A DNA stretch of 64,000 bases, from contig NTMA01000029.1 in the NCBI GenBank assembly GCA_002917075.1, forward strand, positions 250,810 through 314,809, in the 5' to 3' direction. Below, one piece after another: positions 1-64,000 of this stretch. The number at the start of each line of letters is the position of its first letter. Within the stretch, counting starts at the first letter, position 1. The notes under the pieces are model-generated. The model was not told where the DNA came from. It did not search any database and saw only the letters and a list, made by a program, of their open reading frames with translations. The DNA comes from Hawksworthiomyces lignivorus (lineage: Eukaryota; Ascomycota; Sordariomycetes; Ophiostomatales; Ophiostomataceae). The position numbers and the translations under genes were made by a program.

Positions 1-609
1 CGAATTTTGCTTTTGCTAATGATTGGCATCCACTGATGCGCTGTCTCAAAATAGCACGATGTGATTTCATTCCTTTGTGATAAGTCTCCAAGATGCAGCA
101 TGACTGATGCCGGGACAATGTCCAGAGGTGGAATGGCGGCGCAAGGAAGACGGCCTAAATCGCCATCAATGAAGAGCTTTTGAAACTGAAGCGAGCGAGC
201 TTTGGAGTCCCGAGATCCATCCGATAGGCTACTTGCCCTGCTGAATTCGGATAGCACCGTTGATGGAGATGATTGTGGGCTGGCATAGGAGGATATAATG
301 GCCTCTAGTTCCTGGACTCGGGTTTTGAGATCAGCTTCCCTCTGCCGATTGGAGTAATCGCATGATCGCCGTAATCTAGAATTGTGTGTCAGGATTGTAT
401 CAATCATTGATGGCTGTGTCACGCCTTCCAATGTAAACGCGAGGTGGTACATGAAACTCGAGTAGTATGGAAACACGCTAAAGCAATATGAAGAGATACC
501 TGATGCACAGCGAGCAGCTAGGAAGATCTTTGTCACATCGCCGTTTATACTTTTGGCAAGCCGCACAAGCTCGAGATGCTTTATTAGGTGATGGGGTTCT
601 CTCTGCCAT
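1..609 (-). CDS. Zn2Cys6 transcription factor, N-terminal part (runs off window start)
   Basis: This is the N-terminal part of a fungal binuclear-zinc-cluster regulator, acting in the nucleus. The ATG is at 609. Exon 1 runs 609-500 and an intron (GTATCT...CTAG) spans 499-376. Exon 2 continues from 375 past the window edge. Joined in phase, the first 45 or so residues give a complete cluster, starting CAACQKYKRRC and followed by CSLC and a sixth Cys after the splice. The cluster straddles the intron, which supports the gene model. A short basic/heptad stretch follows (QREADLKTRVQELEAII), a likely dimerisation coiled coil, then a Ser-rich linker. The middle homology domain would lie outside the window. 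The gene is divergent from the dehydrogenase at 1013 and shares its promoter, so that enzyme is a plausible target. The target pathway cannot be read from the sequence. Confidence 0.85.
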
Positions 610-1012
610 TTTTGCTAGTTGATGAAATGAAAAGTGAATGGGAGGCGGCCGCTCAACATCTCTTTAAGTTATTTGGCTTCGGAGATACAAAGCAAAAAAG
701 TGGGAACGAAAGCGGCCGCTTTTACCTCTCAAAGGAGCGGCCGCTTTAAGCAAAGGAGCGGCCGCTCACTAAATAGCAATTGTGTGAGACTAAGACAGGA
801 ACCCGGGTGAGGCGTGGTCGTAAAGAAACCTTACTTGAGCCAAACAGCTGGCGATTATACAAACATCGCGGGTTAATATAAATCAGCTCTTCGCCTCTTC
901 GCCTCTTTTTCTCGATCTTAAATACAAATTCATTTCTGATATTTTAAGTGAAGATTAGTTAACATCCATTTACATTTTCCTTAAACCCCATCTTTTTCTC
1001 TTTTACAACAGA
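610..1012. promoter_or_regulatory. Divergent promoter with four GCGGCCGC palindromes
   Basis: This 403-base interval separates two divergent start codons. It contains four copies of the 8-base palindrome GCGGCCGC, at 645-652, 712-719, 737-744 and 758-765. The last two sit in a 16-base direct repeat (CAAAGGAGCGGCCGCT) with a 21-base period, about two helical turns. Each palindrome contains CGG and CCG half-sites with no spacer, the kind of site Zn2Cys6 dimers bind. Pyrimidine-rich leader sequence lies just upstream of the dehydrogenase ATG. That the adjacent Zn2Cys6 protein binds here is inference. Confidence 0.5.
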
Positions 1013-2191
1013 ATGAGCGCATTCTCCCAATCTTTCCCACCAGCTCCGACCTTTACGGAAAAGGAGCTGGAGGACTTGTCCACAAGGTAGAGCGTCAAGG
1101 AGACCACTCACACGTTATTGCCGCACGAAATTCCTGCAAAAGCTTCGCTAATGACAGATATACAGGGTGTTCATTGTTACTGGCTCTAACACAGGCGTCG
1201 GTAAGCAGCTGGCACAGATATTATACTCGAAAGACGCCGTCGTCTATGTCGCAGCTCGAAGTGAGAATAAGGCCAACGCAGCCATTGCGGCCATTCGCGA
1301 TGCTTGCCCTACATCCAAAGGCCGTCTAGTATACCTCTCGCTAGATCTTTCTGACCTTGAGTCCGTTGCACAAGCTGCAAAAGCTTTTATTGCTAAAGAA
1401 TCTCGCCTCGATGTTCTCTTTAACAACGCCGGCGTCATGCACCCGGAACCAGGCTCAACAACCAAACAAGGGTATGAAATGCAACTGGGGGTGAATAATC
1501 TTGGGCATGTACTGTTTACCGAGCTGCTGACTCCGCTGCTTGCTCAAACTGCCTCAGTTGAAGCTGCGGGCAGGGTCAGAGTAGTCTGGGTTAGCTCACT
1601 ATACTCCGAGTTGGGATCTCCTAAAGGAGGATTCGACCTGAATAATATTGATTATTCGAAAAGGGATGTGAGCAAGTACGTGAAATACAGCTCGAGCAAA
1701 GCAGGAGTCTACTATCAGGGGACAGAATATGCAAAGAGGCAGAAGGCCAAGGGCATTGTGAGCGTGGTGAGTGGCAAGTTTTATCACATTATGTCGGGAA
1801 GTGAGCCTAATGTGCCAAAGCCGCTGAATCCAGGAAATCTGAAATCTGATCTACAGCGGCACCACGGTTCCATTGCTAAGATATTTGGTGGCCTTTTATT
1901 ACATCCTGCTATCTACGGTGCATATACGGAATTATTTGCTGGTCTGTCGCCCGACATCACTCTGGACAAGTCAGGAACTTATGGTAAGCACACTAATATG
2001 AAGCCGTGAACTATAAAGTTGTGAAAGAGGCAGCTATGTTAACCAAAGTGATAGTTATACCATGGGGCCGGCTTTCTTCTATCCGATCCGATATCGAGCA
2101 AGGGTCTCGTTCAGCTAGCGAAGGTGGAACAGGCCTGGCGGAAAAGTGGTATGCGTGGTGTCTTGAGCAAGTGAAGCTGTTTATGAATTAG
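1013..2191 (+). CDS. Short-chain dehydrogenase/reductase (SDR)
   Basis: NAD(P)-dependent SDR of about 324 residues, probably cytosolic. The model has four exons: 1013-1086, 1166-1766, 1821-1983 and 2055-2191. All introns are GT-AG and phases agree. The Rossmann glycine motif TGSNTGVG lies near residues 30-37, NNAGV follows in the expected place, and the catalytic YSSSK (Tyr-x3-Lys) is present with an upstream Ser-Ser. The second intron (54 bases) is open in frame, so an unspliced reading hides it. The spliced version joins SV to PLNPGNLKSDL, which restores the expected post-active-site segment. The family resembles fungal WW-domain-oxidoreductase/retinol-dehydrogenase-like SDRs. The substrate is unknown. 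It lies divergent from a Zn2Cys6 regulator, which suggests local control. Confidence 0.88.
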
Positions 2192-2518
2192 AACGTGGTG
2201 TGTTCTGTATCTGATATTAGGTAGCGCTGTTGATTTCTTCCTTCTCATTGGACTACCTAATCTTTGTATAGGGCTGGATTGGTCGATCTATGGGCTTTTG
2301 GCACGACTACCGGACTTCATAATGGTAGCCCCCCCTTTTTTTTTACAATATTCTCATAATGTTCTCTGTCGTACGGGTGTAGCAGTTGAAGCTGCAGTAA
2401 ACGTTTCAACTAGTATATAAGAAGAAGCTACTGAATTTAGCACTTCACGGTTCAGGTCTCCGATCAGCCAATGTCTAATTAAAATTAGTGAACCTTAGGC
2501 TCACAAGCGTATAGATGT
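2192..2518. other. Intergenic, no gene seen
   Basis: This is downstream sequence of the dehydrogenase. It holds a C7T9-like homopolymer run at about 2331-2343 and a stop-rich AT-biased stretch. I see no coding signal. Confidence 0.5.
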
Positions 2519-3224
2519 TTATTTATTTGCCGTGGACGTACTTAAAGCCAAAATAGGCATAGTGGCTCTGACAGCATCTAGCCAACCGTGTTGCGTCAAC
2601 CATGAATGTTTGTGCCGCGCTTGAGGCGGTGCAGTCAGCCTTGTCAATCCTCCGTCACCGCTTCTACAATGATTAAATTCTTCTTCTTTCGGTCTGCTTA
2701 TCAAGAAGCAGACTCTTTCGATATATACATCCATATATAGACATAAGCGACATGCTCGAAATGAATCGCGCTTTTGATATTAGGGTAGTAGTGACGGAAT
2801 TACAGAGCGTGAAGGCAATAGGAATCTAGTTGAGGTTTGGAGAGGGGCCTGTCACCACGTCAGTCACGATAACTGCGTCACTATCAACTATCACGAACAC
2901 ATGCCTACTGATGTCTTCATCGATAACTGAGAGGACGTTTGCTGGCATAACCCAACCAAGGTAGGCGCCGACAGAGGAGAGCGAAGCAGCCTTTTGTATT
3001 ATAAGCAAATATTGGACACAAATATCGGTGCAGATTCATAATAGAAAAAGGTGTCTTACAGCCACCGATCCAATGAACCGCGGACTACGATAGTAGTTCT
3101 TGGGCAAGTTGTCCCCGAAAGCTTCGGGTTTGGGGGACGTGTCCCGAAGGCGTGACGATCCTTGCTGGTGATCAGAATCCCCATGGCCCACGTCCGCTTT
3201 ACTGTCGGTGACATTGTCAGCCAT
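2519..3224 (-). pseudogene. Broken TRI12-type MFS efflux transporter remnant
   Basis: The start (ATG at 3224) and first two or three exons of a TRI12-family (fungal trichothecene-efflux/siderophore-type) major facilitator are recognisable. There is a hydrophilic N-terminus ending in NYYRSPRFIGSVA, then after an intron SLSSVGAYLGWVMPANVLSVIDEDI. A second apparent intron leads to SPSPNLN. The next codon is TAG where the family has Trp, and readable similarity continues past it (IPIAFTLCNSV). Further downstream only short pieces resemble the family, and in other frames (for example around 2560-2640). No remaining transmembrane helices are present, against about 14 in a full protein of roughly 550-600 residues. 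I read this as a dead gene, truncated and carrying at least one nonsense change. The exact 3' limit is uncertain. Confidence 0.6.
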
Positions 3225-4876
3225 TATTGTTAGTGTAGTTGTGTTATCAAGTTTTAGATGAGTATGAATATAAAGAATTCAACAGATACAATTTCATGTA
3301 ATGATCAGCACCTCTACAGGCCTTTTATGTATTTAACTCTATCATGATGGCTGAAGAAGCCCAATATCTTAATTACGTTAACTTACGTTATTCATTCAGG
3401 CAGGGACGAGATTTTGTCCAATAACTTTACACGGGTACCATTATCCCGGCCTGTGAATAGAAGTGAAATAAAAGGATTAAGATTTGGGATGCAGAGACCA
3501 TTTTCAGTTGAGCTAACCAAAATTTTCTAGGTGCACAATGATTCATTGCTATTGAAGGCGGCTCTTCTAAGTTTTATGCAAATGAATGAAATAAATAATT
3601 CTCAATTCTCAAATGCTAATTGCCTTAAGTAGCTATTCAGAACCAAAGTCAAGCTATAATATATTATGTATTTAACCATTGGCAGTACATTACGAAAACT
3701 TACTACTAACACATCAATATACAACTGTCGACACCACCCAACAATTTATCTAGGTCAAAACTGGATTTTGTTGACTGCTAGTATTTATCGAGAGCGATAT
3801 GAGAAGACTCGTCGACTCAAACCTAGCTACCAAGACCACAACAACGACCTAAGGAACAGATGGTCTGGAGGCTCTGATATCCTGCTGCACAGCAAGCCTC
3901 ACTGCTAGAAGGGACAGGAACTTGCCTTTCCATATAGGCTTCAAACTTTATATCATGCTGTGGCAGCCTTGTGATAGGATCGGCCTCCAACCAGAAGTCC
4001 GGTTCAGAGGTTCAACAAATCAGCCCCAATTAGCTTCGAAATAGATTCTTTCCATAGGCTTTGATCTCATGAAGAGTCTGCCCCCTATTTCTGTAATAAA
4101 ATGTTATATGCTTGTATTACCCACATTTTGCTGGAAAGTCTACTACATCTTACTCCTTCTCCATATTCCCTCCCTTCGAAGTAGAGTAGAAGGCACAACG
4201 GAGAAGTGGTAAAATCCTCATGTACCTTCCGACCATTGCAACCTGAAGGCTGCTTTACCCACTAGAATCCAGTACGCTTAGAATTCTAAAAGAAGGAAAT
4301 TTTAATCAATACAATTACCTTCCATATTTTGCTAGTATATTCTTAGTTTGGATTCTTTTTGATTCGGCATTCTGAGAGGAGCAGTATATAGGAAGACTAT
4401 GGAGCTTGTTGCACTATGGGCGCGAAAATTTGTATTATTTCGACGTGCTCTTTCAGAATAGCTAGCTAGAGAAAATGACGAAAAAAAATAGCTAGCTGTG
4501 ATGCGATTTGTTGTATTTTCCCAGGACTAAACCTGAGAGAATGCAAACGACAAAGAACCTCATCGACGCGGCATGGCGCGAATAATTGGCTGGCTTAGTA
4601 AAACTGAACCCGTAAAGTGGCGAGGCTTGAGAATAAACACAAAATTGTGGCTTAAAGGTGTCTCCTAGAGCGTGTTTGGGATAAATCTCCAATTGAACTC
4701 CGCATTTGACTAAGCATTAATCCACGGTCGCATCGAGTACCCGGGTTCCCGGATACCCGCAGGAGCGGATAACCACCCACAAGTAGACTGAATACTCAAT
4801 TTCTACCTTTACAGGTAAGAAACCTGATATCTGGGAGCGATTACCTATTGTCATCGTTACCTTTCAGCCTGGTCTC
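3225..4876. other. Intergenic; upstream region of a Zn2Cys6 gene
   Basis: No convincing gene is seen in this 1.65 kb, which is AT-rich with many stops in all frames. Close to the downstream gene, at 4741-4752, there is a palindrome CCGGGTTCCCGG followed by ATACCC, a candidate zinc-cluster site. A related palindrome lies in the 8257-8785 promoter. Confidence 0.4.
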
Positions 4877-6907
4877 ATGAGCTCTGCTACTACATCAACG
4901 ACGCCGCCAAATGGTAGAGGCAATACTCGCTCGTCCCTAGCTTGCTTGCTCTGCCGCGCGCGTCATTTGAAATGCGACGGGGTCCGCCCACATTGCAACC
5001 GGTGCATCGAAGCTGCCAAGCAATGCCAGTACACCAGGTCACGAAGAGGTGGCCTCGACCGCGCAGCTCTAGCTGAGAGGCGCAAAAGACTGGAGGCTGC
5101 AAGTCGGAATCAGGAGGAGTCAGCTGACAGCTCGAGTCCACTGCAACCTCCACGAACTCATCAGTATCGCCAGCCTACACCACCTCGGCTATCCAGTGAC
5201 GCTGGAACCAATTTGGCCAATCGATATGTTCTTGGTGAACTTTCAAGCTCAAGGTCACCAGTGCCGCCTCGAGTAGATGTTGATGGTGATATTGCCACAG
5301 ATCCTTTAATCATCTCGTACTACAAGGACTTCCATAAATTCCACCCGCTTGTATTGCCGCAACGGCACTTGGCAAGAATATACCAAGACGTGTCTATACA
5401 GTTGAATTTGACACCTCTCATCGCCATACTGCGTTTCATTGGCCACATCTACAGCTCCCACGACTGGTCCAATACCCTTCGAGATTATGTAGAGACTTGC
5501 TTCGCGGAAGCTTCGCCAAGAGATCCAATAATGGTTCAGTGCCGAATATTGTATTCAATAGCCTTGTTCTGGAACAGCTACAAAGATGAAGCCAAAAAAG
5601 AAAAGGATGCTGCAATCCGACTTGGACTTGATCTACAAATGTTTCGACAAGACTTTGCAGCAAAACACGGCGCGCAAGACGCTATTTTAACTGAGTGCTG
5701 GAGACGAACTTGGTGGATGCTGTATATGGTGGATGCTTTCTATGCGGGAACTCTGGGGACCATGAATTTCGCAACTGTGGATATTGATGCCACTGTTGAC
5801 TTGCCATGCGAGGAATTAGACTACGAACAAGGAGTGAGTAGGCCACTTCTAGCACTACATTATAACTGTCCCTGATTTGAATTCTAATGTCGCATTGCTG
5901 ACCGACGCAACCAAACTGCACCTATCCACAGCATATTCCTGAGCCCCTCACGCTGCAAGATTTCGACTACCGCGACTTAGCTCACGAACCAACATCATTT
6001 TCATCCTTTGCCTACCTCATCGGGGCAGTACGATGTGCCGCACTGGCAATATCAACAGCACCAAAGGTTGTGGCAAGCGAAGATTCCTCACAAGTTCTCC
6101 AAGTTGCCGACTCTGTCATCAATGGGTGGCTTCTTTTGCTCCCAAAGGAGCGGAAACAAGTCATGAGCAAGACTGGGGAAATCGATGAACTCATGTTTCA
6201 AGCACACTTGTTAATTCACGTGTAAGTATTTTAGTGACTGGCGCTACGTATGACCATGATATGCCATGGAAGCTTACTCCTCTTCCAGTGCGACCATTGG
6301 CCTCCACAGACCATTATCAGATCTCAAGTTCAACCCAGTGGAGTGGGTCTCAAGTTGTGCCCGCAACCCGCCCCGCGACACTCCCACGCCAGAACTTGTC
6401 AACGTACACACCGTGCGAGTGCTGAAATCTATAGAGGCGCAGATTCGCCTCTTGGCGCTGCCAACCGAGCGGTTCCACCATAGTCCTTTCACCACTTGCA
6501 TGGTCAGCGAAGGAACTTTGGCGCTACTATCAGCATGTAATTTTCTGTTCAAAGGAAAGGAACTTGCCACAGCCAGAGATCAGATTCGCATGACAATTGG
6601 TTGCCTCAAAGAGTTGGGTGAGCTGTGGCCCAGAACAGCAAAGAACGTGCAGGAGATACAGACCATAGCTCGACATGTCCTTGGGCTTGAGTCTAAGGTG
6701 GCTCGGCCTGAGAGCGTACTAGGATCCAGTGAAGTTCCAAGTCTTTCAAGCGATGAGGGCCAAAGGATTTCAGAGTCTGATGTAGATGTGTCGGCCAGTG
6801 ACATAGATGTACTCGCTTCTCTGGGTTCTATGGAGGACGTCTGTGGATGGTATAACTTTAGCGAACTGAGTCAAGACCTTTCATGGTGGACCAACAACCC
6901 GACGTGA
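4877..6907 (+). CDS. Zn2Cys6 transcription factor with fungal middle homology domain
   Basis: Complete nuclear regulator of about 621 residues in three exons: 4877-5833, 5932-6221 and 6289-6907. Phases agree across both introns. The zinc cluster is at residues 23-50, Cys23-x2-Cys26-x6-Cys33-x6-Cys40-x2-Cys43-x6-Cys50. A basic segment with a weak coiled coil follows. The fungal_trans region occupies roughly residues 140-480, including the typical CWRRTWWMLYMVDAF signature. The third exon acceptor at 6287-6288 was chosen because it alone keeps frame and restores IGLHRPLSDL, a conserved family string. The C-terminus is Ser/Asp-rich and probably activating. It is convergent with the reductase at 7306. 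Palindromic CCGG-type sites occur both in its own promoter and in the reductase/cupin promoter, which hints at autoregulation and a small local regulon (inference). Confidence 0.9.
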
Positions 6908-7305
6908 AGTAAAATACGTTGGTACGATTTATTCAAGAGCAAAGTTTCATCGTTGGAAATCGTCCTTATGTAGTTCGTCATTATGATACAGGCAGTCTAG
7001 AGGTTCCCACCGCATTCTATAATTTGTAACTTTGAAGCTTTCAATGGTTATAGACTGTCCTTGATACCCAAAAGTTCGAGACAATTTATATTATATTGAA
7101 AATAAGTATTTAGCTTAACAAATACAACACCGCTGAGTCTAGCCACATGCGTTTACTTGATTACATGCAAACAGTTTCTGCTTCAGCATGGCTTTCTTTC
7201 GTGATCTTTGGCGGATCTAAGATGTGGAATCGTTGCTTCACTAATTAAGGAATACATACTCCCTGCTTTTAGGTCCGGTCGGAGCATCAAATGTTTTCCT
7301 CGTCT
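6908..7305. other. Convergent intergenic, no gene seen
   Basis: This is the space between two converging 3' ends. The sequence is AT-rich and presumably holds both polyadenylation regions. No open frame or repeat of note is seen. Confidence 0.5.
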
Positions 7306-8256
7306 CTAGTCCCTAAAAGAAATTACTACTTTCTTGCTTCGTCGTCGCTGTCTAGCACGTTCCCAAGCTAGTTCGGCCTTCTCGAAGGGGAATGATTCCA
7401 CTTCTAGCGGCTTGAGAGATCCGTTGCCGATCATCTCCAAGGCTTGGCTCAGCTTGTGCGAGTCTGGACTTACAATGAAGTACATGTACCGCACATTAGG
7501 GTGGCTGGCGGACTCTGTAGCTTTGCCTCCCCCGAAAGCCCATTCCGGAGCAGGATCGCCAACTGTAACAATTGTCCCATTATTTTTGACAGTTTCCCAA
7601 GCCTTAGTCAAAACATCTCCTCCAACTGTATCAAAAACCATGTCCACATCTCTAATATTTCCTTCCCAGCCTGGAGTGTTATAGTCGTACACCTCATGTA
7701 CACCAAGCTGTTTAAGTGCACTATGGTTCGGAGATGAAGCTAGAGCAATCACTTCGGCACCAGCCAGCTTCATCGCAAGTTGCACAGCTATTGACCCGAC
7801 AGCACCAGATGCCCCTGTGATGAAGACCCTCATGTCAGTAGCAAGTTTTCCGTGATCCATAATTGCTTGCCAGGCCGTGAGGACTGGGATAGGCAGTGCG
7901 GCGGCTTCTTCGTGCGTTACGAAGATTGGCTTTGGAGCGATTTCGTTAGCGAAGCATATAGTGTATTCGGCCTGGCCTTGACCACGACCTGCTGTAATGA
8001 AAGCAACAACATCTTGGCCAACGGTGAGAGGACCATTATAGTCGGGACCTAGAGCGTCAATGACTCCGCATATGTCATGTCCTGGAATTCGAGTTGCGGA
8101 TTTATAGACCTCAGGCCAGAGAACCTCGTCACCGGTGACTCCAGCAGCAAGGACTCGAACGAGAATTTCGGCACCTTTGGGAATAGGTTTTGACATGTGC
8201 GTATTTATTGCAATTTTAGGTGACGAAGCGTCTCCCAGTATTTGAACTGCCTTCAT
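7306..8256 (-). CDS. Zinc-independent medium-chain reductase (quinone oxidoreductase-like)
   Basis: Single-exon gene of 316 residues, the usual length for the family. The N-terminal GroES-like catalytic fold includes the PGHD segment near residue 60. The Rossmann half carries the NADPH motif GASGAVGS at about 148-155, followed by the VDMVFDTVGGD stretch typical of quinone oxidoreductase-like MDR enzymes. The structural-zinc cysteine cluster of alcohol dehydrogenases is absent, so a zinc-free NADPH-dependent quinone or enone reductase is most likely. It is divergent from the cupin gene at 8786 and convergent with the regulator at 4877. The substrate is unknown. Confidence 0.88.
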   Translation of the reverse strand: MKAVQILGDASSPKIAINTHMSKPIPKGAEILVRVLAAGVTGDEVLWPEVYKSATRIPGHDICGVIDALGPDYNGPLTVGQDVVAFITAGRGQGQAEYTICFANEIAPKPIFVTHEEAAALPIPVLTAWQAIMDHGKLATDMRVFITGASGAVGSIAVQLAMKLAGAEVIALASSPNHSALKQLGVHEVYDYNTPGWEGNIRDVDMVFDTVGGDVLTKAWETVKNNGTIVTVGDPAPEWAFGGGKATESASHPNVRYMYFIVSPDSHKLSQALEMIGNGSLKPLEVESFPFEKAELAWERARQRRRSKKVVISFRD

Positions 8257-8785
8257 TTTTTATGATGATTTGGGTGTGGCCGGTGATTGGTGTAGTGTCT
8301 ATATTATTTGGAAATAATCCGACGACGATGATCGACCTTCAATGTTAGGGAAAAAGGAGGCCAATTTAATGTATTGAGATGCCCTTCTATTCATTTGACT
8401 TTGCTTTGTGTGAAAATTTCTCACGCTGGTGAAGTTTTGGACATGGCAAATAACTCGGCGACTCGGGACGGTTGATGGGTTGCAGCGCAGATATACCCGG
8501 AACCCCGAGACACCGGACTCCGGGATACCAGATTGGCTAAAGCACCTGATTTGACTGCGTGGAATACGACATCATGTATTGGCCTGGGTTTCTTTCGGAA
8601 TTTTATTGAGACAATCATCAGCATTTACGGGTTCCATTTTACGAGAACGACGCTTGCTAGAGCTTCACCTCTTTCCAATTTTTATAAATGTACCCCATGT
8701 TTCCTCCTTGTTTGGATTCCGTCTCTGCACGCCATCCAAATACTGCAATCAATAACACGATAAAATTGCCTTACATACAAATACA
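8257..8785. promoter_or_regulatory. Divergent promoter, reductase and cupin genes
   Basis: This 529-base interval lies between two divergent start codons. At 8513-8523 there is an 11-base palindrome CCGGACTCCGG, followed by GATACC. A related CCCGGAACCCC lies about 20 bases before it. Similar CCGG palindromes followed by ATACC occur upstream of the regulator at 4877. Binding by that regulator is inference. Confidence 0.35.
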
Positions 8786-9233
8786 ATGGATTTACAGTCA
8801 GAGGATAAAAAGTGAGTCACATTTGAGTGATTGGACACGAGAGCGTGTTTGACTCTAAAGCTTCAGTAGAACTCGACCCCGAGAAAATATCAAGCTGCTG
8901 TATGACTACGAGCTAAAGAACGCACCTGGAAAGTCTATTGTTGGAGTTGAGGTTCAATTTCCCCCAGGTGGATTCACACCTCCTCACCGGCATGGCGGAG
9001 CGACCGTCGTAGCGACTGTGACCGAAGGCGAGTTGCTGAGCGGCATGAATGGGAATAAACCCGAAGTCTATGGAGTAGGGAAGAGTTTCATGGAGCTGCC
9101 TGGCTGCCATCATACAGTCGCAGAGAATAATAGTCAGGAGAAGCCCACAACGTTCATTGCCGTGTTTATTATAGATACCGCAGTTGTGAAGTTGGGATAC
9201 GACCGCCTCACCGTGATTGACGACGGATATTAG
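8786..9233 (+). CDS. Small cupin-domain protein
   Basis: Two-exon gene: 8786-8811, then 8867-9233, of about 130 residues. The 26-base first exon encodes MDLQSEDK, and the splice yields NRTRPRENIKLLYDYEL in frame. The protein is a single RmlC-like cupin barrel. Metal-ligand residues are visible in PPHRHGG (first cupin motif) and PGCHHTV (second motif). Proteins of this type are common in fungi and their reaction is usually unassigned. Some act as isomerases or dioxygenase-like enzymes. Sharing a promoter with a quinone reductase-like enzyme suggests a joint redox or detoxification role, which is inference. There is no signal peptide, so it is probably cytosolic. Confidence 0.85.
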
Positions 9234-12200
9234 AAGGACTAAAGGTTCAGCTAGAAACATTACTGGTGTTCTTCAATATAACCAGTCACATCACATGCTA
9301 TTTCTCAGTTGCTCTGTATGCAATCTATCGTAGTGTTATGAGAGGGCGGCAACAAAGAGCGAACATGCAAAATATTAATTCACAATGATTAGATTCAAAT
9401 GGTATAATGGCTGTTATCCCACACGAAAACACTTCTTGAAGAATTTCCTCTTTGGGCACCAAGCACAAGCGCTGCGCAGTCTGGCACAGGCGCTAAGCAC
9501 CTCTGCACAGGCTGCGCTTCGTGCCTGGCCATTATTTCCTACGCTACATGCGCCACACCCACTTCAAGCAGGGGACTTAATACGGACCAAGAGGAAGTTT
9601 GTCTTTTTTGTTCTCCCGGGGGGGAGGGGTTAGATATGCTCGACTAGCAGCTACAGAGGCGTTTCTGTTGCACATTTCTATTAATACGGTGTCTTTCCGT
9701 ACTTTTGTCTAGGATCTCTCCTCTAGTCTTTATATTGTGTTGTCTCCGAATCCATTTAGTCCTACATAAGCTCTTTGACTAAAAGATTCTTATATATTAT
9801 AAGTTCTCTTAAGTTATCTCGTAAGATAGCTATAGGTCCAAGCGAGATCATTTCTTGCGCAATGCTCCTTAAGCGGTCGACAATCGACCTTTACCTTGTT
9901 CGGAGACAGCTGAATGAAAGGAGCTAAAAGTTATATAATCATGACCCTTAGATATGGAACTTGTGAGTCGGTATCCTTTACTTCGTGGTCCTTTAAGAGT
10001 AACAACTAAGAAAACTAAAAAGTTATCTTGGCAGATACCTATAGTTAGATCTTAAAGATATATAAACTATAAAGTATTTGTCGAAGCGATGTGGTGTGGA
10101 ACGAAGGGTGTTCTCGATAAAAAGAATAGGTTAACAACTTTTAATTTTATAAAAAATAAAATACGTCGATTTTACAATACGTAGGAACAGGAAAATTATA
10201 TTAATATTTCCGTTAATATATAAATATGTAATGGGCCAGGGCCAGGGACCAGCACCGGGGGGAGGAGGGCAGTCGGTCCCCCGGGCGACCTACCGGCCCA
10301 CTCGCCTTACCCCTATTTCAGTCGGAGACTCGTGCAAGACACTCACAATAGTCTTTCTTCTTCTGTATCTTTAGTCTTTCGTCCAATCAAGCTATTACCA
10401 TTGCCTCAGGGCTCCTCTGCGCTCATCGCCAGCAGACCCCTTGCACCAAACTCCTTTAAACGACAAAGAGACGACCAGAAAAGGCCCCAACATCTATCCT
10501 AGAATCATCTGCCCTAACCAAAAAACGTCGGGCTACTTTACAATTGACCTAAAAAGTACACTTCAGTTCTGAGGCTAGCCTAGAGGCCCCGGAACCGAGT
10601 CATTGTTGTAGGTAGTGTACGATGATAGTTCCGTGCAAAATGCTTCCTCTTTGCAGATAGATGTTCTCTTGCTCTATGACCCTTATCAAGACATTACAGG
10701 CACATACATATTCAGCTCAGAGAAATGGAGGCACCTCAAAGCATCGAGGCGAGACAGAAGGCTCGTGCTCCATTCCAGATAGTGCGCCGGGTACGAACGC
10801 TCCCTTGCTCAGGTGCATAAATGCATTCTGAGGGTGAATTTTCAAGGCGATTTTGAAGGAATTTTTTTTTTTGACGGGACTTGATATTTCTTGGAGGGAG
10901 ACTCTGAATTACAGAACGGGGTTTGTTCAATTGATAGGATTCCTTTTAGCGCCCTGTAAACTCTTCAGGCATACGCTCTAATTCATGACTACGAGCATTG
11001 TAAGGACGCGAGTCCTAGACTTTCCGTCTAGCGGAAGACCAGCCCGTTTTGTATCGAGTCTATGTGAGTGCCCCTAAATTCCATGGCCCTCCTTCATACG
11101 ACAACGCTGTTTAACCAAGCCACCCAGCCGCAGACTCGTCAGCACGCCCAGGTTCGTCGAGCCGCCGGCACAAGCAGCAGTAGAAGAAAACAACGGTATG
11201 GAAGGTGTGAAGGGTGCTGATGTTATGGCACAAGTAGAGAAAGTGTCTGACAAGACTATTGCTTTAATATTTCCCGTAAGATGCATACTGCTATGGAAGG
11301 CAAACCTACTTGTCTTGTTCGTTGCAAATCACAGACCGCCTCTATGGATCAAGCACCGGCGCGGCCCCTGCTGGAAGTGGTGCTGAGAATGCCTGTAGGA
11401 TGCACAGCCAGCACAAGCATCGGATCCGGAACGCCCGAATGCAAGAATGTGAGCAATTTCTCACGACCGTGCAGGCTTGCCAACTACAAGACCTTGCCAT
11501 CAAAACAGGACGGCGTTCGTCTTTATACACGACTTCAAAAAGCAAGAGCTCTACGCGTGTGGAATATATCGTTCAATGTAGATCTTTTTGCAGGATTCAT
11601 TACTACCGGAATAAAATTCACATCCACATATGCAACACGGAGTACTTATTTCGCCCATGTACGACCAAAGACAAGCCGAGCTATCATCTGTCCACCGTCG
11701 CAGAGTACGAGTACTCGAACTGATAAGGTGCAGAAGATGCAGATACCAATACACAAAGAGCAAGCTCCTAGTGGCGGTGGCGATGCTGCCACACCCGTTT
11801 GACGGATCACTTCCGCTGTCGTGCCACGGCACGATAATCGCCGCGTGGCTGTTCTCTACAGTTCAAAATGATGCGTCTATTCCAGATTAAGTTCAGAAGG
11901 CGGTCGGCCTTCGCCTCAAAGTATTTGTCTGGAACAAGATACTCTATCAAGGGCCTTTCTCCTCAATGTTCAGGGGCAAATATTTGCATTTCATGTTGTG
12001 AATATCAGAGCACGAGTATTTGGACATATACCGACGGCTGTATTCCTCCGAACCGGCCAGGTCAGCTTCTAGGAATAGGGCTACACCCTAGCTCCCTAGG
12101 ATACGGTGTGCTGGGTGCAATATCTTATGCATTGTCTCTCATGGTTTGTGCAAGCATGCTGCATGGCTGAATTTCTTCTTTCACTGAACAGAATGTCACA

Positions 12201-13089
12201 TGAGCGAGCACGCACTGTACTCGTATGCGTATATCACAGCTCCACTCCTGCAGAAGAACTGACGAAGAGGCGGTGTGTGTTGGCCACCTCTCCTTCAAAG
12301 AGCGCGTAGTCACATAAGTTTGTAGCCGAATGATATTTCTACACACCTAGATGGTACCAGCCACATATGCCATACAAATGAGCCCGCTTGTGAATCTGAA
12401 TGACGACTGTATCGGCTTAGTTAGTGCTTAGCATCTGTGTTACGTAGGAGAGCTCAAAGAATATGTTGGTCAAAGCTTAATACCATAGTGCTTCCTAACC
12501 GAGGCCACAACTAGATAGGTCGGCATGGATCGTCACTAGTGTCATCTAGTCAGATCTTCCGCGCCACACAACGGATGGATGGTTACCTCAAGCGGCATGA
12601 ACAGTCAAATCCCCAACGCTCTCGTTTTGGTTCCCGACCGCCTGTGTGCGGAACGGAGAAAATGCACGAGGACCAAACATGGAGGCAGTGCGGTTGCATT
12701 CGTGCATTTCTCTCTGCAATCTAGTTGAGCCAGCTGGACGTGTGCTGCCCGCAGCGATGCTCTGTTTCTTGCACCACCAGCGCCGCCAAAATCCACGGCG
12801 CTGGATTAGATAAGACACGGCGGCGCTGTTTTGTTTTGCCCCAGCCCTTGCCACCCAACTGTCCACTCTTGTGCAGCGGCCAACGCTAACTATTATTGGT
12901 TCAGCTGGTTTGGCTCGGGTGGCGTTCCTCTCGCCATTCTCTCCCAAACCGCTGCGCCTCCCACGCTCTCACCACTTTGCATCAAACTATGGTTATAAAT
13001 ATATGAGCGAATATGGCTAGAAGTATTAGAATAATTATATACTAGTATATGCACTCGCATCCTATGACTATAGCGTTGAATTCCACAGA
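9234..13089. other. Gene-poor stretch with probable decayed repeat DNA
   Basis: I find no intact gene in this 3.9 kb. Around 11082-11500 there are overlapping readable segments in two frames, for example ...RRLVSTPRFVEPPAQ and ...RMQECEQFLTTVQACQ. They have coding-like composition with a possible GTAAGA donor at 11276, but no phase-consistent gene could be built and I do not recognise the product. A short ATG-started stretch at 10725-10820 reads for about 30 codons. The rest has frequent stops. An AT-rich block at 9640-10340 is listed separately. Confidence 0.4.
9640..10340. repeat. AT-rich block resembling a decayed retroelement end
   Basis: This stretch is markedly TA-rich, with many TATA/TTAA steps and essentially no open frames. 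It is followed abruptly by a GC-rich segment (about 10230-10310, with runs of G and C). That pattern is what repeat-induced point mutation leaves in fungal transposons. No terminal repeats or target-site duplication could be identified, so element class and limits are unknown. Confidence 0.25.
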
Positions 13090-14202
13090 ATGAGAGGAAT
13101 ATGGAGACTCCTCGCCCCGCGAGAGAGGCGTGAGGCTGCGTCGAGTCTGTCACAGTTATCGCAGGAGCGTTCTCATATTGGCTCTGCTGTGCCCGAAACC
13201 AAGGAGGACTCTTCCCCGTACGGGATCGAAGTATGGCGCGACTGTCCCGACGCGGTCATCGACGTCTGCTTTGTCCACGGCCTGACGGGCGATCGAGAGA
13301 GCACCTGGGCCTGCGAGCGGTCGGCGCCGTGGCCAAAAACCCTTCTCCCCCAGGTGCTCAGCCGTGCGCGCATCCTCACATATGGCTACGACGCGTACAT
13401 TGTGCGAAAGTCAGCCGCGTCGTCAAATCGGCTGGTCGACCATGCTACAAATCTTTTGCAAGATCTCACGACGAACAGAACTAGCTGCCATGCGTCGTCT
13501 CGTCCTCTCATCTTTGTCGCCCACAGCCTCGGCGGTCTTGTGTGCAAGGAGGCCATTCTCCTCTCGAGAAACAACCCCGAGCCGCACCTCCGGGGCATAT
13601 TCTACCGCACTAAGGGCATTATTTTTATGAGCACCCCCCACAGGGGCGCGTGGATGGCCGACTGGGCGAAGATACCCGCTTCTGCTTTCGGCCTCATGAA
13701 GTCGACCAACAGCTCGCTGCTAAAAATCTTGGGAACAGACAGCGAGATGCTCGAATCTGTGCAGACTCGGTTCCTGTCCATGGTTCGAGAGCAGCGCGAG
13801 AGCGGCCGGCCCTTTGAGGTGACGTGCTTCTTTGAAGAACTGCCTATGCCTGCAATTGGGAAGATCGTGTCAAAATACTCGGCCACGTTCGACAGCTACA
13901 ACCTCATCACCATCCATGCAAACCACAGGAGCATGGTGAGGTTTCCTTCAGCGGAAGACAACGGATTCAAGAGGCTGGTTGGCGAGCTGAAAAGGTGGGA
14001 ATCCGAAATCGAAGACCCTGGCACAATTCAGTTGACAGGAACAAAGGACGGAGGATGTTACAGCAGGCCTGCTGGTGTGTCAGTGAACAATTATGGCTCT
14101 GGTCACCAATTTACCGCTTTGGGAGGGCTTCAAAACAATAATGTGAGTTCTGGTTGCCAGCTAGTCGGAGTAAATTTTAGTCTAAACGGATACTCTTGCT
14201 AG
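13090..14202 (+). CDS. SesB-like alpha/beta hydrolase with C-terminal sigma-type amyloid motif
   Basis: Intronless gene of 370 residues. The body (about 45-305) is a serine hydrolase of the DUF676/SERAC1-like type that fungi use in NLR-linked cell-death proteins. It has the oxyanion segment FVHGLTGDRESTW, nucleophile elbow VAHSLGGLV (Ser146), STPHRGAWMADW, and a candidate catalytic His in the ANHRSMVRF segment. After residue 310 the protein becomes a Gly/Asn/Gln-rich tail. Residues about 336-358 contain GHQ, GLQ and GCQ triplets spaced roughly ten residues apart, within GSGHQF...GGLQNNN...GCQL. The same pattern sits at the C-terminus of the SesA-like protein and at the N-terminus of the receptor at 17630. 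By analogy with the het-e/ses locus of Nectria, the tail would be templated into amyloid by the receptor and activate the hydrolase domain. It is probably a lipid-active cell-death effector, but its activity is untested. Confidence 0.85.
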   Translation: MRGIWRLLAPRERREAASSLSQLSQERSHIGSAVPETKEDSSPYGIEVWRDCPDAVIDVCFVHGLTGDRESTWACERSAPWPKTLLPQVLSRARILTYGYDAYIVRKSAASSNRLVDHATNLLQDLTTNRTSCHASSRPLIFVAHSLGGLVCKEAILLSRNNPEPHLRGIFYRTKGIIFMSTPHRGAWMADWAKIPASAFGLMKSTNSSLLKILGTDSEMLESVQTRFLSMVREQRESGRPFEVTCFFEELPMPAIGKIVSKYSATFDSYNLITIHANHRSMVRFPSAEDNGFKRLVGELKRWESEIEDPGTIQLTGTKDGGCYSRPAGVSVNNYGSGHQFTALGGLQNNNVSSGCQLVGVNFSLNGYSC

Positions 14203-14940
14203 AGACTGTATCCTGTTGTTTAACCGGTGGATGTTGGTCCTTTGGCCTTGAAATAAGCGCGTAGTAAATTAAAATATGATTGTGGAACTCTTGTATATAT
14301 CATTAACCAAGCATTCCCCCTCCCCCCCCCCCCCTAATCTAACAACGTTGAAAACCTACTATTGCTACTATCATGCAGACTGATTTACTATGTATAACAG
14401 TCTCCTACGAACTCGGGTGTTTTTTTCTCCAGAAGGTTCCACCTAGCATAGACATAAATAGTCAGAATTGACTAGTAAATTAACTCTAGTAACGTTGGAA
14501 AGTGGGCTTCTGCACCTATAATGGGAATACTGAATAAGAGCCATTCTAAACAGGAATGAAGGCGCTACATAGCATGCGAGTGTCTGTGTGACTGATGGGT
14601 CTTTGAGTTGAAGGACAGACAAACTGCCAGGATTCTGTATAATCTTCGAAAGAATTTATGCGTTGATGGTATCCCCATCTAGACTATTGGCCTCTGAAGT
14701 CAAACTGGATAAGTGTGGTCACGAGCATGCCATCTTAAGTCCCTCGTCTCTGTAGATATCACATATCTAAGCTATGTCTTGCTCCGTAACCTTGGTTTGA
14801 TACACGACTTGGAGCTGGCAGGCAATATCTACCTATTCTAGGTGGAACCCTCTGGGGCAGAAACCACCGCCTGATTAGGTGAGGAGATTATTATACATAA
14901 TAAGACAGTCTGAGTAGTAGTAGCAGTAGTAGTCGTGGTT
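14203..14940. other. Intergenic, no gene seen
   Basis: This is the 3' flank of the SesB-like gene. It contains a C-rich homopolymer run (about 14315-14333) and a GTAGTA/AGTAGT trinucleotide patch (14910-14935) next to the retroelement fragment. No coding signal is seen. Confidence 0.4.
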
Positions 14941-15290
14941 AAACAAAAGAGATTACAAATTAGTTGTGAGTAGGGCTACGCCTGTGGCGTACCCCCCTCT
15001 AGTTGGCCTGCCAAGTTATAGGCTGGTATGCACCCACTCCATTTAAGCCACCAGAGTACAGGACGAGCTGCCGGCCCTCCCGTGTTCAGGCGGTGGTTCA
15101 AGTCAGCCGGAGTCAGGGGCCATACCGGAGGTTTTCCTGCCGTATCGGGGCAGTGCAGTATTACGTGCTCCGGAGTCTCCTCCGCCACGCCGCAGGCGCA
15201 CAGGGGAGAGTCCCGGTTTTTGTGTATGCGGTGGAGGTGCGCCGCCAGGCCGATGTGGCCCGTACGCACCATCTCTTTCGACTAAGTGAA
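14941..15290 (-). mobile_element. 3'-end fragment of a non-LTR (Tad/LINE-type) retrotransposon
   Basis: On the minus strand about 98 codons (15272-14976) encode the typical C-terminal tail of a fungal LINE polymerase. It has RTGHIGLAAHLHRI, then a CCHC-like zinc motif (CACG...EHVILHC) and a short tail ending at a stop. Everything upstream of this tail (endonuclease, reverse transcriptase, RNase H) is missing, which is the usual 5' truncation of LINE insertions. It sits between the SesB-like and SesA-like genes. The trinucleotide patch at 14910-14935 may be the element's 3' tail. I could not identify target-site duplications. The reading frame is still open, so the insertion may be fairly recent. 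Confidence 0.72.
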
Positions 15291-15461
15291 GTATAGTTTA
15301 ATAAGCATTTTGCATCTTGAGTACACTGGAATGCAGCACTACAACAAATGTCCTGTGTTTTCTAGAGACTTGAATTTTCGGCTCCTCACTATCTCTGCAC
15401 TACCGTACGGTCGATTTTATTTATTTTATTTAACCCCCCCAACCCCCCCCTTAGATGAGCT

Positions 15462-16094
15462 TCACTTGGAACTTGTGCTTGACCCAAAATGGAGAGTCTG
15501 GATAGAAGCCCCATTGAAAGTCCCAACGGTTTGGGTGCCAGTGCCTGTATTGATGTTCTGCAACCCACTCTCTGCATTAATGAATTGGTCACCCGAACCA
15601 AAATGGAGAAATTTGTTGCTCAGCCCCTTATTCGGCACGGAATCCATCGCCGACAGCGTCTTGATTGCGTCTTGCAATTCTTTGAGTTGAACTCCCATCG
15701 CTCCCTCGAGCGCACCATACTTTATTAATTCACATACGTCTGCCATGAGCCCTACAACCAAGTTTTCCACCTTGTTCTGCCCTCGCTGCACGGCCGCTCT
15801 GTAGTTCTCGAGCCTTGATTCTGCTCTGCTAACATCATCGAATATGATCGGGATCGGCTTCGCTTTCATATTGATGCTCGCACTCAAATTCTCGACTCGT
15901 GAATCGCCACGGTGAATGTGCTTGCTTAGCCGCTTTTGAGTGGATTGGACAGTTCTGCTGATATTTGCCAGTTGCCGACCGGATTCGTGTACAGCAGGAG
16001 GGAGACTCCTGTCGTCCTTGAATTCATTGTAAGATTTTGCGGCAGAGTTGAGACAATCAATAGTCTCTGTAAAGTTGGCGGCTGCCATTTCCAT
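15462..16094 (-). CDS. SesA-domain protein with C-terminal sigma-type amyloid motif
   Basis: Intronless gene of 210 residues from the ATG at 16094. A second in-frame ATG two codons later is equally possible. Residues 1-150 form a mostly helical domain matching the fungal SesA/NACHT_N family pattern, including LPPAVHESGRQL and RAAVQRGQNKVENLVVGLM. In other fungi this domain is a cell-death effector or N-terminal NLR domain. The tail from about 160 is Gly/Asn/Gln/Thr-rich and carries GDQ, GLQ and GTQ triplets, matching the neighbouring hydrolase and receptor. The five-residue string LHFGS occurs on both sides of the motif (about 163-167 and 201-205). The gene is divergent from the receptor at 17630 and convergent with the SesB-like gene. 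It is a candidate effector recruited by motif templating, probably membrane-active. This is inferred from family, not from this protein. Confidence 0.85.
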   Translation of the reverse strand: MEMAAANFTETIDCLNSAAKSYNEFKDDRSLPPAVHESGRQLANISRTVQSTQKRLSKHIHRGDSRVENLSASINMKAKPIPIIFDDVSRAESRLENYRAAVQRGQNKVENLVVGLMADVCELIKYGALEGAMGVQLKELQDAIKTLSAMDSVPNKGLSNKFLHFGSGDQFINAESGLQNINTGTGTQTVGTFNGASIQTLHFGSSTSSK

Positions 16095-17629
16095 ACGGCG
16101 CAAAAAAGGAAAATGTGTGATATTAGGATGTACCAGTGCTGACAGCGTCGAGTCTTTTGTTAGCCGACAATGTCTTGTTTATCAAATATTGCGTCCAGAG
16201 TTTTTCGGCGGAGATTATAAGACGACTCACCCAACGTATCACAGCTGTTGACTTTGAGAAACGAAGAAGCCACCAAGAACATGAAGTTCACCTCCTTCTA
16301 TTGCAATAATCATATCACACTGGGATCTTCATATTACCAAATGCGTAAGTAATTGGGATAGCCGCTTCCCGCGCGTTGGGCATTTATTTTTCTACTTCGC
16401 ATAGCAGAGCCTCATCATGCAGCGGCACGAAGGATCCTCTTGACTCCTAACGCAGTCCTTCTGCCCAATGCCTCCCTTCTTCTCTCCTCTTGCTACCTGA
16501 AAGTGCAGTTTGGCGGCGGGCGGGCAGTCGTGGTCGCATTGAATTGGCCAATTGCAAACAATGTGTACCAGAAGCAACTTTAGCTGCCCCTACTAGCCAG
16601 ATGTCGGGTACGACTAGTGGTGACTTTCACAAGGAACACAAAACGACTTGAGATACGAAGAGATGCCCCATATACTGCATATCCTGCTGCGCTAGAAGGC
16701 CTGCACAACAAAGGAAGAATCAAGTACCACATAACACGTCGCGAAGCATTGGCTTTGAAGAGCATCTCCCGATCCCACGCAATGCGGGCATGAACCCTAG
16801 TTGGGATGGCTAATAATATCTGTCATCGAGGAGACGCTATCAGTTGTTGTGGTTGTCTTAGTTGGTATGTCGTTCGCGAGTTAGACTATCCTGCTTGTCT
16901 TCTTCTCCGGTTCTCCTCTAAACAAGACCGCAATAGAGAATAAGTCACCCTACTGCAGAAAAAAAGCTGTGCCTAACACCAGCAGCCATGATGGATGCTC
17001 TCATTGTCATGCTGCATTCTTTCCGGCTTGCATTGTGGCGGTATGGTCGAACGCTTCTAAAATAAATCCCTCTTCTCTTTAAATATTGGTAGTACTTGAT
17101 TTCCTTTTCACGCTTGCCCGAATCGGCTGTTCTTTAAAACACAAGTCTGTGTTGCGACAAATCACAACTCATATTTTCAAGCCTTCTTTGCGCCCAACCG
17201 TATCTTCTCCTTCTCCGTGCCCAACCAGTCCTCGATACCGCTGAGCTCCCTTATCATGAACACCATTTACACTGTGCTCTTTGAGACAAGAAATCGATCA
17301 AGGAGGTCTTCGTTGCCAATGACGCTCTAGATGATTCTATTTAATTTCTCAATCGTACTCTCCCTTTTTATGCGTTCCACCGCGACGCTCCCTTTAGACA
17401 CCACGAAGGATGGCCTGATGCAATAAGAGCTGTGCTCTTCATTTAGAACGTACCGTCGTCTATGGTGATATTTTATTGGCCTCCCAACTCCGTAGGCTAC
17501 TCAGTGTCCTAAGGCATCAACACATGTCCAGAAAACCCATATTAGTTCACATTCCAGCCTTCTTTTGTTAGAGAGCTTCTTAGACCAACGTGGCAATCTT
17601 GCAGTCGGCGAACCGACATTGATATCGCC
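16095..17629. promoter_or_regulatory. Shared upstream region of SesA-like gene and NLR gene
   Basis: A 1.5 kb interval separates the divergent effector and receptor genes. No coding sequence is convincing here. It is pyrimidine-rich toward the receptor (about 17080-17250). It presumably contains both promoters, but I can point to no specific operator. Confidence 0.4.
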
Positions 17630-20600
17630 ATGAGGGATGCCAACACATACGGCGTCAGCAACGGAACTGGGGATCAACAAATCGCTACCGAAGGCGGCCT
17701 TCAGTGCATCAACTCAGAATCTGGCAATCAAGTAAATATCATTCATGCTAGTAAGGCTATAAGCATTTTATCAATGGGGTGAAACCTTTCTAACTACATT
17801 GTCCAGACCAAAATGACGATGCGAAGCTCTCAAAAGAGATTATATCTTCGCTGTCCTTTGACGAAATGGACACTCGGTTCTATGAAATAGAGCCCGAAGC
17901 TAGGGGGACTTGCAGGTGGCTCTTCGAACACGAAGGATACCGCGACTGGGAAGCTGGCAATGGACGCCTGCTGTGGATCATAGGGAAACCCGGCTCCGGA
18001 AAGTCGACGCTACTGCGGCATACTCTCCGCGACATCGAGAAGCGCGCTAACTGGAAGCCGCTCATTCTTGCGTTCTTCTTTCACGGCCGGGGTAGCGAGC
18101 TCCAAAAATCGCGGCTTGGCTTGTTCCGTTCGCTCCTCTGCCAAGCGTACGAAAAAAGGCAAATGGCTCCCAGTGCCAAAGAGAAGCTCGAAGAAGACAT
18201 TCTGAGGAAGCGCAGGAGAAAACAGAACAGCGACCTACTATGGTCTCTAAACGAGCTGCAGTATATTTTCAACGAATGGCTCAGAATCGCCCTAGAGACT
18301 ACCCCGATCTGCATATTTATCGATGCGCTAGACGAGAGCGGCGATGAGAACACCAAAGTTCTGGCCGAGCAGTTTCTTGACCTCATCCAGATGTGCCGCT
18401 CGAAAGAACTACATAATAATCTTCACATCTGCCTTAGTTGTCGACACGGTCCTCGGTTGACCAAGCACGGCTCGTGTGTGATAGATGTTGGACAAAAGAA
18501 CACAGGCGACATATCAACCTACATACGAGACAAGTTTTTCAATTATGGATACGACAAAGAAGTCCGAGTCGAGAACCTGATCAGGAATCGCGCCAATGGC
18601 CTATTCCTATGGGTCCGCTTGGTTGTCGACAGCGTTCTGAAACGTCTCAAAGAGGCAGTGCCTGCGGGTGACATCGAAGCCGAGGTCAATAACATCCCTC
18701 TGGATCTGTATGAGCTATACAGGTGCCTACTTCAAAAAGCAGAGACACAATCTTACCTACTTTTCCGATGGATATACTTTGCCGCGAGGCCTCTTTCCAT
18801 AGCTGAGCTGAAATGGATAATATACAAGGACGTCGATCAACGCACAAATCCGGCTCAGTCGTCGGAACGAGAGCGGAGCAATGCCGAGAATGAGATGGCC
18901 GACGAGGAGACAGGAAACAGGCTCGTACAACTGAGCTGCAGCCTCGCTGAAATTATTTCGCTGCGAGGAAAGAATCCAGTTGTTCAGTTCATCCACCAGT
19001 CCGTCAAAGAATTTTTCGTCCAGGGTCCCCTAGAGAGGCTATCTGGCAACGCGGACGGCAGTCCGTCCTCATGCGCACACTACGAGCTATTCGAGACCTG
19101 CATTAACTACCTTAAAATGGAGAAAGTGGAGCAAATAAATCCTTGTTGCAAGAAGCATGCTTTGGAAAAGCTTCCTTTTCTGCACTACGCTACGACTTCA
19201 TGGATATCGCACGCAAGACGAATCCAGCAGCTTCACGACTCTCCGAGTGGCCATCTAGATTACTTCGCTAAGCAGCGAGACAAGTTTGATTCATGGGTAA
19301 AAATTTACAGAAAGATCGATCAGTATTCCGAATATTGCCCAGCAAGTGGAACCACCATAATACACATAGCAGCGCAGCATAAATTCGAAAGGCTGTTAAA
19401 GAAGAACGATCTGGTCCTCCCTTATATAAATGCATCTGATGACGATGGTCGGACGCCCCTCTCATATGCAGCCGAGAATGGACACAAGAGCGTCGTCGAT
19501 TTGCTTTTCGAAACTGGTAAACTCGAAGTTGACGTGAGAGACAACAATGGCTGGACGCCGCTCTCGTGGGCTGCCAGAAACGGGTACAGAGATATTGTGG
19601 AAACACTGCTCGACAACAACGCCGACATACACACACAAGACAACAACGATTTTGTCGAACTTTTTCTTGCCATGGAAAAGAATAAAGAGACGATCAAGCG
19701 GTATCGCGATTTCATACAGGGCATAAAATCCATTGAAACAGTGTTCGCGTCTCTCTCCAGTCCGACCAAAGACAATGTTGCCATCAAAAAGTCTGAATGT
19801 GGTTGGACGCCGCTCGCATGGGCAGCCACGAAAGGAGAGATGGCTGTAGTCAAGCTACTCATCCAGAGAAAGGCCAATGTAAATGCAAAAGACGCCAAAC
19901 ACGGCCTAACACCTCTTTTCCTTTCTATTATGATGAAGCACGAGTCTGTGACTGCACTACTTCTTGAGAACAGCGCGAATGTCTGTATAAAAGATACATT
20001 CACTGGCTGGACGCCACTTTCGCTCACCGCTCATACGGGGCAGAAGGATATAGCAGAGAAGCTTCTCCAAAAAAAGGCCGACATCTGTTCGAAGGACAAA
20101 CGCGGAAGAACACCTCTGTCTCTGGCTGCCGAAAACGGGCATATGGATGTGGTTAAACTACTTTTAAAGAAGCTGGTAAAGGACAATGCCGACATCAACA
20201 CAAAAGACCAAAGCGGCCGAACGCCGCTTTCTCTGGCTGCCAAAAATGGGCATAGTGCTGTAGCTGAGCTCCTTCTGGAGAGCGGTGTTGATGTTGATGG
20301 GGAAGACAAAGGCGGCCAAACACCGCTTTCCCTAGCTGCTGAGAACGGGCACGGAGACGCGGTTAGGCTGCTTCTCGAGAACAAAGCTAATGTTCATACA
20401 AAAACAAGCAGCGGCCGAACGCCACTTTCTCTGGCTGCCAAGAATGGGCACAAAGCTGCGGTTTGCCTGCTTTTAGACGGTAATGCCAATATTGACACAA
20501 AAGACAAAAACGGCCAAACACCTCTTTCACTGGCTGCTGAGAACGGGCGCTATGTTACAGCTGAATTCCTCTTAACTCGTGGTGCTAATATCGATACGGG

Positions 20601-21609
20601 AAACAGCAGGGGTCGAACACCTCTTTCTCTCGCTTCTAAGAGCGGGCACGAGGATGTGGTTCGGCTGCTTCTTGAGAAAGGGGCTAATGTCCATTTAAGG
20701 GACGATGCGAAAGCCCACCGTGGCGAAAATCAAGTAGCAGGCCGTCGAATACCTCTCCACTTGGCAGCTGCTAAGGGACACATGGCTATAGTCAAGCTGC
20801 TCCTTGGGGCCAGATCTGCGCCCAACACACGAGATTCCGAAGGGAGAACGCCGCTGTTGCTTGCTATAATATGGGGCCATACGGACGTGGCCCGGTTGCT
20901 TATCGATACGAACAAAGTCAACGTTGATGCGCAAGACAATGAAGGTCAAACGCCGCTCTTGGTGGCCACTGCAAAAGGAAATACAGATGTGGTCGAAATG
21001 CTTCTTGCCACTGACCAAATCAACGTCAACGAAAGAGACAGCAAAGGTTATTCGTCGCTATGTCTTGGAGCCTTGCTGGGGCATGCAGTTGTAGTCAAGC
21101 TGCTTCTTGATACGGATGAAGTTGATGTTGACAAATTGAACAACGTCGGCGCTACAGCACTTGGCCTGGCCGTCTATGGCAAGCTACTGCACGAGTATAA
21201 AGCTATTTTCAACGACAAAGACGTAGATCCGGAACTCTTATGTAATATGGGCAAAGGGCATGTCGATGTAACCAAACAACTCCTGGGTCGAGACGCCCTC
21301 CTGCGACTGGAAAAATCAAAAGGCGAGAAGTTGCTCCGGGTTGCCTCCATGAGAGACGACACAACGGCGGCAGAGCTGCTTATCATGAAAGGCAAAATTA
21401 GCGTCGATACCAAGGACAATGAATCTGGTCGGACGCCACTCTCGCTGGCAGCTGAGGCTGGCCACAAGGCCGTGGTCGAGCTTTTGCTCGACCACGGGGC
21501 CGATGTCGAGGCAGTGGACAAAGACGATCGAAAGCCGTTATGGTACGCCATCAAGAACAAGCACGAGCCCATTGAAAAGCTTTTATCCTATCACTCTAGC
21601 AAAGGGTAA
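17630..21609 (+). CDS. NACHT-ankyrin NOD-like receptor with N-terminal sigma-type amyloid motif
   Basis: Receptor of about 1307 residues in two exons, 17630-17750 and 17807-21609. The first exon encodes only the 40-residue N-terminal motif region, with GDQ, GLQ and GNQ triplets about ten residues apart (residues 12-35). The GTAAGG...CCAG intron then joins in phase to KLSKEIISSLSFDEMDTRF, the usual lead-in to a fungal NACHT. Walker A (GKPGSGKST) is at about 100-108 and Walker B (ICIFIDALDES) at 208-218. A winged-helix segment with FIHQSVKEFF follows near 430-450. From about residue 580 to the end are some 18-20 ankyrin repeats, with a non-ankyrin insertion near 650-700. Family knowledge: ligand binding by repeats drives NACHT oligomerisation and exposes the N-terminal motif as an amyloid seed. 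Ankyrins here replace the WD repeats of the classical HET-E type receptor. Adjacent genes carry the matching motif. Confidence 0.9.
20092..20709 (+). repeat. Highly similar 99-base ankyrin repeat units
   Basis: Inside the receptor gene, consecutive repeats start near 20101, 20215, 20314, 20413, 20512 and 20611, with an exact 99-base period after the first. The first unit is longer by 15 bases. Units begin GGCCGAACGCC or GGCCAAACACC in alternation. Their proteins alternate RTPLSLAAKNGH and QTPLSLAAENGH, so units 2+3 and 4+5 look like copies of a two-repeat block. Such recent internal duplication is known in fungal NLR repeat domains. Confidence 0.8.
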
Positions 21610-22620
21610 TCTCTTATTCATGTTATATCTCCATGCCATTTTTCTTGTGGATCTACTAACTAATGATCCTGCCAACTCGACTGGCTCTTTGGAAATCGTT
21701 TCAAATTCTTATTTGTAATGAATTTGTCTTTCACATTAATTTATTCGCCTATTTTAAATATCAGTTGCTTGCGAAGAGAATCTATATTAGTGTACTATAA
21801 GGTGCATTCTCAGATTGCCTGTCATGGTAATGCTTTGGGAGAAGAAAAATAGTGGCCGAAATGGTTATTGCCACAGTTCTTTTTGTTGTCTAATTTCTCC
21901 TGGGCAGTTTATGAGTCGCTCTAAAGCACATGCTCATTCCCATCCACGGCTATGGCGACCTTATAGCGAGGTGAGATGCCAGAGTGGCATCCAATTAGCT
22001 ACTGTGTGCGATCAGCCTTCTCTCTTATTATCTACGTTGCCAAGGATCAAGCGGTGTATTACGCTTCACGCCGCGTTCTACATTGCCACGAATTTCCATT
22101 TATTCGACAATAATCACACTGGTAGAGTTTCGGCAAGTCCGTTAGACAAAAAAAAGTCCTGTGAAGCATTAGCCGGCTCAGTACGAGAGCTAACATTTGC
22201 CATGATACTTGTGAAGATCCATCGCCGCGCCGATCCGCAGCGATCATGGACAGAAAGCCAAGCAAAGAAGAAATGAAGGCACAAAAGCTGCCCATCGAAC
22301 GAACATGCGTATTGGTCAAGGAGATACTGTGATTGATTTAGCTGCGTTCCGAAAAAAGCATCTATGAATTTCTAAATTCTTGATGGCATGGCTGCTTTTC
22401 GTGGCGTTAGATTCACATCTGTATGCGGATAATTTTTGTTATAACCAGGGATAGCTAAGAGCGTTGCGTAAATTATGTAGTCTATTTTGCAGCGGCAAAC
22501 GTGAAGCAAGGTTAATAGCAATAGTTCATACAATTCCATCAAGGAAAGGAAAAAAAAATAAAGAAAAAAAAAGGCAAATACTATCACAAGATAATCTGGG
22601 GAATAATTTCAGCTCTGTCG
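21610..22620. other. Convergent intergenic, no gene seen
   Basis: About 1 kb lies between the 3' ends of the receptor and the PKS. Short open frames exist on both strands, but none has recognisable content. There is an A/G-rich homopolymer patch near 22548-22575. Confidence 0.45.
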
Positions 22621-25600
22621 TCACTCGGCGACAAGCTCCTTGCGTACTAGTCGTGACTGGCGGGCGATGAAGCCACTCAACGACTGTATGTTGCGTGAAC
22701 CTAAAAACTCCAGTACAGGCACAGTTGCCTCCATTTCACTACTAACCCAGTTACGCAGTTCCTAAAGAAGCATTAGCGTCATGTTTTTGATAAGTTTTGC
22801 CGTTTAAACGCTTTGAAGACTTGAAACATACCACTGCAATCAATGAGTCCAGGCCGTATTGGCTGAGAGGCTTCTGAGTGTCCATCTCGTCTTCGGTTGG
22901 AAGCATTAAAAGTGCTGTTATCTTAGCACGAATAGCGCTCTCAAGGATGTTGGCCAATTCGTCAGACGAGCTGGCTTGTCGCAGCCTTTCGCGGATACTC
23001 TGTGCTGTGTCGGCTGATGCGGCACCGTCTGCGGCCGAGTCGTCTTCGCCGCCCGTCCGCAGTGCCATACGACGTGCCATTGCGAAGCGCGGATCCTGGT
23101 AGATTGCACGTGCTGGATCCCCTCCAGTGTACCGGCCAAGGCCCAAGCCTGTGACAACATGGGCCGGTACCCAGCTAGCTGCGTCTGCCTCCGTCTCGGT
23201 CTCTGTTGGTTTCCCGGCAACCATAGCTGCTTCGATCAAGGCGAGGCACTCCCGACCATCAATTTCTTCAAATCCTTGCGACCGCAGCGTTTGCTGCACT
23301 GTGCCGTGCTCGGCTACGTAGCCGATGCCTGTGATCATCCCTAGATCTAGCGTGGATCCGGCCAGGCCGCGGCGTCTTCGGTAGCGAGCAAATGCATCTT
23401 GGAAGGAGGATGCTGCACCGTAGGCCGCCTGACTGGGGTTGCCAATAATGCCCACCATGGACGACAAGAGAACGAAGAAGTCCACGTCGGTGCCTGGCAG
23501 CTGCTTGTGCAGATTCCATGTGCCGGCCACCTTGGGCCACAGCGAATTGTTCCAGGATTCGTAGGACATGTCTTGAAAGAGCGCACTCTCCATTACGAGG
23601 CCTAGATGCACGACACCACGCACGGGTGGGAACCCAGCATCCTTTGCCGACTGCAGAGCTGCCGCCAGTTGCTCGGCGTGGCCCACATCGCAGTTGCTCA
23701 CCTGCACAGCCGCGCCAGCGTCGCGTAGCTGGCTTACAGCCGCGGCAGCTGCGGCATTTGTGATCCCACCACGCGATAGAATAATTAGATAGCGGGCACC
23801 CAGCTCGCCAGCCATGCGTGCAGCCAAAGCACGGCCGATACCGCCTAGTCCACCGACAAGCAAGTAAGACCCGTCGGCTCGGAGCTGGAGAGGCGAAATG
23901 CGCGGGGACATGACTTTAGTAGAGAGCGACGCAGGCACGGACGAGACCTCTGTAGTCGTCGTTCTAGTTGTCAGCGTAGTCGTTGTGGCACCGGACGTGA
24001 TCGTTTCTGTCTTGATGGTTGTCGTCTTCGTAGTTGTAGGCTGCGACTGCGGCACGAGAACGAGTTTGCCAATATGGCGGCCGGCCTGCATAGTGCGCAG
24101 AGCAGTAACAGAATCGGTGTAGCCATAGGATGTCAGTGGCGTCGGAGCGCGGGCCACGCCTTGCCGTACCAGCTCCATGCTCTCAGCCCACAGGCGTGCA
24201 CCGTATGTTGGCCGCTCTGCCAACAATGCCACCAGGTCTACGGCCATGAACGTAACGTTGCGAGCAAACGGCGCCATGTCGAGGCGGCCATGACGGTTCA
24301 GATCGCGCTTGCCCAGTTCCACGAATCGGCCGAATGAGGCGATGCAGCGCCATGATGCGCGCAGCAGCTCCGACGCCAGCACATTGAACACTACGTCCAC
24401 ACCACGGTTCTGCGTGGCCTGCATCACAGCCTCGGCGAAGCTTTCGTCGCGGCTGCTGAATATGTGGTTAGCGGGGATGCCGTATTGATCGATGAGGAAT
24501 CGCTTCTTCTCAGCAGTTCCAACTGTTGCATAGATAGTGGCGCCCCGATGTTGGCAGAGCTGCACAAGAGCCTGGCCAAGACCACCCGAGGCAGCGTGGA
24601 TCAAGACTGTTTCGCCAGCAGCTAGTGTTGTTGCATTAAGCGCGTGAAGTGCAGTGCAGAAGATGATGGGAAGCGAAGCAGCCTCCTCCATTGTCAGAGA
24701 GTCAGGCACTTGTTGGGCGCGCCACGCTTCACATCGCACCGTTGTCGCAAATGTGCCGTCAGCTGGGGCGGCTACGCGGTCGCCTACTTTGATTTCGGTC
24801 ACCTGGGCACCTACACGCGTGACAGTACCGGCACATTCTCGGCCCAGATCTCGGGTCTCAATCTGACCCATGGCGACCATGACGTCGTGGAAGTTGAGAC
24901 CGGCAGCCTCGACAGAGATTTCCACGTGATCATCTGGCAGAGTGTCGGCAGTGGATAGCATCTTCGGGTCATCATCGAAATAGAGACTGTCGAGCAAGCC
25001 AGGCTGGCCTACTTCGAGCTTGAGATGGCGGCCGGTTTGCACAGCGGGAGCAGAAACAATATGGCGCCGGCCAATGCGCGAGGCTACGTAATCAGACGTC
25101 TGGTCTGACTCGTCATAGCGAGGGATATGTAAGGTACCCTTAGGACCACGTTCTGCCAGTTCCAGCTCTACTTCACCAATAGTAGCTTTGCCTTCACCGT
25201 CTTCAGAAGCAGAGAGGCCTGTCAAAGCAAAGGAGCGCTCGAATACCCGCTTGACAGTCTTGATTGAAGCATTACCATCTGCTGCGGTGTCCGTATTGCT
25301 CGAGAGCATACTAAGGTCTAGATGGACAAGACGACCGCCGAGCTCAACGCGCAGGGTACGCAACAAGCCCTTGATCAAAGCAAAATCTGGAACATTTTCG
25401 CCATCTGAAGCGCCACGGGTGAGCCAAAGAACGTAAGCACTATTACCAGCAGGACGTAAGAATAAGCGCCGCAATTTTTCCATGCTTTCTGGATTCTGAG
25501 GTCCCAATGTACCAGGTTCGGTTTGATAGAAAACGCAAACTTGACCCTCTTCAACGGTAGGCAATTCTTCCCACATTGTATAGATGTTCGGAGCCGCAAG

Positions 25601-28600
25601 GCCATTACTGATATCAGAGGCCACGATAGACTCTGCTAGTCTTTCTAGCCAGGGCTTATTGCCTGCAGTATCTGTGATGAACAGTGGATGGGGCTGCTGC
25701 TTCGCCTGAACGATGACATCCACAGGAGGAGCAACTTCTGCAGGATCTTCCACCGTTGCTGTCTTTGCAGCGTCTTCAATCTCTGTAGCGGCTACTTTTT
25801 CTTCAGTGACCTTCGGTAGGAGCTTTGCGACAGCCGTGCTGACCATGGTTGTTCCCTGGTGCGTTGCTAAATCTGGTGTTTCCCAAACTGCTGCATCTAG
25901 TCCAGAGAATCCCTGTGAGCGTAGAACCTCGTCCCATTGTGCCTCTGCCAACAACGGCGAATCTTGTCTATGCTCCTCCTCGGCAATCCACCAACCATCA
26001 AATATACCAAAAATATTCGCCACGGCGGCTGTGGAGACAATCTGCTCAGGTACACGAACAAGCTCAATCAGTAGCAGAGTTCCTCCGGGACGAAGCAGCT
26101 GCCGTGCGTGTGCCACAGTGCGGGAAATGTTGCGCGTGGCATGCAAAACATTGGCAGCTACAACCAGATCGTATGTGCCGCCGACAAATCCTTGCTGGAT
26201 AGGCTCGCGTTCCACATCTAGACGACGGAAATTCAGCAAGTGAGCCCAAGGTTTGGTCTTCTCGCGGACGGCCTCAAAAAATCCCGTGCTGATGTCTGTC
26301 ACATCATACGAAAGGAAGCGGGAGAGAGAGTTGGTACCATCGTTATCGCCCCCGAGAGCGCGGAGAAGCGGTAGGGTTGCACCACCGGTTCCGGCGCCGA
26401 TTTCAAGTATCCTCATGTGCGGATTCTTGTGAGCAAGAAGGTCGACATAGACAGCCGCCTGCTGATACTGCCGGGCCATGCGAGGATTGTGGGCATAGTA
26501 CTGGCCCAAAATATCATCCTTCATTGTTACCTCAAGGGAGTCTGCATCACCCAGCACAATGCGATGCATGTTAGCAGTGACGGCCGCCAATAGACGACCT
26601 TCAGCACCGGACTGCTTAAGTTCATTCAAGAGAGCTTGACGCTCCTCGGCTGTCGCGTTGGGCCAGGTTGCAATGTCGTCAGCATGAGCTGGAGGAAGTG
26701 GACGAAAAGCGTCATGATCTGTCTCTTGTTGGCTCCGTTCTTCTAGACGCTTCTTTTGAACTTCTAAGACTGAGTCCCGCTGGCGGCGAAGTGATTTGTA
26801 TAGCTTTTGCCCTTTGGTGGTCAAACTAGGTACGATATTCTCTGGGATATGCGAAAGGGCATAGTCGGCCATGTAAAACGCAGACTGGTCGAGGCGGCGC
26901 AGAGCAGCACTTTCTTCAGGTGGTGGCATGAGATGTGCACAGAGCTCATCAAACTGTTCCGAGGTCAAAAAGGCCGGATCTGGCTGCCATTCAGACTGGA
27001 AATAGGTTTTAGGTGGCAGTCCTTCAGCATCTCCGGGGCCAGAGGGCATGTTGCCAGCCAAACTGGTCATACGTAAACCATCCATGCGGATCAGAGGCGA
27101 CGGCACAGAAGATTCTCGCGGGTTCTGTTTGGCAGCTGAAGGTCCGTAAGCCGCCAGGTCGATGTCAAGGTTTCTGAAACCACTGCGACGCACGCCCAGG
27201 TACACGCCAAGGGCATCTCCGGCTGTTGTCTGACCTAGCTCCGCCGAAATAAAGATGTGCTCAAAGAATACAGGCATGATAGCCGCCTTAAGCATGTCTC
27301 GGAAGGCCATGATGCCATGAAGGCAAGCGTCCAGTGTTCCTGGGTGCACTACAATGGGACTGTGGTAGTGGGCCGGCATGCAAGATGCGACGTCAGGAAT
27401 CGAAACAGTACCGACAATGCGGTTAGTGGAATCCGATGATGACCGGCCGGCCTTGGCAGTGACTAGGTTAGCAAATGTAGGACCATATTCCAAGCCAATG
27501 TTGGTGCAATGCTCATATAACGCTGAAAGGTCCACGTCCTGGGTACAGGTATCCAGAGATAGAGTCCTCCATTCCGTGTCAAGGCGGGCTTTTTGAGACT
27601 GAACTTCAGAGGTGTCGGTGACTGACTCGAGGTTTTGTTCACCGGACCCTGTATTTTGCCTCCAGCGCACTGCAATGAGACCACGGCAATGTTCTGACCA
27701 GTTGTCAGTGATGGGACTTCCCATTGGGGTAGTGTTGGTGGCGCTGCTGCTACATGAGTAGACAAAGAACTCATGCCAGAGAGTGGAGTTGTCCATGGCA
27801 CTTTCAGCCAAAGGCCGGAGGCTGATCATCGCCTCTACTTCTCCTGACCCTTCAGGAATAATCAGCGCCTGGCCAAGCGAAACATCGCGGAGTTCATAGC
27901 CCTCGATCTCTGGAACAGCATCTTGCGAGGATGTTACGGCGGCAGTTGCCTTCCAGAGTGCATCTTGCCGTGCAGCCTCTATGGCCATCGAGATATAGCC
28001 TGCAGCTGGATAGACCACCAAGCCCTGCACCCGATGGTCACGCACCCATGGCGTTTCTGCGGTGCGAATCCACTGGCGCCAGCGGGGCTCCAGAGGATTG
28101 CCAAACCGAACAGGAGCTCCCAGTAGATCATGTCTCGGATGCTCCCGCTGGCGGTAGCGGATACTCTCGCGCGGCTCTGCCCAATACGCAGTTTGGTGGT
28201 TCCAAGGATACTTCGGCAGGTCAACTAAAAGTTTGTGATCGTTGGATTCAGAGTTGTTGACAGAGAGAAGATTGAGAGGAATTCCACGTTCAAAAAGAGA
28301 GCGTGCTAAAGCCTGGGCTGTTTCTGTAGCATCCTGGCCACGACGAAGCATAGACAAGATGCCGATCTTAGTCAGGGGAGGCTCCGATTGTAAGATTTGT
28401 CGTATAGGGCCTGCCAGAGCGGCATGCGGGCCAACCTCAATGAGGACATCAACTTGAGGCTTTCGAATAAATGACGGATTGGAAGACGATTGGCCCGTCT
28501 TGGCTTCGTAGCAAAGTGCGCTCAATGCTTCTGTGAAACGCACTGGACTAACTAGATTCTCGACCCAGTAGTCTAGCGTAAGTGCTCCATGTTCAAGCTT

Positions 28601-31566
28601 CTTGCCGGTAACCGACGAATACATTTCGACTGCACTGTCGTCTCCCTTGGCAGGGTCTTGGAAGGCTTCTACGACAGTCTTGTTGGCTTGAAGGAGCTCT
28701 CGGTATGCCTCAGCTGCAGCAGCCATGCGGTGCGAGTGGTATGCAAAGCCAACAACCAACTTCCGGTGCCGGATGCCTCTGGATTTGCACTCTTCTACGA
28801 GCTCATCAATAGCAGCATCATCGCCCGAGACGGTAAAACTTTGCGGGCTGTTGTAGCAAGCAATCACAGCTTTTCCACGGCGGAGATTGTCCAAAATAGA
28901 TTGGGTCGTCGACTCGTCGCATGCAATGGCTACCATACCACCTCTACAGGAGTCGGCCGCGGAAGAATCGAGAGGCACGCGGAAATATGCAGCAGCTACC
29001 GCAGCCTCTTGAGAAAGCAAGCCTGCCGCGTAAGCAGCGCCAATTTCACCGCTAGAATGGCCCACCACAGCCGTAGGGGTGACGCTCCACGAGCGTAGCA
29101 GGTCTACCAGTGCTACTTGAAGGATCGTGCATAGCGGCTGACTGACAGCTGGCTCATTGACTCGCGTCGTGTTTGCGTCCCGGGCCAGCAGTTCCTCATG
29201 CAGAGACCAGTCAGCGCGCATGGTGCTCGATGCCAAAATTTCGGCGCTGCGGTCAAGCGACGCTCGAAACACAGGATATGTTGTGGCCAGCTCGCGGCCC
29301 ATGGCATACCACTGGGCACCCTGACCAGTAAACACAAATGCAACCGTGGCTGGCTTTGGGGAGTTTTGGAAACGAGCTTGGCTAAGGGCGTCGCGAAGGC
29401 CAGCGACAGATGAAGCCGACACAGCAGCTTTCCAAGGCAGAGCGGATCTCCGATCACTTATCGTGTACGCCAAGTCATCAAGGAATTGAACGTCGTGACT
29501 GACACTTAGGTCGTCCTGCTTGAGATAAGTCTCTAGCCGGGCCACTTGTTCCTTTCCGGATATTTCGTCCTGTGCACTTAGAGCAATTACTTTGGGAACG
29601 GCAGCCTCTTCAACAACCAGAGGACCGGCCGCTAGTGATTGGGACTTTGCAACTGGGTCAGCTTCTATAGCTACAGAGTTGTCCTTATTGTCACCAAGAT
29701 TCTGGGATTTGATAGAGCCTTCCAGATGAAGCTCTTGAGATATGGATTTTTGGTGCTGATGGAAGGACGTCGTAGAAGCGACAGGAGACCCAAATCCACT
29801 GCTGTTTGATTTTGGACTGGGCAGTAAAGACGATGCTTGTGATGATGGTGATAGACTACTGCTTGGTCCGCTAGATCTCGGCGTAGAAGGCGTAGAATGG
29901 GCGCCATCGTTGGTATGATCATTGTCATTACTGTCACTGCCCTCGTTGCTGCCAACGAAACTATCATGATCGCTGCTGTTCGAAGCGCGATAGTGGTGGA
30001 AAGTATAAAGACAACCAGACAAGTTACGTGCCTTGAAGTAGTCTGCCGCACTCTCAATAATCGCGTGAGCATTGGTGCCACCATAGCCGAAGCCATTGAT
30101 GGATGCCCGGAGGACAGGAAGGCTCGTAGCCTCACGCCAAGATCGAACTGCCGTGGGCACTTCGATGTGCCAGTCGTCCAAAGGGATCCGGCTGTTAGGC
30201 TTGAGAAAGCCGACATTCGGCAGCAGTATTTCTCTTTCCAACATCATTACTGTTTTAATGAGACCAGCAACTCCGCTTGCTCCCTCTAGATGCCCAATGT
30301 TGGTTTTGATACACCCTACCACCAAGGGCATCTTGTTCCTTCGTTCGTCGTCATAGCACATTCCGAATGTCTCATACAGGGCCTTGGCCTCGACTGGATC
30401 GCCAGCTTGTGTGCCAGTTCCGTGTGCTTCCACATATGAAGTTTCCGCCAGATCAAGGCCGGCTTGCTGGTACACGCGCCGAATCAGCGCTGCCTGCGCT
30501 TCTCCGCTGGGAAAAGTGATTCCCGGCGTCCGGCCATCTTGGTTGGTGCCCGTGTTGCGCACAACGGCCCGGACAGCGTCGTTGTCTTCTAATGCGAGAT
30601 CCAGCCGCTTCAAAACGACACATGCGACGCCTTCGCCGCGCCCGTAGCCATTGGCTCGGCTGTCGTACGTATATGAACGACCATCTGGCGACAGAAAGCC
30701 CATTGTGCTCATAGATGCCAGAGAATCTTGGCATAGTGTGCAGTTTACACCAGCGACTAGGGCGGTGCTGCATTCCCCAGCTCGAAGAGCCTGGCATGCC
30801 AGATGCAGGGCAACCAGACTCGATGAGCATGCTGTGTCAAGAGTGACAGAAGGTCCATGCGCATTAAAGAAATATGACAGGCGATTTGCCAGCATAGCCT
30901 GTCCAGTTCCCGTGGCATGATATAGTGGTATTGCATCAGAATCTCTGAGAGTTATCTTCGCCCAGTCAAAACAAAACGAGCCGACAAAAACGCCCATATC
31001 TGATCCAGAGACCTGTGCCAAGGAAATGCCGGCTGGTGCAACAATGTTAGTCAATGTGTCAACCACAATCAAATAGATTTGACTGCATGTCTTCCTTACC
31101 ATTTTCGAGGGCTTCATAGCTGCATTCGAGGAGTAATCTTTGTTGTGGGTCGAGAGTCTGGGATAAGAAGGGGTCGGTGTTAGCTTATACTGGGTATGTA
31201 AGCATACTCTGCATTTCATTATCAAACGTAAACATACAGCAGCTTCTGTTTTGGTCATGCCAAAAAAAGGTGCATCAAAGTACGCCACGTCTTCTTTGAG
31301 ATAAAACCCTCCCTTCACATTGGTCTAAGTCGACGTGTTAGTGGCTAAGGAAATGGGAAAAGGATAGATGAATTATAACTGACTGCTCCGTTTCTCGACT
31401 GGTCAGGGTGGTAAAATGCTGAGTGGTTGAATCTAGTGGAAGGGGTTTCAGTCCATGCATCTTCCCCTTCCGAGCACATTTCCCAGAGTTTCAATGGATC
31501 GGTAGCTTTCCCAGGAAAGCGGCCGCCGAAACCGACGATGGCAACAGGCGTCACCGCGTCAGTCAT
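22621..31566 (-). CDS. Highly reducing iterative type I polyketide synthase
   Basis: Predicted protein of about 2889 residues. The model has five exons on the minus strand: 31566-31384, 31324-31238, 31157-31100, 31032-22832 and 22761-22621. All introns are GT-AG and in phase. Domain order by DNA position: KS (31550-30020; active site DTACSSS, HGTGTQAGDP, NIGHLEGASG), AT (about 29370-28480; FTGQGAQW and GHSSGEIGAAY), DH (28160-27050; DHRVQGLVVYPAAGY, later HPGTLDACLHG), C-methyltransferase (about 26420; LEIGAGTGGAT), ER (25060-24060; GLNFHDVMVAMG and ASGGLGQA), KR (23890-23330; GGLGGIGRALA) and ACP (GLDSLIAVELRNW). The last exon is needed to complete the ACP. It lacks a terminal thioesterase, so a separate release enzyme is expected. 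Low-complexity linkers lie between KS and AT (Ser/Asn/Pro-rich) and between ER and KR (Thr-rich). The product is unknown, probably a methylated reduced chain. Confidence 0.95.
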
Positions 31567-32149
31567 GATGACAATCAAGAAAGCAGCCTTGCCGTAGACC
31601 AAGTGCTAAGAGACTTTGTAGAAACTCAGGTGCGTTAAGATAGAACACCCGAGCAGATGCAACAAGTGGGACGCATCACAAAAGCTTGTCCTGAGAAATT
31701 CCAGACTCATCCAGACGAGGCTTCGAGGAGAATGGAGTGTATTTATAAATACCAGCTTCCCATTTTCTGACCAACCTTGCTCAATGCCATCCTTGCCTCC
31801 TATTGGATGTAATTATATAAATTTTTTTATGTCGTACAATCATAAAAGAACATCAGTGAATAACGAATGCCAAGAGAATGCAACTAGTAACTTTCCGGGC
31901 CTGTTTTCTGAAGAAATAGGTATGATAAGAAGCAAAAGAAGTGAGCCATAATCACCAAGAGTAGAAGATAACAGGCTGCAAGTAGTTCAGAGCAAACCTT
32001 CGTCTGCCGCAAGAGTACACCACAAGAGCTGGTATTATACGTCAAACACACAGCTTTCCAGACAGGAGTAGGGCCAAATGGAAAAGTCTTGGGCTAAAAG
32101 ATTGCCGAGAAAATACGCAGTAGTCGGTACACCAGCTCAATTAGACCCA

Positions 32150-32705
32150 AATTTTGCTGCGGTAAGTAATAACTATGGCTGGAGGAAGGGCCTGATCGTT
32201 CGAGGGGGACTGCACCATCTCTTGAGAGAAAGGTGGTGCGCGAAGGTGTGGATGTGGATATAGTGGACCCAGAGGCACTCGGTCTCTTCTGGGACCCAGT
32301 CATTGGTGGCTAGGCAATAGAATCCGCCATCTGGGTGTGGCCAGAAGTATCTTGCATTCGCGGAATTCCAGCTCTTTGAGTATTTACACTTTTGCTATTG
32401 ACGCTCTCTTTAGGAAAACGATCTCCCTGCATACTTTTACAAATTCGAAATCACTCAGATTTCCGGAATGTGCGGACGTCGTGGAAAAGCCACCCACCAT
32501 GTTTTTCAAGGCATAGGATTTCCGGGGCTTGATAGCTTCTTAGCACGATCGACGTGGCACCGTACAGCACCAGAGAGCCAAGGTAAATGTCGGTGGCCGC
32601 TACGACGTACGTTCTAGCTCTAGAAGTGTGACACAAAACCAAGCCAAAAACAGTGCTGCATGAGACGGTGCCGTCGCTAAAATAACCGTCTTCACTCCAT
32701 TGCAT
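32150..32705 (-). other. Possible degraded coding segments, unrecognised
   Basis: An 84-codon frame (32705-32451) begins MQWSEDGYFSDGTVSC and includes YVVAATDIYLGSLVLYG. A second, partly overlapping stretch (about 32370-32150, another frame, no ATG) includes RYFWPHPDGGFYCLATNDW. Both look more protein-like than the surrounding desert. No phase-consistent intron joins them. They could be exons of a lost gene or chance frames. Confidence 0.2.
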
Positions 32706-33081
32706 ATGTCTGTGTACCCATGCAATTGAGGTTGCACAAATATGCGGGTTTCGGCTGGGTCTCGAACGAGATGTACAGCTCTCTGAAAAGACGTGAAGAA
32801 AAGGAACAAGACGAGAAAACTCAAAAATAAACCTGAGACATTATGGGAAACAAAAAGCAAGTAATGATCGCAAGTGCTGCAGATTTGAACGCGAGTGAGC
32901 AAACGGGGTGGTCCACTCTAAAAAATGGACAAATAGGGAGGCCAATCACGATATGGATCCGTTCCGTAGCGTGTCTGTAGACCGTCACTGGATCATGGGT
33001 CGGTCCACAGCTGCGGTCCACCCCACACCATCACCTAATTCGACTAACCGTAGGCTTTCTTTCAATAAAGTACTAACAGAA

Positions 33082-33224
33082 TACGAGGTGTACAGGGGTA
33101 ATAATTGTTATTTTGTTACCTGTGTTTTAGTATGGGATGCTAGAATCTTCAGTGCTATTCTGGGCACTTCGATCTCTAAAAAGATACAACCCAATTAACA
33201 ATTATTACCCCTGTACACCTCGTA
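33082..33224. mobile_element. MITE with perfect 27-base terminal inverted repeats and TA duplication
   Basis: Two exact inverted copies of a 27-base sequence beginning CGAGGTGTACAGGGGTAAT lie at 33084-33110 and 33196-33222. Both are flanked by the dinucleotide TA (33082-33083 and 33223-33224). The internal region is about 85 bases and noncoding. A short element with perfect terminal repeats and a TA target duplication fits a non-autonomous Tc1/mariner/pogo-family MITE. The perfect match of the ends suggests recent movement. No transposase gene is present in the window. Confidence 0.8.
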
Positions 33225-33272
33225 CCACTCTGTCTCTTCGGGTGTCTTAGCTCGTCTTAGTCTTGTTAGGGC

Positions 33273-33659
33273 TTACTCCTTTAGGCACCATGCATGCCAC
33301 CTCTCTAGAGCCGTTTGTGTCCCATATCCCCAGTACAAAAGCAATAAAAGCGCGACCCGATCATGGCAAAACCGAATCGCCGGGACGAATACGCACATAT
33401 GTAAGGACTGCATAGCATACGGTGCATGAGGCGAAACGACGTACGACTCTGGCTTCGTTATCAGAGTTGCAGCAGAAACAAGCGAGGCCAGGGAGGGTCC
33501 GAGAATCGTCCTAGAAAGGAAAGCGAATAGCCGCAAGGGATCATGTTGGAGAAAATACACACAGTCCTTTTCGGTGCAATATTCATACCAGAAAAAGGCA
33601 ACTTTCACGCAGAGGATGTCAGAAAAAGGAACAAATGAAGTGTGGGAAGAAACGCTCAA
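33273..33659 (-). CDS. Hypothetical open frame of 128 codons, doubtful
   Basis: This is the longest intact open frame in the desert, starting MSVSSHTSF. It contains hydrophobic stretches such as LLLLLYWGYG but no recognised motif. Codon composition is unremarkable, and no splice signals extend it into a larger gene. It is included because of its length and may well be chance. Confidence 0.15.
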   Translation of the reverse strand: MSVSSHTSFVPFSDILCVKVAFFWYEYCTEKDCVYFLQHDPLRLFAFLSRTILGPSLASLVSAATLITKPESYVVSPHAPYAMQSLHMCVFVPAIRFCHDRVALLLLLYWGYGTQTALERWHAWCLKE

Positions 33660-36600
33660 GAGACCCTACGTGGCCAAAATACGAAAGAGAAACCCAACTT
33701 GGTTCTCAATCCACAGTACGACTGTTATCTAGCGCCATGCACAACGACATTTTTCATTTTCAGCAGTTTTTGTTTTGTTTCTTTTCTTTTTTTTTTGCAA
33801 GGATCTTCCCACATCGTTTTGGCTTCGATAGGCTATAGGCTAGTTGTTGTGGGCCTCTTAGCACAAACCGCTATGCTTATGGCCGCAACGTAAGATACTG
33901 CAAGCCCTCTTCCCTCGCTTGCTTTTATGGCGTAGGACGTACATAGAACATCTTTGGATAAGCTAAAACTGCGGCTTCTCTCGCAATTTGTTGTTTTATC
34001 CTTGTGACTTGCCCCTCTTAGGAAATACAGTCACAGGAATTAACCAATGTGGAATCACGGGTCACGATCCTGATCTGCAGCTGTTTAACACTAATCTAAA
34101 CTGCTGTAATGACGGTCTCACCCGTCTGTATTCCGTAGATTTTGCTTTAGCAAGGATCGAAAGATTGACAACGGTCCGCTCTAGCATCTCAGAGTCGAGG
34201 TTGTTCGATACAAAAGGGGGCGTGGGGCTTAGGCGAGGGATAGGATGAATGAGAAATGTAACAAATCACGCATCATTCGTACCATAATCAGGCCGAGGCC
34301 GAGTTCTTTTGAGTGCATAGTGCCTATCGAAACCAAATGGAACTAGAGATAGACGTTACGAAAGCGATATGATCATAGAATCGCAGAGAGCCTCGGCTTG
34401 TTTCAATATTTCACCGCTCCCAGTGGCCATCTTCGTTGCCAAGACAAAGTGACTGCTCGCAAATTGATTGATGTTCTCTCGGCATAGCTGTGTCCTGCAT
34501 ATATATCCACAACACAATGCAGATGATAATATTGTCTCTTCGAAGGGCGGGCGCTGATCATCTGGCAGTCTTCGCTGGGCCTTCTACCGCCAGCTGGGAG
34601 AGAGGCGCTAAAGTAGTGCAAGGAATAACCGTTGAAATATGAAGCCAATCCAATGAGCTCTCGCATGTTCTCCTTCCGTTACATTATTACCACTTCGTTC
34701 CTTTGTGGAATGTCCTGTTGAATCCGACGAACGACAGGCATCTCCCACATGTATTCCACAACCAGGCAATGCAAGGCATATTACGATAGCATCTATCAGA
34801 AATTATGGTGACAGCAGCCGATATGCATTGAATTATGCATGAGGTGCAGACACCCAATATCCTCTCTATAACGTTTATCAGCTAGTCGCCGTACGGGTGT
34901 AGAATGTTCTCTTTGTTAGGAAATACCCGCAAGACGGCGATGATGAGCACTAGACTTTACAAAATCTAAAATAAGACATGGGACGAAGCTTTCTCAGTTC
35001 CGAATGTCATAAAATATGTAGCTAATATATCTAGTTATGCATATCATTTCCTATATCCGCATGTTTGAATACCCGAGGAACTACCAGCATTCACATATAT
35101 CTATATCTATATAAGTGTAGCTAGACTTATTCCAACGTAAAAAGCTTATCTAGGAGCCCTTGATTTCAACCAACCACATAAGAATATACCAACAAATAAC
35201 GCTACTATTTTCAAAGTTGGTCAGCCGCTCCAACTTCCGGAAGTTGTCTGCATAGCATGTTGTTTTCGACGAGAGTCAACTATGATAAGGACAAACAGCT
35301 ACCTTCCAACAGTTAGTCAACGCTTGCGTTTAAGTGTTGTTAAATTCTGAGCAGCAGTGGCGACCCCTTGCCTCCCACTTTTGTGCCGTTGGCCTCAAGA
35401 AATATCACTGTCAGCGCTTCAGCTGTACATATGAAGAATAAATTTGATCGTGCAATGCAACGGACATTATTCGGCTTACAGCATTTGCTAGCTAATTGAC
35501 GGAAATTTCATCCACCTCCTCCTTACATGAGTTATTTCGGCTGTCTTTACCCTGGCTGTAAACTGATACAATAGCAAATAGCATGTCTAAACATCTCTAC
35601 GAGTATTACTGGAATTCTCTTAGTAATATTTTTATGTCGGATTATTTATGCTGGGATCAATGGCAGTTGATAAGAGTAAAGGGTAGATAATGATGATGGA
35701 AGTGACTACTTCAAGGTTACTGTTGCAATTCTTCGCCATTCTAAAAATTAACTTATGACAATCACAAAAACAGACCGCATTATCGAAAGAAGGTTTCTTT
35801 AAAGGTAAAAAAAAGCCAAAGTCGAAAGCTGAAAAAAGATGCTGTCAAAGGAAAGAGGCGATGGTGCTTCAAGAGGGGAAAAAAAAAAAAAAAAATAAGT
35901 AAATAAATCACAAGACAAAGTTAAGAGGAAGCGAGCTAAGAAATAAGCTTAATTTTTTTGAAAGCATATGCATTTACTATTTGCAACTTCGGTACACACA
36001 TTTGGTTCAGATAAAAGCTATGTATGTACGGCGATTTCTTTTATGATGGAATTGTAAAAAGCGCTCAGATTGGGAAAATTTGCTTATGGCAGGCGGCATC
36101 GATCCGATTCGATGTTTTACCATGTTTTACCACCAAAAAAGAAAGTGTTTTCTGTTTCTTACTAGCTCACGCTTCCGATAGGTTCGTCTTGTCTGTTGTG
36201 AGACGCGAATGGACTTCATCTGCGCCCGTGGTTTGCAAGCCACTTTTTATGTCCAGCCAATGAATGGAGTAAAGACGAAGGTTTTATTCTTCCAGAGAAA
36301 AGCGTATCTAAGCGAAAGGATCAAACGCGACACGGCTGAACGATTCCAATCTTGCATACGCTGATCAATCTCCATGTGCTCCACGCAGATATCGGTCGGA
36401 TCAGCTAATCACAATAAGGCTTTCAAAATCTTAACACGCTTTCTTATAGATGTGGTTCAACTTTCAGACTTATCCTAACTATGTAGAAGCTCATAACTCG
36501 CTCTTCAATTAATATTTGGATCTCCTTGCCAGCATATTATAAAAGCATGTACATTTTTGAATCAGACAGATGGAATACTGTCCAAGCTCGAAGTTGTTGC

Positions 36601-37181
36601 ACTAGGGGACATGAAAACCTCAATGGTGAGATATTGAAAGAGCCCAAGACGTGTATGTGCCATACTACCATTGCATTTTTTTTTTCGATCATTCGCATAA
36701 TGCCTCATATTTGTTACTAGGATTGGTGGCTAGCATGTCTTTAGTAAATCATATGAGCATCTATACATGATCAAAGTCACTGAATTTATCTCGGATGGCC
36801 AAAGAGCATTCTCGCCGACCGTGCGGATGGGAGAGACAGCCGGACTTGTGCTACTATGACACGCAGCAGGTGCATCTCAGATTACGGCCTAGACGCTAGG
36901 TTTGAGAGACAGATTCGCATTCGGTCATAGCTAATTCAACGTTGTTGGTTACTCTTTATTGCAATTCTGTGTAGCTATAACCATGACTGAAATTTATATT
37001 GGTTTCCATCCTAGGAGGACTCCGTTTAGAGGAGATGTACTTAGTTTGTACTAGATAATCATAAATACAATCAAACATAGCTATGACAATAGAAACACAA
37101 TGTTAATGCCCTTGGAAAAATCATATGCCTGGATACAACATGTAATTCCAACAGTCGACAGCTCGCAACAAGCTGGGCTGC

Positions 37182-37415
37182 CTAGCGTTTGATGATCTGC
37201 GTGACGTCGATATGATGTTTGTTTCGGTCATTAGTTCTCATGAGATATTGCTCCATTGCTTCTTCACCTGCAGAAATTCTATTTCAGATGAGAGACTGCT
37301 AATGAGCAATGCTACGTGAAAGATGAGCGGTGAGATAGCAACAGTAACAGAGCTTTCACGGCGATACTCTTGATCCAGACCTTGTAACACTCACTTCACC
37401 TTTATCCATGGCCAT
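37182..37415 (-). pseudogene. Possible two-exon coding relic
   Basis: A short spliced reading (37415-37400, then 37267-37182) gives a 33-residue product starting MAMDKGEEAMEQY and ending in a basic segment before a TAG. The acceptor TTCTGCAG is good. Further upstream (about 37860-37560, minus strand) another stretch reads for dozens of codons interrupted by TGA codons that could be CGA changed by C-to-T mutation. The protein is not recognised. It is possibly what is left of a mutated gene. Confidence 0.2.
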
Positions 37416-38011
37416 GTCGAAATTCAGAGTGCCTCAATTTAAAGTGGATTTGATCATGATACACCTTCTCAGAGATGTGAACGAGAAAATAAGACGAGTA
37501 GATTGATATCAGCGGGCTGCATTACATTTTTTGCACGCTGAATGAATAGGCTGCGTCACCGGTACGAAAGCCCATTGTAGATTAATTCTATATCCAGCAT
37601 TGGAATTTGTGGAATAGCCTTAGACCTGGGTTCTATATGCCTCTTGCGTTCCCTACTAGTTTTATGGCTTGAACCGTGCAGCATCTCTGTGAGTGAGCGG
37701 CGAAGCACCGGTCATACGAGCTTGTCATTGGAGTCGGGATGCTTATTGTGACATTTGACATGCGGGTGACTCTCCATGTAAGTCACCATTTCATTCTTGC
37801 CATGCCAGTGATGTCAGTAAGACGTTTTTCGTCTAAACTTTAACACGATGGAGTGAAGGTATACATAGTCGATATGTGCAAATGCTATACGAGCAGTACT
37901 ACGTAGCTGCCCAGTTTATGAAAACCCGGCCGCCTTCCTTTTCCTTTTTGCTTTTCCAAGTATGTAGTGGATACTTGAACACATCCGGGCTGACTCCACA
38001 ATAGCTTCAGG

Positions 38012-38149
38012 ATGGCCGTTCCTCATGCTTTTGTTACCGACTACTGTCTAGAAATTTGGGAAGAGATTGAACAAAGAGGCGGTTATGACTTATTGAACAG
38101 AACAGCCAGTTACTTAGCTCAAAATTCTCAAAAATATAAAACATCTTAG
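38012..38149 (+). CDS. Small open frame, 45 codons, unrecognised
   Basis: An ATG-started frame encodes MAVPHAFVTDYCLEIWEEI followed by EQRGGYDLLNR and a short polar tail. Composition is protein-like. No signal peptide or domain is seen, and no donor site obviously extends it. It could be a small protein, the first exon of a lost gene, or chance. Confidence 0.2.
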   Translation: MAVPHAFVTDYCLEIWEEIEQRGGYDLLNRTASYLAQNSQKYKTS

Positions 38150-40364
38150 CCCCATGAAGACCCAACATTTTTATAACAAGACAATGTATGGAACTCGTTC
38201 TGTAAGATTTGCAAGATATCGCTTGGAAATGCTGGCGAGACGAAAGTAGCGAGCTACCATAGACTTCATTTTTAATAGTAGACTATGTAGAACGAGTGTA
38301 GGGAACAATAGAGTGCACAAACCACTAACACTTCTAACCGATGAAATAGAAACAAAAGCTATCTTCTTTGAACGCAGCTGGCCGGTCCTTTTACAGGTGA
38401 TCTTGGTCGAGGGGCCTAAGACTTGACGCTTGACAATCATGAGCTACGCGCCACCGTCATTGCGTACTTAATTTCCTTCAAAAATCCTTTCTTCGAAAGA
38501 CTTATCTTACACTACAACGTGATTTCACACCGAAATACTGAACACTTACTTACTCCACAGATAGCTTTCGCCTGGTTATGCAGGGCTTTGCTCCTTTTTC
38601 AGCTAGAAATTAGTATGGCGTGGCTTTTAATTAATACTTTCCTATTGCCAGCCACCAGCATGGAATAAATCACTTGTGGTACACATTGATCTAAAATCTT
38701 GGTTTTTTTTTCATAACATCCAAAGATGCAGCTCATCTCAGCAGCCTTCATATGGAGTCTGCTTAGGCCACATAAAATGACCCTTCAAGTGCCACAGTAT
38801 TTGAATAATATGGAGCGTTCATCTTTACAGAGTGGTTGGCTTAAGTCTGAGAGATAGTAGGATCGAAGATATTCCAATGTCTATAGTAAGACATAGAACA
38901 CGCAAGCTACCGCGCTAAGACTGTCACGGCGTTAGAATACTAGCTTTCCTCGTTGAGAGGCGCCCGTGAATATATAAGCGAGTTGGAGCTAAACATACTT
39001 CCTCCCGTATGACCGAATATATTGCAAGTGCTTTGTGTCCAGCATTAATTCAAGTAGATACGCCGAGTCCTCGGCGCCTGGGATTCTTTAAGTGGGGAAA
39101 TATTGGAGAAACTTAAACGATTTGCCTCAGATCACAGTCTAACTTTAAACAGATAGTTTAAAGCGCGCTCACGGAGAATTCCATGTTGCTTGACTCTCTT
39201 TCTTTTTTCCAGATCTTGTCTTCAATGGAAATGCGCAGTCCCCCCTGAGTAGTATTTTTGCATGCTCCATTCCTTCACCCCGGATCATTGCTAGGGCCAT
39301 AAGAAGCAAGGATTATTCCACGTGGCGTATAATGATATGTCACAATCTCGAAAAACCAGATCGATTATGCAAAGAAGAGAGAGCAGTAGCTACTACTTGT
39401 GATTCTGAAAACTATGTAAAATTGACGAACAGACCACTTACGAATACAGCCACAATCATTTTATTAGACTTGAGCTTTCCCTTGGCAATTTGATTTTGGT
39501 CTATTTTATCCTAGTCATTGTCTTTTATAAACACCAGCTTATAGCAAGACTTACGCAAGATCGCCATCATATTCTAGAGCGGATCCGCATTTTCTGTTTA
39601 TTTGAGGCGATCTAATTCAGGCAACTAATGGAGACCATTGGAGCCAATAGTTCAGCGTACTTCCGTGAACATCCAAGAAACCAGGTCCACTGGATTTAGT
39701 GGCACTTCCAAGCCAATACTAAGCTCACATCGACCACCTCACCGTGCTGTGGGGTGTTCGCTGCATTAATCCCTCAGACTGCATTGACGTAAGACTGACA
39801 CTTATACGCGAATTGCTACCTCTACTGGATAAAACTCCGTCTTTGGCAGTTCTCGATTCTTACTAGGTGCAAAAATATTCGTAGTCGCAGAATGAACTGC
39901 CGAAGTATGCTTGCCAAGGTTGTGTCACAGCTGTCTTGTACTCAGTATTTCCACTATGCGAAAAATTAGCAAATATATCGTATTCTCGAAGTGTCGCGAC
40001 CGACCACCGTCGGCTCATTTGGCCAAACCACCACTGGTCTTTTTGAATTTAGCATAGGCCAATGATGCTTGCGATCCGGAACCGCAAAGGTTAGCTCCAA
40101 ATGAAACAGGAAGCTTTAAACCGTGGAGGAAAAGTAGTCCGCAACAGCCTGTGTATTATTACCTAATCCAAGCATACTAAAGCTCTCAGGGGCACGGAGT
40201 AGACTTTTTCAACATAACACATGCATAATTCTACACGATATCATTAGCACAAGTTGTTTAAATTGGAATACGAAACACGCAAAAACTTGGCGATGAGAGC
40301 TCGTACCGCCATCCAATGATTTAGCTTCCCGGTAGTACCTATAACTAGAATTATTATATGTATT

Positions 40365-40432
40365 GCGTTGTGAGAATCGAACCCACTTCAGCTAGAAATA
40401 AGAGTCTTCTATTAGCTAAGAGTGCTGAACTT
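40365..40432 (-). pseudogene. Decayed tRNA-like sequence, probably from tRNA-Lys(CUU)
   Basis: On the minus strand the T arm is intact (GTGGG, loop TTCGATT, CTCAC), preceded by GACTCTTA in the position of a CUU anticodon loop and TAGCT in the position of the D arm. The D loop is shortened, and the acceptor strands (3' side AACGC) do not pair convincingly with the 5' side. It is most likely a tRNA pseudogene or the head of a tRNA-derived repeat. Confidence 0.35.
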
Positions 40433-41958
40433 TGTTCAAGAGAAACATAATAGGCGTAGTTTACAAACTAAATTATTTCAGCTACATGTATATCAATATG
40501 AGGATCACTAATCAGCAGTATCAAACCTCGTCAAAATTCTATCGGGTAGCTTCGAGTAGTATAGGTTTGTTATTTACGTATTTGTCGGGCTGTAACACAA
40601 AAGATCACTCAAGTTATTCATACTGCTAATCGTCCCTTAAAAATAAAATCAACAATGGCAAAAATAAGCAAGCGAATGGCGATCTGACATAGATACTCCG
40701 GATCTTGGTATGTTTCCGATGGAGTGGGCCGCTGAACTGGTAAATTTTTTAGTTTATGCAGTGTATTCAGGCACGAATTGCATTTCTCACGATTTATTGC
40801 TAGCAAAAGCGTGAAGCTGGTGAATCCATCTTTCATTGACTCCACAGGATATGGGTCCGACCTCCCAAGACTAGAACAAGATATAACCCAGATAGTGTGT
40901 AGCAACCCGGAACGGCTGAATCTACATCTGATATCCCTGCTGTTGCATCTGACGTGTCCACTTTTTTGAGAATTGGAAAGGTATACTCAAACACGTGTGT
41001 TCCTTCTTTTACTGCTAAAGCTACTTGTACAGTGAGATTCCGTTGTACTTTTCAAGCAGGTACGAAAACCTATAGAGAGGCGATTTGCTTGGATTGCCAC
41101 GCTTGTTATCGAAACAACAGTACTACCGCAAAAATAGTAAAATAAAAATAAACAAATTTGTGAGACGGTCACTGAAGATCAAGTTCATATATTAGCATTC
41201 AAAAATTCGTCCGTAAGATACTGCAGATTAGGCTTATGCAGCAGATCATAGGACATTCGTCTGTCTATCGTGTGGTGCTTGATAGCATTGGACTCTTTAT
41301 CGAGTGCATAACAGGTCAAAACGCAGTGAGAGAACGAAGTAGCTACGAATATAAAAGCCATTGACTTAGACCGATCTAGGCTCCCCTCTTTTACATGGCT
41401 ACTAATTCGAACGGATTTATTCAGCGTCTCAGATGTCATTTTGACACGGACCATTGCTTAGTGTCTTCATATGGCCGTAGCAAACACCACCAGGTCCGAG
41501 CACCCGGGATTTATACGTATTTGGTTAAGGCTATGTTGTCTATAACAGTATTCTATGATGCCGCTGAAGAAGACCTCCCTCCAGCTCGGTTTAACTACTT
41601 CATCGTACTCATTTTCTAATATGACTTTAGAAGAACGAAAAGATTTAGTGTGATATTGGAAAAGCCACCTGCATGCCCCTGAGTATAGTGCCGTTTTCTG
41701 TACTTTTCAAAGGAAACCCGTCTTATCGCGAAGAAAGGTTGATGAAAGTTGTTATAAACAACAATAGTCCCATAATGAGTTCAAGAGTCCCATCCGCCCT
41801 TGCTAGTTTTATCCTCTCGTCTCCTTGTTTCACATTACTGTTTAATAAAATCGTCCATACCTTTTTATAGCAATACAACATTTTCTATTCGCTTAATTGG
41901 TTCTTCTATTTATTGTCCTCTTCGGAGATTTTTTTCTGGACACAACTTTTCGGCGGCC

Positions 41959-44777
41959 ATGGCGACCGCAGATGAATTGTTCCAAGAATGGGGAGGGAAG
42001 ATTGTGCCTGGGTCTTACAATGGAGGTTTCGTGACACTCAGCTATGTGGTGTCTCTCATCGGAGCTGCATCAACACTGGAGCTGATTAACAGACGAACAG
42101 CACCCAAAGGCATATTTAATCAGTATGAAATACTTGCCCGCAAGCACGAACCTAAGAAGTTAACTGACACTTTGTAGCTTGCTTCTCGTTAGCGCTGCTA
42201 TCACTATGGGTGGAATCTCTATTTGGTGTATGGTAAGTAGCTTTTCTCTTTCCTTTCGTCTCCGGGTGCAATCTGGATCGCTAATCCTAGCAGCATTACA
42301 TAGGAAACCGAGCCTTGGACCTCTCGAATGGTCAGAAAGAGCTGCAAATTCTATACTCAAGCGGTTTTACGGCATTATCCTTCTTCGTACCTATCGGCGT
42401 GCTTCTCGCTGCCTTTGTTGCTATCGGAACGAATGACCAAGTCCAATGGTGGCGTGTAGCCGTAGGAGGAACCATGGCTGGCGCTGCTATTTGCGGAATG
42501 CACTACCTGGGCAACGCTTCCATTAGCAACTACGCCTGCCAGTACCATATTAGCACCGTCGTGGGCTCTGCAGTTATATCCGTTGTTGCCAGTATCACTG
42601 CTCTTTTGCTCTTCTTCGTCTTTCGCGCTGCTTGGACCAATAGTTGGTGGAAGCGCGGGCTGAGCGCCATTGTGCTGGCCGGTGCTGTTTCAGGCATGCA
42701 TTGGTGCGCTGCGATGGGTACAAAATATCGCCTAATTTCTCTAAACCCGGGGACCAATGATCTATCTCGCAATGCGACCGTTATCGTTGTCATCTGCCTC
42801 TCGGTTGGTGCTTGCGTGGTCATAGGTGCCATAGCTGTCACCACAGCGCATGTCATGAGCCGATATGCACAAAAAGCCCAGCAAGTCGTCTTGGGAGTGG
42901 CTGTTTTCGACAAAAGGGGCCGCGTGCTTGTCAGTCCAGACGGCTTGCTTCCATCCGAACCGATCACAGAGACATTCATGGGAAAGTCGGTACAGGATTC
43001 ATTCTCCGTCTCACACCCACTATTCCAATGGATGTTCCAAGCTTCACGTAACTGGGGCAGCATCAACAACATCCTCATTGGCATGCACAATCACCTTTCC
43101 CACTTACCGCATAAAGGCAACGACGTCAGCCGTAGTGGGATTCAGTTGATCAACGAGCATGGTGAGCTGATTCCAAATTACGAGATCGCTTTATGCGAAC
43201 TTTTCTGCACTGCTGCTCAAGCATTGGCATTCAAACTCAAATCACCGCTTTCGCATGTGGGCATCTTATGGGACGAGATTCTCGTTACGGGATCCGAATA
43301 CGGGAGTATACAGCGTCAGCAGGAGATTGAACGCGTTCTTAAAAATGAGTCGAGTAAAAAAGAGGCAATCGACGACAGCAACGACATAGCCGAGAGGGGT
43401 CTGAGCCGACCGCAAGCGCAGGCTTATGGACGTGGTTCGCTGATGTTTCTGGTCCGCCATGTCGAGTCTTCCCGGGAAATTAGAGATCTGGAAGCTGCTG
43501 GTTACCGCTTCGCAGAGGTGCGCCAGGTCTCTGGCATCATTGGATCAAGTATGCAGATCAAGGCCATGGATATCGAGTCCAAATTAAGAGTCATGCTAGA
43601 GTATTCGAAAGACAACTCAATGCTCGACCCGGGAGTGCATTTAGGATTCTTTGCGGTGCGTGCTCGTGTTGGAGACGCTGGCTTCGATGTTCTCGTGGAA
43701 AAAGAAGCCCGAAATTTGTTGCCTTCGGTGCAAATGCCCTTTGATACCCTCGAGCCTTGGCAGATTACATTCCTACAACAGATTGATCGCCTGAGACCAG
43801 ATGCAATCATTCGCCGCCTTGGTAGTCTAAAACAACTGTCCCATAAGGAAGCTTTCTTTTCGTCGCAGATTGTTGAATCACTTCATAGTCTCCGCCAATG
43901 GGTCTCTCACCCCGTCTTTGACGATGCTATTTTGACGGCCAAAGCCGTAAAAGTACCCTGCCGCCGCAGTGAAGATGGCTCGGGCCCTAGCATGGCGTCT
44001 ATGATTACTCTCTGCGTTGTCATGAACATTCACCAAAATATAAACAACCAAACATGCGAATTGGTACCGCTGAGCTTCTTCAAAGTACATCAACTTGTAT
44101 ATCGCGACTCGCCCCATCATCTCGCCTTCCTACGAAGTGTCCATCGAGACATTGCTCCCATCATCAATGCTGCGCCTCCACAGAAGTCTCAGTCCACGAC
44201 TCATTCTAGCCGCTTGCAAGGGTTATATGACGCGCGCCCTCCAAAGGCTCTACGGCGGCTGGGAAGGTCTGGCACAATTCGCACGTATCCCCACTCTCGT
44301 GGCTCATCGCCTCAAGGCTCTACCAAGGCCAACTCGACTAAGGAGCTGTGGCCGGGTGCACGCGGCAGTCTTGACTTGGGCCCCCAGGCTCCATCAGCTG
44401 ACTCGAGTTCCGAAGTGGACAATAAGCCTAGCTATGCAGAAGAATCTCTGCCGTCGTCAGTACAGAAATCGTCCTACGGCGGTATCATGGTATCGCAGGT
44501 GATTACAGTCAATGTACAGGAGTCACAGACATCTGGATCTGACAAACATCACCAGCGGATGCAAACGCACAAAGAAAATGACCTGGAAACCGATTTGCCG
44601 GCCGAGACAACGCCAGAAACAGCAGGCTCGTCGACTATTGAATTGAAGAGCCTACGAAACAACGCGTCAGATCACAACATCAGCGTTGGTGTAGTTGTAT
44701 CAAAAGCAGAGGCGGAAAGCGAGAGTCAAACATTCGTTGATGAGCTGTTCAGGATATCTGTTAATCAGCGGCAGTAA
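41959..44777 (+). CDS. MHYT-domain membrane signalling protein
   Basis: Three exons (41959-42122, 42178-42232, 42294-44777) encode about 900 residues. Introns are GT-AG and in phase. The first 260 residues or so form the seven-helix MHYT module. Three diagnostic repeats are visible: WCMHYIGN, which is completed only across the second intron, then GMHYLGNAS and GMHWCAAMG. These Met-His-Tyr motifs are thought to bind a metal and sense a diatomic gas or redox state at the plasma membrane. The cytoplasmic remainder (about 640 residues) has no catalytic domain I recognise. Its last 200 residues are Ser/Pro-rich and probably disordered. Fungal proteins of this layout are annotated as MHYT signalling proteins, and their partners are unknown. 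It stands alone at the edge of the gene desert. Confidence 0.88.
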
Positions 44778-45405
44778 GCTCACTTATAAATTGAATTATA
44801 GAATTATTGTAGAATTAGTGAATACACAAGAGCAATCTTGGATTTTTTATTATAAGAATATTAGCCCTCTTTCTCAGGATCAAATGTACTAGGCGTTTAG
44901 TATCAACTGTAACCAATAACCTGTACAGATAGCTTTACATCCAAAGCGCACGGTTTTTCACAGAGAAGGCTGAAATAAAATTTGCTCTTTACAATTTTTG
45001 TTTTATTTTATTTTATTTATTTTCTAATTTTTTAATTTTTTAATTTTTTTTTTAAAAAAAAAAACCAGAAAGGTAATTTTGAATAATAATTTAATTATCT
45101 AGAAACGACCGCCAATTTTTCTGGCTTTACATTCGTATTCTCATCATTGTAATCCACAGTAATGTTGGCTTCTACCAATGCTTAGGAATTTCAGACATGA
45201 GATAAACTGTTCTCTTAGTTGACAAATTGTCTCCAAGGATATAAATTGTATGCTAAATACCAAATCAACTCGGATAGAATGAGTAATTTGGATATGAAAT
45301 TGCGATTCGTGACCTGGCAGCGCGCCAGAAACGCCATTTTACATCAAGTTGTCACCACCAGTAACATTATCCTATCTCGTATAAAGTATACATGTTTCAT
45401 GCAGA
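44778..45405. other. Convergent intergenic with low-complexity A/T tract
   Basis: This is the 3' flank of both neighbouring genes. A T- and A-rich low-complexity tract occupies 44995-45065. No gene is seen. Confidence 0.6.
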
Positions 45406-47446
45406 TCAGTTCTTTTCGGCATCAGAACCATGAAAAAAACGACCTCGGAAGCTAGGTAGAAGGCGGCCAGTCTTATCGACAACGAAGACTCGGTCACCAT
45501 CTCCAAGGAAGATTGAATCCAGCTCTTCAAGACTGCGGCCTGAAGTTTCCGGATAGAAAAGCCAGATGGCGATACCAAAAACGAAATTAAGGACAAAAAA
45601 TATCATATATGACTTCCACGAAATATTGCTAATCATGATAGGTGTGATTTGCACAATCATGTAGTTGAAGATCCAGTCAGCAGCCGTGGAAATGGCGGCA
45701 GAATGTGTGCGATGGCGCAGAGGCATGATTTCAGCGGGGTACAACCAAGGAATGGCCAGCCAGCCAATACCAAATAAGGCCTCATATAAGAAGAAGAAGG
45801 CTAGCGAGGCCTTGATACGTGAATCGGTCGGATTGGATTGGAGGGCACCAGCCTGTTAAAACATATATTAGAAGAAAACAACGATTAAGGAGAGAAGTTA
45901 TTTTTTGTGTAATGCAAAAGGAAACATAGAAGCTACGGTATACTCACAATTAAGAAGCAGAAAGAGCACACAAAAGCTCCAAGAATCAGGGGCACACGAC
46001 GGCTAATTCTATCCAACCAGAAAAGGGGGATCAGACTGAATACGAAATATGTCACTGATAGACCAGCAGCAAGCTGAAGAGAGGTCTCAGTAGACATGCC
46101 GAGGTTGGTAGTGAGAATGTGTGGGAAGAAGTAAACGAGCAAGTTAATTCCAGAGAGCTGCTGCATAGCTTGCAGGCCTATCAAAATTTGTGTGTTAAAA
46201 TGCAATATAGTGTACTTCCAACGACCACCGGATGGTATAAATCAAGTAGGGATTAAAGTCTTACAAAAAGCCAGGATGTATCGGCGCCGAATCTTCAGAG
46301 GACCACTTTGGAAAACCTCACGAATGTGCCAAGGGCCGCCATCCTGCTCAAGAGCTAGAGCAGTGTCGATCTCGCTTTTAGTCTGCAAGACCTGAGGATC
46401 GTCAAGTGGGACATTTACACCTTTGAGCTGAGCCAGGATGTCTACAGCCTCCTGATGGCGACCATCTGTTGAAATATCTCTTGTAAGTATGGAATAGTTG
46501 TAACGCAAAATGATGAGAATTGCTTACGCTTCGTCAGCCAACGAGGAGATTCAGGCAGGAGTACTGTCAAACCGACTTGGACGATAATGAACACGAGCTG
46601 CGATGCTATTGGCGCACGCCATACGACTGGACCTTCCGCGAAGTACATGCCGATATTATAATATGAAGCGATGACAATACCGAAGGCAATCAGTGTACCT
46701 TCAGCTGCAACTAGACGACCCCGAGACTTGGCTGGAGACAATTCGCTGACCCAGAGAGGAGTGGTGGCAGTGTTGAAGCCGTTGCCCCAACCGCTACGCT
46801 TTGTTAGCTGTGCTAAGTCATATTGATTTATAAAAAAGCCACTTACCAAACAATACGGCCAACGATCATCTGAGCCGTACCAAACGAAGAAGCTTGCAGA
46901 ATAGCCCCAATAGCCATTAAGGTGGCGCCAACATACAGACACTTCCGACGGCCCAGCGTCTCACCAACAATGAAAACGCATATCGCGCCAGCAAAACAGC
47001 CAATTCTAGTAGAAGTAATATAGTCAGTTGTCGTAGCCTGCTTGAGATTGTATAATAGGCAGACAAACACACTCGTAAATAGCACTGATGGTGCCCAAAA
47101 GACTGTCGGACGGATTATTAAACTGATTAAGAAAGTTGGAAGACGTATTGATACCCTATAATATACACCGTCTTAGCTTTCGAGGGAGCGTCGGCAATAG
47201 GGGAGACGTGGTTAGGATGCTTACACTCAAGACACCTTGATCATAACCGAAGAGCAGAAAGCCAACTGTACCCGCAGCCGATATGGCATGCATGAGCTTA
47301 GAACCCTGGGCACCGAAGAAATACGTCTTCCGGGGAGCGTTCACATCAATAGTGGCAAGTGCAGAAGCAATAGCTCGCGAAGGGCCGGAAGCGCCAGAAC
47401 TAGATGTGCGCTCGATGGCGTCACTTGAGGACTTCTCGTTCGCCAT
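45406..47446 (-). CDS. Sugar-porter family MFS transporter
   Basis: Seven-exon gene encoding about 535 residues. Exons on the minus strand are 47446-47225, 47155-47073, 47005-46847, 46793-46528, 46465-46265, 46177-45948 and 45852-45406, all in phase. Sugar-porter signatures appear in order: GYDQGVLSG in helix 1, VGETLGRR, GRIV...GWGNGFNTA, PESPRWL after helix 6, QQLSGINLLVYF in helix 7 and PETSGRSLEELD after helix 12. It is probably a plasma-membrane hexose, polyol or related-substrate proton symporter of the HXT type. It is divergent from the Zn2Cys6 regulator at 48417, which could control it. Substrate specificity cannot be read. The sixth-helix region and both halves look intact. Confidence 0.92.
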
Positions 47447-48416
47447 TGTATGATGCTCCAAACAGGTAAAAGAGATGTAAGGTATAGATTGAAATAGAGT
47501 ACTAAATATCACGAAGTCAAAAGACGTTCGTGAAAGGGAGGATACCAACAGAAGCTCAAAATTAAACGAAAAACTGCAGGACACATGAAGTTATTATAAG
47601 CTGCAGACGAACACCCCTGTCAATCTGCATCACACTATTCACTTCGTTTTCCCCATGCCCACTTCAATTCACATGTGGAGAAGCATAAAGGCAAGCTTGA
47701 GACTCGCAAAGAGACTAACTGCCCTCATACCAAGAGCAGGAAAAGAAAGGTTTAATCAGCATAGATTACAATTGGTGGTCTGTAGGGCCGCCATCGGTGG
47801 GCCAACTTTGCTGCAAAGCATTATGCGGGGGAAGAATATGGGGAGAAAATCGGAGCAGAGGAGGTAACAAAAAGCTAATGACTTGGTCATTCTCATTGGA
47901 AGCGTCAAGATCGGCTTTCACTAGCTTTACGTTTACCCAAAATAGTGGTGGTATACATCGATAACTCGCCGACAATTGACATTTCCGGGATAGCTTCTCC
48001 ACTGCCGCTCCACTTGCACCGTCTCTCTTGGCACTCCCCTCTCCGACTGTAGCTCGGGAGCCAACCCGATGCATTTTGACTTAAAAGTTACGACATACAT
48101 ACAACCGCTAACTACCCGTGCGAATCCCAGGAAAGCCTTAACCGCAGCCACAGTACGGAATAAGTAGAGCTGAATGAAGATGACCGAAACGCAAAACACT
48201 CTGGTGTGGTTAACGTAAATTTGGCGATACTAAGACCACTGGCCCGCATTACCGGTTTTTCTTGTTTCCCAACTGTGTTTATTCTTCTTATTTATGTTAT
48301 GAATACCCCGCCCATGTCTTTCTGTGTGTGTCACATTCTAAGCATTACAAAAGTCGGCGAGATTCGCCCTTTCTGTGAGTTGGAACTTCATCCCTCGTGA
48401 AACAAAAAGCAATACG
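47447..48416. promoter_or_regulatory. Divergent upstream region, transporter and regulator
   Basis: About 970 bases lie between divergent genes. No coding content is recognised and no clear palindromic zinc-cluster site stands out. It presumably holds both promoters. Confidence 0.4.
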
Positions 48417-50347
48417 ATGACACCACAATCGGAAAAATTGGCCAGAGCAAGGAAGCCCGGATGGTAAGAAGAGCCAAATTAAATGAAACAATAGATATGT
48501 AAGAGGAATTAACGAATAATGATTTAAGTCTTCCGTGTCGCGAGCGGCATCTCAGATGTGAGTACTGTGCGAGGATGAAACGGATCGAATCCATCGCCTG
48601 ACAACTTTCTAAAGGTGACCGGGTCATGCCAACATGCTCTGCTTGTCGCAAAGCCAGACACCCGCGACACTGCGAGTATTCTGGTTCTGCACTGAAGCTG
48701 CGGCCTAGTATCTATACAGAACGCATCACACGAAGCGCCAAAGCGGAGGAAATCCGGCCGGTCGATGCTGACGTTCCGGTGATAGGCGCCGGACACAGTG
48801 CTAGCCCCACAGACAGTGTTGAGGACCCAGCCAATCCTCATATCAATACCCCTGCCGAACACAATTCATCACCACCATTTACGTCTCACTTTCATTCATC
48901 AGTACAAGTCGCAAAGAGTCCACCGCTCTCCCTAATACGATGGTCTCCCGTATCTTTACCCCGGCACGTCGTATCGAACCCCGTTGATGCCGAGCTTTTT
49001 GAGTTCTACATCCGGGAAACCGGCGTGTGGGTAAGTTCTACGGAGCTCTGATGAGAACAATCAAGAACCGAGAACTCTGTCACTAACAATCAAAGCTTGA
49101 TATTGTATCACCGACATCGTATTTTAGCGAAACGGTGCCACGGTTGGCTTTGCACGATCCCGTATTATACTCTGCCTGCTTGTCGTATTCAGCTCGCATA
49201 TTGACGCTGCGAGGCAAGCTTGACAAGGCCAAGGGAGAATTGTACGGCAGCCGGGCTATTGCAGAGTTGATTTCCAGGTTATCATCAAGAACGGAATCCT
49301 CCCATGATGACATCCTGTCCGCCACAGTGGTCATCTTACGCATGGGCGAGCAATTCTCTGAGATGCAAGAAGACATGCGCTGTCACTTAATGGGTGCTAC
49401 GTCGCTGTTTGCGCGGAATCCAGATCATGCCTTCGATGGAGCCGTGGCTTTCTGGGTATACAAACGGCAGAGCATCCGTATGGCAGTTCTGAACGAAGAG
49501 CCGTGCGAGATAGATGTCACGGGAATTGCCGAGGATGTGTCTCTGGCGCCGATCTCCGACGAGGCCTGGGCCAATCGCTCCACATATCTGTTTGCGCGCG
49601 CATGCACAGTTTGCTGGGACTCGACTCTTGACCCAGCTGCGCGGCACGCCATGCTAGCCGACCTCTATCGACTGCTGGCTCAATGGTATGAGAATCTACC
49701 TGACACCTACCAGCCGTGGGCCAAATACCAACTACCTGGTGACCCTTTCCCGACCATGAGATTTATCAGCACGTGGCATGGTAACTAGTCCCTCTCGATT
49801 TTGTTCGCCCGCAGAATTTTTCGTTGTCACTGCGTGGCTATGTTCTAGCAATATAAAAATATGAAAATCTAACAAGCTGCAATCAATGTAGTCGTCGGCT
49901 GGCAATACTATTATGGAGCAAAGGTTCTTGTGGGGCTTTACCGAAAACCAGACAACATGAATGTTTTCGAAATGAGCCGCTACATGGAAGCAAGTTGAAA
50001 CTATTACCCTGATTTACGCTACAAAAGGGAAACCTCAGATTTTCTACATGTTAAGCTCATATCGTTTGCTCGTTACTAACTACTAGTGAACCTGGTTCTA
50101 GGCCGAAGTCCTCGCTCCGACTCGACTCTTATGTGGCGCAACGATGTCTTGTACCGCATTCGGCGCCACCATCAACGGCACAGCTTTGATATCTTGGCTT
50201 GGTCAAGTGTTTTCCGGAAAAGAAGAGCAAACGAGACTAATAAAGTTCTTACAAGACTTTATGCATGATACAAAATGGCCAAATCAGACATGTTGTGATC
50301 GGTTACAGAGAATCTGGAGTGGTGAAAGAAGGTCATGGGTACAATAA
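48417..50347 (+). CDS. Zn2Cys6 regulator, many short exons, 3' end apparently frameshifted
   Basis: The spliced start is 48417-48463, then a 29-base exon (48529-48557), then 48615-49030. Only this joining gives the zinc cluster CLPCRERHLRCD...CSACRKARHPRHC (residues 16-45). Exon 4 (49096-49780) carries the fungal transcription-factor middle domain, and exon 5 (49892-49993) gives VVGWQYYYGAKVLVGLYRK. A following intron has a weak donor (GTTGAA), but a good branch point and acceptor (CTAACTACTAG) before 50087. Beyond about 50110 the family's conserved C-terminus is clearly present (WLGQVFSGKEEQ...FMHDTKWPNQTCC...IWSGERRSWV) but one frame over, ending at 50347. Either a one-base frameshift has damaged the gene or an intron was missed. 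Function if intact: nuclear regulator of unknown targets, divergent from the MFS gene. Confidence 0.7.
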
Positions 50348-51284
50348 GATCGATGTTAGTTCCAAATAATCTAGGTACGTCGAGACTTAATGTAAAATAA
50401 TTTGTACAAGAAATAAAAGTACTACGGATTCCTGCAAGTCTATGCACACTCATGTATCTTAAAATAATTGGGAATCCAAAGGAGTACGAGATACGGATAC
50501 CTTGACTAAATTCCGTTAAATCACATGGTTAAAATGTACGTCTCATAATCTAGCAATTCTCGGCGAGATCTCTGTTAATAATTCCTTAATTATAAGTCGT
50601 TGTTTGTAAAGCCAACACATACAGCGGTTGGGTATCAACTTCCGCTTCCAACTGTCAGTTGACACAAGTTTATCTACATGCCTCTCCATCCCTTCTCCTC
50701 ACATCTTTCTCCTCATTTCCCCGCATTGACGGTTAGAATCTGGGGAGCGGACTGCTGCAAAGGCACAAGGCAGGCTATTCTAGCGTTGGCCAAAACGGTA
50801 AACTCGAATGAAACATTAGACCCCGAACTTACATCGCCGGAGTTTCCCCGATTTGGCAATCCTCGTCGACCTTGAAAATCGCAGCGATTTTCAACTCGCC
50901 GGTTCCAACTCAAGAGATGGATTACAGAAATTTAGTGACAGCGCTGGAGCAGAACATCTGGAGGGATAGAAAGTTTAGCCACAAAATTTTTGATGGTGCG
51001 AAGCCACAGACACTTGACAGCCAGAGTTGAGAGAAGTTTAAGCGGCCAGTTCCGCCGCTCCCGCGACCATTGCACTGAAAGGAGGGGGATATAAGTGTCT
51101 ACCGCAAACAAATCTGTTTTGGTAAACTTATATTATCGTGGCCTACTCGTGAGACTCTATTATGTATTCCATCACATCGTCTTCATAAAAAGTTCATGGT
51201 TAAAACAACAGAATTTGGATACTGCAACCGCACTTTGATACCTTCTCTCCCTACTTTTCTGCTGCCAGGCTTCAATTAAAAGTC
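50348..51284. other. Intergenic upstream of P450, no gene seen
   Basis: The sequence is AT-rich at 50350-50620. Short open frames are present but not recognised. It presumably includes the P450 promoter. Confidence 0.45.
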
Positions 51285-52941
51285 ATGATCTTGACCAGTA
51301 CGTTCACTCTCCCTTGATATTTTTAGGGAATCTTTCTCTCGTAAAATTGATTTTGTTCTCTTTGTTGATATCCTCTCGCTAACTGCCAACACAGATATTT
51401 CATACGCCTTGGCGGCCCTTGTGGTTGCTACTGCCATTTATCCAATTGTCGTTTACTTGATCGATGCAAAGGGCCTCCGAAAATACCCTGCTCCATCCTT
51501 AGCAGCGTTTACACCGCTATGGCAAATGTACCACAACTTTTTCGGGCTCAAGTACATCGCTGTTGACCAGGCTCACCGCACACTCGGCCCTGTGGTTCGT
51601 CTAGGGCCGAATCACGTCTCATTCTCGTCACCCAGGGCGTACCGTGATATTTATGGGCATGGCACTAGCATAATGAAAGACGCTTTCTATGACAACCAGG
51701 CCGGCGGTAATCCCAACATGGCCGATGCCACAAACAAGGAGGTCCATCGCAACAAACGAAAGAATTTGTCATTTGTCTTCTCTGCTAAGCAGATCACCGC
51801 CATGGAACCTCGCGTAATGCAGATTGTCAACAAGCTTCTTAAAGCCATCGCCATAAAATCAAAAGGCGGCCGCATATCTGAAAAAGACCGTTTCTCTGTT
51901 TCTGCCGATGGTTCTTTCGACATTCGGCCATGGCTCAATATGTTCTCATATGACGCTATCACCAATATCTTCTGGTCGCAGACATACGGTTTCTTAGACC
52001 GCGGTGATGACGACTGCATAGCCCAGCGAGAAGATGGTAGCCTCAAGTCTGTGCACGCTATGGAAACGTTCCACACAAACGCAACCTTTAATGTCCTTCT
52101 AGGCCACTTGACACCCTTCTGGTTCACTTTTCTAAAAACGAAGGTGCTGTTCTGGATGTTTGGAAAGCGCTGCGGTGACAACTTCACAGGTATGGCTCGC
52201 TACCTGTCATCTCAGCGGCTGAGCCACCCACCCAAGGAAATGGACCTGTTCTCCAACTTCCCAACCGAGGCCACACCGAAACGTCCGGTCCCCATGTCCA
52301 TGAATGAGATTATTGCCGAAAGTTCGGTCATGTTGAACGCCGGAAATGACACCACCCAATCAGCTCTGACCAACACAGTGTATTATCTCGCCAGCAACCG
52401 CGATAAGCAAGACAAGCTGCGTGCGATTCTGCGCGAGAAGCTTCCCGCCGACAGCATTCCCATCGCATCGTACGAGCAGCTACAACACATTCCCTATCTA
52501 CGCGCCGCCATCGACGAAGCATTCCGGATGCAGCCACCAGTGAGCACGGGAGCACCACGCCTGACCACCGAACCTAGCGTAATCGACGGCGAGCATATCC
52601 CAGCGGGCGTCACAGTCTCTGGTCCGACGTGGAGCCTGCACCGCAATGAAACGCTTTTCCGAGATGCCATGTCGTACATCCCCGAGCGCTGGCTGCCCGA
52701 CAGCCCAGACTTCACGGCGGAGGAGAGGCAAAATCTAAAAGACTACGTGATTCCGTTTAGTATGGGGCCGAGGGCCTGCATCGGTCGCAACCTGGCCTAC
52801 ATGGAGCTGAGCATCTGCGTTGCGGGGCTCGTGCTGGCCTTTGACTGGAAGCTGGCGAAGGAGGGGTACGTTCTCAAGCATCACGAAAGATTCAACTGCA
52901 ACCCAATCGAGCTGCCGATCACTGTCACCCCGCTTGTGTGA
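51285..52941 (+). CDS. Cytochrome P450 monooxygenase
   Basis: Two exons (51285-51297 and 51395-52941) encode about 519 residues. The 13-base first exon contributes MILT. The spliced N-terminus is a hydrophobic anchor (residues about 5-28) followed by a KYPAP hinge, typical of ER-bound fungal P450s. The I-helix oxygen-activation segment is AGNDTTQS, the K-helix ExxR is EAFR, and the heme-ligand loop is FSMGPRACIG, so all key residues are present. It uses NADPH-P450 reductase to oxidise an unknown substrate. It could tailor a polyketide, but the PKS lies 20 kb away. A secreted-protein gene lies convergent 300 bases downstream. Confidence 0.93.
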
Positions 52942-53239
52942 AGGGAGCATAGAGCACAACAGAGAACAAAGCAAACCAAAAGGCAATCCTAGTGCGCAAA
53001 CGGTGCGCGCACCATAGGTTGCCTTTCGCCACTCCAGAGATGCCACAATGATCAAGGACTAAATGGCCGTAGATTGTAAGTTTATCCAGTGTCAGAGCAA
53101 AGTATTTGCTATTTTGGTTTGTTAGAGCAAATTATAATTTGATACAGCATATTGTTATTATCATACACAAGCACACTAAACTATGGACACCCTGCAATTA
53201 AAATTGGTTTATTTCCAAACTTGGTTTTGACGGCATCCT

Positions 53240-54094
53240 CTATGCCGACGCTGTTGTGACCACCGCCTCTTCGTCACTGGAGCAAATACCAAATGATGCT
53301 GCAGCTGCGCTGATTCCTGAACTGCTGCCCTCGGCGGCAGCAATGTCGTACTGAGTCTGGTTCCAGTACAGCTGTGTCAAGTTCGAATAACCCTCCACCG
53401 GCACCCACTGGAATCCTTGAATATGCACGGCATTGCTTGCCTCACTAGCAGCCAGGTCACCAACCGATGAAGAGAGACCGGGGTTGTACCACATGAAGAA
53501 GCCATAACCCTCGTAGAAACCCCAGGTTGTCTCTCCTGAGCCCAAGGTCTCATTGCCACCGGTCACAAATCCAACCGGAGAAAAAGCGCCAACGGAAGCG
53601 TTGATATAGAGGTTCTGGTTCAAAGCTTCGTAGTCGTGCGCACCCGTCTGCTGAGCAGGTTGGATGGGATCCAGGGGACCACCGGAGTGACTAGTGACGG
53701 CCACTAAAGGTACCATGTCAGCCAGAAATTGGGAGAAGACAAAAATACTGCCAAAGTGCAGTGTATCATTTTAACAGAAGGTAATTCATACAAGTCAGGG
53801 GAAATGTCACTTTCGCCGGAAAACCTTGCAAACTCGTTGATGTAGTGCCGTCGTTATTTTTGCTTTGATAAATGAATCCTAGGGACAATTAGTCTCATAT
53901 TGCATCGAATTGAAAAAGTGATGACGATGCTCCTTAGTTCCCCCGCTCAAGGAAAACCCACCGTCAGCAAAAACATTGCTTGTGCAGATCAGCACTGAGT
54001 TGTAGTCAGAAGAAGACTCAGCGCTGACGGCCCCGGAAAGGGAGAGGATGGCAGCGGCCAGAGCAGCAGCGACGGTGGGAATTTGTCTCAACAT
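53240..54094 (-). CDS. Small secreted protein, unrecognised family
   Basis: Three exons (54094-53962, 53878-53792, 53703-53240) give about 227 residues. A clear signal peptide occupies the first 25 or so residues (hydrophobic Ala/Leu core ending AVSA). The mature part is rich in Gly, Ser, Asn and aromatic residues. It contains sequons such as NAS, NLT and NQT and two Cys, and no catalytic motif. Its composition resembles fungal cell-surface or cell-wall-associated beta-rich proteins. The role is unknown. The gene converges with the P450 gene. Confidence 0.75.
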
Positions 54095-56266
54095 TGCTGT
54101 AATTCACAGGGAAATAATTAATTAAAGGTACACTTTTTTTGCGGTTGGTCCAGAATTCAATAGAATACTGTGCAAGGCTTTTAAAGGTGCAATGAGTGAT
54201 GATGGGAGAGCTGGGCCAAGGTGTGAATAAATAGTTAAGGTTAAATGAGGAAATCAGAAGTAGGTTGGAATCCTAATACGCGAAGTTATATATATATATA
54301 TATATGTATAGATATATTGATTCAATTATATTATATTATTCTGCGCCCACGTGAAGTGTTTATCTGGGGTCACGGTCTAGTTGCTCTCTATCCCCCTGAA
54401 TCGGATAGTGACGAATCAGTCATGTAAGTCGTCGTCATCCTCCTCAGTGCGGGAAGAGCTTGGCAATTCACATTGTCACGCCAAAATGAAAAGGAGAGAA
54501 TAGAATGGAAATAAAAGAGGAATAATAGAACCAGAAATATTTGGTATTTGGACGACTACTGAAATTCCAAAGTTCAGGTCAAAACATCATCGCACGGGAC
54601 TGAGAATAAATGGCTTTTTAAGCCTCTTATTGTTTTCATTACCATGTATTTCGTCTTAAACAACCGCCAGGTTTAATATTTACGATATTTATTTTTCTGC
54701 TCCACAGTCCGCTTAATTTTCCATGTACGAGAGTTGGGGTAGAGAGATCCTTAAATATCCAAACAGCAATATTCATTGCCAGCTGTTTGGCCATGCCCGG
54801 TATTGCCATTATCCTCGGATGAAATGGCCTGTAAGGCACAAGAAAGTCCTACATATGACTGCCTGCAACGTACTCATTAGGTTTTATCCGTAAACCGAAG
54901 TGCGGCGCCATGCCGTGGTATTTTAAGCCGGAGACCATTTCATGTTGGTTCTTCGGAGACCCTGTCATGCATTGTCATTTATTTCCAGGTAAGCGGGAGC
55001 TTGGGTTGAAATCCGGACAATTTGTATATTAAAACATGGGAGAAAATAAATGGGCATTAACCTAAACTGGCATCAATAGGTCAGAGAGTGTCGAAGAAAA
55101 GGACCACATGCTCATTGTAGCTGGCTGCCTTGGGTGACGTTTGAAACAAAGAAGAAATTGAAGACAAAATGGACCACTAACATCTCCTCTTAGGACCTCC
55201 TTGAGTGCGCATTCCACGGCACATCCTTTGTGGAGACTGCGCATCACCACTAACGTCTTGCTTTTATTGATCAAGAAGGCGTCGATCCCTTCCACGCCTA
55301 GAAACCGCCGCTCGATTCTGCATCTCTATGCGTAAATGTATATGGATCGGCATACAGCCCGTCCAGCACATCCGGGTCAGAAATTCCAACCACCACACAT
55401 GTCCCGCCATAGCGGCAGCGTGAACAGAAGCAAGACCGCTAAAGTATTAACACCGATAAAACGAATGACAAAAGAGCAGGACTTACTTCGCCATTTTTGT
55501 TCGGCCGAACCAAGCGGACTAATCTTTTGATTTAAGGTAACAGTGTATTACAACTTGCTGATAAACATACCAAGGTTTCAAAAGAAATACTATTTTGGCT
55601 GCCGAATAATACGTACATGCGAAGTGCATAATGCTCTCGGAAATGAGACAACCTCACTCTCAAGCTAAACAATTTCGAATCGCATGAGCATGGAAGTAAG
55701 GCGATGTGAGCACAGATAAAGCCAAAACAAAGAACTCATTGTCAGCACTTCCAAGTCAAACAAGATATGTAAGGCTACGTGATTGTCTCAACGCTTTAGC
55801 TACGAATTCTAAAATTGAGGGGAGGAAAATAGAAAGATAAATACAAAAAAGTTCAGCATACAAAAGTTAAAATAATCAACATATTTAAAGTTAACACCGT
55901 TCTAAAGAGGTAATTGATATAAATGATTGGGCATAACAAGGGGGTGATAACAATTCAGATGCCGGTGGTTACCGTAGATTCAATTAAGCTTTTTTGTTCC
56001 CCTCCTATCATAGATACAGGGTAATAAATATATCACCTGTACATACGTAGTAGCGAGTCTTAATTCTCGCCATACTCCCTTCATTACTTAGGTCTTTTCG
56101 TATGGGAACTCAATGCAAATGAAAGAGGGCGGAGTAAACCAGTAGAAACTGAAAAAAAGAATAAAAACATGAGATGAGGTGAACACACACGACACAGCAT
56201 AACAAAAACAAACAAAAATAGTATACGCAGAAAAAATATTGTGATACAAAAAAGCAAGTTTTGTAG
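54095..56266. other. Intergenic 2.2 kb, no gene seen
   Basis: This interval contains a (TA)n microsatellite at about 54286-54306. Otherwise there is AT-rich sequence with scattered short frames and no recognisable coding content. Confidence 0.5.
54286..54306. repeat. (TA)n microsatellite
   Basis: About ten uninterrupted TA units are present, followed by TGTATAGATATA. Confidence 0.85.
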
Positions 56267-56338
56267 CTCCGATACGGGGAATCGAACCCCGAGCTCGACG
56301 GTGAGAGCGTCGGATGTTAGCCATTACACCATATCGGA
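56267..56338 (-). tRNA. tRNA-Glu, anticodon CUC
   Basis: The minus strand folds as a complete 72-base cloverleaf. Acceptor TCCGATA pairs with TATCGGA, with G as discriminator. The anticodon stem CGACG/CGTCG closes the loop CTCTCAC with anticodon CTC. The T arm is CGGGG-TTCGATT-CCCCG. The anticodon decodes GAG (glutamate). There is no intron. Flanks are AT-rich and contain no other RNA gene. Confidence 0.95.
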
Positions 56339-58110
56339 TAGTCTTCTTGTAGTAGAGCGAGTTAAGTATATTTATACATGTTAGATCACAGCAAGTCAAT
56401 TTGCCTTCCTTTGCTCACAATTTTCCTTCCTACCACTGCTTCAAAACCTGAGAAGACCAATATATTTCTATTTAGAAATAAACCTCGCGTTTTTATCTCT
56501 TAATTTACATTCTCATTCTGTAGCTATCATCTTTTCCTCTAATTTCTACCTAGTACTTTTAACGGCAACCTCCCCCCTCTGTGCTCCTCTGCTGATTTCC
56601 TCGCACACTCCTATTATTTTTTCCTTCGTATGACTTTTTGTCTATTTTCTCGACCGTCTAACAGATTTGTTTGTCAAAATATAAGCAAAGAAGAATATCT
56701 CTTTTTTGTAAGATGCCCTATTTGTACTTTCATGTTCTAGGAAACCATTTTTGTGCTGAAGGGATCTCTTGTGCGCTTTTTCAATATTTCCAAAATGACT
56801 GTATTTGATAAGTCCCTATGCAATGTGTCTTTCTTTTTCTCTTCCGCTTCCCATTTTTGGTGCTTTCCCTTCTCACACGGATTAGTTCCCTTCAGCATTG
56901 CCTCCTTCGTTAGCCGCCCATTCGCTTCCTGAGACAAATCTCGAGTACTCTTTCTGAGGCGGGGTTTGCCCGGAGACTGATGACCCCACTATTGCTGTTA
57001 CGATTCTGTACAGCCACATCGCCGCTTTTACTTCAGCCTTTTGACCAACTGCTTTTTGCACTTATTTTTCATTTCTTATTCTTTGCTTTCCTTTTTTTTC
57101 AATTCTTTTGCATTTCCAAAAATGAGCATTTTAATGTGATGGATTGGAAACAAGTAAACATTTCATAGCCTTGCAGACTTCCACCTTCATCGTCCACTCC
57201 CATCACTTCTTTTATTCTTTTCTCGCTTTCCTACCTAAAACTTTCTTTCCTTACAATCTTATTTACCGTCTTCTTCATCGTGCTCTCTTCATCAATGTCT
57301 TCTAAACTTCAACATGAAACATCATATCTGCCAGTTCGCTGCCCAAGCGATCAGGCGGTATCGCCTTATTCCAAAGGTACACAACTAAAATGGCAATAAT
57401 GGCGGCGCCTGGCTCTAAATAGGCGAAGGTCTCATCAAATTGCTGGCCTTACCATCTGGATTTGGCAATGTAAATGTAGGCGACCTTAGGCAGAACACCC
57501 CTTGAGACCCACTGCGACCCAAACTCACGCCGGAGGCCTGGAATGGTGGGGACATTTGGACTCCTCCACGAAGATGTTATTGGGTAGTCGCTGGCTTCTG
57601 GCGGTTTATTGGGTTAAGTTTTTATCACGTGACACACCATTTATAGCTTCGCCTAACTTTAGACAGCCTGTGGAGCACTACGCTATTGACAAAAGCGGTA
57701 GTATGATTCTGTTAAGTGGCCGACAGCACCGCCCCGCCCGCCCCGATAATCTAATGAGGCGGCTCTTTCGTGCGTCGAGGAAGCGGACACTGTACTTTTA
57801 AAAGCAGGTCCCTAGACCAGGCATGACACAAGGCTGACCAGAGACATTTACGCCTTTCTCGCCCAAGTTTCTCTCTTTCTCCATTCACTTCTCTCTCTGG
57901 TGTGTCTTTCTTCTGTTTCTTGGAAATCTTTCGACATTTTCTCTTGTTTCCTTTTGGTTTCGCTTGTACCGCTCTTCGAGGCAAAGCAATTCCTTTTAAT
58001 CTATTCTCTTTAAACTCATTTTGGTTTCCTTCTGCCGGCTTTCCCTTTGTCTTATACATATTCTATACTCTGCGCAGACCAGCACACCCACTTCGACGAA
58101 GCACAGGAGA
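56339..58110. other. Intergenic 1.8 kb; pyrimidine-rich leader
   Basis: No gene is recognised. Long stretches of T- and CT-rich sequence on the plus strand (about 56400-57300 and 57850-58060) look like promoter and 5' leader of the gene at 58111. Confidence 0.5.
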
Positions 58111-61100
58111 ATGTCCTGCTATGGCATGACCACCTCTGGTGACTTCTCAGATCTTGATCAGCAACGTCGCAGTCGAGACTTCCACTCGGGGCGTGGCTTT
58201 GATCCTGCTACTGGTTCAGATAATATGATTATGGCCGGCCAAAATCCAAGCATGTCCGGCATTCCGACAGAAGACATTGGCCCGATGGACATTGGCAGGA
58301 TACACGTGGGCAACAACGTTGGCACGGTCGATATGTTCGACCAAACGGTCCGGCCACTGTCGCACTTTGATCTATCCAACGGCCTCGGCCTCAGCTCCGG
58401 CGTTCTGACAGCGACAAGCAACTCTCCAAGCACGGCTAACGCAGACACCCCAGCTTACAGCTTTAGCGATGTCAGTCCGTATGGCTCTCCATTCAACCAA
58501 CAACAAGCTGTATTCTATCCACAAAGAACCTTGCCTTCGAGCCAACTTGCCACACCTGCTACTGCAAATACAAGTCTGGGTTACGCGATGCAGCCAGTAT
58601 GGAACAACAACCAAGATGGAATGGATTTTCCTGGACTTTCCCTGGTTATACCAGGATCCGAACCTGCCTTGCAACATAGTTCACCGCAGGCTCCTATGGA
58701 TCTAACATGGGACCTGGCCCCTTTCCATCTTAACTTGCTCTTCGATCCACCAAGTCCCATACCCCAATCTGCCATAGACATGAGCACAACTGCCTCCCAA
58801 ACCGCATTCCCTATAATACCTCAAACAGGATATCCAGTGTCTATTCCAGAGCCTTCCATGTTGCCAGCTACCCATAATATGACTCCGACCGAGAACCAGT
58901 GCAACACCGAATTGTTACACATCGGTGAACTCCGCCCTGTCACACCGGAAGGAGCCCTGGACATGGAGGTCCAGCTACCCAACGAGATTGGCTTTTCCCA
59001 AACACAATTTGACGATCTGATGGGGCGGAACACTCCGTTTTCTGACCCTGTGACAGCTAGAATTCAACCACAGCATAGCGTCACGAATGCGTCTTCTTCC
59101 TTTGGCCACAATTCCACAATGCAGCTGGCACCTTTGCATGCCTACAGTTTAGCGACCTCAGATGTTAGCTACACAGCAGATAATCACTCTCCCGTTTCAT
59201 CCGTATGCAATGCGCCCTACTCTGGCACACAACCCCATCGTTCGGCCCCACCATCTGCCACCGGAGATCGTCCCAGGCTCTCTAAAGCTCCTAGAGTTGC
59301 CGGCGTGCCAGACGGGTATATCGGCAGGTTTGTCACTACCAGAGACAACAGTCTGAAGAGACCGCACTCTCTCACAGATCCCCCAAGTACACCTCCAGAG
59401 TATTCCAATAAGCGTCGTGAAAAGAGTCGTGTTGCCTGTGTGACTTGCTACATAGCACACAAACCGGTATGTATTTTTTTTTTTTTTTGCCTATTTTCTT
59501 TTTCGAAGCAAAGGTTTTTGTATTTTTGCACATTATCTGTCTTGTTACTTATACATCTGCTTGCTTGTATTGCATATTTTATTTGCTTTGCGATTTGTTG
59601 CTCATTACTAAGTCCTTCGTAATCTGGATTCTAACTCAATTTTGTTTTCAGTGCAATCAAGGAGAGCCGTGTGATAGATGTGAAAAGGCATCAGCTCAAT
59701 TTCCCAAATGCATAAAATGTTTTGGGTGGGAAAATATCTTCCGCAGCTGTAAGTTCTTTCTTTGTGCCCTTTTTCACGTTTCAGTGGCGATTGAATCACA
59801 TAACTAATGTTATATTACAAGGCCAAGATGAGAAGACGAAGGCAGTGGTGGATGCCATCCTCGCCAAGAAGGACTTGTCTCATAAACGCGCAGACCTGGC
59901 TCTTGCTTTGCACATCAACCAAAATGTTGATATGAAGAGCCCGTGGCAAATTCTGCTAGAGGAAAAGTTTGGACGAAATGATCAATGCGTTCAGAAATTC
60001 TTAAAAAGCCATGGGATTTTTGGTCCTTTTTACCAAGCTACGGTTATCCTCCATGGTCGCGAGGTCCTTAGCAAGTCAGAAAAGTTCAACTACACTCCCG
60101 AATTCGAGGCTAATGTTTACATTGTTCTCGCTGTGAGTGCTGCTCGGGCCCTTCGCTATTTTGAACGGCGTATGGAGAAGAACAAGATGCAAGCTCAAGT
60201 GAAACGGCAAGGTCAACGCGCCCAGAATATTGTCATCTTCCTCTCGATTTTCCTCGAACAATGCTTGAATTTTAATAGCATTGCCCCCCCGGGCTTCGTT
60301 TCTACGCCCAAGTTCACGGAACAGCACAATGATCTTGTGTACCACTTAGCATATTACTTGCGCTACATGGCAGGTTATGCTTTCAAAAACGGCGACCTTG
60401 CCAAATATATACACGTTGCTGCCAACAACGATGTGTCTCTCAAGGAGAAATTTTGGGAGACCTTGGTCCATCTCCTTGAGAAATCAAAAGAGGATGACAA
60501 GGGCAAGGCTCCCGAGGAAAATAATGCTGAGGACATTCACGTTAGTCCGAGCCCTCCCATGTTAGTTGTCACACAACCAACGTTTCGGGAAGGTAATCCT
60601 GAGGCCTCCACAGCCGACACACCACGACGACGCAATCGAAGAAGGAGTTCACAAGACGAAGTCAATGACGATCGGGATAACCTGGACGCCTCCAGCCTCA
60701 TAGAAGTTCGCTCTAAAGGGGATGAGATTGACATTGCTGAGATAACTGCCAAATTAGAAAATACTCATGTCGATCCGGAGCCACTGGTTAAGACATATAT
60801 GTATGGTCTCGCCGATGAGGCCAATCTGTCCAACTACTTGGGCTCGAGCAGCCACACCAATGATGGCATCGCAATTTATGGAATTGATAATTCAGATTAC
60901 ACCAATCCCCAAGCCATGGTCGCTCTCGATGTCTTCAGAAGTTTGGGCAGCGGCGAAACTAACTCTTTCAATGGAGTCGCACCTACCAATAGCGTTTCTG
61001 ATCTCACTCCCCTCGGGGCCGCCAATATGATCAATTTTGCGCCCATGGCTGCCTCTGGCAGTGTTTCCAGCAGCAGCATCACCGGCGATGGTTCTAGCCC

Positions 61101-61173
61101 TCCGAGAAATATTGGCATTCGCCGCCGGCTTACTAAAGGAAAACAGGTGGTCAGGAACTTTTTAAGATTTTAG
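58111..61173 (+). CDS. Large protein with a central Zn2Cys6 cluster, putative regulator
   Basis: Three exons (58111-59466, 59652-59748, 59822-61173) encode about 934 residues. The first 440 are Ser/Thr/Pro/Gln/Asn-rich and probably disordered. The zinc cluster lies mid-protein and is split by the first intron: Cys443-x2-Cys446-x6-Cys453-x5-Cys459-x2-Cys462-x9-Cys472. The sequence just before it, NKRREKSRVA, is basic. The C-terminal half contains a mostly helical segment (about 490-680) that I cannot assign, then acidic and Ser-rich tails. Fungal regulators with an internal cluster and no standard middle homology domain exist but are less common. A nuclear DNA-binding role is likely, and targets are unknown. 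The ATG at 58111 was chosen as the first after the long pyrimidine-rich leader. Confidence 0.78.
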
Positions 61174-61719
61174 CCTGGAATTCTCTTGTTTTTTCTTTAC
61201 CACTTTTGTAGATATTACTGCAGTTTCTTCTAGCCATTTCATTTTGTGCAGATTTTTATTGTATAGCGATTCAAGGTGTCTTCTTACGGATTATGACCAA
61301 TGTGGCGAGGAGTTTTACGAGAGCAAATGCAATTTGCAAGTTTATGTCATCATCACGGGAATTGGGTATCTTAACACACACACATATACATATATATGTA
61401 TTAACAGTAGGCGGCGGACAGACATGCACATACAAGATATAGATATGATCTTTTCTGAAATGCAAACACGAAAGTATATAAAAATGATTAATATCTAATG
61501 CTATTTCAACGCCTTTACAATGCTTGGACCTGGTGTATGGCAGTTATTCTTCCTCCTTGACCTGAATGCAACCCAACTCCGTAATGGGAGACTAAACGAA
61601 AGGAAAGCTAAAAATAGAAAGAAAAAAAAAATTTCCACCACTCGTAGACCGTTTTCATATATACAGTTTCTCATTTATGAAAGCATGCTCATTAAAATAG
61701 TAGTAGTAGAATGCTGCAC
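61174..61719. other. Convergent intergenic, no gene seen
   Basis: Contains a CA/TA-rich microsatellite-like patch at 61375-61400 and an A-rich run near 61620-61632. It is the 3' flank of both neighbours. Confidence 0.5.
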
Positions 61720-62927
61720 TTAGAACAGCGGGTCGTTCACCTGGATGAGGCCAGGGGCGGCCAGCGTCTTGGCAGGCACGTCGTCGGGGCTGGCAAAGTC
61801 CTTGGCCGTCGTGAGCGCGGCAATGGTCAGGCCGTCCATGACAAACTCGTTGAAGGGGAACTCGGCCTGGACGGTCAGCATGCCGTTGGACCAGGTAGCG
61901 GACGTGACGGGCTCGCTGACAGGGGTATCCTGGCCGGTGAGATAAGTGATGAAGAGGCCGCTCTGCGAGGCGCCGTTGTTGTTGTAGTAGGGGGAGGCCT
62001 CGGGAACGCCAGTCAGGTCGGCGGTGAAGGTGAGGACCTGGTCCTGGGCGCTGACGTTGGCGCCGCCGTTGCCGGACACGACGTTCAGAGGAGGCAGGGT
62101 GGGGATGGGGATCTCCGACAGGGGGAAGGGGCACGAGACGACAAACTGCTGCAGGGCAGAGAAGGCGAAGGCGCCGACGGAAGTGGTCAGGAACGGCTTC
62201 TCAGACGGCTTGCGGTTCAGCAGGCTGCGGTAGAAGCCGTTCTGCTCGCCCTCCTGGCCGATGACCGATGCAACAGCGCGGACGGGGCCGTCGTCGCCGT
62301 TCTTGGCCAGCGTCTGAGCGGCGTCCTGCAGGGTGCCGAGCACGACAGAGGTGAAGGTCTCAGCCAGAGAGATGGCACCGGCCAGGTCCGTGGTGGGGAA
62401 CTTGTAGATGCAGGGGGTGGGGACGGTGCCGTGGAAGTGGCTGAGTACGTTAGCAGCGTTGATGGCGTGCAGCTCCTCTTGCTGTATGACATTGTTAGCA
62501 AGAAGACAGTCAAAAACAAGCATCTAAGACGTGGATGAGAGGCGTTTGGTATACTTACAGCGAGGACGGTCTTGAAGACGCCAAGGATGGCATCCTTCTC
62601 TGCCTGAGAGGGAAGGCCGTAGCCTGGGAGGTCGTTGGTGATGTTGTAGATCAGCGAGTTGAAAAAGGCAACCTCAAAGTTCTCGTTAAAGGCGATCAGC
62701 TGGAACACGGGGATGCTGCTGCTGTTCAGTGCCGGCGGCGGCGGGGCGTTTGAGAGCGTGCCGTCAGCCAGCTTGTTGATGCCATCCAGCTGGGCGGCGC
62801 TGGGGTTAGGGAACCCATCGTTGGGAAGCTGAGAGGCCGACGAGCCGGGAGTGGGAGCAGCAATGGTGCTTCCGGCCAGGAAGAGAGCGGCTGCGGTAGC
62901 CTTGGAGACGAAGCTGTTGAAGAGCAT
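61720..62927 (-). CDS. Secreted ferritin-like protein, Rds1 / late sexual development family
   Basis: Two exons (62927-62559 and 62481-61720) encode about 376 residues. The N-terminus is a signal peptide (hydrophobic to about residue 23, ending IAAPTPG). Residues about 65-250 match the ferritin-like helical domain of the Rds1/late-sexual-development family, including FQLIAFNENFEVAFFNSLI and, across the intron, QQEELHAINAANVLSHF with its Glu and His residues. The C-terminal part is beta-rich. Family members are induced by starvation or stress and during development, and metal binding is suspected but not shown. The gene has strongly GC-biased third positions compared with its neighbours, consistent with high expression. 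Confidence 0.88.
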
Positions 62928-64000
62928 TGTGTATTATTTGTGAGTGAGTGGCTGTAGGATGTAGAAATGAAGCGAAAGACAAGGTTGTTTTGAAGAAGTG
63001 AGATGTGATATTAGATTAAGTGTAATGAGTTGAGGATGAGGATGATATACAAGAATGATACATGCCAAGTAAGGAGGGACAGACGATGATTAAATAGAAG
63101 TCCATGAAGGGGCTCTTTTCTATGAACGACATCGATCAACAAAGACTAACCGACCATCTCGCTGGGTTCAATGACACCGCCCATCGTTTGTTGGCCCAGA
63201 CCCATCCGATCCTTCTCAATCAACAACGCCTCTTTGTTTGCTAGTGTGTATGTGGATGTGGACAAGGGAACCGGTCTGTTGGCGACTTTGCTCTATTTCG
63301 GTGCCCGGGTACAGAGTCTTCCGAAATCAGCCACAAAGAAAAAAGGGCCTAGAAAGGCAAAACTAACCAAACCCAGCGCAAGTGATTACATGCAAGGGTG
63401 GAAAGCAGACTAGAGCCACAGATAGCTACAGTGTAATTACGATCACCGAATTCATGGTATTTGCTGGTCAAATCTTACGCGGCGGAGTCTCTGGAATAAG
63501 GTTTCTTGCTGGTTCTTGGCCCCCATGTTGCTTTTTCGGGATTGTCGTCAGCCAAGAAAAGTCAAACTTATTTTTAACAGGGGGGCTGAGCACTGGTTTG
63601 GAGGCTGCAGTAGCGCAGAAGTGGGTGAGATTTTGAGTGAGAGTAATTTGAGTGGACTTCCGAGGACGGTTTAGGCAAGGAGACATACCGCGCCAAATGG
63701 ATTGGCTAGCAGGGACAGACCTCTATTTTGACCCGTTTGTCCCGACGAATCACAAGAGTGTTGGATGGAGATTGTACAGGTCGTTTCCGTAGGGCTACAG
63801 AGATGGCGGAGAACGAGGGTGGAGCGTGGACACTTGCAAGTGGCTGATGCTACGGATCCCAAGCCAAAGCACTCCAATATTTTACCTGTTGGAGGGTCGT
63901 GTGGCAGTAATGGCAGTAGAAGGAATGAATCGAAGGAAGAAGAACAACCAGAAAAAGCGACCCAGGAAGTGGTCAACCCTAGCAAGCTGGTCCATCTGCG
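62928..64000. other. Upstream region of the ferritin-like gene, no gene seen
   Basis: The first 200 bases or so are presumably the promoter and leader of the Rds1-like gene. An 80-codon frame at 63171-63413 and others near the window end lack recognisable content and splice support. A gene continuing past the window cannot be excluded. Confidence 0.4.

Follow-up and report, generated by a model that had tools for sequence, protein, structure and literature searches.

In Nectria haematococca, the ses locus encodes SesA (210 codons) and SesB (386 codons) on opposite strands, with a HET-E-like ORF nearby (PMC516043). According to the portions of PMC3321046 available to us, this receptor gene, het-eN, encodes NACHT and ankyrin repeats and contains a 5' intron that had been missed, and the sigma motif is common to sesA, sesB and het-eN. 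The same source describes receptors with ANK, TPR, WD or HEAT repeats, reports that motifs group by cluster, and mentions in an unpublished remark that a het-eN peptide forms fibrils. Control of two effectors by one NLR is described for both PP and sigma motifs in the available text of PMC5485727; for example, the PP cluster of Chaetomium globosum comprises PNT1, HELLP and SBP, and its effectors are a HeLo-like cell-death protein and a putative lipase. In the NWD2/HET-S system of Podospora anserina, the N-terminal amyloid motif of an NLR templates the C-terminal tail of an effector encoded by an adjacent gene (available parts of PMC4344463, PMC5485727 and PMC3321046). Because 17 sigma motifs are reported for one Fusarium oxysporum genome in the accessible part of PMC12261475, the presence of several modules per genome is already known.

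We analyzed a 64-kb stretch of DNA, hereafter the window (C114:250810-314809), from an assembly of 43.7 Mb in 191 contigs that both its genes and the source names of homologues mark as fungal, and found that positions 13090-21609 contain three unbroken genes in the order and orientation SesB (+), SesA (-) and NLR (+), with the following features:

13090-14202, + strand: SesB-like alpha/beta hydrolase, single exon, 370 aa, with DUF676 and NACHT_sigma matches
About 14080-14181, + strand: C-terminal sigma motif of the SesB-like protein, residues 331-364 (NACHT_sigma)
15462-16094, - strand: SesA-domain protein, single exon, 210 aa, with a C-terminal sigma motif at residues 161-196
17630-17750, + strand: exon 1 of the NLR, with the start codon and the N-terminal sigma motif (residues 14-34)
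17751-17806, + strand: predicted intron of the NLR, 56 nt, phase 1, GTAAGG...CCAG, separating the sigma exon from the NACHT exon
17807-21609, + strand: exon 2 of the NLR, encoding the NACHT ATPase and, after it, 17 or more ankyrin repeats

The receptor gene as a whole (17630-21609, + strand) is predicted to encode 1307 aa and is open throughout, and exon 1 contributes 40 residues, most of which belong to the motif. As judged by eye, an alternative GTAA donor near the predicted intron breaks the frame, and a paralogous receptor on contig C118 has a phase-1 intron (GTAAGG...GTGCAG) after its motif. These gene models agree with the positions that the original prediction had given for all three genes.

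According to the available parts of the published descriptions (PMC516043, PMC3321046 and PMC5485727), N. haematococca ses and the window locus each contain a single NACHT-ankyrin receptor, whose gene has a 5' intron and whose N-terminus bears a sigma motif, which here scores under the Pfam cut-off; in both, SesA and SesB lie on opposite strands and carry the sigma motif at their C-termini. The sizes are 210 codons versus 210 aa here for SesA and 386 codons versus 370 aa for SesB. The window locus differs in that the middle triplet of the motif is GLQ in all three of its proteins. As far as the text of PMC5485727 was available, the C. globosum cluster also combines one NLR with two effectors but uses the PP motif; the window locus has no match to PF17046. 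NWD2/HET-S of P. anserina shares the N-terminal motif of the NLR, the templated C-terminal tail and the adjacency of the genes; however, it differs in its HET-s motif, WD repeats and single effector, as described in the accessible parts of the sources given above.

Pfam searches assigned domains to each of the three proteins. The SesA-like protein matched SesA (69.0 bits; cut-off 26.3), and the body of the second effector is predicted to be a SesB-type alpha/beta hydrolase, with 24.8 bits for DUF676 (cut-off 20.3), 23.0 bits for Abhydrolase_6 (under the cut-off of 26.3) and a nucleophile-type motif, VAHSLGG, that was read directly. Exon 2 of the receptor matched NPHP3_N (100.8 bits), NACHT (29.8 bits) and Ank_2 (473 bits), and 17 repeat starts could be anchored in the ankyrin part. 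Because only about 70 residues precede NACHT, there is no effector domain at the N-terminus of the receptor. In the AlphaFold model of the SesA protein, residues 9-148 include confidently predicted helices and the tail is of low confidence, which would fit the mechanism proposed below; Foldseek returned no match to this model at E 0.001, and VIA-align listed MLKL entries among the top 13 rows, not above unrelated bundles. For the SesB-like protein, the AlphaFold model built from a two-sequence alignment had a mean pLDDT of 29, and a sequence search of solved structures yielded a single match (E 0.41).

The original prediction had claimed that the three proteins share a three-part motif in which the second and third G-x-Q triplets are identically spaced. 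We located the triplets GHQ/GLQ/GCQ starting at residues 338/346/355 of the SesB-like protein, GDQ/GLQ/GTQ at residues 168/177/186 of the SesA-like protein and GDQ/GLQ/GNQ at residues 14/23/32 of the receptor. The second-to-third spacing is indeed identical (9 residues each), and the first-to-second spacing is 9 residues in the receptor and SesA and 8 in the hydrolase. The Pfam model NACHT_sigma (cut-off 27.6 bits) gave 38.2 bits for the SesB tail and 35.1 bits for the SesA tail, both over the cut-off, and 13.4 bits for exon 1 of the receptor, which is under it (genome-wide E 4.7). In addition, a local HMM was trained on six sigma tails, drawn from three clusters, with both window effectors included and the window receptor left out. 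When the 2033 six-frame ORFs of the window were searched with this held-out profile, the receptor exon was detected at E 7e-5 and the next ORF at E 1.3; besides the receptor, no window ORF outside the training set fell below E 1. The profile comparison upholds the motif in the effector tails by the Pfam cut-off; in the receptor, which remains under that cut-off, the held-out profile supports it. Together with the pattern scan described below, this bears out the motif as common to the hydrolase, the SesA protein and the receptor. Models of the HET-s motif had no match at E up to 1 on the hydrolase or the SesA protein (the receptor was entered without exon 1). The model PF17046, which the available text of PMC12261475 describes as a misnamed PP model, matched the genome at three places, each time under the cut-off (best 22.1 versus 23.2, on contig C163) and never at this locus.

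Starting from what can be read directly, namely the domains and the order in which they occur, the motif common to the three proteins, where it lies in each, and the likeness of motifs within clusters, we consider it probable (roughly 85%) that this is a sigma-type ses locus, that is, a three-gene amyloid-signalled module for regulated cell death or growth arrest. Ligand sensing, oligomerization, amyloid templating and cell death would then follow the described systems by analogy. The ankyrin repeats of the receptor would sense a ligand, after which the NACHT ATPase would oligomerize and bring several N-terminal sigma segments together; the clustered segments could nucleate a cross-beta fold, and this fold would in turn template the homologous tails at the C-termini of SesA and SesB. 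Once refolded, SesA might disturb membranes via its helical bundle, and SesB might act as a lipase or esterase. As both tails are proposed to be templated, one receptor would fire two effectors.

We also searched the whole genome with NACHT_sigma and obtained matches at 9 places on four contigs, of which three are in the window and two each on C118, C133 and C110. The C118 cluster (C118:369001-389000; L023/L024) is a decayed triad: SesA is open, the receptor, 41% identical over the NACHT part, has 2 in-frame stops in its core, and SesB is a relic that aligns over 102 residues. The C133 cluster (C133:197501-217500; L021/L022) retains SesB and SesA with sigma tails, the former 60% identical to the window SesB over 321 residues and the latter 35% identical. 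No receptor was found in the 30 kb compared at C133, where there were just ankyrin-like matches at E 0.4 or worse, and the nearest NPHP3_N match among those listed (150 of 175 candidates scored) is about 66 kb off. Wherever genes remain at C118 and C133, their order and orientation are the same as in the window. At C147 (C147:325001-345000; L064/L065), a SesA gene with a sigma-like tail and a NACHT-ankyrin ORF of 2146 aa are divergently oriented and possibly form a SesA/NLR pair; the N-terminus encoded by the ORF is sigma-like by eye only. The local profile detected this SesA at E 0.022 and did not list the NACHT-ankyrin ORF at E 1; neither was matched by Pfam NACHT_sigma in the genome search. 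Among the modules at C118, C133, C147, C110 and the window, the window triad is the only complete and unbroken one.

These copies bear on an alternative in which SesA and SesB are a working sigma prion pair and the receptor motif has drifted and no longer templates, so that the receptor is uncoupled or is being lost, as in the C118 and C133 copies. The decay of the receptor core and of SesB at C118 and the lack of a nearby receptor at C133 are consistent with such a course, as is a receptor motif that scores under the Pfam cut-off when both effectors score over it. However, the window receptor has an uninterrupted reading frame of 1307 codons, and its motif retains the three G-x-Q triplets, spaced as in SesA, with its highest score against the window SesA (61, compared with 49 against the C147 SesA and 41 against the window SesB). 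We accordingly regard drift of the receptor motif as unlikely, and prefer the sigma-type module in which one receptor serves two effectors.

Judged by pairwise scores, the motifs resemble each other within clusters, with the window SesA as the exception. For nine motifs in four clusters, 8/9 were most like a cluster-mate (permutation test, P = 0.0009); the proportion was 6/7 without the C110 pair (P = 0.01) and 8/10 with the addition of the C147 SesA, for which no cluster-mate had been scored (P = 0.0004). The sole exception among the nine, the window SesA, scored 69 against the C118 SesA versus 66 against the window SesB. A diverged, unbroken triad together with decayed sister copies in one genome is useful for studying how the motifs of receptor and effectors remain matched while parallel channels are kept apart.

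We then considered whether the three tails might be low-complexity Gly/Asn/Gln segments that arose by convergence and have no role in common. A scan with the pattern G.Q-x5..7-G.Q-x5..7-G.Q, which was chosen after the motif had been seen, gave 3 matches in the six-frame translation of the window, all within these three proteins, and 0 matches in 200 residue shuffles; across 16,824 bases from five further genomic loci, it gave 1 match, in a SesA tail (L002). Because the pattern was fitted after the fact, the profile tests weigh more than the pattern count. At the DNA level, the best pairwise alignments of the three window motif segments cover just 7, 11 and 22 bp, and their likeness in protein is thus not that of a recent copy. 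Convergence would suit motifs that are short, compositionally biased and hardly alike in DNA, but the three window matches against none in the shuffles, the held-out profile match to the receptor and the position of the motif, N-terminal in the receptor and C-terminal in the effectors as in described systems, make it very improbable.

At E 0.001, the window receptor had 752 homologues, and the best identity among the 120 listed was 43% over the aligned part. By hand count, 34 of these 120 have both NACHT_sigma and ankyrin families in precomputed Pfam assignments. Five of the 120 are Het-eN by source name; none of them is among the 34 with NACHT_sigma, and four of the five have a SesA domain instead. 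Our local profile found a sigma match (i-Evalue <0.05) in 40 of 121 sequences, that is, in 39 of the 120 listed receptors, 2 of which have it away from the N-terminus, and in one SesA. This SesA is the one homologue that a search with the window SesA had yielded among 83 candidates, a Plectosphaerella plurivora protein with 38% identity. A truly new variant, whether through the ankyrin sensor or the triad, could be suggested by this lack of close homologues (at most 43% for the listed receptors and 38% for the single SesA), but is hardly credible given the ankyrin het-eN and triad in the available text of PMC3321046 and the 34 listed homologues that combine sigma, NACHT and ankyrin. The original interpretation therefore stands, by sequence, as to a sigma-type amyloid-signalled NLR with two nearby effectors, whereas its suggestion that the ankyrin sensor or the triad may be an undescribed variant does not; the window triad is another example of the already described arrangement, ankyrin receptor included.

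The remaining two genomic matches belong to a pair of genes on contig C110:

L025 (C110:74001-84000), about 3215-4753, same strand as the chitin-binding-like ORF: hydrolase-like gene, several exons by reading, with a sigma-like tail
L025, 5764-6648, same strand, about 1 kb downstream of the hydrolase: chitin-binding-like ORF

Two stretches of the hydrolase align with the window SesB at 27 to 30% identity, and the exon ORF of the hydrolase had no hydrolase match in Pfam. The downstream ORF contains two chitin-binding (CBM18-like) stretches (16.6 bits, under the 27.8 cut-off), followed by a Ser/Thr-rich stalk, one hydrophobic helix and a motif-bearing tail; its product is presumed to be a single-pass membrane protein with the motif tail in the cytosol, and no signal peptide was found in it. 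Pfam NACHT_sigma gave 16.7 and 11.1 bits for the two tails, both under the cut-off. Apart from the hydrolase tail, which aligns with it at 62% over 29 residues (E 0.004), no other genome match of the chitin-binding-like tail was reported. In DNA, 56 of 69 bases are common to the two tails, a similarity that may stem from a recently copied repeat and not from function. Across 30 chitin-binding loci (33 matches, some in one gene), the motif was present at C110 alone, as detected with a profile partly trained on C110. No NPHP3_N match was reported on this contig (150 of 175 candidates scored). The chitin-binding-like protein had 9 homologues among 4257 candidates, some of them named chitin-binding, and by eye these contain chitin-binding-like stretches and no membrane helix with a sigma tail.

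As a tentative possibility, sigma-type signalling might not be confined to NLR loci: the C110 protein could act as a glycan receptor at the cell surface and activate an intracellular enzyme through amyloid templating, in parallel with NLR channels (the window triad among them) that would retain a motif version of their own. Insect PGRP-LC has a cRHIM, and the C110 receptor would be a fungal counterpart. The interest of this lead lies in a sigma-type motif on a presumably membrane-anchored chitin-binding-like protein, a combination with no counterpart in the text available to us: none of the titles and abstract openings listed by literature searches describes a fungal chitin-binding or transmembrane amyloid-motif receptor, and the available text of PMC12261475, PMC12881547 and PMC9815663 contains nothing relevant on chitin or transmembrane receptors.

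Several further observations were made in the genome and the window. NPHP3_N had at least 150 matches genome-wide, some of which are pieces of one gene, and the genome is therefore rich in NLR-like ATPases. Three loci (L001, L004 and L005) encode more SesA-domain proteins, whose C-termini are Gly/Asn-rich, unlike sigma by eye, and perhaps represent other amyloid motifs. Oxidase-like genes near the C133 cluster (L022 1941-3365) and the C118 cluster (L023 3603-5192), which are putatively FAD-oxidase or D-lactate-dehydrogenase-like, are 48% identical, a hint that a larger block may have been duplicated. In the window, a fragment at 14979-15281 (- strand), located between SesB and SesA, has no Pfam match but by eye resembles the end portion of a reverse transcriptase from a non-LTR retroelement. 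A large ORF for a reducing polyketide synthase (22751-31324, - strand) is located about 1.1 kb from the receptor gene.
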